This document shows, piece after piece, positions 1 through 36,243 of a DNA stretch of 36,243 nt. Both the position numbers and the translations under genes were made by a program. Position 1 is the first letter of the stretch. Each line of letters starts with the position of its first letter. Below the pieces are notes generated by a model. It had not been told where the DNA came from. It did not search any database and saw only the letters and a list, made by a program, of their open reading frames with translations. The DNA comes from a virus: positions 1-36,243 of IMG/VR virus record IMGVR_UViG_3300009503_000057; one strand, 5' to 3'.

Positions 1-2
1 AA

Positions 3-341
3 AAAGAAAAAGAAAAAGAAAAGCAGCTCGCTACGCTCGCTGTTCGCTCGTTCGACCCCTTTTTTGAAATCTTCTGGAAAGAATATCCCGAACGGAACGG
101 ACAAAAAAGAGGGAAACAGAAAGCTTTTAAGGAATGGAAAGCCCTAAACCCCGACCAGGAACTCCGGGAAAAAATTTTCTCTGCCCTGAAAATCCAAAAA
201 CAAAACTACATTGACTGCAAAAAACACGGAGAATTCGTTCCGGAATTCCAAGACCCCGAGCGCTGGCTGAGAAACAGAAGATGGGAAGACGAAGTCAAAC
301 TAAAGACCTGGCAGGAACGGTTAAAGGAGGTGGCTGAGTGA
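3..341 (+). CDS. Phage replication protein, C-terminal part (5' end outside window)
   Basis: This open frame enters from the left edge and stops at the TGA at 339-341. Its last ~90 residues have the pattern common at the C-terminus of phage primosome/replication-initiation proteins: an F-x-x-F-W-x-x-Y-P motif, a Lys-rich stretch followed by AFKEWK, an NPDQEL helix, then FVPEFQDPERWL and RWEDE. In that family the N-terminus usually carries a winged helix; here it lies outside the window. The linker before the domain is a KE repeat followed by a segment encoded by GCTCGCT-type repeats. The next gene starts inside its last codons (GTGA overlap), so the two are probably co-translated. The role in loading replication machinery is inferred from the family pattern. 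Confidence 0.7.
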   Translation, partial: KEKEKEKQLATLAVRSFDPFFEIFWKEYPERNGQKRGKQKAFKEWKALNPDQELREKIFSALKIQKQNYIDCKKHGEFVPEFQDPERWLRNRRWEDEVKLKTWQERLKEVAE

Positions 342-769
342 GGAGCATTCCAAAAATCAAAGAGATCATGCTTGCCACGAATCTTGATGAGGAAGATTTG
401 ATCATGCACGCTGAAGCTTCCGACTACCTTAGCCGGCATGGATCGGAGCGCAAGCTAAATGCCATCGATGACGAAGTCAAGGGAAGAATCGGCAGGTTTT
501 ATCGGAAGGTCCGGGATCTGGGAATCTACCCCGGACCAATTCAGAACGGCAAATTAACCTGGCAGGAAATTGTGGATTATTGGGAGGGATGGTATTGGGC
601 GCTTAAAGCCAGGCCGGATGAATACCCGCGCATTTGCAGAAGTGAGGTCAATGAGGTCATCGAGAAGAGTTTTGAAGAGCTGCGCGAAAGGATGAGAATC
701 AAAGCCCGGCCGATGCTATCTCTGGTCAGGGAGGCTATGAAGGAAGCAAAAGGAAAACCTAATGGATGA
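338..769 (+). CDS. Hypothetical phage protein, 143 aa
   Basis: The start is GTG at 338, supported by AAGGAGG at 324-330 and by the GTGA overlap with the preceding replication gene. The product is charged and mostly helical, without membrane segments or a catalytic motif I recognise. The centre (about residues 60-100) is rich in Trp and Tyr, including WYWALKARPDEYPRI. The position between a replication protein and a small DNA-binding protein suggests a DNA-metabolism or regulatory role, but this is only context. Family not recognised. Confidence 0.7.
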   Translation: MRSIPKIKEIMLATNLDEEDLIMHAEASDYLSRHGSERKLNAIDDEVKGRIGRFYRKVRDLGIYPGPIQNGKLTWQEIVDYWEGWYWALKARPDEYPRICRSEVNEVIEKSFEELRERMRIKARPMLSLVREAMKEAKGKPNG

Positions 770-974
770 AGATCAACTAATTTTAAACGGCTGGAAAGAT
801 ATTTGCAAAGCCTGCGGAATAAAATCCGTCAAGACAATGAAAAAAAAGGCCAAAAAATATAAAATTCCCATCATCTGGCTCGATGGCAAACCGACCATTT
901 CAAAACAAGTACTGCTTATATACTTCTCTAACCTGGCAAAAATAAAAAATACAAAATCGTTGGCAGAATCATAA
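762..974 (+). CDS. Small helix-turn-helix DNA-binding protein
   Basis: This 70-residue protein overlaps the end of the preceding gene by 8 bases and has AGGAAAA a few bases upstream of its ATG. Residues 9-50 resemble a compact winged helix-turn-helix of the kind found in small phage DNA-binding proteins: GWKDICKACGI, then SVKTMKKKAKKY as a basic recognition-like helix, then a PIIWLDGKPTI wing. It lies between the replication gene and the terminase genes, and a tandem repeat array begins 8 bases after its stop codon. Binding to that array is a testable possibility, not something the sequence shows. It could be an excisionase-like or regulatory protein. Confidence 0.65.
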   Translation: MDEDQLILNGWKDICKACGIKSVKTMKKKAKKYKIPIIWLDGKPTISKQVLLIYFSNLAKIKNTKSLAES

Positions 975-981
975 AGATATG

Positions 982-1036
982 CATTTTGACCTAAAATTAC
1001 CCGCATTTTACCCACATTTTACACTCATTTTACCCA
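982..1036 (+). repeat. Five tandem 11-bp repeats upstream of the terminase genes
   Basis: Five consecutive 11-base units fill this stretch: CATTTTGACCT (982), AAAATTACCCG (993), CATTTTACCCA (1004), CATTTTACACT (1015) and CATTTTACCCA (1026). Against the consensus CATTTTACCCA they match 8, 7, 11, 9 and 11 positions. Eleven bases is about one helical turn, so all units would face the same side of the DNA. The array occupies the only gap between the replication-side genes and the small terminase gene. Such phased repeats typically act as protein-binding arrays: terminase recognition (pac or cosB-like), origin iterons or an operator. Which one applies cannot be decided from sequence alone. Confidence 0.75.
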
Positions 1037-1082
1037 CCCCGATGCCCTTGACGACCAGACAATTATTTGTTCTTCTTAACTC

Positions 1083-1469
1083 ATGGCTCTTGAACCAACG
1101 CCAGAAGAATGTCAGAAGGCGGCCGATCGAGCTCTCGAGGCGATCCGCAAGGAAATGGAGGCCGAAGGGATCGATGGCCGCTATCTCGCTCGGAAGCTCA
1201 AGCGGGAGCTCAACGCGAAGAAGATTGAGGTCTTTAAGGCGAAAGTCCTGAAGAGAGGGCCGAAGGGGAAGATCATAGAAGCCGAGGAGCTAATCTATTC
1301 AAAGCCTATGATTGATTGGCAGACGAGGCAGCGGGCGAGGCAGGATGCCCATAAACTTAGGGGAGACTATCCGCCCGTCGAATTTTCCGGGCCTGGCGGG
1401 GAGCCCATCCAGCATAAACTCTATATTGGAGTGGACGGCAGCAAATACCCGAAGGGGGAGGATGAGTGA
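1083..1469 (+). CDS. Terminase small subunit (TerS-like)
   Basis: The 128-residue product has the size and position of a small terminase subunit and lies directly before the large subunit. An in-frame TAA at 1077-1079 limits the start to ATG 1083; no strong ribosome-binding site precedes it. The N-terminal half is helical and charged. The segment IYSKPMIDWQTRQRARQDAHKL followed by GDYPP, in the second half, is a pattern I associate with small terminase proteins that recruit DNA to the large subunit. The 11-bp repeats end 46 bases upstream and are a candidate binding site. It should oligomerise on packaging-initiation DNA and deliver it to TerL. Confidence 0.7.
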   Translation: MALEPTPEECQKAADRALEAIRKEMEAEGIDGRYLARKLKRELNAKKIEVFKAKVLKRGPKGKIIEAEELIYSKPMIDWQTRQRARQDAHKLRGDYPPVEFSGPGGEPIQHKLYIGVDGSKYPKGEDE

Positions 1470-1478
1470 GGAGCGGCC

Positions 1479-2846
1479 ATGAGGGCATACAGCTATTCTG
1501 TGGCCGAGTGGCCGGCGCTCAAGGCGGCCATGGAAGCAACCGAGCCATCCGTGCTATTCTGCGGCCCGTGGGGATCGGGAAAGACAAGGCTCCTCGCGGA
1601 GAAAGCTTATTGGCTCTGCGGCCGGTATCGGGGCTACAAGGCGGCACTCTGCCGCAAAGAGCTAAAGCGCTTGAAGCGGACAACATGGAAATGGCTGATC
1701 GATTTCGTGATTCCGCCCCATATCATGCGGAGATCGCGCTACAACAAGCAGGAGGTCGAGATTTTGCTCCCTAACGGTTCTGAGATCCATGGCTGCGGGC
1801 TTGACAATCCGCAGAAGCTCGCCTCTACCGAGTATGGTTTCATCGGCCTCGAGGAGGCGACAGAAGTGATCGACGAGATCACCTTCGCCTGGATTGAATC
1901 GAGGGCGAGACAGCCGGGCGTGCCGTTTCACCAAGTGATGTATGCCTGTAACGCAGGCCCACCGTCGCATTATTTATATCAGACCTATTATGTCAAAAAG
2001 CCCCGGGACGAGGCCGGAAGACCGCTCACGAGGCTTATTGAGGGCGAAACCCTCTGGCCGATGCTTCCTCCAAGCTACAAAAGGCGGCTGACAATGCTCA
2101 AGGGAAGATATCGGGAGAGGTTCCTCGAGAATAAGTGGATTGGCTATGAAGGGCTAATCTATGACGTCTTCAACCCGGGGAAGATGGTCATCCCGAGGTT
2201 CCGGATACCCCAGGATTGGGATTACGTGATCGGCATAGATTTCGGATTTCATTCGCCGTTCGTCTGTCAGTTTTGGGCCGTAAGCCCCGATGGGGTCTGG
2301 TATCTCGACAAGGAGATTTACCAAAGCCAAAGGACAGTAAATGCGCATGCCCGGACGATCATCGAGCTCATGGAGGAGCGAAATCTGATCCGAAGGGAAA
2401 AGGGAGGCGGCCAGGGTAAAGAGAAGAAACCCAGGGCCTATGTCGCTTACTCCGATCACGACTCGGAGGATCAAGCGACGCTCGAGGAGTATGGGATCTC
2501 AACCCTTCCTGCCGATAAGAATGTGAGTTCAGGCATCCAGGCCGTCTATAATGCCATGAAGGCTGGCCGAATTTTCTTTTTCGAGGATGCGCTCTGCGAG
2601 CGGGACCCCGGGCTCGAGGCGGCGGGCAAGCCGACCTGCACTATCGAAGAGATCCAGGGATATATTTGGAAGACAGATGCCAAGGAAGAGCCGCGGAAGG
2701 AGAATGACCACGGCTGCGATGCGATGCGCTATGCTTTTTATTCGCGGGAGCAGGCCCCAAAGCCAGGCTTTTTCGTCGTGCGAGGAGGAGAAGATGGCAA
2801 TACTCGACCGAATGCTTTCGATCTTTGGGCTGGCAAGGTCGGCTAA
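1479..2846 (+). CDS. Terminase large subunit (ATPase and nuclease)
   Basis: This is the DNA-packaging motor, 455 residues, typical of the family. A Walker A motif GPWGSGKT lies at residues 29-36 and a Walker B plus catalytic Glu at FIGLEEA (121-127). An ATPase coupling segment follows, with YACNAGPPSH at about 155-164. The RNase H-like nuclease domain shows its metal-binding acidic residues at VIGIDFG (D254), YSDHDSE (D327/D329) and NDHGCDAMRY (D410, D414). The protein would bind the portal vertex, translocate DNA using ATP and cut the concatemer. Its 3' end overlaps the portal start at 2794. No key residue seems missing. Confidence 0.95.
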   Translation: MRAYSYSVAEWPALKAAMEATEPSVLFCGPWGSGKTRLLAEKAYWLCGRYRGYKAALCRKELKRLKRTTWKWLIDFVIPPHIMRRSRYNKQEVEILLPNGSEIHGCGLDNPQKLASTEYGFIGLEEATEVIDEITFAWIESRARQPGVPFHQVMYACNAGPPSHYLYQTYYVKKPRDEAGRPLTRLIEGETLWPMLPPSYKRRLTMLKGRYRERFLENKWIGYEGLIYDVFNPGKMVIPRFRIPQDWDYVIGIDFGFHSPFVCQFWAVSPDGVWYLDKEIYQSQRTVNAHARTIIELMEERNLIRREKGGGQGKEKKPRAYVAYSDHDSEDQATLEEYGISTLPADKNVSSGIQAVYNAMKAGRIFFFEDALCERDPGLEAAGKPTCTIEEIQGYIWKTDAKEEPRKENDHGCDAMRYAFYSREQAPKPGFFVVRGGEDGNTRPNAFDLWAGKVG

Positions 2847-4185
2847 AGAAAAGGCCATTGCCGCGCCTCAGATCGGAGCTATCATCGGAAGCTATATCAC
2901 GCAGGCACTCGCTGCATCCGATGCGGAGATACCCTATAGCCAGCTCATCGATGCTTATAAATCCTGGGTCTATACCTGCATCGACAAGATCGCAAAGAGC
3001 GTGGCCATGATTCCGCTCAAGCTCTACATCTACAGGCGGAAGGGGCAAAAAGTCTCCGATCTATCGTGGCGCGCCCACTACAGGGCCGCCGATCAAGCCG
3101 AGCGGAGATACATCCTCAAGCAGATGCAGCTCGAGAGAGAGCAGATCCTCGATCATCCTTTCCTCGACTTGATCCAGAAGCCGAACGGGATCATGACGCG
3201 TTTTAGCCTATGGTATGAAACCATGGTGCGGCTCGAAGTGGGCGGGAAATGCGGATGGTATCTTCCAAAAAACAAGCTCGGCCTGCCCCAGGAAATAATC
3301 CCGCTTCCTCTGACCAAATATGCGAGCTTAAAACCAAAGGTTTCCTCCGACCTAGAGATCGAATACTGGTCCTACAGGGATGGCAATATCGACCGCAGGT
3401 TCCTACCGGATGAGGTGCTCTTCATACACTATCCGCATCCGGCATCACCATTTTACGGGATGTCGCCACTCATCGCGCAGGCGTACCCTTACGATATCGA
3501 TCTTTTCCTCATGCAGCAGCAGCGGGCATTGTTAGCAAACCAGGCGGTTCCTGGGCTCACGATGACGACGGATCAGAAGCTTACCAAGGCGCAGGCAGAA
3601 GAACTCATGGGGTGGATCAAAGAGCAATACGGCGGACCGCTCAAAGCCGGAGATACGATGATTTTTCATTCCGGGCTCAAACCCGAGAAGGCCGCTTTCA
3701 CGGCGCGCGAGATGATGATCGATGAGGTGGCGCGCTATGCCAGAGAGAAGCTCATCTCTGCTTTTGATCTCAGTGAAGGGAAGCTCGGCCTCGTGCGAGA
3801 TGTCAACCGAGCCAATATGGAGGCCCTCAATGAGACCTTCGTCAACGAATGTCTCAGGCCGAAATGTATGCTCATCGAGGAGGTCATCGAGACATTTCTT
3901 CTCCCGCGCTATGACGAAGGGCTGACCTGCGATTTCATTCTCCCCGACCTTTCGGAAAGAGAGATTCTCCTCAAGGAGCGCGAGCTGAATTTGAAGAATT
4001 ACTATACCACGATCAATGAAGAACGGGAGAAGGAAGGAAGGCCTCCCGTGCCGTGGGGAGATAAACCCTGGGCACCATTTAACTTAATGCAGCTCGACGC
4101 GGGCAAAGGAGCGGCGGCGATGCCTCCCGGGGAGAGGACCGAAGAGGATGCCTTCTGGGGATCAGGCGGGGGCGATGAAGGGTGA
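2794..4185 (+). CDS. Portal protein (HK97/SPP1 type)
   Basis: The frame is open from 2587, but the start chosen is ATG 2794, which has GAGGAGGAG at 2782-2790; the upstream part is a basic, low-complexity reading of the terminase gene. The 463-residue product has the portal pattern: YKSWVYTCIDKIAKSVAMIP near residues 50-68, LIQKPN, then FIHYPHPASPFYGMSPL, and a C-terminal YAREKLISAFDLSEG segment followed by NEECLRP-like helices. It forms the dodecameric ring at one capsid vertex, the channel for DNA and the docking site for terminase and later the neck. It overlaps the next gene by a GTGA junction. Confidence 0.93.
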   Translation: MAILDRMLSIFGLARSAKEKAIAAPQIGAIIGSYITQALAASDAEIPYSQLIDAYKSWVYTCIDKIAKSVAMIPLKLYIYRRKGQKVSDLSWRAHYRAADQAERRYILKQMQLEREQILDHPFLDLIQKPNGIMTRFSLWYETMVRLEVGGKCGWYLPKNKLGLPQEIIPLPLTKYASLKPKVSSDLEIEYWSYRDGNIDRRFLPDEVLFIHYPHPASPFYGMSPLIAQAYPYDIDLFLMQQQRALLANQAVPGLTMTTDQKLTKAQAEELMGWIKEQYGGPLKAGDTMIFHSGLKPEKAAFTAREMMIDEVARYAREKLISAFDLSEGKLGLVRDVNRANMEALNETFVNECLRPKCMLIEEVIETFLLPRYDEGLTCDFILPDLSEREILLKERELNLKNYYTTINEEREKEGRPPVPWGDKPWAPFNLMQLDAGKGAAAMPPGERTEEDAFWGSGGGDEG

Positions 4186-5891
4186 GGCGAGAATTCTGGA
4201 CGCTCGAGCGAAGAGATATTGCATGGAAAATCTTTGCGCGGAGGTCCGAAGAATTCGAGCAGTGGATGATCGGGCCGTTCCGGGAAATTTTTCGGCAGGA
4301 GCTCGAGGCAGTTCTGGCCAAACTCCCGAAGGCTGATAAGGAGAGCTGGCGAAAGGTGAATATTGATAAGGAGATAGAGCAAAAGAAGCTCGTGGAGACC
4401 GCAACACCATATATCCAGGAAATCATGGTGCGCTATGGGCAGGAGCGGCTCGAAGATATGCTTTCCATGAAAGCGGCGGTGTTCAGATTCAACGTAAACG
4501 ATCCCGCTGTTAAACAATGGATCGGGGACCGGATGGCCCGATTTTCGCGCCAGGTCACCGGGACGACATTCGACGAGATAGCAGAGATCATAAAAGCCGG
4601 CTTCGGCGAGGGGCTTCCCCTCTCGACAATCGCCCAGAATCTACGGGACAAATTCGCCATCTGGAATAAATATCGAGCGCCTTTAATGTCGAGAACCGAG
4701 ACGATCTCGGCTATGAACCGGGCGGATATTTTCGCCGTCGAGCAGGCGGGACTCAAGGAACAGCTCAAAAAGCATTGGTTAAGCGCGAGAGATTCCTATG
4801 TCAGGGAAACACACCGGCAGGCGGAAAAGAGATACGCGGCCGGCATAGAGGTCGATAAGATGTTCATAGTGGGCAGGGATTCGATGCTCGCTCCGGGGCT
4901 CGGCAGCGATCCTCGGGAGAACATCAACTGCAGGTGCGCGCTGTACTACAGCAAAGTAGCCATCGGAGAAGAGATTCCATACGATCCGAGCATTGCCGCC
5001 ACGACGATCCAGGAGGCCCGGGAAAGATTGGCCGCATTAAGAGTCGAGAAACTGACCTTAGGATCCCAGCCGGAGGAAGAAGCGATAAAACAGGCCAATT
5101 TTGTCTGCGAAGAACTGCTCCGCATCAAGAAACGGATTCCGCAGATAGAAAAGATTTTAGGAGAAGGTTCATGGATACGCGAGCTTGGAATCGAAAACGT
5201 TGAATATTTAAGGATCAAAGAGGGAAATGAGGTATCCGGGATATGCTGGGAGATTAAGAAGGTAATTTATCTTGCCGGAAGGCTGAAGAAGATTCATGAA
5301 TTGACCCCAGGTAAATATGCCGTATCCTATGATTTTATGACTATTTTTAGGCATGAATTAGGGCACATTGTATATAAAGCGATGAGCCCAGGGGACCAGA
5401 AAATCTGGGGGCATTTTTGGTCAGTAATGGACAAAGAAAAAATAAAAAGCATGATTTCGATTTATGCGGCTGTCCGAAACGAAAGGGAATTTTTCTCGGA
5501 AGCCTTTGCGATGTTTACATCCCCGCTCTACCGGACTAAAATGCTGCCTGAAGCGGTCGAAAATTTCTTTAAAAGAGTATTTGGCCCAAAAAGAGGGAGG
5601 AAACTGATGAGCGCAGATATCAGAGAAAAAATGGAAGAAACCGCATCCGCGGTCCTTAGAGAACCAGAGTGCTCGAAGCGCAGGTGCAAGCATTTCAGGG
5701 GAATCAGGGATTTAGGCGAAAAGCCGGAAGAGGACAGTCTCCCGTATGGGAAGTTTGTATGTGAAGCTTTTCCTGAGGGAATTCCTCCAGAGCTTGCTTA
5801 CTGGAGGATTGCCCACACGAAGCCATATCCGGGAGATCACGGGATCCAATACGAGGAATTGCCGGAGGGTGAAGAAGTGCACTGGTTTTAG
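4182..5891 (+). CDS. MuF-type head morphogenesis protein fused to a lethal-factor-like zinc metallopeptidase
   Basis: The start is GTG at 4182, overlapping the portal stop. Residues 1-~260 are a MuF/SPP1 gp7-like minor head domain, ending in the usual RDSMLAPG...NINCRCAL signature (about 232-254). Residues ~300-475 are unlike a normal MuF protein: FRHELGHIVYKA (HExxH at 391-395) followed by NEREFFSEAFAMF (433-445), with E436 aligning with the third zinc ligand of anthrax lethal factor (EFFAEAF). A third domain (497-558) has conserved Cys and CKHFRGI...FVCEAFPEGIPPE...PYPGDHGI, a module I associate with phage head genes. MuF proteins are packaged and can be delivered, so the peptidase may be a virion-borne effector; a maturation protease is the alternative. 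No immunity-like gene is next to it. Confidence 0.85.
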   Translation: MRREFWTLERRDIAWKIFARRSEEFEQWMIGPFREIFRQELEAVLAKLPKADKESWRKVNIDKEIEQKKLVETATPYIQEIMVRYGQERLEDMLSMKAAVFRFNVNDPAVKQWIGDRMARFSRQVTGTTFDEIAEIIKAGFGEGLPLSTIAQNLRDKFAIWNKYRAPLMSRTETISAMNRADIFAVEQAGLKEQLKKHWLSARDSYVRETHRQAEKRYAAGIEVDKMFIVGRDSMLAPGLGSDPRENINCRCALYYSKVAIGEEIPYDPSIAATTIQEARERLAALRVEKLTLGSQPEEEAIKQANFVCEELLRIKKRIPQIEKILGEGSWIRELGIENVEYLRIKEGNEVSGICWEIKKVIYLAGRLKKIHELTPGKYAVSYDFMTIFRHELGHIVYKAMSPGDQKIWGHFWSVMDKEKIKSMISIYAAVRNEREFFSEAFAMFTSPLYRTKMLPEAVENFFKRVFGPKRGRKLMSADIREKMEETASAVLREPECSKRRCKHFRGIRDLGEKPEEDSLPYGKFVCEAFPEGIPPELAYWRIAHTKPYPGDHGIQYEELPEGEEVHWF

Positions 5892-5949
5892 TTGATCCAA
5901 AAACCCCATCCGTTGGCCACGGCTCTGGGGACGAGGGCTCCAAGTTAGA

Positions 5950-5992
5950 GAAAAGCGCCTACCGTGCACGGCGGTATGGCGCTTTTCTTTTT
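5950..5992 (+). terminator. Rho-independent terminator within the head gene block
   Basis: The arms GAAAAGCGCC (5950-5959) and GGCGCTTTTC (5978-5987) are perfectly complementary over 10 bp, and the inside can pair further (TACCG with CGGcGGTA around TGCA). A run of T follows (5988-5992). This is the strongest intrinsic terminator seen on the + strand. It lies between the MuF-peptidase gene and the protease gene, so it probably lowers or conditions transcription entering the capsid genes unless antitermination operates. I see no convincing promoter directly downstream. Confidence 0.8.
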
Positions 5993-6050
5993 GGGGCGGG
6001 AAGGAACCGAAAGCCATCCCGGGCAGGGATGCGGAAAAAGGGAGGAGAAG

Positions 6051-7733
6051 ATGGAAATCGAGCATAAAACCTTCGAAGCCGAAGTAAAAGAATTCAACGA
6101 AAAAGATCTGACCGTGGTCCATTTCATCTCGACCGAGCGCAAGGACCGCGGGGGGGACATCATGCTGGCCGACGGGATGAAAATCTCCGGGCGGCCCGTG
6201 GTTCTCTTCGGCCACGGCTGGGGATCGAGGATGGGAACCGAGCCGATCGCCAAGCCTATCTGGATTCGAAAGGGAGAGTTCAAAGGCCGAAAGGGAATCA
6301 TGGCGAAGACCAAATTTTTCCCCGACGAAGATGGAAAAAGGCTTTGGGCTAAGGCCACCCAGGGATACATGCCTAACTGGTCCATCGGCTTCATCCCGCT
6401 GAAGAAGGAAGACTTCCGGGATGGCGATGGCTTTGGGAGAAAAATTACCGAGTGGGAGCTTTTAGAATACAGCCCCGTCGGCGTTCCGATGAATCCCGAT
6501 GCCCAGGTCATACCGGAGGGGAAATCTGATCAAAATATGGCCTGGTTTAGATTTGCAAAGGACGGCGAAAGGCTCCCGGCTGAATATAAAAGCATCGACG
6601 AGATTGAACGGCAGAACTTCGAAAAAAAATTAGGCGATATAGTGATTTACCGCGACGGCTCGATGCTTAACAGTGAAGAGAAGCCCTACCCAGCCGAACA
6701 TGCCTGCCGCCTTGAGGATCCGGATAAATTCGATAGGTTCAGGAGACAGAACGATAAATTCGGGGAGGGAATCCATGCTATCTGGGGAATTAAGGGAAGC
6801 AATCCAGTGGAGCTTCAGGCCATACGTTTTTCTGCCGACAAATTCACCGCCGACGAGGCAAGAGAATGGTGCAAAGAGCACAAATACACCTGCCGGCCTT
6901 TCGAGCCTGCTGGCGGGAAGGCCGAGGATGGGGTGAGCGTTTGCGATCCCGAAGGCGAGGGGAAGACCGTCATACCGTACCTCAAGCAAAAACTTGCTCC
7001 GGAAGATGAGAAATGGGACGCGGGGGCCGAAGTGGCAAAAGCGACCGTCGAGGATCTAAAGGTTATGTGTGCCTGGTATGACGGCGCCAACCCGGACCTC
7101 AAGGGAAGCTACAAGCTCCCTCATCACAAAGCCGATGGATATGCGACTGTATGGAACGGAGTTCGGGCTGCCGCAGCATCGCTCATGGGGGCGAGAGGAG
7201 GAATTAAGATTCCATCCAATGATTTGCCCGGGGTAAAAGCTCACTTGGCTGGTCACTACAGGGATTTCGATAAAGGATCCCCTCCCTGGGAGGGGCAAAG
7301 GGGGGCGGATTTTCTCGCCCGGGCCGAAAAGCATGGAGATGATCCCGATCTTATCCATGCCCTCGCGCTGAAATACCTGCCCGAGCTTTCAGAATTTTTC
7401 GATGCCTCGGCTGGACCGCAGCAGCAGAAGGCATTGTTTGAAATAGAGGGGGTAAAGAGGATTGAAGAGAAACTAACAGCATTGACCGAGGCCGTCAATG
7501 CCCTGGCTGTAGCGCTTCCCAAGGAACCGGCACTTGAGAAGACTGCTGGCCAGGTAAAGAATGAAACAACCAAGCCGGAACAGGAGAAAGTGGTCGTTTT
7601 GGCGCCAAGCGATCCAGAACGAATTCAGGAAACCATCACAGTTGACATCGAAGTGGTTGAAAAGGCCACGCGCGAAGCGGTAAAAGAATCAATCCTGGCC
7701 GCTTTCAGAAGACTGGCTGGGAAGATCGATTAA
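6051..7733 (+). CDS. HK97-family prohead protease with C-terminal extensions
   Basis: ATG 6051 is preceded by GGGAGGAG and is preferred to the in-frame GTG at 5964, which lies inside the terminator. Residues 1-~155 are the prohead protease: FGHG (H55), NWSIGF (S111) and EWELLEYSPVGVPMNPDA (134-151), which carry the family's catalytic His and Ser. After it, residues ~195-287 hold a PYPAEHACRL...IWGIKG...TADEAREWC module, and ~320-410 a AWYDG...YKLPHH...VWNGVRAAAASLMGARGG module; both recur in phage head proteases. Residues 465-560 form a coiled-coil-like tail that could act as scaffold. The 560-residue length is well above the ~200 of a simple protease. It would cleave capsid and scaffold before expansion. 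Confidence 0.9.
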   Translation: MEIEHKTFEAEVKEFNEKDLTVVHFISTERKDRGGDIMLADGMKISGRPVVLFGHGWGSRMGTEPIAKPIWIRKGEFKGRKGIMAKTKFFPDEDGKRLWAKATQGYMPNWSIGFIPLKKEDFRDGDGFGRKITEWELLEYSPVGVPMNPDAQVIPEGKSDQNMAWFRFAKDGERLPAEYKSIDEIERQNFEKKLGDIVIYRDGSMLNSEEKPYPAEHACRLEDPDKFDRFRRQNDKFGEGIHAIWGIKGSNPVELQAIRFSADKFTADEAREWCKEHKYTCRPFEPAGGKAEDGVSVCDPEGEGKTVIPYLKQKLAPEDEKWDAGAEVAKATVEDLKVMCAWYDGANPDLKGSYKLPHHKADGYATVWNGVRAAAASLMGARGGIKIPSNDLPGVKAHLAGHYRDFDKGSPPWEGQRGADFLARAEKHGDDPDLIHALALKYLPELSEFFDASAGPQQQKALFEIEGVKRIEEKLTALTEAVNALAVALPKEPALEKTAGQVKNETTKPEQEKVVVLAPSDPERIQETITVDIEVVEKATREAVKESILAAFRRLAGKID

Positions 7734-7757
7734 AATTTGAAAAAAGGAGGGTAAAAA

Positions 7758-9068
7758 ATGGCAGAAGAAAAGAGAAAGGAGCTGACCATGGATCAGCTCA
7801 TAGGGATTATCCAGGAGGCAGTCAAGGGGCAGACCAAGGAGCAAATTGAGGCCCTAAAATCCGAAATTTTGGAGAAAAACAAGAAGGCAATCTTCCCCTC
7901 CGGGGATGAAAGGTTCCTCGAGAGCGAGGGGAAATCAGTTATTGATACAAGCTATTTCTTCAAAGATTACTCAGTCGGGGATGGGGGCCGGAACCGGATG
8001 CTAACTGGGCCCGAGCTCGCCCAGAAAATGAAGGCGGCAGGCGGCCCCTGGCTCAAACTCTCACCCGCTATGCAGAGGTTCGCGGACGGGTGCAGGGTGG
8101 GGTTTGACCCCATGAAATTGATCGCGCAGAAAATGGATCTGCACGACTATAACGAATTCATCAAGGCGGAGCAGAAGGACGTGGCAGCCGGACTCACCAC
8201 GACCGACGTGGGGGCGCTCGTGCCCATCGAGTTTCTGGCGACAGTCGTCGAATTTGCGACCGCTCAAAGCCAGATCATTCCGAAGGTTTGGCGAATTCCG
8301 ATGGGATCTCTTACCATGAGGATTCCAAAGCTCGTCCAGGCGGCTGGGAACTATTTCGGGGGGGTGAATCTCTACCATCCCAATGAGGCAGAACTCAAAA
8401 ACTCGACGAAGCCCTCGATGACCTACCTCACTTTCGAGGCGAAGAAGCTTATCGGCATTATCCCGCTTTCCGACGAGGTAATCGCCGACTCATCGATCAA
8501 TCTCATCAACTATCTCACGGGGCTTTTCGCCAGGGCCTTCCAGCATCAGATCGAGAACGAGATCATCAACGGCACAGGTGCGAGTGGCCAGATGCTCGGG
8601 ATTCTGAGCGATTCCGGGATCAACCTCGTGCCTCGGCAGACCGTCGGGACGGTGAAGTATGAGGATCTCATCAACCTGGAATCTGCCCTCGACGAAAATT
8701 TTTCCAACCTAACCTTCCTGTCGAGGAGAGCTACAGTTAATGTGCTCAGAAAGCAGAAAGATACGGTGGGCCAGCCCGTTTATCATGACGGGTTCACGAC
8801 ATTTCTTGGCGGAGCGATGACCCCGCAGCTACTGGGTTATCCCCTAATCAAGACGCGGAACGTTCCGGCCCTCGGCAACCAGGGCGACCTGATCCTCGGC
8901 GATCTCGGCTATTACATCTGGGCGGTTCGGCAGGATATGACAATCGACACCTCAAGGGATGCTCGCTTCTTCTATGACCAGACCGTTCTTCGGTTCGTCA
9001 TGAGGATGGATGGTCAGCCCGGCGTATCGATTGCCTTTGCCGCGCTTGATAACGTTCCAGAATCATAA
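7758..9068 (+). CDS. Major capsid protein (HK97 fold)
   Basis: The gene has a strong site AAAAAGGAGGG just upstream of ATG 7758. Residues 1-~50 form a charged helical delta-like region, normally removed by the prohead protease. The rest shows the HK97 capsid pattern: GALVPIEFLATVVEFA, SLTMRIPKL, EAKKLIGIIPLSDEVIADS with the spine helix LINYLTGLFARAFQHQIENEIINGTGASGQMLGIL, and a C-terminal AVRQDMTIDTSRDARFFYDQTVLRFVMRMDGQP. The length of 436 residues fits the family with its delta domain. It follows the protease directly, and a GC hairpin lies just after its stop codon. Confidence 0.95.
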   Translation: MAEEKRKELTMDQLIGIIQEAVKGQTKEQIEALKSEILEKNKKAIFPSGDERFLESEGKSVIDTSYFFKDYSVGDGGRNRMLTGPELAQKMKAAGGPWLKLSPAMQRFADGCRVGFDPMKLIAQKMDLHDYNEFIKAEQKDVAAGLTTTDVGALVPIEFLATVVEFATAQSQIIPKVWRIPMGSLTMRIPKLVQAAGNYFGGVNLYHPNEAELKNSTKPSMTYLTFEAKKLIGIIPLSDEVIADSSINLINYLTGLFARAFQHQIENEIINGTGASGQMLGILSDSGINLVPRQTVGTVKYEDLINLESALDENFSNLTFLSRRATVNVLRKQKDTVGQPVYHDGFTTFLGGAMTPQLLGYPLIKTRNVPALGNQGDLILGDLGYYIWAVRQDMTIDTSRDARFFYDQTVLRFVMRMDGQPGVSIAFAALDNVPES

Positions 9069-9084
9069 GCAACCATAGCCCGCG

Positions 9085-9106
9085 GCGGGGCCGGCTAAAG
9101 CCCCGC
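9085..9106 (+). other. GC-rich hairpin after the capsid gene
   Basis: GCGGGGC (9085-9091) pairs with GCCCCGC (9100-9106) around an 8-base loop. There is no T-run after it, so it is not a typical terminator. It could reduce read-through from the highly expressed capsid gene into the glycosyltransferase cassette, or protect the upstream mRNA end; neither is proven. Confidence 0.5.
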
Positions 9107-9130
9107 ACCTGTCTAAAACGGAGAGATATC

Positions 9131-10249
9131 TTGCTTAAAGAACCTAAGCTCGTGCTCGTGGAATTCATCGATCCTGTCCTGCGGCGGACGAGGGGGGAAA
9201 TTTCAGTTGATGGAAAATTGATCCGAGGCGACTGGTTCGATGAGGAAAAAGCCATAAAGGGCGAGAAAAAAGGGAAATGGAAAACAATTGGGGATGCCCC
9301 AGCCCAAAAATTCGAAACGAAAATAATTCCGGCGGATTCGGATTTTGCAAAGGTGCAACAGAAGCCCGACCTTAAGGATCCTCATCCGGCTCCGGGGGCG
9401 AAGAGAGTTTTTAAGACCCGGGTCGCATGGATTCAGGATCAGCTCTGGCGGGGCGGAGCGGAGATCAGCGGGAATTTCGTGGCCGAAATAGGGAGAAATT
9501 GCGGATTCGATATAGCTATGCTCACCCGAGACGTGCCTGCGAAGATAATCCACGACGAGATAGTGAAGGCGGATCTCGCCGTTCTAAACAATCTCTGGGC
9601 TTTTTCTTCTGAGCAGATTATGGCGATCCTCAAGGGGATCTATTCCGATGGGATACCATATGTCAAATACGAACACGACCACAGGGAGATTTCGAGGCCT
9701 GAATTCTCGATTCCTCTTTTTCGGCGGTCGAAGCTTAACGTTTTCCTCTCGCCCATGCATCTGCGGAATTACCAGAAAGCCCTCGGCTGCGACGGGATAG
9801 CCCTGCCGCTGGCGATCGATACCGAAATTTTCAAGCCGGTTGAGGGGGTCGAGCGAAAAGCGGGATGGGCGCTCGTATCGAATGTCAGAAATTTCAAATC
9901 CTGGCAAAAACTTAACCAGTATATCCAAGAGCATCCCGAGATCACATTCGTCATATTGGGGAGCGATCCTCCGGTCCAGGGCCAGAATATTAGAGTGAGA
10001 CCGATGGTGCCGTTCGATCAGATGCCGGCCCTCTATTCTGAGCATGAATTCCTGGTCCATATACTCGATGGCTATGGGGCTGGGGAGAGGGTCGTATTCG
10101 AGGCGGCACTCTGCGGCTGTAAGATCATCATGAACGAAAATGTGGGCCATATGAGCTGGGAGATTGATCTCGGAGATACCGAAAGGCTTAGACAGTGGTT
10201 AGACGATGCGCCGTTCGAATTTTGGCGAAGGCTCGAGGCGATAGTATGA
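9131..10249 (+). CDS. GT4-like glycosyltransferase (GT-B fold) with N-terminal extension
   Basis: TTG at 9131 is taken as the start, with CGGAGAGAT upstream; no ATG fits better. Residues ~93-372 look like a GT-B glycosyltransferase: RVAWIQDQLWRGGAEISG at the start, the C-terminal Rossmann half with VSNVRNFKSWQKL, VILGSDPP, then ILDGYGAGERVVFEAALCG and IIMNENVG, the region that holds the donor sugar nucleotide in GT4 enzymes. Residues 1-~85 (LVEFIDPVLRRTRGEISVDG and a Lys-rich stretch) are not part of the glycosyltransferase and are of unknown origin. It is the first gene of an eight-gene sugar-modification cassette between capsid and connector genes. The acceptor is unknown; a virion protein is likely by context. 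Confidence 0.8.
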   Translation: MLKEPKLVLVEFIDPVLRRTRGEISVDGKLIRGDWFDEEKAIKGEKKGKWKTIGDAPAQKFETKIIPADSDFAKVQQKPDLKDPHPAPGAKRVFKTRVAWIQDQLWRGGAEISGNFVAEIGRNCGFDIAMLTRDVPAKIIHDEIVKADLAVLNNLWAFSSEQIMAILKGIYSDGIPYVKYEHDHREISRPEFSIPLFRRSKLNVFLSPMHLRNYQKALGCDGIALPLAIDTEIFKPVEGVERKAGWALVSNVRNFKSWQKLNQYIQEHPEITFVILGSDPPVQGQNIRVRPMVPFDQMPALYSEHEFLVHILDGYGAGERVVFEAALCGCKIIMNENVGHMSWEIDLGDTERLRQWLDDAPFEFWRRLEAIV

Positions 10250-10866
10250 GGATGCGGCAATACTGGGAGGAGAGATATAAGGCTTACGGCAGGTTCACGG
10301 TGGGCCGAATGGGAATGACCCCTAACAGTTTTTTGCACTCGACTCAGAAGGCCCATACGATCATACGGAGGGAAATTAACCCGCTGATAAAAGGGCGAAG
10401 GGTTCTTGATTTTGGCTGCGGCTATGGCCGGATGGCCCCGGTGCTCTCCGAAGCGGCGGCTTTCGTCTACGGGGTCGATATTTCCGAGCAGGCCATAGAC
10501 CAAGCCAGGCTTTTCTTCTCGGCTGCCATTTACAAGCTCTATAACGGGGCCGAGATCCCCTTTGGGGATGGTTTCTTCGGGGCTGTTTTCTGCTGGACCG
10601 TTCTCCAGCACATCCCGGGAGAAGAGATCAGCGGGATCGCCCAGGAGATCGACCGGGTGCTTTCCCAAGGCGGGATCCTTGCACTATTTGAAAATACAAC
10701 ACCTGCCCTCGGCAATAAACCGCATGTTTGGTCTAGAAGCCCGGCAGATTATGCAGCCCTTTTCCCGGGGTTCCTGGCCCTAACCATCAAACCTATCCCA
10801 GGGATCGATGGGTCAACCGAATCCCATTCGCTCATGATTTTCCAGAAGAGGGGAAGCCAATGCTAA
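10246..10866 (+). CDS. Class I SAM-dependent methyltransferase
   Basis: ATG 10246 overlaps the preceding stop (ATGA), which is preferred to the longer frame beginning at 10195. The 206-residue protein has the SAM-binding motif I VLDFGCGYGRM (53-63), an acidic ribose contact in VYGVDIS (about 74-80) and the motif IV region AVFCWTVLQHIP (113-124), typical of methyltransferase 11/25-type enzymes. The motif alone does not tell the acceptor. Placed between glycosyltransferase genes, it most likely O-methylates a sugar or a sugar precursor. Confidence 0.85.
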   Translation: MRMRQYWEERYKAYGRFTVGRMGMTPNSFLHSTQKAHTIIRREINPLIKGRRVLDFGCGYGRMAPVLSEAAAFVYGVDISEQAIDQARLFFSAAIYKLYNGAEIPFGDGFFGAVFCWTVLQHIPGEEISGIAQEIDRVLSQGGILALFENTTPALGNKPHVWSRSPADYAALFPGFLALTIKPIPGIDGSTESHSLMIFQKRGSQC

Positions 10867-11147
10867 AGGGATATGAAGATAAAGAGCTTCGGATCTATCA
10901 ACATAAAGGGGGGAAGGTTGAGCCGATCCCCGAGGGGATGCACTTCGAAATTGCCTGGAAGATCCACGGGAGGCGGATCTTGAGGAAGCTTTTGAGGGAG
11001 GCGGAGCGGGAAGGGAAACCATATGAAAGAAAAGGGAATCTCATAAGGCTTGCGAGCGGGGAAGTTTACCGAATTGCAGATGATGGCTCCTGGCGCAGGG
11101 AGCGGCCTGAGGCTTTCACGCTTCAGGAGCCGACAGGGGATGGATAA
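10860..11147 (+). CDS. Hypothetical protein, 95 aa
   Basis: The frame overlaps the upstream methyltransferase by 7 bases and the next gene by one base (TAATG), which supports it as a real cistron. The product is basic and short: IAWKIHGRRILRKLLREAEREGKPY followed by LIRLASGEVYRIADDGSW, which could form a small helix plus beta-hairpin domain. I recognise no family. It may be an accessory to the surrounding sugar-modifying enzymes. Confidence 0.65.
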   Translation: MLKGYEDKELRIYQHKGGKVEPIPEGMHFEIAWKIHGRRILRKLLREAEREGKPYERKGNLIRLASGEVYRIADDGSWRRERPEAFTLQEPTGDG

Positions 11148-11944
11148 TGGTTCTAATTATCAGCACTTTCGGGCCCATGAATCAGTACCGGGATAAGGAA
11201 ATGATGAAGAAAACCCTCAACGGATTCCTCCGGTCGCTCGATCGGCAGACATCGAATGATTTCCGGTGTTTCATCGCCTGCCATAACATTCCAGATTGGG
11301 TGCCAGAATACCCATGGCTCGAATGGTGTTCGGTCATGATAGATAAAGAATGCTCTTTGACTCCGGAATGGGTTGAGCTTCCCAAAGATGCCATCGACCC
11401 CGGAAAACAAGAGATCAAGCCATTCGACTGCCCCATGACCGATATGAGCCGTAAAACCTATCACGCCGCGATCTGCGCCGGCCGGTGGGCATACAGGCAG
11501 GGTTTTCGATCGGCGTGGATGCTCCGGGTCGATAGCGATGATTTGCTCGCCAAGGACCTGGTAGAGCAGATCCTCGAGGCCGACCGAAGCGGATATGAGG
11601 CTATATTTTCCCGCCTGGCCTACATGGTCGATATGCAGAGCGGCGAGGTCGGCATCCACAAATATCCATATTCTCTCACCGTGAATGCGATCAAAATAAT
11701 TCTTGATGGCCCGAAAATCGACCGCTGGTTTTACCTCTGCCGGGATCATACGAAATTTGCAAGCGACGTGGCGCGTGATCACATCCGGGCACTCGAGCTG
11801 CCCTGGCTTCTCTGCATAGCGACGAATAGCGGAAACCACATCTCTGGGAGGCCGAGGATCGAAGATCATCCACACACAAAGAAAATAATTTTGAGAAATT
11901 ACCTCGTCGATCTATATGGGCTCGACTGGCTGATGGAGATGTAA
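11147..11944 (+). CDS. GT-A (GT2-like) glycosyltransferase
   Basis: The 265-residue product starts with LIISTFGPMNQ, a variant of the GT-A N-terminal strand, and has a DxD-type metal/nucleotide motif RVDSDDLLAKDLVEQIL (127-143) preceded by CAGRWAYRQGFRSAWML. This arrangement is typical of rhamnosyltransferase-like GT2 proteins found in phage and polysaccharide loci. No membrane segment is present, so it should act on soluble or virion substrates in the cytoplasm. It is coupled by a TAATG overlap to the preceding gene. Confidence 0.75.
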   Translation: MVLIISTFGPMNQYRDKEMMKKTLNGFLRSLDRQTSNDFRCFIACHNIPDWVPEYPWLEWCSVMIDKECSLTPEWVELPKDAIDPGKQEIKPFDCPMTDMSRKTYHAAICAGRWAYRQGFRSAWMLRVDSDDLLAKDLVEQILEADRSGYEAIFSRLAYMVDMQSGEVGIHKYPYSLTVNAIKIILDGPKIDRWFYLCRDHTKFASDVARDHIRALELPWLLCIATNSGNHISGRPRIEDHPHTKKIILRNYLVDLYGLDWLMEM

Positions 11945-11945
11945 A

Positions 11946-12605
11946 ATGGATCTAAGGCTTTACGAGAAATATCTCGCCGAAATACGAATGATCGCAAATA
12001 AAAACAAGCAGATCGCATGCCATGCGACCTTAGACCAATCCTTTCATGCAGCCCTAATCGCCAACCCAAATCTCATCATGGAGCTTGGAACAGGCGCCAA
12101 AGGATTAAGAACGCAGGCTATGTGCCGAGCCGCGGCACTCTGTGATGCATGGCTGGTGAGCGTGGATATTAAAGATTGTCTTGGCTGCGGAAATGCTTGG
12201 TATGGCAAATGGATCTTCATTCAAGCCGAGGCGCGGGAATTCGGGAGAATATGGCCCCAGTGGGCAGGTAGGAAATTCGGCGAATCGCGGGAAATTGATG
12301 TGTTATTCGTGGACCTCGATGAGCTCTATGAAACCACGCTCGAGACCTGGCAAATTTGGAACCCTTATCTGGCCCCGAAAGCTACGCTCATGTTCAGGTG
12401 CACAAACCTGCAGAAAAAACTTTACTATCCAGATGGAACTTCGACGATGCTCGGCTGGGATAACAAGCGGGGAGTGATCAGGGTCTTAGAGGACGCGCTG
12501 GGGCTCAAGTTCGATGAGACCAGGGAATACACCGGGGAGCAGAACGGATGGGCGATAAAACATTATCCGTGGGGCGGGGGCCTCAGCATTCTGAAGAGGA
12601 TATGA
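11946..12605 (+). CDS. Class I methyltransferase (MTase_24/cephalosporin-hydroxylase-like)
   Basis: The 219-residue protein has LIMELGTGAKGLRTQA (43-58), the Glu-Gly-Gly SAM-binding loop, then WLVSVDIKDC (69-78) for the acidic ribose contact. DVLFVDLDELYETTLETW (118-135) resembles the LFIDGDHSYE motif of methyltransferase-24-type O-methyltransferases that modify sugars. It lies 1 base after the preceding glycosyltransferase and overlaps the next gene by ATGA. Substrate unknown; a sugar methyltransferase is the favoured reading. Confidence 0.78.
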   Translation: MDLRLYEKYLAEIRMIANKNKQIACHATLDQSFHAALIANPNLIMELGTGAKGLRTQAMCRAAALCDAWLVSVDIKDCLGCGNAWYGKWIFIQAEAREFGRIWPQWAGRKFGESREIDVLFVDLDELYETTLETWQIWNPYLAPKATLMFRCTNLQKKLYYPDGTSTMLGWDNKRGVIRVLEDALGLKFDETREYTGEQNGWAIKHYPWGGGLSILKRI

Positions 12606-13735
12606 TTCCGCTTTTCTGGCCGCCAGAGATAGACATGGATAGGCTCAAATTGGAGCTCTTCGATCCGGATCAAGGAACGTTCCAGGGCCGATGGTGGGGG
12701 CAGGGGCCCAAGGTCAATATGTTCGAGAAGGAATTCGGCGAGAGATTCGGCTTCAAGCACAGCGTCATGACGAATAGCGGCACCATGGCCCTCTGGATAG
12801 CCTATGTCCTGGCGGGAATAGGAAAAGGGGATGAGGTGATTGTTCCCGTGCTCACCTGCACGGCAACATGCCATCCGCTTCTCTGGCTTGGAGCGAAGAT
12901 CATCTTCGCCGATATCGATCCAGAGACGCTAACTCTTGACCCATCTGATTTCGAATCTCGGATCACGGAAAAGACGAAAGCCGTGGTGCCGGTCCACCTC
13001 GGGGGTCTCGTCGCCCATGCGGAAGAGATAAAAAACATAGCCCGCCGGGCGGGAAAGATTAGGATCATCGAAGATGCCTGCCAGGCCCTCGGGGCAAAAA
13101 GTGTGGGTTATGGCGATTTTACCTGCTTCTCCTTCCAGGCGATCAAAGCCCTGACCACGGAAGACGGTGGGATGCTGGTAACCAGATGTAAGCGGGATTA
13201 CTCCAGGGCGAAGAGGCTTAGATGGTTTGCCATCGACCGGGAGGCAAAATCCCGGGCCGGATGGCAGGCATGGACGAGGCGAGGGATAACCTTCGAGCAG
13301 GAAGAGCCTGGTCTCAAAGCCCAGCCCACGGACATCGATGCCTCCGTAGGGTTTGCCAGCATGAGTCGGTTCGGCCCCAACCAGGCGCACCGCGCGAGGA
13401 TCGCCCAAATCTACCGGCAAGAGCTCGGAAACCTGCGGGCGGTAAAGCTACTGAGGGAAGGGGATACTTCGAACTGGCTCTTCATGGTCAAGGTCGAGGA
13501 TAGAGATGATTTTGCCCGATTCCTATGGAAAAACGGGATTGAAACGAATGTGGCCCATTTGCGGAATGACATTTTTAAGGTTTTCGGGGGCCGGAGGCTC
13601 GATCTCCCAGGGATGCGGCAGGTTGAGAAGAAATATATTTGCCTGCCAATCAATACGAAAATGTCCGAATCGGATGCCTACTACATCGCAGGAGCAATAA
13701 TCAATTGGCATCTCAAGAGGTTCCCGGATTCTTAG
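12602..13735 (+). CDS. DegT/DnrJ/EryC1/StrS-family PLP aminotransferase
   Basis: ATG 12602 (ATGA overlap) is used rather than the open frame from 12548. The 377-residue product has the family pattern: GRWWGQGPKVNMFEKEFGERFG, TNSGTMALWIA (57-67), VIVPVLTCTATCHPLLWLGA, FADIDPETLTLDP, VVPVHLGG, then IIEDACQALGA with D158, and CFSFQAIKALTTEDGG with the PLP lysine K182. These enzymes transaminate keto-sugar nucleotides to amino sugars, or act on cyclitols. No 4,6-dehydratase or epimerase is in the window, so the substrate probably comes from the host. The protein suggests the cassette builds or installs an amino sugar. Confidence 0.9.
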   Translation: MIPLFWPPEIDMDRLKLELFDPDQGTFQGRWWGQGPKVNMFEKEFGERFGFKHSVMTNSGTMALWIAYVLAGIGKGDEVIVPVLTCTATCHPLLWLGAKIIFADIDPETLTLDPSDFESRITEKTKAVVPVHLGGLVAHAEEIKNIARRAGKIRIIEDACQALGAKSVGYGDFTCFSFQAIKALTTEDGGMLVTRCKRDYSRAKRLRWFAIDREAKSRAGWQAWTRRGITFEQEEPGLKAQPTDIDASVGFASMSRFGPNQAHRARIAQIYRQELGNLRAVKLLREGDTSNWLFMVKVEDRDDFARFLWKNGIETNVAHLRNDIFKVFGGRRLDLPGMRQVEKKYICLPINTKMSESDAYYIAGAIINWHLKRFPDS

Positions 13736-13745
13736 ATATTTGGCT

Positions 13746-14486
13746 ATGGTGGATATAATCATCACAACCTGGAATCGGGTCGATCTTCTTCGCCGAACGC
13801 TCGAATCTCTATGGGCAAGGGCAAAAGATGGGCTTCCTTATAGGCTTTGGATCCACGACGACTGCTCGGAGGATGAGACTCCTCGCTACCTTCAGGGCCT
13901 TAAGGATAGATCGATTGCCTATATCGCCCTATCGAAGAAGAGGGCGGGGGTCGTGGCGGGATTCAATATGCTGTGGAACATGGTGGATTACTATGATTCT
14001 TTCTGGGAGGAGATGCCTTATCTCTGCTATCTGCAGGACGATGTAGAGTTCGAGGAGGATAATTGGCTCACTACATTGATCAGGGCTTACGAGGAACTTA
14101 GCGAGAAGGAATCGATAGGATTCTTCACTGGATACAACGCGCCGGAGCATCCGGTCGACTCCTGGCTCAATTGGGGAGAGAGGAGGGTTTTCCTCAAATT
14201 TTCGACTACGGCGACTAATCTTGTAGGGACAAAGGCTTTCTGGAGATCTATCGGGTGGATTCCGAGGCTCAATCCCGACGGATCGGAGCGAGGCTTTCCG
14301 CACAAAAACAGGGGAAGCCACATCGATGTTTACCTCACGGGATGCGCTAGCGGAAGCAGGTTCGCTGCCAAGGCAACTGCTCCGAATTCCAGCTACCTAC
14401 AGGGGAAAAAGGTCCTGGTCGTGCCAGATCTTATCAGGCACAACGGGGCGCCGGAAATAAGATCGACGTGGAGGCGGAGAAATTGA
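13746..14486 (+). CDS. GT2-family glycosyltransferase
   Basis: ATG 13746 is chosen; the frame could also begin at TTG 13740. The 246-residue product starts MVDIIITTWNRVDLLRRTLESL, the standard GT2 nucleotide-binding strand, has IHDDCSEDET (36-45) and YLQDDVEF (95-102) as the acidic metal/donor motif. The C-terminal half has HIDVYLTGCASG and a VVPDLIRHNG segment. No transmembrane helix is present. It overlaps the next gene by 19 bases. Confidence 0.85.
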   Translation: MVDIIITTWNRVDLLRRTLESLWARAKDGLPYRLWIHDDCSEDETPRYLQGLKDRSIAYIALSKKRAGVVAGFNMLWNMVDYYDSFWEEMPYLCYLQDDVEFEEDNWLTTLIRAYEELSEKESIGFFTGYNAPEHPVDSWLNWGERRVFLKFSTTATNLVGTKAFWRSIGWIPRLNPDGSERGFPHKNRGSHIDVYLTGCASGSRFAAKATAPNSSYLQGKKVLVVPDLIRHNGAPEIRSTWRRRN

Positions 14487-15529
14487 AGGCCATAGCATAT
14501 TTTGCCAATGGAATCGGGAACTTAATCATGATGATGCCGGCGCTCCAGGCCATAGCATCCCTTACCGAAACCGGAAAGATCGATGTCTGCCTGGGGGACT
14601 GGCAAGATAGCCGGAAGCCCGCAATCATGGAAATCCTTAAGGCCTGGGATGTGGTTGATCGCATCATCGAGTGGCCCCGGGATGGGGTCGATCCGAGGAT
14701 CTATCAGCTCTGGTTCTACTCTCCGCATGGGGCAGGATGCGATGTCGTTAATCTTTTCCGATCGAGGATGAACTATAGGCCGGTTCCCAGGCCGGCATGG
14801 AAGGAGAGCCTTATCCATGAAGTCGATCATTACATGGAGATTGCCTATTCGATGGGTTACATGGGGCCGATGCCGGAAGTTCGCTTTCCCTTGCCCGAGG
14901 GGGGGCCGTCGCTTGGCAATCTGCCGAGGCCGAGGATCGTTCTCTGCAACGGCTATTTCAGGGTCGCTACGGGTTATTGGGATAAAAAAGGATGGCCCCA
15001 TTTTAGGGCCTATATTCGCGCTGCGAGGGGGTTTTTCCGAGGGTCAATGGTTGGCATAGGCGCAGAAGGAGAATGGGCCGAAAACGAGGCTCTGGACGCG
15101 AATTTTGCGGGCAAACTTTCGATACTCGAGACGGCGAAGGTCATAAGCCAGGCCGACCTCGTTGTTTCGACCGATACGGGCAATATGCACATCGCCGACA
15201 TTCTGGGCGTTCCATTGATTGCCCTTTTCGGACCAACGCTTGTATCGAAGAACGGCCCAAGGAATCGGAGGGCCGTGGTTCTCGCATCGGGCGCCGAATG
15301 CGCTCCGTGCCAGGATACGGCCCGCTTCATGGGATGCCGCGATTACGTCTGTATGCGGTCGATCACGGTAGGGGATGTCATGGCTGTGACAAGGGGGCTG
15401 CTCAACAGCTCCAATTATAAATATGGAGATATAAGGAGAAAAGAAAATGGCACTGACGGATGGAGCGAAAAATTACATGCTGGGGCAGTTCGGAACGAAC
15501 AAAGCCCTGTATCTCTCCCTGCACACTAA
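14468..15529 (+). CDS. GT9-like glycosyltransferase (heptosyltransferase type)
   Basis: GTG 14468 overlaps the preceding gene. The product has the GT9 pattern: NGIGNLIMMMPALQAI (14-29) at the N-terminus, and QADLVVSTDTGNMHIADILG (228-247) followed by PLIALFGPT. After that comes the Cys-rich ECAPCQDTARFMGC segment common in this family. Heptosyltransferase-type enzymes add sugars to lipopolysaccharide core, but phage relatives can have other acceptors. The family-like part ends near residue 318; the last ~35 residues are read out of frame across the ribosome-binding site and first 83 bases of the next gene. Confidence 0.83.
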   Translation: MEAEKLKAIAYFANGIGNLIMMMPALQAIASLTETGKIDVCLGDWQDSRKPAIMEILKAWDVVDRIIEWPRDGVDPRIYQLWFYSPHGAGCDVVNLFRSRMNYRPVPRPAWKESLIHEVDHYMEIAYSMGYMGPMPEVRFPLPEGGPSLGNLPRPRIVLCNGYFRVATGYWDKKGWPHFRAYIRAARGFFRGSMVGIGAEGEWAENEALDANFAGKLSILETAKVISQADLVVSTDTGNMHIADILGVPLIALFGPTLVSKNGPRNRRAVVLASGAECAPCQDTARFMGCRDYVCMRSITVGDVMAVTRGLLNSSNYKYGDIRRKENGTDGWSEKLHAGAVRNEQSPVSLPAH

Positions 15530-15803
15530 CGACCCGGGATCGAACGGAGACAATGAAGTGAGTGGGGGGAGCCCGGCCTACGCCAGAAAATCGGTAACCT
15601 GGAATACGCCCTCGGGAGGGGCTATGACGGCGTCGAATCAGCCGGTCTTTGATGTGCCCGGGGGGACCACGGTCAAGTATGTGGGGATATGGGATGCCCA
15701 ATCGGGCGGAAATTTCATGGGATCGGCAGACGTGACCGACGAGACATTCGCCAATCAGGGAACCTATACCGTAACGAGCGCTCAGATCGACCTGAACGCA
15801 TAA
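15447..15803 (+). CDS. Small phage virion protein (decoration/tail-fibre-like)
   Basis: The start has AAGGAGAAAAG upstream and overlaps the glycosyltransferase tail by 83 bases. The 118-residue protein matches a widespread phage structural pattern: YLSLHTNDPG, NEVSGGSPAYARKSVTW, FDVPGGTTVKYVGIWDAQSGG and a QGTYTVTSAQIDL end. Relatives are often labelled tail fibre or capsid decoration protein, and the beta-rich composition agrees with either. Lying next to the large repetitive fibre gene, it may form part of the same virion appendage. Confidence 0.7.
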   Translation: MALTDGAKNYMLGQFGTNKALYLSLHTNDPGSNGDNEVSGGSPAYARKSVTWNTPSGGAMTASNQPVFDVPGGTTVKYVGIWDAQSGGNFMGSADVTDETFANQGTYTVTSAQIDLNA

Positions 15804-15813
15804 AAGGCATTAA

Positions 15814-17817
15814 ATGGCAACGAGAATCTATCTGCCCTCTAGTGGCAATCCGCCTGTAACGCCTTCGACCTGGAACTTTCCGAACCAGATCAATCCGCTT
15901 ACTTTCGCGGGCGTTACGACCAGGATTGGTTCGGCCCTAACGACAAAAACCGAAGCGACGGGCACTGTAAGCCCGACTTTTCGGGCGATGCTCCGCTACG
16001 TGATCGGTCCTCTCGCTGCTCAGAGTATCTCAGGCACGGTCAACCTGGTTATGCGGGCCTACGAGAGCAATACGGGGGCGAATGCCACTATGGCGATAGC
16101 AGTGAAAATAATCAAACCCGACGGTTCGGATCGTGCCGTGCTCCTTGGCTATATCGCCTCGGATTCGGCCACCAGTCCCTATGAATTTACAACCACGCTT
16201 TCGAGCCGTCGGGCCTACGATGCCTCCGAGACAAGGCCAATACCTCTGACTTCACAATCGGCTCAGGCCGGAGACTACCTCGTTATCGAGATAGGTTTTA
16301 GATCCGCGACCACCACGAACCGAAACATTCAGTTGCGATATGGCGACGCGGCAAGTTCTGACCTGGCAGATGGGGAAGGAGAAACTAACGACTTCAACCC
16401 CTGGTGTGAATTTTCCCAGAACATAGCCTGGTATGAGCAGAAGTCCGGAAGCTTTACCCTATCCAGCCCGAGCAAGGCAAGCTCGGCAGCGAAAAAGGGT
16501 GCAAAAGCTTCTGTGACGCAATCGATCGCCATCGGGAGCATGGTTCTTGGGCTTCTCGGCGCCTTCGGGGGAATGTCTCTTACCGCACCGGCGAGTTTTG
16601 CCGCCACGGGCGTAAAATATGAGGCCGGCGAGGAGCATTACGGATCGTTTGCGATTTCATCCGGATCGCCCGCTGCCGCCATCGAGGGCCTGAAGGGAGC
16701 AAAGGAGGGGTTGCTTCTTGAGGCAGGGACAGCAGAAGCATCTGCCGGCATAAAATCGGTCAAGGCGACGGCATCCGTGGCCTCTCATGCGGCGGCGACT
16801 GCGATTGCGACTAAATGGACTTCCGGTTCCGCAGAAACGACCGCCACTGCCAGCCTCGCATATCAGGGAAGAAAGCAATCAGGTTCCGAATTTTCAGTCA
16901 GCGAGCCATCTCCGGATTTAGACGCAGCAGCCAAGAAAAACGGCAGCGCAGGGGCTCAGGTAGCCGAGGCCGCAACCTTCGAAAGCCTAGGAGTCAAAGG
17001 GGCCAGAGGCCAGCCGGGCATTGCGGAGCCAGGCTCCGCTCAAGTCGATGGCCAAAAATTAGCGGCAGGAGCAGGCCTGTTCGAAGCCGGCCCGGGGATT
17101 CAGGCCGCGGCTGTCACAGGCAAATCCGCCGAAGTATCTGCCACTTCTGGCGTTCAGTTCGATGCCCAGGCAAAGAAGCAGAGCCTAATTTTCGTTTCGG
17201 TAGCCTCTGGGGCACCATCCGCCCAAGCCGAAGGGCAAAAGGTAGCATCTCATGGATTTTCGGTAGCGGAGGTTTGCTCTCTCAGCTTAGGAGCCAAGAA
17301 GCAGGCCCGAAGCGACACTCTGGATCTGAGGATCGGCTGTTCGGTCAGCGCGACCGGAACATCGGCAGAAGCCAGAGGCGGCTCGCTCAGCATTTCGGAG
17401 GAGGTCCAAGCAGAAGCAGGAGGCATCAAGGCTTCTGGCGAAACGGCGCAGTTCGAATGCGCCGAAGCGGCCTCCGCATCTGGCAGAAAAGCAGCAGATT
17501 CTGAGATTGCGGCTTCGGCAGAGGTGGGGAGCCAAATCTTCGGCCAAAAGAGGGCCCGCGGGGAAAGCTGCATTGCCGCAGGCGAGGCAGTCTCCTTTAC
17601 CGGAGCTCCGTCTTTCGAATTCTACGCTGGGAGCCTTACGCTTGCCGCTCAGGCCGCTTTCTCGGCCGCAGGCAAGGCAAGCGTTCTAAAAGATGTTAGC
17701 AGAAGAGATTTATTAGCCGCCTGGGCCGATGAAGAAGGCAAATTCCTGGTTTCTCGTCATAACCGCCCGCTCGTAGGCCGCATCCACTCGGTTGGGCTCG
17801 TGGCAAAGGAGGAATGA
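15814..17817 (+). CDS. Repetitive fibre protein, 667 aa
   Basis: Residues 1-~208 form a beta-rich N-terminal domain ([38 protein letters not shown]) that could anchor it to the virion. Residues ~210-625 are a long Ala/Ser/Gly/Thr-rich array of about twenty units. Each has a hydrophobic beta-like stretch followed by G-x-K, seen for example at 266-268, 312-314, 352-354, 413-415, 474-476, 537-539, 557-559 and 577-579. The spacing is mostly 20-22 residues. Residues 627-667 form a different C-terminal cap. The array suggests a fibrous beta-repeat shaft. It follows the glycosyltransferase cassette and precedes the connector genes, so a head or neck fibre is as likely as a tail fibre. Confidence 0.75.
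16441..17688 (+). repeat. Coding repeats: ~20 units of about 20-22 residues with G-x-K signature
   Basis: The translated sequence shows units such as [40 protein letters not shown] and [20 protein letters not shown]. The aligned Lys positions (268, 294, 314, 334, 354, 374, 395, 415, 437, 455, 476, 496, 539, 559, 579, 621) give a period near 60-66 bases. At DNA level the units have diverged, so expansion is not recent and the repeat is maintained as protein structure. Confidence 0.7.
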
Positions 17818-17818
17818 A

Positions 17819-18385
17819 ATGGCAGTGATCACTCTAACCGATGTCAAAGATGAACTCGAAATCCCGGCATCCGAGACAAGTTTCGACAGCCGCCTGGATC
17901 TTTTGATCGAAGATGTGATCGCGGCAGCCGAGAGCGAGATGCAAGCGAAGATCGAACCCGTGATCGACGAGGTCGTTTATCTCGATGGTGGGGTAAGCAG
18001 GCTTTATCTTCCCCATCTGAATGTGGGGAACATAACTATATGGTCGGATTATGATGAAGAATGGGATGAGGCATCCCTAGTTGATGAGGAAGATTACTCT
18101 ATCGATTCCGCCAGGGGCCTGGTGACGATGAAGGATGGAATGAAGTTTGCACCTGGCCTCAAGACGGTCAAGGTGAAATATGATGGCGGCTATACGGCCC
18201 CCTCGCTTCCGAAGGATCTCAAGCGAGCACTTATCCGGCAGATCGTTTACCTCTGGAGGCGGAGGAAGGATATTGGCCTCTCTTCCGTGACCTACCCGGA
18301 TGGGAGCGTATCGAAATATGCGGTCGGTGAATGGCTTCCCGAGGTTAAGAGCGTGCTTGATAGATATGGGAGGATATTTTTTTGA
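17819..18385 (+). CDS. Head-tail connector protein (gp6-like)
   Basis: ATG 17819 has AAAGGAGG at 17805-17812; the longer frame from 17792 lacks such a site. The 188-residue protein starts [13 protein letters not shown] with [21 protein letters not shown], the helical signature of HK97 gp6-like connectors that form a ring under the portal. [25 protein letters not shown] near the C-terminus is also typical. The gene ends in a T7 run, and the following start codon overlaps its stop. Confidence 0.85.
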
Positions 18386-19020
18386 TCCGCATCGGCTCAG
18401 AAATAAAAATTGAAAAAAACAAAATGGCCCGGATCACCCCGTCTGCCCTCGATGCCGCCCGGCTTGCAATGGCCAGGGTTGGCACATTCACGGCCAGCTA
18501 TCTCCGGAATGAAAGATTCACTGGAGGAACCACCGACTCAAAGCTGGCGGTAAGAACCGGAAGGCTTAGGGCTTCGGTTAGGCCGGATAATATCAAGGTG
18601 GAACCCGATTCAGTAGAAGCGGGGGTGAGTTTTGGGACCATCTATGCGCGGGTCCATGTGGGGCCGAGAGGACAGGTCACGACGATCCGCCCGAAGCGAG
18701 CTAAGATGCTCGCAATCCCACTTGCCGCCGCGATGACCGCCGCCGGCGTTTCGAAGGGAACCCCGCGCAGGGGGCCGTGGGGGGAAACATTCATCCGTGC
18801 ATTAAAGAATCCTGGGGGGAAAGGGCAGGCGATCATATTCGGAAAGCAGGAGATAACTAAAGGGCCGAGAGCAGGGAAGCTAAGGGCCAAGATCGTGCCG
18901 CTTTTTATACTCATGCGGTCAGTTGAGATAAAGGCGAGGATCCATCCCGAAGAGATCCTCGATTACATGGAGCCGAGAATGCGGAAAGAACTTCTCTCGC
19001 AGGGGATAAAGGTGGTTTAG
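18382..19020 (+). CDS. Head-tail joining/tail completion protein (HK97 gp10-like)
   Basis: TTG 18382 overlaps the previous stop and has GGGAGGAT at 18369-18376; an alternative start is ATG 18424. The 212-residue product has the pattern [45 protein letters not shown] and a C-terminal [21 protein letters not shown], which occurs in gp10-like neck/tail completion proteins. It should help seal the connector or the top of the tail. Order after the gp6-like gene and before the terminator gene is conserved in siphoviruses. Confidence 0.75.
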
Positions 19021-19030
19021 GAGATTTTCG

Positions 19031-19477
19031 ATGGCTAATCCGGTAAAAACTCTTTTTCTCAGGTCAATCAAAGAAGCGATCGCGGAGATTTCATCTATTA
19101 AGACGGTTATCAGGAACCCAACCAAGCCCATTGATCGCGAAACCGTGCCGTTTCCAGTCTGTTTTATATTCGATGGCGCGGAGGAGAATGAGGATCGAAA
19201 CCTGATCAATCTAAAGACCTTCGAGCTGCATATCGAAGTCTGGGTTTGCGACCCGAACGGGGATGAAGCCATATCCGATGCCGCCGAATCTATACAGTCT
19301 GAGATTATAGGGAAGATTACCGATAACCCCGATCTTTACAAATACGGGCTGAACCTAAAGGAGCTCGGAGCGAACAAGTTTTTTGCAGGGGAAGACCTCG
19401 GGGGCATCATTATGCGATTCAAGGCGCAGTATGCCCATAAGCGCGGAGATCCTACCGATCCTGCGCGGGGAAAATGA
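19031..19477 (+). CDS. Tail terminator-like protein
   Basis: This 148-residue protein lies where siphoviruses encode the tail terminator (gpU-like) that stops tube polymerisation and joins tail to head. Features consistent with the fold are the N-terminal helix FLRSIKEAIAEI, beta strands FPVCFIFDGAEEN and FELHIEVWVCD, a helical SDAAESIQSEIIGKI, and a last strand GGIIMRFKAQYAHKR. Direct sequence identity to gpU is not obvious, so the call rests on pattern and position. Confidence 0.65.
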   Translation: MANPVKTLFLRSIKEAIAEISSIKTVIRNPTKPIDRETVPFPVCFIFDGAEENEDRNLINLKTFELHIEVWVCDPNGDEAISDAAESIQSEIIGKITDNPDLYKYGLNLKELGANKFFAGEDLGGIIMRFKAQYAHKRGDPTDPARGK

Positions 19478-19504
19478 ATGGAAGCACAGTTCTTAATTTT
19501 TTGC

Positions 19505-19533
19505 CTTCCCGGAGTTCTGGCCGACCCGGGAAG
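19505..19533 (+). other. Hairpin in the gap before the tail tube gene
   Basis: CTTCCCGG (19505-19512) pairs perfectly with CCGGGAAG (19526-19533) around a 13-base loop. No T-run follows. The 100-base gap 19478-19577 is unusual in this tightly packed operon; the hairpin may stabilise the mRNA or set the level of the highly expressed tube gene, which has its own AAAGGAGGGAAGAGG site. Confidence 0.5.
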
Positions 19534-19577
19534 CTGAGAGAGGCCAAAAATAACGCTAAAGGAGGGAAGAGGTAAAG

Positions 19578-20105
19578 ATGGACACTGCACACAACACAAG
19601 CCTTTATTCGCTCGGCAAAGGGGTCCTGAGCTTCGACCGATTCGATGAGGATGGACTGCCGACTGGGATGCGGGATCTCGGAAACTGCCCGGTCTTTAAC
19701 CTAACCATTGAAGTCGAGACATTGGAGCACTACTCGTCAAGAGAAGGAGCGAAGACGCTCGATAAAGAAGTCACGATGATCAAGCGGCTGAAAGGCAATT
19801 TCACCCTGGATGAGTATGATAAGGAGAATCTCAAAATGTTCCTGCTCGGCTCCATGGATGGCTATTACGTTAGACCGCTCACCGTTTCCGAGATCAGGGG
19901 CGAGCTCTATTTCAAGGGCACCAACGAAGTGGGGCCGAAGTGGAGCGTCCACATCTGGGATGCGAAAATCAAACCCACCGGCAATCTGAGCTTCATCGCC
20001 GAGGATGATTGGGGGAAAATGGAGTTCGAGTTCACGGCCCAGAGCGACGAGACGAATCATCCCGATGAGCCCTACGCAAGAATCGGAGTGCTCGGCGACT
20101 CGTAA
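19578..20105 (+). CDS. Tail tube (major tail) protein
   Basis: The gene has a strong Shine-Dalgarno sequence (AAAGGAGGG) and a position just before the tail assembly chaperones. The 175-residue protein has a beta-sandwich-like pattern: LGKGVLSFDRFDEDGLPTG, FNLTIEVETLEHYSSREG, LKGNFTLDEYDKENLKMFLLG and a C-terminal SFIAEDDWGKMEFEFTAQSD. This matches siphovirus tail tube proteins, which stack as hexameric rings along the tape measure. Confidence 0.85.
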   Translation: MDTAHNTSLYSLGKGVLSFDRFDEDGLPTGMRDLGNCPVFNLTIEVETLEHYSSREGAKTLDKEVTMIKRLKGNFTLDEYDKENLKMFLLGSMDGYYVRPLTVSEIRGELYFKGTNEVGPKWSVHIWDAKIKPTGNLSFIAEDDWGKMEFEFTAQSDETNHPDEPYARIGVLGDS

Positions 20106-20119
20106 GATCGGAGGAGATC

Positions 20120-20488
20120 ATGGAGGCATCCGAGATTGACATCCTTTTCCCGGAAATCGAGGTCGAAGGGGTCAAACTTAGGCCCTGGTCTCTCGGCCAG
20201 GTGGCCGACTTGGCCCCTTCATTTATGGCAATAGTCAAGGCACTTAGGGATTCCGGGATCGCCTTCTCGGAGATCGAGGCGCGGATGGAGGAGTTCGTTC
20301 TTGTCATTTCTCCTCATGCGCCGAAGATCATCTCGATCACGGCTAAAATTCCAGAGGCTGAGGTCAGGGAATGGCCGCTTGCCAAGGCGACAGTTGTGAC
20401 TATGGCCATTCTCAATCAGAATGTAGAGCACCTAAAAAACTCTTTTGGCCTGGTTCGGGCCGCGGCTCCGAAGACAGAAGCGACCTGA
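20120..20488 (+). CDS. Tail assembly chaperone, short form (gpG-like)
   Basis: The 122-residue product of the zero frame lies between the tube and tape measure genes, the place of lambda gpG. It is acidic and helical, with LRPWSLGQVADLAPSFMAIV and MEEFVLVISPHAPKIISI. Near its 3' end is A AAA AAC (20434-20440), read as AAA-AAC in this frame. Ribosomes that do not shift end at TGA 20486-20488. It should coat the tape measure protein during tail assembly and is not expected in the virion. Confidence 0.8.
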   Translation: MEASEIDILFPEIEVEGVKLRPWSLGQVADLAPSFMAIVKALRDSGIAFSEIEARMEEFVLVISPHAPKIISITAKIPEAEVREWPLAKATVVTMAILNQNVEHLKNSFGLVRAAAPKTEAT

Positions 20489-20796
20489 TCCAGGCCATAG
20501 AGTTTCTGATCAGCCGGGGACATAAAAAGCATGAATTGCTCCATGAATACACAATCGATGAAATTTATGCTTTCGTTAAGGCGGCAGATAAAAATATCCG
20601 TGCCGAAGAGTTAAGATGGGCAGTATCAATGAGGGCCGCTTTCTTGGCGGACATAAGGGAATGGAGGAGATATATCAGGACCCTCTCGCCTCCTGAGCCA
20701 GTGAAAGTTACGAGCAAAGCCCAAATAGAAGAATTAAAGAGGATACTTCATGGCGGAGCAAGAAATCGCAAGGCTGGTCATAAGGCTAAGAGCTGA
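20120..20796 (+). CDS. Tail assembly chaperone, -1 frameshift product (gpGT-like)
   Basis: Shifting back one base at 20434-20440 joins 107 codons of the short form to 118 codons ending at 20796, about 225 residues. The second part (IEFLISRGHKKHELLHEYTIDEIYAFVKAADKN..., then IREWRRYIRTL) is the conserved T-like domain that binds tail tube subunits in lambda. No good independent start for this frame exists near the junction: the ATG at 20371 lies inside the other frame without a clear ribosome-binding site. The last 47 bases overlap the tape measure gene. The frameshift is inferred from frame arrangement and motif. Confidence 0.8.
20434..20440 (+). promoter_or_regulatory. Programmed -1 ribosomal frameshift site A AAA AAC
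   Basis: The heptamer fits X XXY YYZ exactly in the zero frame (A|AAA|AAC). A possible small stem, TTCGG (20454-20458) with CCGAA (20468-20472), begins 13 bases downstream within a G/C-rich stretch. The downstream frame opens directly into the T-like domain. Confidence 0.8.
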
Positions 20797-23749
20797 AACA
20801 GCAGAGCTCAACAAAAATCTTCAGGGAGCAAAAGATCAGCTAAATTCTTTTTTCAGTTCCATAAAAGCCATTGGTGCCGGCATCGGTCTTACCTGGGGAA
20901 TTGCTGAGCTGGTGAGAGAGATGAAAAGCCTTGTCAGCGCAGGAATTCAATATAATTCGACAGTCGAGCAGCAGATACTCGGAATCGGATCTTTGATTGC
21001 GGCCACCGGAGATGTGCTTGACGCCGAAGGGCGCCGCCTCGCAGGGATGGAAAAAATTAATGCGGCCATGGAGATCTCAAGAGGGCTTTATGAGCAGCTC
21101 CGCCTGGCGGCAATCAAGACGACCGGCACAACTCAAGAGCTCATCGATGTTTTTCAATCCATGCTTGCGCCAGGGAGGGAAGCCGGCCTTGCGCTCGAGC
21201 AGATGGTCAAGCTATCGACAATGGTAGTGCAGGCCATGAAAGCAATGCAGCTTCCTTTGATCCAGGCGCGAGTGGAATTGAGAGGGCTTCTTACTGGTGA
21301 AGAGAATGTCCGCATGGACATCATGAAGCGGCTCGGTATAGAAGGCGAAGTCGTTAAAAAGATGATCGAAGAGGGCAAGCTATATGATTATCTGGAGGAA
21401 AAGCTCAAGATATTCGATATCGCCGGCGAAAAGCAAGTGAAGACGTGGGAAGGAATGAAATCCACTCTCAGAGATATCATGGATCAAATCAAGGGAAGGA
21501 TCGCTCTGCCGCTGTTCGATGACTTGAAAAGAGCGATGGAATATGTCATCGAAAGAATCGGTCTGACCCGGGATGGCACGGGAAAATTATCGGCAGATTT
21601 TGAATCTTTCATCGCTAAGGTCCAGGCGGCTTACACGGTCTTATCGAAGGCTTTCGAGGCTTTTCTTCCCCTCATTGATACCGCCGGTTCGGCGGCATCC
21701 GCAATGATTAAAGCAATTGCGGGAGGTCTGCTCTCTGTAGTTACTGGGCTAACAACCATATGGTATATGGCGGTTAAGATTTCCGAAGGCATTGCGGCGC
21801 TTTTTTCGGCGGCTTTTGGCAACATTATCCCGTTTTTCAAAAATTGGCAGAAGGAGGCAAAAGCAATATCGGATCGCGTTGAAGCTGCATTGATCCAGCA
21901 GGCCGAATCCCTGCGGGTTGTGCTCGGCCTGCAGGAAAAAATCACAAAAGAGCAAGACAAGCAGATAAAAAAGCCAACCGCCCCCCCACAAAAACCTGGC
22001 CCTTCCCCAGAGGAACTCAAAAAAGAAGAGAAAGCCTATGATGATCTGACTAAAAAAACCAAAGAATACGAGGTCAAGCTCCTCGAATTAGAAGATCCAA
22101 TTCAAGCTGACCGGCTGGCTCTGGAAAATTTCATTGCCGAAAAAACCAAGGATGTAATTAAAACTGCCCGATTGATCGAGGCAACCGTTGACCTTCGAAT
22201 GGCTCTGGAAAAATACCAGCAGCAGTTAGAAAAGAAGAAGGCCGAGGAATCATATAAAAAAGCTCTTGATAATATAACTGGAAAATTTGATGAGCTAAAT
22301 CTCGAGATGCTTCAGCTCATTGATCCCTTGGCGGCAGAACAATGGGAATTCGAGCTATTGGTCAAAAGGCTAACAGCTGGGGGCAAAGAGGCTGGAAATC
22401 TTTCGGCGGCCATCGAAGATTTAAGGAAAGCCTTCTTCGATTTAAAAAATGAACAGAGACGGCAAGCTGAGGAGCAGGCAAATATTGAGGCAAATCTGCG
22501 GGTAACTTTAGCCAATATCGAAAATTCGATCACTCGCCTAAATCTTTCTTACCGGAAAGGGGAAATAGGCCTCGAATCCTATTTCTCAAACCTCATCGGC
22601 TATACTCAGGAAAGTGCGGAAGCTGAAATCTATGCCTTAAAAAAGCGATTGGAGGCTGCTAAAACCGAAGAAGAACGGATCAAACTCAGAGCTGAAATTT
22701 CTCAAAGGATAATTGAACTTGAGCGTAAATTACTCGAGATAGGCCGGGATAGAGCGGAGGAGGAAAAGAAGAGAGCGCAGCAGGCAGTTTCGCTTCGCGA
22801 ACTTGAGATCAACCAAAAACTAGTAGAAATTGAAGATAGGCGGAAGCGCGCGATAGGATCGAACGCGGACCTGATTATAGAGGAAATAGAGCTGCAGAAG
22901 CAGCGGCTAAAACTCTACCAGGACCTTCTTTCATACATCGATAGGCTTTCAGATCCTCAGGGATATATTTCCGTCCAATCATCGATTGCCGAGATCAATC
23001 GGCGAATTATGGAGCTCAATTACAACCTCGGAGAGCTCACCGGGCCGGTCTTGGAGGGGTTGGAACAGGGATGGAAAGAATATTTCTTCGAGCTTCGGAG
23101 CCAGTTTCAAGGAAGCAAAGAGGCGATGAAGGCTATCCTTGGCGAAATGCGGAATACTTTCAAATCCATCTTTATTGATGCAGTTAAAGGAGATCTTAAA
23201 AATTGGCAGGACTATTTCCGGAAGATCGGCGATGCGATCCTCGATGCAATGGGCAATCTCGTCGCCGATATGGTCATGACCTGGTTAAAAGGCATGATGC
23301 AGATGAAGTCCGGTTCGAATTTTTTGCTGGATCTTTTCAAACAGGTAGGATCATGGATAGGCGGAATATTCGGAACGGGTGCGGGCGCGGGTGCTGCGGC
23401 TCCAGCCGGGGGGCAGCAAGGAGGCCTGATAACGGCTGGTTCGGGCCTTCGCGATGATGTTCCTATTCTGGCAATGAAGGGCGAATATGTGCAGCCACGG
23501 GAAGCCGTTAGATATTATGGAGCGGGGGTAATGGAGGCGCTGCGGCAGAAGCTAATCCCGAAAGAATTTTTTAATTGGCCGAGAACGCTCATGGCCTACC
23601 AAACATTTCAGGCTGGCGGGCCGATTGGAGGGGGACAAAGCATTGCCGTAAATGTGCCAGTAAATGTCCGGGACCCGCGGTTTGCATCGCGGATGCGGGA
23701 ATCCATTGAGGAGACTGTAGTTCGGGTCTTAAAGGAGTTTTCGCGCTGA
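20750..23749 (+). CDS. Tape measure protein
   Basis: The 999-residue protein is the longest gene of the tail block except the hub, and it follows the chaperones. N-terminal helices (IRLRAETAELNKNLQGAK) match the TP901-like tape measure start. Two hydrophobic stretches occur at about 38-55 and 310-357 (GGLLSVVTGLTTIWYMAVKI). A long charged coiled coil fills roughly 380-860. The Gly/Ala-rich end, near 870-890, is followed by ILAMKGEYVQPREAVRYYGAG, typical of tape measure C-termini. At about 1.5 angstrom per residue it predicts a tail near 150 nm. Its stop overlaps the next ATG. Confidence 0.93.
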   Translation: MAEQEIARLVIRLRAETAELNKNLQGAKDQLNSFFSSIKAIGAGIGLTWGIAELVREMKSLVSAGIQYNSTVEQQILGIGSLIAATGDVLDAEGRRLAGMEKINAAMEISRGLYEQLRLAAIKTTGTTQELIDVFQSMLAPGREAGLALEQMVKLSTMVVQAMKAMQLPLIQARVELRGLLTGEENVRMDIMKRLGIEGEVVKKMIEEGKLYDYLEEKLKIFDIAGEKQVKTWEGMKSTLRDIMDQIKGRIALPLFDDLKRAMEYVIERIGLTRDGTGKLSADFESFIAKVQAAYTVLSKAFEAFLPLIDTAGSAASAMIKAIAGGLLSVVTGLTTIWYMAVKISEGIAALFSAAFGNIIPFFKNWQKEAKAISDRVEAALIQQAESLRVVLGLQEKITKEQDKQIKKPTAPPQKPGPSPEELKKEEKAYDDLTKKTKEYEVKLLELEDPIQADRLALENFIAEKTKDVIKTARLIEATVDLRMALEKYQQQLEKKKAEESYKKALDNITGKFDELNLEMLQLIDPLAAEQWEFELLVKRLTAGGKEAGNLSAAIEDLRKAFFDLKNEQRRQAEEQANIEANLRVTLANIENSITRLNLSYRKGEIGLESYFSNLIGYTQESAEAEIYALKKRLEAAKTEEERIKLRAEISQRIIELERKLLEIGRDRAEEEKKRAQQAVSLRELEINQKLVEIEDRRKRAIGSNADLIIEEIELQKQRLKLYQDLLSYIDRLSDPQGYISVQSSIAEINRRIMELNYNLGELTGPVLEGLEQGWKEYFFELRSQFQGSKEAMKAILGEMRNTFKSIFIDAVKGDLKNWQDYFRKIGDAILDAMGNLVADMVMTWLKGMMQMKSGSNFLLDLFKQVGSWIGGIFGTGAGAGAAAPAGGQQGGLITAGSGLRDDVPILAMKGEYVQPREAVRYYGAGVMEALRQKLIPKEFFNWPRTLMAYQTFQAGGPIGGGQSIAVNVPVNVRDPRFASRMRESIEETVVRVLKEFSR

Positions 23750-24117
23750 TGAAAATGTCGCTTGGAGATTATGAATTTAATTGGCCTCCAGATAGATGGT
23801 CGATCCCGAAGAGCGAGAAATATTCTGGCCGGGTTCTCACCTATGACTCGGCAGCCTTTTTCTCATTTGGCACATCCATTGCCGGAAAAGAGATCTTGCT
23901 CGAATGGGATATTATGGAGGCCGAGCAGTTTGAGGAGCTGGAAAATCTCTATCTTGACGATGAATCTAAAACTTGGGACCCGGGGAACGGATGGATTTAT
24001 ACGGTTGAAATCATATCGCTCGAGGGATCCTATGGCGATGTCGTGGGATATGATATGCCATATAGATTTAACGTGCGAATGCTTCTGATGATAACGGAAG
24101 CGACTATGCAATCATGA
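23749..24117 (+). CDS. Minor tail protein, small distal-tail/gpM-like
   Basis: The 122-residue protein begins at an ATG overlapping the tape measure stop. It has FNWPPDRWSIPKSEKY, GTSIAGKEILLEWDIMEAEQFEELENLYLDD and a beta-rich end YTVEIISLEGSYGDVVGYDMPYRFNVRMLLMI. This size and pattern occur between tape measure and hub genes in siphoviruses (lambda gpM-like minor tail proteins). It is too short for a full distal tail (Dit) protein. It probably links the tube end to the hub. Confidence 0.65.
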   Translation: MKMSLGDYEFNWPPDRWSIPKSEKYSGRVLTYDSAAFFSFGTSIAGKEILLEWDIMEAEQFEELENLYLDDESKTWDPGNGWIYTVEIISLEGSYGDVVGYDMPYRFNVRMLLMITEATMQS

Positions 24118-24132
24118 AGGGAACAAGCAAGG

Positions 24133-27100
24133 ATGGCATTAACGCTTGACGCCACATTAGCTTCAAGCCAGGAACTTTTAAGCCGGCATCCAATAGTCGA
24201 GATTATATCGAGTCAATTCATTGATGATATTCCATTCGATGGCTCATTTTTAACTTCAGAGACGAGAGATGAGAAGCGGCCCAATGCCATCATGCATAGC
24301 TCGGGGAGAATATTTCTTGCTTATATTTTTGACTCCGGGCAGGGTTTCTCTGATACCAGACCTAATTCGATCAAGTTTGCTTATACGGATACGGAGCGCA
24401 GGGCCTTATCGTTCAGCACCTATCAGCTCGAAAGCGGATGGGGCCCGATACTCGATCTATCCTTATGCGAGCTCGCAAATGGCAATATCGGGATCATTTT
24501 TATAACCACCTACCTCTCATATCGAAAACTTATGTATCTGATCGTGGACCAAGAGGCCAATGTGATCAAAGGTGCCACTCAGATCGCCCAGCATACGACA
24601 AGCGATGAAATAATCGACATGCCTTGGGTAGCCCGGGCCGGCAATGGGAACTACGTTCTCGTTTATCGCTGGTATGATCTCGATCCGATAACTCATTCGC
24701 TACTCATGAGGACATCATCGGATTTCCAATCATGGTCCTCGGCATCGGCAATAACGCTTTCTGGTCTCGATCCGACTTATCCGAAATATAACCCTTCTCT
24801 GATCAGGCTGACAAATAACGACCTCTGGCTCTGGTTCGAATATCGAGAGGATGTAAGGGCGGGCGCCGAATTAACGAATATTTATTATGTCGTATCTTCG
24901 GATCATGGGGCCACCTGGTCGGCCCCCACCAAAATTACGAATTATGATACCTTCTCCCCGGTCGCAAAGCATCCCGTCGCCGTGCAAAAATTCTCGGATC
25001 AGATGCACCTCATCTTTGACGAGTTGAGGGCCGCGCTTCATATCGATAAAGATACCCCCAGTATATGCGCTTCGGAATTTCATCCCAGCTCCATAGGCTA
25101 TGATGCGGTAAATGGCAAGCTCTATGCCCTCGGCATCTACTGTGGCTCCGGCTATAAATACCTTCAGTGCGTTATTAAGGTGGATGTCGCGACCTGGCAG
25201 ATCGAGGACTGCTGGAATTGCTCGACGGTGCCGGCCTTCCCTGCCCCTTATTGTTCTGGAAGCTATCATGTCTGGTATGGAAAGGATCATATAGATGGGC
25301 ATCTTGTTCCCGTAGGAACAGCTAGCGATCCTTACATTGCTTCCGTATCGCTTTTAGACGGCGAGGCTAATTCGATCAGAGATTTCCATTTTAAATCAAA
25401 TCCAACTCTTGGGATCACTGCCAATGTTTCTGGAATCAATTTAGAAAGTTCTACATATCTCGGAAAGACTTGGGTTGACGCAGAAAATCAAAGGCTATGG
25501 GTGCTCTTTTTTAAAACTTATTACTATTCCTCCAAGATTTTAGTCGGATATATCGATCTTACGGAGAGCGGCCCCATTTATAATTGGAATGAAGTTGTCA
25601 ATGATTCGGATGTAACCGAAGTGAATACTTATGCCCTTTTTTTCGATGGCGAGCTGATTGTTCTTCCTGATTGGGATTATATTATTGTTTCAATGGGCCA
25701 TGTATCTAATGGATCTTACTGGGTCGGCCGGCTGAAAGTTTATCATTATTCAACAGGGGCATTAATCAAGGATTTTTATACCTCTGCCAACCCAGGCTTT
25801 CCATATCATGGTTTGCGCCGAGTCTGCTTCTATGAGAATAAGATTTATGGAGGCTTTATCTATGATGGCGCAATTGCTGGCGAGGAGGATAAGCGCGGTC
25901 TCTGCATTATCAATCTTGCGGATGATACCATCACATATTCGAGGCCAGATTTTGCGAGCGTTGATGATTATAAAATTGGGGCAATATCATCTATGGGTGA
26001 TGGCAGGCTTATCATGAATTGCTACACCTATGGCATTGCCATTTATGATACGGACGGCGGCACTTGGACGCTTTTTAGTAACGACACTCTGCCCGGACTT
26101 ACTCCGACTGGCGGGGAGGAATATATGGATCAATGCGCGCCTTATTATGATGCCGAAAGCGGATTGATTTTTGCAGGTCAGGGATCAAACATGGCCGATT
26201 GGTCGGGCCTCATCATGTTCTCCGAATATGGATATTTCAGAAGAAGCCAATTCATGATTGGAGCAAATTCTGGGGGGTGGACATTCGGGGACCAAAACCC
26301 ACTCGTTCAGGGCTACAATGATTATGAACTCATTGCGGCTTTAGATCCAGAGGATCGAACGATCTATGCTTTTTGGACCCACCAGCCTGCCGATGAATAT
26401 TCGATCAAGTGGGATAAGGAGAATAGCGAATTCAATCTCCACAAATACCTCGTAAAAGGAAAGGAAATCGTTGTTAAAAGAAATATCGCCGGAGACCCAG
26501 CATCGCTCAGCTTCGAGGTCTCCCATGGCCATCTTTTCGATCCGAATAATCTATCATCGCTCTGGTCGATCTGTCTTAAGAAATTTCGGAAGATCAATCT
26601 CAGATTTGGGGAAAAAATAGATGGGGTGGACTATTGGCAGCAGGCTGGGGTTTTCATAATCCGGGATACGAAGCTTCACTTTGAGCGGGGAACCTATCCA
26701 ACGATGCAGGTCCTCGCCGAGGATAAAATGTCGCTATGGGAGCTCGCCGAAGTAACGGCGACGCAGTTCTATGAGACGACGCCAAAACTCATTCTCCAGG
26801 ATATTCTGCAGAGATATGCGAATCTGGGACCTTCGGAATACAACATTCCTGATTTCGACGATTCGATCACGCTCTACCATCAGTGGGTTGAAACTAAGAT
26901 AAAAGAGATCCTTGAGCAGGTGTGCCACAGGTTCCGCTACTTCCCGAGGATCGATGTAAACGGGGTCGTCACGGCCAGGAAAATTAGCGATGCCAATCCA
27001 GTGGATCATACCTATTACGGAAAGAGCTGGCTTCTTTCCTTCACGCCGGACGACAGCTTCTCCGACTACACTAACCGCGTAACCGTGATCGGAGAGGCCA

Positions 27101-27888
27101 GAGATTACATCGAGGTTCTTTATGCTGAGGAACCGGTCGCAACCCGCACCGGGACTGTGGGCTGGTGGGGGCATAAAAAAACCCTGACGGTCTATTATTC
27201 GGAGGATGGGTCAAGGCGTTGCCGCTATCCAAGGCTAGAAGTTATCGAATCGGTGCGATCATTTAATTTCCGCTTGGGCGGCGGGGGAGAATCAATTACA
27301 TATGTAGATCCAGAGGAAAAATACTGCATCATCACGATTGAAATGCCCAACCTCGTTTTTGTTCTGATTGCAGCAATTGCCGCTCTAATTTCTCTGATGG
27401 TTGCCTGCTCCGGCTGCGACAAGGCCTTCTATTGCGGCATTTGCTTTGTGATGCAATCAGGCCTCTTTGGAACCATTCTCAATATCATAGCAAGCGTGGC
27501 GAATTATCAGTACAGAATCCATGCCAGGCCGGTTGGAAAGGTAAGGCAATCCTATCAAGCGGCGGCTAACGATGAAGAGCTTCAGACACTTATCGGAACG
27601 GTAGTCGAACGCAGGATCACCGATCCGCTCTGCTATTCGGTCGATCACTGCCGGTTCGTCGCCAATTTCGAGCTTTTAATCGCGCAACTCCAGCGCCAAA
27701 GAATAAAGTTCACAAAGATCGCCCATTTGCAAGATGAAGAAGGCGATACGATCTCGATCATTCATCCTTATTCGGAGCAAAGGATTTCGGTGTTCATAAC
27801 CGATATAACTCGACGGTTCATGCTCCCAGCGAATCCAGGATCGGATGAAGGATATTTCCTGGATGACATAGAAGGCTGGAGGCTATGA
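24133..27888 (+). CDS. Tail hub protein with N-terminal beta-propeller-like region
   Basis: Residues 1-~750 are beta-rich and look like a sialidase-type propeller; a clear Asp-box, SSDHGATW, lies at 255-262, with further FxxYxxD and DGxL repeats. From about 755 (KGKEIVVKRNIAGDPASLSFEV) the sequence changes to a hub domain of the gpD / Gp37-like kind: QQAGVFIIRDTKLHF, LILQDILQRYANL, FRYFPRIDVNGVVTARK and SDYTNRVTVIGE. Two hydrophobic segments at about 1074-1091 and 1103-1122 enclose CSGC and CGIC (Cys 1092, 1095, 1101, 1104). The hub should cap the tail tip; the propeller suggests glycan binding at the host surface. The hydrophobic pair could reach the host membrane. Confidence 0.8.
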   Translation: MALTLDATLASSQELLSRHPIVEIISSQFIDDIPFDGSFLTSETRDEKRPNAIMHSSGRIFLAYIFDSGQGFSDTRPNSIKFAYTDTERRALSFSTYQLESGWGPILDLSLCELANGNIGIIFITTYLSYRKLMYLIVDQEANVIKGATQIAQHTTSDEIIDMPWVARAGNGNYVLVYRWYDLDPITHSLLMRTSSDFQSWSSASAITLSGLDPTYPKYNPSLIRLTNNDLWLWFEYREDVRAGAELTNIYYVVSSDHGATWSAPTKITNYDTFSPVAKHPVAVQKFSDQMHLIFDELRAALHIDKDTPSICASEFHPSSIGYDAVNGKLYALGIYCGSGYKYLQCVIKVDVATWQIEDCWNCSTVPAFPAPYCSGSYHVWYGKDHIDGHLVPVGTASDPYIASVSLLDGEANSIRDFHFKSNPTLGITANVSGINLESSTYLGKTWVDAENQRLWVLFFKTYYYSSKILVGYIDLTESGPIYNWNEVVNDSDVTEVNTYALFFDGELIVLPDWDYIIVSMGHVSNGSYWVGRLKVYHYSTGALIKDFYTSANPGFPYHGLRRVCFYENKIYGGFIYDGAIAGEEDKRGLCIINLADDTITYSRPDFASVDDYKIGAISSMGDGRLIMNCYTYGIAIYDTDGGTWTLFSNDTLPGLTPTGGEEYMDQCAPYYDAESGLIFAGQGSNMADWSGLIMFSEYGYFRRSQFMIGANSGGWTFGDQNPLVQGYNDYELIAALDPEDRTIYAFWTHQPADEYSIKWDKENSEFNLHKYLVKGKEIVVKRNIAGDPASLSFEVSHGHLFDPNNLSSLWSICLKKFRKINLRFGEKIDGVDYWQQAGVFIIRDTKLHFERGTYPTMQVLAEDKMSLWELAEVTATQFYETTPKLILQDILQRYANLGPSEYNIPDFDDSITLYHQWVETKIKEILEQVCHRFRYFPRIDVNGVVTARKISDANPVDHTYYGKSWLLSFTPDDSFSDYTNRVTVIGEARDYIEVLYAEEPVATRTGTVGWWGHKKTLTVYYSEDGSRRCRYPRLEVIESVRSFNFRLGGGGESITYVDPEEKYCIITIEMPNLVFVLIAAIAALISLMVACSGCDKAFYCGICFVMQSGLFGTILNIIASVANYQYRIHARPVGKVRQSYQAAANDEELQTLIGTVVERRITDPLCYSVDHCRFVANFELLIAQLQRQRIKFTKIAHLQDEEGDTISIIHPYSEQRISVFITDITRRFMLPANPGSDEGYFLDDIEGWRL

Positions 27889-28976
27889 GGCTATACGGCA
27901 AAAAATTTTTGCGGCAAAGGATGGGGGAAGCGAGCGCCCAGAAGCAGGAAACCCGGGATGCAATCCTCTGGGATGTATTGCCTGATCAGAGGCTTTGCCG
28001 GGTAAAGATTCAGGGTAGCAACGAGCTCATCGTCGCCCGCTATCCGGAAAACTGGGAGCAAACACCGTTCTGGCTTAAGCCCGGCAATGCCGTCAAGGTG
28101 ATGCATACGGGCGGGATAAGGGGAAGAATTGAGGTCATCGGCCACGGGCAGCTCGTGCCGACGCCAGTGGCGGGGGATCAATTCCCGACACCTGCAACTG
28201 GCAAAAACGCCGTGCTTACGGGCTGCCAGCTTATAGAGGTTCCAGGGCAACCGAGAATGGCTGTCCTTGTGCTTACTGGAACCTACCGGATCAGCGGCAC
28301 GGTCTATTCACTTGGCGGGATGCTCCTTGGCAATGCCAACTTTATCCTGGGCGACGGGGCAGCGCTGGGAGAAGTCGCTGGGGCCGTAGCCATAAATTCG
28401 GCCCCGTCGGCGGGGCTTGCGAGAATAGATCGAATCGCCATGGGCATGGACGGGATAATTGATTATATTGCTGGCACATCAGCATCTTCTCCTACCGCTC
28501 CTTCAACGCCAGCCAACCATGTATCTCTTGGAACGGTCCTTGTTCCATCGGGGATTACGGAAATCACTAATAACAACATAAACCGAAGCTGGTCGGAACC
28601 CGTGCCCTCCGAGCTTCTTATTACGATTGCGGATGACGATCTTGCCTGGGATGAGGTTTCGACCAATGTCAGGGTCCAGGTATGCGACCAATATAGGAGA
28701 GGGATCTCGGGGCCGGCTTCAAGCAATGGCTGGTATATTCAGCTCGAGATTTATTCGGGCAATGGAACGGTTCATTCCAACGAGGAAGGGAATTCAACTA
28801 CGATCATCGGAGGGCATACAGGCATCTTGAGCTATTATGACTTCACATATACGCGGAACCAGGAGCCGGATGATAACAGCCCCGTCCTCCGCGCCATCGT
28901 AAATGTGGGCAATGAGATTGAGGCATACGCGAAGATATTTCTGGGGGATGAATCGGGAAATATCATGAGGGGGTGA
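27885..28976 (+). CDS. Tail tip/baseplate protein with OB-like domain and Ig-like end
   Basis: ATG 27885 overlaps the hub stop. Residues ~25-90 (WDVLPDQRLCRVKIQGSNE, FWLKPGNAVKVMHTGGIRG) resemble the OB-fold of baseplate spike proteins (gp45/gpV-like). Residues ~107-240 hold a repeated tail-adaptor pattern (GCQLIEVPGQPRMAVLVLTG, GTYRISGTVYSLGGM, DGIIDYIAGTSASSPTAPS, NHVSLGTVLVPSGITEITN). The last ~120 residues look like an Ig/Big_1-type domain with a NEEGNSTTIIGGHTGILSYYDFTY strand pair. It likely forms part of the tail tip, joining the hub to the fibres coded downstream. Confidence 0.65.
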   Translation: MRLYGKKFLRQRMGEASAQKQETRDAILWDVLPDQRLCRVKIQGSNELIVARYPENWEQTPFWLKPGNAVKVMHTGGIRGRIEVIGHGQLVPTPVAGDQFPTPATGKNAVLTGCQLIEVPGQPRMAVLVLTGTYRISGTVYSLGGMLLGNANFILGDGAALGEVAGAVAINSAPSAGLARIDRIAMGMDGIIDYIAGTSASSPTAPSTPANHVSLGTVLVPSGITEITNNNINRSWSEPVPSELLITIADDDLAWDEVSTNVRVQVCDQYRRGISGPASSNGWYIQLEIYSGNGTVHSNEEGNSTTIIGGHTGILSYYDFTYTRNQEPDDNSPVLRAIVNVGNEIEAYAKIFLGDESGNIMRG

Positions 28977-28979
28977 AGA

Positions 28980-29207
28980 ATGGAGGAAATATTAAGAGAA
29001 ATTCTAAAAGAGCTGCAATCGCATGGACGCCTTCTTTATAAGATTAATGAGAATCTAATTGTTATAAGGGCTAAAACTCCATGCGGAGAAAAAGGCGAAA
29101 ATTCTGAAATAATGCGGAACCTGCAGATTGTGGCCGAAATGTTTAGGAATACCCCTTTTGGCCCTCAAATGGAGGCAGCCTTAAAAAATTATGCGGAGGG
29201 GAAGTAA
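28980..29207 (+). CDS. Hypothetical small helical protein, 75 aa
   Basis: Preceded by GAGGGGGTGA, this 75-residue gene sits between tail tip and fibre genes. The first 30 residues (ILREILKELQSHGRLLYKINENL) are a probable coiled coil; the second half has a short FRNTPFGPQMEAALKNYAEG. It lacks membrane segments. It could be a fibre chaperone or a small tail protein; I cannot assign it. Confidence 0.6.
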   Translation: MEEILREILKELQSHGRLLYKINENLIVIRAKTPCGEKGENSEIMRNLQIVAEMFRNTPFGPQMEAALKNYAEGK

Positions 29208-29969
29208 ATGGGCAATAACTTTCACACGCCCTGGGAAGATGGAGTAACACGCTGGCAGGCTTCTTCCACGAATCCGCTCTTTGCAGAGCTCGACCGAGGG
29301 ATCACTTATTTAAAGAATGTGATGGTCCACTGCGACGGGAGAATCTACTATAACCGCGCCACGGGGACGCTCACCTGGACCGGGACCTTAAGGATTCACT
29401 TCATAACTGCAGCCGGCCTCTCGGTCGAGAATACGGTGGCCGCAGGATCTGTAACTCTTTCCGATAATCAATTCGCCTACGTGGACCTGAGCGAAACCGA
29501 TGGGGCGGCCCTGACCGTCTCGGCAGCCACCATTTCGACCGGATCGGCCTCAAACTTCGTGGCCTATAACCGGCTCGTCCTCGGCATAAGAAACGCCGCA
29601 TCGGACAACTTCTATCCGGTCTGGCTGAAGAACGTCATGGAATCGATCGTGGTGCTTACATCTGGCGCCTCGGTCACGGTTAACTGGGACCTAGGCCATG
29701 TGCAGAAGATCACGCTCGCTCATAATGTGAGTTTTACTTTCTCTGGAGGGTATGATGGGCAGAGAATGATCCTTAGGGTTTACCAGGACTCGACCGGCCA
29801 TTGGATACCTACCTGGCCCGGCTCGATCCGGTATCCTTCGGACATTCCGCAGATCTCGCTTCCCGAGGAGCCGAATCATGGGGCCTATCTCGGATTTATT
29901 TTCGATGGGGCCGAAAGCCGATATGATCTTGTTTCCGTAGTCAAGTCCTACGGACAGTATGGGAGCTGA
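29208..29969 (+). CDS. Tail fibre/appendage protein, 253 aa
   Basis: The frame follows the previous stop at once, with GGAGGGGAAG as ribosome-binding site. The N-terminus HTPWEDGVTRWQASSTNPLFAELDRGI and GRIYYNRATGTLTWTG match a repeated phage appendage pattern. The middle part has TAAGLSVENTVAAGSVTL and repeated Thr/Ala strands, and the C-terminal half ends in SYGQYGS with beta-rich FIFDGAESRYDLVSV. It should be a structural part of the tail tip, interacting with the large fibre next door. Confidence 0.6.
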   Translation: MGNNFHTPWEDGVTRWQASSTNPLFAELDRGITYLKNVMVHCDGRIYYNRATGTLTWTGTLRIHFITAAGLSVENTVAAGSVTLSDNQFAYVDLSETDGAALTVSAATISTGSASNFVAYNRLVLGIRNAASDNFYPVWLKNVMESIVVLTSGASVTVNWDLGHVQKITLAHNVSFTFSGGYDGQRMILRVYQDSTGHWIPTWPGSIRYPSDIPQISLPEEPNHGAYLGFIFDGAESRYDLVSVVKSYGQYGS

Positions 29970-29974
29970 TAGCT

Positions 29975-31534
29975 ATGGCGACATGGAGGATAAATAATTC
30001 TACTCTGCTTGGAGGCGAGGTTGCTGGACAGTGGCAGCCGAGCCATTCCTACAGCCTTGGGGCCAGGTGCGTCTGCCGCGTGACCTATGGAACGACTGCT
30101 GCGAGGGCCTATGTCTATGAATGCACGACCGCGGGCACATCCGGATCGTCCGAGCCGACCTGGCCTACGACTCCCGGCAATACCGTAAACGATGGGGACG
30201 TAGTTTGGACCTGCCGGCAATCGAACGACGGCAATTGGAATAATGCCCATCCAATAGCCTGGTATCTTACGGCCTATAACACCAATATCGCCGCAGGGGA
30301 CACTATTCTCGTGCATTACCAGCATAATGAATATGCGGATCTGGGATCCTACGACTACATAATCCAGGGATCGTCTGTGCTCGGCAACCCGATAAAGCTA
30401 TATTCAGTTGACAAAGCAGACGACACGGTCAGAGTGGGGGCTGTCATCGGAACGGCAAGTTTATATAACTCTCTCAAGTTTCAGGGTTCCGCTTATAGTT
30501 ACGGTATATGCTATAAGGCGCCATCCCTTATTCGCCTACCTTATGCTGGGAATGGAAATGCCTCATGGGTAATCGAAGGAAACGGCACGGACGATACTAT
30601 ATACTCACTTTCAACGAGCTCCAAAATACAGATAGGCGGCACCTTAAGCTATACCGGTGTGCTCATTCTGCTCAATGCGGTCATCCGGATAGACAACCTC
30701 AATCCCTCCATTGAGCTGAATTATAATGCAAGGATCAAATGGAAGGGCGGCAAATTAAAGTCGACTACGGGACTAACAAAGCTATTTTATACCACAAGCT
30801 CTGCATCTATCATCGACTGCTCGGATGTCGATTTTTCGCAAGTCGGGGCAGGGTCAACGCCCACTTCGATAATTTCAGTAAGTGGGGGCGATATTGAGGC
30901 CGCTGTCTTCACTCGTTGCAAGCTCCCAACCGATTCAGGATTTACTCCGATCTCGGGGACCTGGGATTTGCCAAGTAAAGGAAAAGTTATTTTCCATCAC
31001 TGCTCCGGTTCGAACAAAGTCCATAGCCTCTACGAGGCCTCTTACGAAGGGACGGTTCAGCATGAAGAGACAATCATCCGGGACGGAGGAGCAAGCGACG
31101 GCGTAACGCCAATCTCATGGAAGATGGCCTCATCGGCCAACACGAAGGAGCCCATTATCGCACTGGAAAGCCCGCCCATAACTGCTTGGGCTGAGGCAGG
31201 AGACCAGGAGATCACAATCGAAGGAATCTACGATGGGACCACCAATCTTCAAACGGATGAGGTCTGGATGGATGTCGAATATCCGGCAGATGCATCAACC
31301 GGACTCGGAGCCGTAACAACCTCGCGGATAAAACCCTGGGAGACCCCGGTCGATCTCCTCGGCTCCGGGGCTTCTTGGGTCACGACCGGTATGTCGAATC
31401 CTAATAAATTTAGGCTCAATCTTTCGATCAGCACGGGCAAAACGGGGCCGGTAACAGCGAGGATCTACCTGGCCAAGCCTTCGACCACGATATACATCGA
31501 TCCCATGATTCGGTTCAGCAAAGGGGCATCCTGA
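29975..31534 (+). CDS. Tail fibre/spike with carbohydrate-binding-like module
   Basis: Residues ~18-82 form a compact module, WQPSHSYSLGARCVC, VYECTTAGTSGSSEPTWP and VNDGDVVWTC, known from many phage fibres as a putative glycan-binding or adaptor domain. The centre (~150-390) is rich in short beta strands with Ile/Thr/Ser, as in right-handed beta-helix spikes (SSASIIDCSDVDFSQVGAG, GDIEAAVFTRCKLP). The C-terminal ~120 residues look like an Ig-like beta sandwich. With 519 residues it is the main receptor-binding candidate. No catalytic motif is obvious. It ends in an ATGA-type overlap with the next gene. Confidence 0.7.
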   Translation: MATWRINNSTLLGGEVAGQWQPSHSYSLGARCVCRVTYGTTAARAYVYECTTAGTSGSSEPTWPTTPGNTVNDGDVVWTCRQSNDGNWNNAHPIAWYLTAYNTNIAAGDTILVHYQHNEYADLGSYDYIIQGSSVLGNPIKLYSVDKADDTVRVGAVIGTASLYNSLKFQGSAYSYGICYKAPSLIRLPYAGNGNASWVIEGNGTDDTIYSLSTSSKIQIGGTLSYTGVLILLNAVIRIDNLNPSIELNYNARIKWKGGKLKSTTGLTKLFYTTSSASIIDCSDVDFSQVGAGSTPTSIISVSGGDIEAAVFTRCKLPTDSGFTPISGTWDLPSKGKVIFHHCSGSNKVHSLYEASYEGTVQHEETIIRDGGASDGVTPISWKMASSANTKEPIIALESPPITAWAEAGDQEITIEGIYDGTTNLQTDEVWMDVEYPADASTGLGAVTTSRIKPWETPVDLLGSGASWVTTGMSNPNKFRLNLSISTGKTGPVTARIYLAKPSTTIYIDPMIRFSKGAS

Positions 31535-31755
31535 TGGCGAAACAGTTTCTTGTGCCGGGATACGGACAAGTGAACGAGCCAGGAGCCTCGCTCGAGGTCC
31601 TGATCCCAGGCTACGGGCAGGTGAATCTATCGGGGGAAGGGGGGAATATAAAGCTCTTCCCCTCCGATGCGGTCTTGACCATTTCAATTTCGAATCCTTC
31701 TCTCACTGAGCACGAGGGTGGTGGGCTTAGCTATTCGATGTTTCTCGTGCTCTGA
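31534..31755 (+). CDS. Small virion-associated protein with duplicated PGYGQVN motif
   Basis: The 73-residue protein contains two copies of the heptapeptide PGYGQVN, at 8-14 and 25-31, 17 residues apart. Such VPGxGQxN motifs recur in phage structural proteins, usually of unknown function. The C-terminal third is beta-rich (AVLTISISNPSL...). Position between two fibre-type genes suggests a small tail component. Confidence 0.6.
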   Translation: MAKQFLVPGYGQVNEPGASLEVLIPGYGQVNLSGEGGNIKLFPSDAVLTISISNPSLTEHEGGGLSYSMFLVL

Positions 31756-31775
31756 TAATGTGTGGAGGTTAATAT

Positions 31776-32156
31776 ATGCCATTTCCAGCAGATTTACTTG
31801 ATCTTATACTCGATGACATAGCCAATAACGGGGATTTGCTCTGCATCTGCTCTTCGCTTCCATCGACCTACAGTGAGGCCACTTCGACCTATAAGCTCGC
31901 GGACGAAGCGCTCGTCACGGGCTACAGCTCGTCGGATTACTCGAAGGCTTCCGGGGGCGGGGGCAGCCGGGTGCTCACCGTGGCGGCGCAGACAGACATC
32001 CCCTGCGATTCGAGCGGAACCGCCAGCTATGTGGTCATCGTCGATACCGTGGCAGAAGAGATAAAAGCGGCCATTTCACTCCAGACGCCTCAGAGCATGA
32101 CATCTGGGAGCCTCTACGATCTCGACTCATTTACAATAACTATCGGGGAAAGCTAA
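31776..32156 (+). CDS. Phage structural protein, 126 aa
   Basis: A GGAGG site lies 10-15 bases before ATG 31776. The protein begins with an acidic hydrophobic segment (PFPADLLDLILDDIANNGDLLCICS), then Thr/Ser-rich beta segments (ATSTYKLADEALVTGYSSSDYSKASGG, TSYVVIVDTVAEEIKAAISLQTP). This organisation is common in small phage tail/decoration proteins. It precedes the lysis genes directly, overlapping the next ATG by one base. Confidence 0.55.
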   Translation: MPFPADLLDLILDDIANNGDLLCICSSLPSTYSEATSTYKLADEALVTGYSSSDYSKASGGGGSRVLTVAAQTDIPCDSSGTASYVVIVDTVAEEIKAAISLQTPQSMTSGSLYDLDSFTITIGES

Positions 32157-32395
32157 TGGAAGAGGAGAAAAAGGGGATGTCAAATGACCTGAAAATTACT
32201 GTCAGCAGGGAGGAGTTCGTTAAAAAACCGCAGGAAGAAAGGGATTGGATGCTTTTCGGCGCGATCTGTCAGATCAACCAGAATGGATGTAATTGGGCGA
32301 AGCAGACAAATTATGTTAAAAAGGCATACGCCATCGCCGCCGCCGCGGGCCTCATCGGCGGGGCGCTGGCCATATTCATGAGGTGGCTCTATTGA
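32156..32395 (+). CDS. Single-pass membrane protein, possible holin
   Basis: The 79-residue product has a charged N-terminal half (ITVSREEFVKKPQEERDWML) and one C-terminal transmembrane segment (about 55-76, AYAIAAAAGLIGGALAIFM). Two starts are possible: ATG 32156, overlapping the previous stop, and ATG 32177, which has a better site (GAGGAGAAAAAGGGG). Placed before the endolysin, it may be a holin-like or lysis-accessory protein; proof would need the endolysin export route. The dual start is reminiscent of holin start pairs but is only suggestive. Confidence 0.55.
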   Translation: MEEEKKGMSNDLKITVSREEFVKKPQEERDWMLFGAICQINQNGCNWAKQTNYVKKAYAIAAAAGLIGGALAIFMRWLY

Positions 32396-32586
32396 TGCAG
32401 GCGGCTATCCGGAAAGAACAGCTCGAACTAATCGGGGATCTTCGGAATATCCATGTTTCGATTTCAGCCTGCCTCAGCCTGATGAAGACCGGCAAGATAA
32501 GCCAGGAGGATGGGATTAGAAAAATAAGAATACAAGTAATTAGGGCCGAGATCATTTGGAGAACCCTGGCTAAAGAGGGAATATAG
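32395..32586 (+). CDS. Hypothetical protein, 63 aa
   Basis: ATG 32395 overlaps the TGA of the membrane protein; an upstream in-frame GTG at 32383 is less likely. The product is a short helix-rich protein (RKEQLELIGDLRNIHVSISACLSLMKTGK, IQVIRAEIIWRTLAKEG) without a membrane segment. It sits between the holin candidate and the endolysin, so a lysis-regulatory role is possible but unproven. Confidence 0.55.
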   Translation: MQAAIRKEQLELIGDLRNIHVSISACLSLMKTGKISQEDGIRKIRIQVIRAEIIWRTLAKEGI

Positions 32587-32588
32587 GC

Positions 32589-33137
32589 ATGGGCTTCGAG
32601 AGGGCATTTCGAAAAACCGTTGGCCTTGAGGGAGGGCTGAGCCTCGACCCAAACGATCCCGGCAACTGGACCGGGGGCCGCATCGGAGCAGGCGAGCTGA
32701 GGGGGACAAAATATGGCATTTCCGCTGCGAGATTCCCGGATGAGGATATCAAAAATCTGACGCTCGAGCGGGCCAAAGAGCTCTATTATGATCATTATTG
32801 GCGGAAGATGAATCTCGATGCCATCGCAAATGAAGCGGTGCAGGAAGAGATCTTCGATATGGGCGTAAATATGGGAATCAATATTGCTGCACTGATTCTT
32901 CAGCGGGCCCTCAATTTCCTTGAGCCCGGAAAGCCGGTGACTGAGGATGGAGTAATAGGCCCCGAGACGGCACATTATGCAAACATATGGTGCCGGAAAG
33001 ATCCCGAAGCACTTTTCCGGGCCCTGAATGGGTTTCAATTTATGCGCTATTTTGAAATCATCAAAAGTGATCCGACCAAAAAAAGATATGCCAGAGGGTG
33101 GATGAAACGGATTCAGGATTACAGGAGTGCGGAATAA
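32589..33137 (+). CDS. Endolysin, GH108-type N-acetylmuramidase
   Basis: The 182-residue protein has the GH108 (DUF847) pattern: VGLEGGLSLDPNDPGNWTGG with catalytic Glu 14, GTKYGISAARFPDEDIKNLT, and YYDHYWRKMNLDAIANEAVQEEIFDMGVNMG. The C-terminal part holds the peptidoglycan-binding 3-like segment VTEDGVIGPET. No signal peptide is seen, so export should need a holin. It cleaves the MurNAc-GlcNAc bond of peptidoglycan at the end of infection. Confidence 0.93.
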   Translation: MGFERAFRKTVGLEGGLSLDPNDPGNWTGGRIGAGELRGTKYGISAARFPDEDIKNLTLERAKELYYDHYWRKMNLDAIANEAVQEEIFDMGVNMGINIAALILQRALNFLEPGKPVTEDGVIGPETAHYANIWCRKDPEALFRALNGFQFMRYFEIIKSDPTKKRYARGWMKRIQDYRSAE

Positions 33138-33184
33138 AGCCTTTATTTAAATCTTTGAGATTCTATTAAAAAAGGGGTGATTTA

Positions 33185-33592
33185 ATGAAAGGAAGCAGAA
33201 AAATGGAAAGACGAAGCCAAATTTTCATAATTACTTTGCTCACAATCTTTTTTCTCGGGGGATGCGCCATCTGGGGGCCTTCCCCGGGAACCCATGAAGC
33301 GTTTGTCTATAGCTATGAGGAAGTCGCTTTCCACCTGCAGCTCACTAAAGAAATAATCACAAGCCTGCATGGGTCTGGAGATCTGACGGGGGAGAAATAT
33401 GAAGCTGCCAAATCCGCCTATAACCAAGCAGTTGATATGTTTAAACAGGCGGGAGAAATTTACAAAAAATATTTGACCGCGCCGGATATTCCTACCGCTA
33501 AGGGGTTCCGGGCGCAGTATCAAAAACTGATGCTTGAGTTAACGAAAGTCATTTTGGAGATCAATGCCAAAATTAAAGGGGGAGCAGCATGA
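33185..33592 (+). CDS. Lipoprotein of the lysis cassette
   Basis: The N-terminus has a signal-like hydrophobic segment (FIITLLTIFFLGGC) ending in lipobox LGGC with Cys 27, so processing and lipid attachment are predicted. The mature part is mostly helical (FKQAGEIYKKYLTAP and KLMLELTKVILEINAKIKGG). It follows the endolysin and could be an outer-membrane spanin component, but 135 residues is longer than a typical Rz1-type protein and no i-spanin partner is obvious. A host-surface function (e.g. superinfection exclusion) is the alternative. Confidence 0.7.
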   Translation: MKGSRKMERRSQIFIITLLTIFFLGGCAIWGPSPGTHEAFVYSYEEVAFHLQLTKEIITSLHGSGDLTGEKYEAAKSAYNQAVDMFKQAGEIYKKYLTAPDIPTAKGFRAQYQKLMLELTKVILEINAKIKGGAA

Positions 33593-33762
33593 ATTCGACG
33601 GAAATAGCAGCCCTGGCGATTGCAGCCATCCAGATTGCAAACATAATCCGGAAAATGGCCCAGGAGAAGGTGGAGGAGGATGAAAACCTGACTCTGGACC
33701 AGAAACGAGAACTCATAGCCCGGATTGACGCCGCAATGGCTTCGGTGAGCAAAATTGAATAA
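33589..33762 (+). CDS. Small helical protein, 57 aa
   Basis: ATG 33589 overlaps the lipoprotein stop (ATGA) and TAA is at 33760-33762. The first 20 residues (STEIAALAIAAIQIANIIRKM) form an Ala/Ile-rich helix that could associate with a membrane; the rest is charged (DENLTLDQKRELIARIDAAMASVS). It is coupled to the lipoprotein and precedes the multi-TM protein. Function unknown; it may be part of the lysis set. Confidence 0.55.
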   Translation: MNSTEIAALAIAAIQIANIIRKMAQEKVEEDENLTLDQKRELIARIDAAMASVSKIE

Positions 33763-33771
33763 GGAGGAAAA

Positions 33772-34026
33772 ATGGAATTCAATCAATTGATTGGCTATTT
33801 GGCACCCTTAATTGTTATTTTCATCACTCAGGGATTGAAGGCAGTCATGGCTACTAAGTATGCCCCGCTGCTCGTGGTGCTTCTTGGCGGCCTTTCTGCC
33901 CTGCTAAATGTGGGTCCGGCTCCCGGTGGAGAATTCGTGGATGGGGTAGTGAATGCCGGATGGGTATCCGGCCTTGCTACTTTGATCTACGACATTTTCA
34001 AGAAAGCTACTGGCGGGAATACTTAA
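33772..34026 (+). CDS. Holin-like membrane protein, 84 aa
   Basis: AAGGAGGAAAA precedes the ATG. The protein has two or three hydrophobic segments (LIGYLAPLIVIFITQGLKAV, APLLVVLLGGLSALLNVG and possibly VVNAGWVSGLATLIYDIF) separated by short charged loops, as in class II-type holins. No catalytic residues are present. Of the two membrane proteins in the lysis region this looks more like a pore-forming holin. Confidence 0.65.
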   Translation: MEFNQLIGYLAPLIVIFITQGLKAVMATKYAPLLVVLLGGLSALLNVGPAPGGEFVDGVVNAGWVSGLATLIYDIFKKATGGNT

Positions 34027-34185
34027 CGGAAAAGATTAAATTCCGCCTCCCCTGCATTTATTGAATCAGTTTTAAAGGCTGTCTAGAGAGCGGTATTGCA
34101 GAGGCCGAAAAGGGGATCCTTAATTTTTGGACGCGAATATGGAACGGCTGAAGCCGTGCAGTAAGAAAGGGGGATTAAAGGCATA
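34027..34185 (+). other. Gap between holin-like gene and DNA-binding gene, with small hairpins
   Basis: This 159-base gap has no open reading frame I would call. It holds a CGGAA...TTCCG hairpin at the start (34027-34047 region), AAGG-GGAT-CCTT followed by AATTTTT near 34110-34127 (too short a stem to call a terminator with confidence), and ACGGC-TGAA-GCCGT at 34144-34157. A break between the lysis and right-end transcripts may lie here. Confidence 0.4.
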
Positions 34186-34398
34186 ATGTCAGGTGTCCCC
34201 TGGACGGACAAAGAGATTGAAATACTTAAAGAAATGGCCCAGAAAGGATTTAGAGTTCAGGATATACAGAAGGTTTTAAAAAGCAGAAGTATAAATGGGA
34301 TCAGGAATAAGGCCTTACTTTTAAACCTATCCCTCATGGGGGAAAGGCCAGAGATTGATTTTGAGGCTTTTCGCCAAATGATGGCGATTAAAAATTAA
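34186..34398 (+). CDS. Small Myb/SANT-like DNA-binding protein
   Basis: The 70-residue protein has an N-terminal helix-turn-helix-like repeat, WTDKEIEILKEMAQKGF, VQDIQKVLKSRSINGIRNKALLLNL, which I associate with phage SANT/Myb-like regulators. AAGAAAGGGGG lies upstream. It precedes the phosphoesterase and may regulate the right-end genes; the target is not visible. Confidence 0.65.
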   Translation: MSGVPWTDKEIEILKEMAQKGFRVQDIQKVLKSRSINGIRNKALLLNLSLMGERPEIDFEAFRQMMAIKN

Positions 34399-34415
34399 GC
34401 ATTGAATATTATGGC

Positions 34416-34431
34416 TTCAGCAGGCGCTGAA
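34416..34431 (+). other. Hairpin upstream of the CTG-start phosphoesterase
   Basis: TTCAGC (34416-34421) pairs with GCTGAA (34426-34431) around AGGC. Weaker A/T pairing (ATATT with AATAT) could extend it. It lies about 20 bases before the AAGGAGG at 34450-34456, so it could affect translation of the next gene or end the previous transcript; no T-run follows. Confidence 0.4.
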
Positions 34432-34465
34432 AATATCATGATAGATAAAAAGGAGGAAAGGAAAA

Positions 34466-35251
34466 CTGAGAATCGCGGTCATTGCCGATGTGCACGTTGG
34501 CCATAAAGCCGCAGTCTGGCCGGATGTTTTTAAATACAAAAATGAGGGGAACGAAGAAGAGCAGATTAAATCTTTTAAGTGGCAGAAGGTTATAAGGGAA
34601 TTCTGGGATGATTTTTGGAACCAGGATGAAGTGAAGGATGCCGAATACGTTGTTAACCTGGCCGAATCTATCGAAGGGAAAAACGACAAAGAATACGGCA
34701 AGAACCTGATGACGGTGGACCTGAACCGTCAGGTGGAGGCATTTGCAGAGCTGATCAAGCCTAAATTAAAGGGCAAAAAGTATATCGGCATTTCCGGGAG
34801 CAAATACCATGAATCCGGCGACATGGAGTCTGAGGCCTTAATTGCCAAAATCCTCGGAGGAGAATGGCACTACTGCATGGTAAATAAGCGGTTTGGAAGA
34901 TGGATTATTCAATTTTCACATCAAATTTCGGATTCCTGCCTTTATAAATCAACGGCTCTGGACAGAAACAGCCTTTTCCTTGACGCATCCGAGGGGTCCG
35001 GGAAGCTGAATTTCCATATAGATATAATAGCCTGCGGTCATGAGCACTCATTTTTCCTGAACCAAAATGAATCCCGCATATCTTTTATTGCCCCTTGCTG
35101 GAAGTGCTGGCATCCCATCCGCAAATATGGAGCTAAAGATTATGCCAGGCGAATGCCTACCATTGGAGGATGTGTGATTGAGCTTGGCAAAACGGCCGCG
35201 GTAAAGCTGTATAATTATCCCCTGCCCCATGTTTACGATGCCCTGAGATAG
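34466..35251 (+). CDS. Calcineurin-like metallophosphoesterase, probable CTG start
   Basis: Reading from CTG 34466, 9 bases after AAGGAGG (34450-34456), gives a 261-residue protein that begins RIAVIADVHVGH, the first metal motif DxH (D8, H10) of calcineurin-like phosphoesterases. Starting at GTG 34490 would remove D8. No ATG or other good start lies upstream before the TAG at 34442-34444. Further motifs are ISGSKYHE (109-116, H115) and CGHEHSF (190-196). The second motif, normally GDxxDG, reads AESIEG (66-71), so the usual Asp ligands are replaced by Glu. It may act on nucleic acid or a phosphate ester; activity is uncertain given the altered motif. Confidence 0.7.
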   Translation: MRIAVIADVHVGHKAAVWPDVFKYKNEGNEEEQIKSFKWQKVIREFWDDFWNQDEVKDAEYVVNLAESIEGKNDKEYGKNLMTVDLNRQVEAFAELIKPKLKGKKYIGISGSKYHESGDMESEALIAKILGGEWHYCMVNKRFGRWIIQFSHQISDSCLYKSTALDRNSLFLDASEGSGKLNFHIDIIACGHEHSFFLNQNESRISFIAPCWKCWHPIRKYGAKDYARRMPTIGGCVIELGKTAAVKLYNYPLPHVYDALR

Positions 35252-35255
35252 CGTT

Positions 35256-35450
35256 ATGACCTGGATTCTGGCCGCCTTATCCATTGTGGGCGTAGTTTTG
35301 AATATTTATAAAAACCCACTCTGCTTCTGGATCTGGGCTTTCACTAATTTTTCCTGGATAATTATAGACTGGCGGGCTAAAATATACGGGCAGGCTTTTC
35401 TTTTTGCTGTATATTTCATCCTGGCTATCTGGGGAATAATGGCCTGGTGA
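35256..35450 (+). CDS. Small membrane protein resembling part of PnuC
   Basis: The 64-residue protein has two hydrophobic stretches and the pattern NPLCFWIWAFTNFSWIIIDW, IYGQAFLFAVYFILAIWGIMAW, which resembles the central part of PnuC-type nicotinamide riboside transporters. A full PnuC has about seven transmembrane helices, so this is a short related form or a fragment that might assemble as an oligomer. Transport is an inference. It follows the phosphoesterase by 4 bases. Confidence 0.55.
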   Translation: MTWILAALSIVGVVLNIYKNPLCFWIWAFTNFSWIIIDWRAKIYGQAFLFAVYFILAIWGIMAW

Positions 35451-35458
35451 GGTTAAGA

Positions 35459-35524
35459 AAAACACACGAAAGGCACGAAACATTTACAAATTTCGGCAAA
35501 GGAGACGTGTATTTCGTGCGTTTT
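35459..35524. repeat. Imperfect 19-bp inverted repeat
   Basis: AAAACACACGAAAGGCACG (35459-35477) and CGTGTATTTCGTGCGTTTT (35506-35524) are inverted copies with 16 of 19 positions paired and a 28-base spacer. CACGAAA occurs twice in the left arm. It looks like a REP/MITE-type palindrome or a protein site and lies just after the last large gene. The 35451-35733 stretch has no convincing gene. Confidence 0.6.
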
Positions 35525-35621
35525 CCGGAAGGTAGATAGGGGAGAGCTCCCACTCACACTATTTATTCCTACTCTTAAAGGCTAAAATATGTGGGGGAAA
35601 AAGCAAAAGGCATTCTTCTAA

Positions 35622-35702
35622 AAACATCAGAAACATCAGATAGGTCAGAAACTTCAGTCCCTAATCCTGATGATACTGACCTTTTTGAAGATACTGATGT
35701 TT
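35622..35702. repeat. 81-bp palindrome made of 9-bp units (4 direct + 9-nt spacer + 4 inverted)
   Basis: The left arm has AAACATCAG, AAACATCAG, ATAGGTCAG and AAACTTCAG (35622-35657), a 9-base spacer follows (35658-35666), and the right arm has CTGATGATA, CTGACCTTT, TTGAAGATA and CTGATGTTT (35667-35702). All keep one 9-base register. Outer units pair 9/9, third with sixth 8/9, fourth with fifth 6/9, second with seventh 5/9: 28 of 36 positions. It can fold as a long hairpin and could bind a protein array. Confidence 0.75.
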
Positions 35703-35733
35703 TTCGGAGCCAGTTTTAGGGAGGGGACGCACT

Positions 35734-35898
35734 ATGAATATACAGACACTCAAGGAGAAAATAGACAAACTTGACCCCCAGGCCCACAAGGCGTTACGGG
35801 ATTTTCTGACCGCTGAATATAACCGCCTTGCCGGAGAAAGAGGAAATGGAGCAGGTCTCCCCGAAAAAAAAGAAAAAGCCCCGGCACCTCAAAAGTAG
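35734..35898 (+). CDS. Hypothetical small protein, 54 aa
   Basis: GGAGGGGAC precedes ATG 35734. The 54-residue product is charged: MNIQTLKEKIDKLDPQAHKA, LRDFLTAEYNRLAGE and a Lys-rich end. It is the last + strand gene before the convergent gene. Its 3' end carries the left arm of the terminator. I do not recognise the family. Confidence 0.55.
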   Translation: MNIQTLKEKIDKLDPQAHKALRDFLTAEYNRLAGERGNGAGLPEKKEKAPAPQK

Positions 35899-35911
35899 AT
35901 GCAGGGGCTTT
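35864..35911 (-). terminator. Intrinsic terminator for the minus-strand gene
   Basis: AAAGCCCC (35875-35882) and GGGGCTTT (35904-35911) form an 8-bp stem. On the minus strand the stem is followed by the T-rich complement of 35864-35874, a strong terminator layout. On the + strand only a short T-run is available, so it acts mainly leftward. Confidence 0.7.
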
Positions 35912-35936
35912 GACCCGAGCCGCCCAGCCCGGATGA

Positions 35937-36242
35937 TTAGCCTGGCAGGAACGGGGACGGAGGCACTGCCCCGCCGTTGGCGATCCTGTAGCTTAAATAT
36001 TCACCCACATAAAGGTTGAACCCGGAGAGCGGTTTTCCGCTTGCCGCCTGATTCCAGGCGTCTTTGGTTGCCTGATCCTCTGCCTGCCAGGCCGCTACCG
36101 CTGTGGTGAAGTAGTCTCTAATCTGAAGCTGATTAGCCGTCCTGGGGTTTCCGGGGATGGCATACTGCCTGCTGTAGTTGATCCCCTTCCACTTGGCATA
36201 GACCATCGTATCCGCAAAGGCGCCGCTGGCGTCAATGGACAT
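35937..36242 (-). CDS. Conserved phage/prophage protein of unknown function, possibly N-terminally incomplete
   Basis: The minus-strand frame runs to the window edge and begins at ATG (36240-36242), but the true start may lie outside. The 101-residue sequence has a pattern I know from uncharacterised phage proteins: TMVYAKWKGINYSRQYAIPGNPRTANQLQIRDYFTTAVAAW, then LSGFNLYV. No catalytic motif is evident. It is the only gene opposing the late operon and is separated from it by a terminator. Confidence 0.7.
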   Translation of the reverse strand: MSIDASGAFADTMVYAKWKGINYSRQYAIPGNPRTANQLQIRDYFTTAVAAWQAEDQATKDAWNQAASGKPLSGFNLYVGEYLSYRIANGGAVPPSPFLPG

Positions 36243-36243
36243 C

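Follow-up and report, generated by a model that had tools for sequence, protein, structure and literature searches.

To our knowledge, virion glycosylation has been proven in only few cultured phages. The chlorovirus PBCV-1 assembles an elaborate glycan on its capsid protein Vp54 with virus-encoded glycosyltransferases and methyltransferases, bypassing the host secretory path. Chloroviruses are NCLDV of eukaryotes, and their capsid protein is of the jelly-roll type, whereas the locus described here belongs to a phage with an HK97-type major capsid protein (MCP). Virion glycosylation in the mycobacteriophages Che8, Corndog and Myrna was reportedly described by Freeman et al. in 2023 in Cell Host Microbe. 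In these phages, phage-encoded glycosyltransferases modify capsid and also tail tube proteins, according to PMC12363180, PMC11256854 and PMC12619734. The Che8 MCP gene is followed directly by the adaptor, and three glycosyltransferase genes are found at 56.2–58.7 kb, near the right end.

Our locus resembles Che8 in its phage-encoded glycosyltransferases, which here are proposed to build a capsid glycan. While the Che8 glycosyltransferases are encoded outside the head block, those found here lie inside it, between MCP and connector; there are up to four of them, joined by two methyltransferases and a DegT aminotransferase, and one glycosyltransferase carries a domain of the virion block. In a blastp comparison of Che8 gp108–gp110 with the cassette proteins, no match reached significance (best E 0.25), and hhalign of the Che8 glycosyltransferases against GT4, GT2a and GT9 profiles returned probabilities of about 1% or less. 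The cassette is thus best read as working like Che8 virion glycosylation without being a member of the Che8 type: its enzymes are unrelated, its gene place is another one, and it holds more enzymes.

The whole stretch of DNA that was analysed, here called the window, is the 36,243-base linear IMG/VR record IMGVR_UViG_3300009503_000057, possibly a partial genome. Its genes run in the order terminase, portal, head morphogenesis, protease, MCP, cassette, head-tail adaptor, tail genes, endolysin and holin. This module order is, by its gene assignments, siphophage-type, and the host is presumed to be some bacterium with peptidoglycan, as indicated by an endolysin composed of GH108 and PG_binding_3 domains. 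All eight cassette ORFs were found on the + strand at 9131–15529, running from the MCP side to the connector side as GT4, methyltransferase, 95-aa ORF, GT-A enzyme, methyltransferase, DegT aminotransferase, GT2 and GT9. The features of the region are as follows.

7758–9068, + strand: major capsid protein (MCP), HK97-type, proposed acceptor (phrog_10, 5e-60)
9131–9406, + strand: small N-terminal domain of GT4; residues 7–52 folded, 55–92 predicted disordered linker (AF2 model; hhalign)
9419–10249, + strand: GT4-like GT-B domain (ORF1), upstream bookend (Glyco_trans_1_2 PF13524, 2.3e-5; Foldseek E 2e-9)
10246–10866, + strand: SAM-dependent methyltransferase (ORF2, Methyltransf_11; PF08241, 2.8e-18), with an ATGA overlap with GT4
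10860–11147, + strand: 95-aa ORF (ORF3), no family (best tblastn match E 0.08)
11147–11944, + strand: GT-A-fold glycosyltransferase GT2a (ORF4) with DSDD motif (model pLDDT 91; Foldseek)
11946–12605, + strand: methyltransferase (ORF5, Methyltransf_24; PF13578, 4.4e-6)
12602–13735, + strand: DegT/DnrJ-type sugar aminotransferase (ORF6) with catalytic lysine region (PF01041, 1e-74)
13746–14486, + strand: GT2 glycosyltransferase GT2b (ORF7; Glycos_transf_2 PF00535, 1.2e-14)
14468–15529, + strand: GT9 heptosyltransferase-like protein (ORF8), downstream bookend, C-terminal part overlapping gp80 (Glyco_transf_9 PF01075, 5e-18)
15447–15803, + strand: gp80-like fibre protein (PF23140/phrog_240)
15814–17817, + strand: 667-aa protein rich in Ala, Ser, Gly and Lys, probably belonging to one fibre with gp80 (position beside gp80; no family match)
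17792–18385, + strand: head-tail adaptor, the connector (phrog_442, 2e-21)

Five of the seven junctions between cassette genes overlap by 1–7 bases, a pattern as in a translationally coupled operon. Probable starts are 10246 for ORF2, 12602 for ORF6, about 13746 for ORF7, and 14468 or 14483 for ORF8. The first-pass annotation had placed the cassette between capsid gene and connector and had named its enzymes. Both hold: the flanking genes are the phrog_10 MCP upstream and the phrog_442 adaptor downstream, and the enzyme assignments are borne out by Pfam, by the GT-B and GT-A models and by Foldseek. In the family scan, support is strong for DegT and the first methyltransferase and clear for GT2b and GT9; Methyltransf_24 scores just above the curated cut-off and GT4 just under it, and no family was returned for GT2a and the 95-aa ORF. 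An apparent homologue of the latter in locus L048 was dropped (tblastn E 0.08).

For GT4 and GT2a, AlphaFold models were built with alignments of relatives and compared to known folds by Foldseek. The GT4 model (pLDDT 85) describes a GT-B enzyme with matches to known glycosyltransferases at 2e-9. Its top fold matches include Gtf3/GtfC, which are likewise soluble GT-B enzymes and act in protein glycosylation, namely that of serine-rich proteins; they differ in belonging to a bacterial cell-surface adhesin pathway and share only 11–14% identity. The GT-B fold of ORF1 is confirmed by the model and Foldseek; its placement within CAZy is given only as GT4-like, with PF13524 just under the cut-off and an incomplete EX7E motif, of which the alignment retains the second glutamate only. 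GT2a is modelled as a GT-A enzyme (pLDDT 91; Foldseek 3e-6, with matches including heparosan synthase/WrtF), and the DSDD motif, invariant in its alignment, fits putative metal binding. The aminotransferase carries the features of the DegT family, with PF01041 at 1e-74 over its length and the PLP lysine in FSFQAIKALTTEDGG, aligned with 4zwv; perosamine synthase and ArnB are among its PDB relatives.

Is this arrangement a peculiarity of one contig? A DegT query against viral contigs gave no match, so MCP and GT4 were taken as queries instead. More than 100 loci were gathered by MCP searches of viral contigs plus one GT4 search and collapsed at 95% MCP nucleotide identity; clusters were considered comparable if their MCP identity reached 44% or more and their sequence continued for 1.2 kb or more downstream. 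The relatives' contigs are often partial, and their genes were called by a simple ORF script. GT4 adjoins the MCP in 30/30 comparable clusters, including all 25 that were retrieved by MCP alone and are thus not selected for GT4. Wherever a cluster reaches the connector, both GT4 and GT9 are present (17/17; 13/13 of the MCP-only retrievals). This count leaves out L015, the sole 'no' of the script, whose short match of 77 residues is to a different MCP lineage. The comparison of synteny in related phages, proposed earlier as a check, shows that the linkage to the capsid gene is kept throughout the group.

The full order GT4, methyltransferase, GT2a, Methyltransf_24, DegT, GT2b, GT9 and connector recurs in L023 and L050, and L022 and L044 share it up to DegT, with protein identities of 36–59% across the four. 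Searches of these four loci turned up no homologue of either the 95-aa ORF or the gp80/667-aa pair. Since the same arrangement is seen in independent contigs, chance is excluded. Other clades carry different genes between or beside the bookends: GT2, GT17, GT-D-like and RGP-type transferases, hexapeptide acyltransferases, a radical-SAM/B12 enzyme, an epimerase/dehydratase, methyltransferases and a PIG-L-like possible deacetylase. In its minimal form the cassette is reduced to the bookends GT4 and GT9 and a single further gene, whose motif, read by eye, is methyltransferase-like or GT-A-like. Among the isolated phages in the collection, tblastn found no relative of GT4, GT9, GT2a or GT2b and only distant relatives of DegT, and a host or prophage search with MCP and GT4 in genome contigs gave no match. 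Judged from these contigs, the cassette has been conserved across an uncultured group of siphophage type.

The bookends also evolve with the capsid gene. Pairwise identity correlates with MCP identity at r = 0.78 for GT4 and r = 0.81 for GT9 (0/500 permutations), comparable to other virion genes such as the protease (0.74) and the major tail protein (0.73). On the MCP tree, a quick tree with moderate supports, cassette content requires 3 changes compared to 10.6 when shuffled, and the DegT type occurs in two separate clades. Rampant exchange of the cassette middle, considered at one point, was toned down accordingly, as content mostly tracks MCP clade. A candidate glycosyltransferase-specific acceptor motif at the MCP C-terminus was rejected: its conserved serine is also found in sisters lacking glycosyltransferases, so that no glycosyltransferase-specific acceptor site was found on the MCP.

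A further link to the virion comes from the GT4 N-terminus, where residues 7–52 are modelled as a separate fold, joined to the GT-B part by a disordered linker. Four loci (L007, L036, L042 and L085) encode such a domain in an ORF of its own, placed between MCP and GT4, and three (L009, L079 and L080) carry it as two tandem copies on GT4. In a sister clade lacking glycosyltransferases, with an MCP about 30% identical, the MCP is followed by one further gene and then a stand-alone protein of 90–117 aa. Pairwise hhalign relates this protein to the N-domain with a probability of 90–95% and E-values of 2e-6 to 4e-8; eight column-shuffled controls gave 0.0–0.1% and a reversed profile 0.3%, and two narrower subset profiles were weak on their own (9.6% and 1.3%). 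Pfam and PHROGs hold no named family for the domain. A small protein of the virion block thus appears to have become fused to a glycosyltransferase, and we infer that the domain may tether GT4 to the head.

Where would the sugars come from? No epimerase/dehydratase was found in the window; among 23 records such genes occur in two, one of which (L040) has the gene within its cassette, and nucleotidyltransferase (NTP_transferase) genes in none. Hence most members would need host nucleotide sugars. The host precursor deduced in the first-pass annotation is accordingly upheld for the window, with its partial sequence, and for most relatives, though not for some that encode an epimerase/dehydratase within the cassette. 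Its methylated amino-sugar glycan is likewise a fair reading of the window and does not extend to the group, as DegT is present in 5/23 records searched.

Taken together, the cassette is probably an operon for late capsid glycosylation, core to this phage group and expressed with the head genes, as its position in the head module suggests, with an elaborate glycan drawn from host nucleotide sugars. Virion glycosylation, already the leading reading of the annotation, gains support from the group-wide MCP linkage and the virion-block domain on the first enzyme. In the mechanism we propose, this N-terminal domain would bring GT4 to the head or to assembly intermediates, and GT4 would place an early sugar on the capsid. 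Going by their families, the GT-A, GT2 and GT9 enzymes would extend the chain, the DegT enzyme would convert a host keto-sugar nucleotide into an amino sugar, and the two methyltransferases may cap or decorate the sugars. The oligosaccharide that results on the shell would be methylated and contain an amino sugar; host nucleotide sugars would supply it, and no lipid carrier would take part. More tentatively, and with slightly less than an even chance in our judgement, a domain derived from an old MCP-adjacent virion-block protein physically carries GT4 to the growing head; glycosylation would then be coupled to capsid assembly and a clade-defining core element of the head module, with a lineage-dependent type of glycan.

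The glycan could instead sit mainly on another virion protein, such as a head or tail fibre, a decoration protein or the tail tube. The cassette lies in the head operon, here the gp80-like and 667-aa proteins follow GT9, and the mycobacteriophage tail tube is described as glycosylated besides the capsid in PMC12619734. The adjacent downstream fibre had been named besides the capsid as a possible acceptor, and a special link to it is not supported: homologues of the pair are absent from all GT-bearing relatives, in most relatives GT9 directly adjoins the connector, and among the window and its relatives gp80-like proteins (PF23140, phrog_240) occur only in the window itself and in L052/L053, which lack glycosyltransferases. 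In a Gordonia phage, the gp80-like gene sits with tail and lysis genes. This distribution suggests that the fibre pair was inserted in the window's lineage; the GT9 frame extends about 40 codons beyond its end in relatives, into gp80, consistent with an insertion after GT9. The conserved neighbour is the MCP, and GT4 follows even an MCP of a different family: in L089, the GT4-GT9 pair is found between a phrog_138 MCP, with one gene in between, and the adaptor Ad2. We therefore regard an acceptor other than the MCP as unlikely.

It is less probable still, and in our view quite improbable, that the enzymes act on the host surface during infection, altering LPS or capsule so as to block superinfection or free the progeny. 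A heptosyltransferase-like GT9 and a DegT enzyme typical of O-antigen pathways would suit such a role. Serotype conversion by GtrABC relies on a membrane flippase, a polyprenyl-phosphate glycosyltransferase and a membrane glycosyltransferase; by contrast, hydropathy indicates no clear membrane segment in any of the eight cassette proteins, and the family scan found no lipid-carrier gene, lipid-linked initiating transferase, flippase or GtrAB/Gtr-type membrane gene among them. The virion-block domain on GT4 and a gene place locked to the MCP, with which the cassette evolves, also argue against it.

Hypermodification of phage DNA by the glycosyltransferases is very improbable. T4 AGT, an alpha-glucosyltransferase, is among the GT4 Foldseek matches, so the GT-B fold does not separate protein from DNA glucosyltransferases. 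Cytosine C5 methylases are present in 4/23 records and the thymidylate-synthase family PF00303 in 3/21 (two GT-bearing, one GT-less), records that may be fragments. In most GT-bearing records no base hydroxymethylase family was found, and Tet/JBP (PF12851) was found in none, a weak result given that the positive control gave no signal and the records may be fragments. As far as they reach, these records mostly lack genes for DNA hypermodification and for sugar nucleotides, and the methyltransferases and DegT of sugar-pathway type, together with the place between MCP and connector, fit the DNA reading poorly. That the cassette is a cargo (moron) cluster acquired en bloc without a virion role is equally hard to believe: the middle genes differ among clades and the neighbouring fibre pair looks inserted, but the bookends occur throughout the clade and are inherited together with the MCP, and the G+C content matches that of the head genes (0.529 vs 0.532).

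All this points to a multi-enzyme glycan pathway that is fixed in the head operon of an environmental phage group and whose evolution keeps pace with that of the capsid gene. Through its fused domain, GT4 suggests a direct mechanism, open to test, by which a glycosyltransferase could be targeted to a capsid. Should this hold, a phage lineage would have glycosylated capsids as a permanent trait, and head glycans that differ by lineage, with roles in adhesion, masking or stability, would become testable from genomes.

At the downstream end of the cassette of glycan-enzyme genes, the GT9 frame overlaps the gene for the gp80-like fibre protein by 83 bases (window 15447-15529) and runs about 40 codons longer than in relatives, suggesting that the fibre genes are an insertion downstream of GT9. 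A tail protein of 1251 aa (24133-27888), with a weak match to BNR repeats, may include a sialidase-like or receptor-binding part. As called, the portal open reading frame shares 260 bases with terminase (2587-2846); its true start is probably later, since the alignment with relatives begins no earlier than about residue 68.

In three GT4 frames of related viral loci (L009:11346, L079:678 and L080:6241), the small N-terminal domain is doubled in tandem ahead of the GT4 domain. One relative's cassette includes a radical-SAM/B12-binding enzyme (L048:11296-12585), which might C-methylate or rearrange a sugar, and an unnamed 192-aa cassette gene (cluster c13; L087:11924-12502 and relatives) carries a HIDDFSD, HGFKH pattern like that of polysaccharide deacetylases, a likeness judged by eye only. 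Finally, a single frame of 627-632 aa joins GT9 and GT4 domains in L103 (8924-10816; close to terminase and a head-tail adaptor-like gene) and L105 (1239-3119), and this fusion suggests that the two enzymes that bookend the cassette act together.
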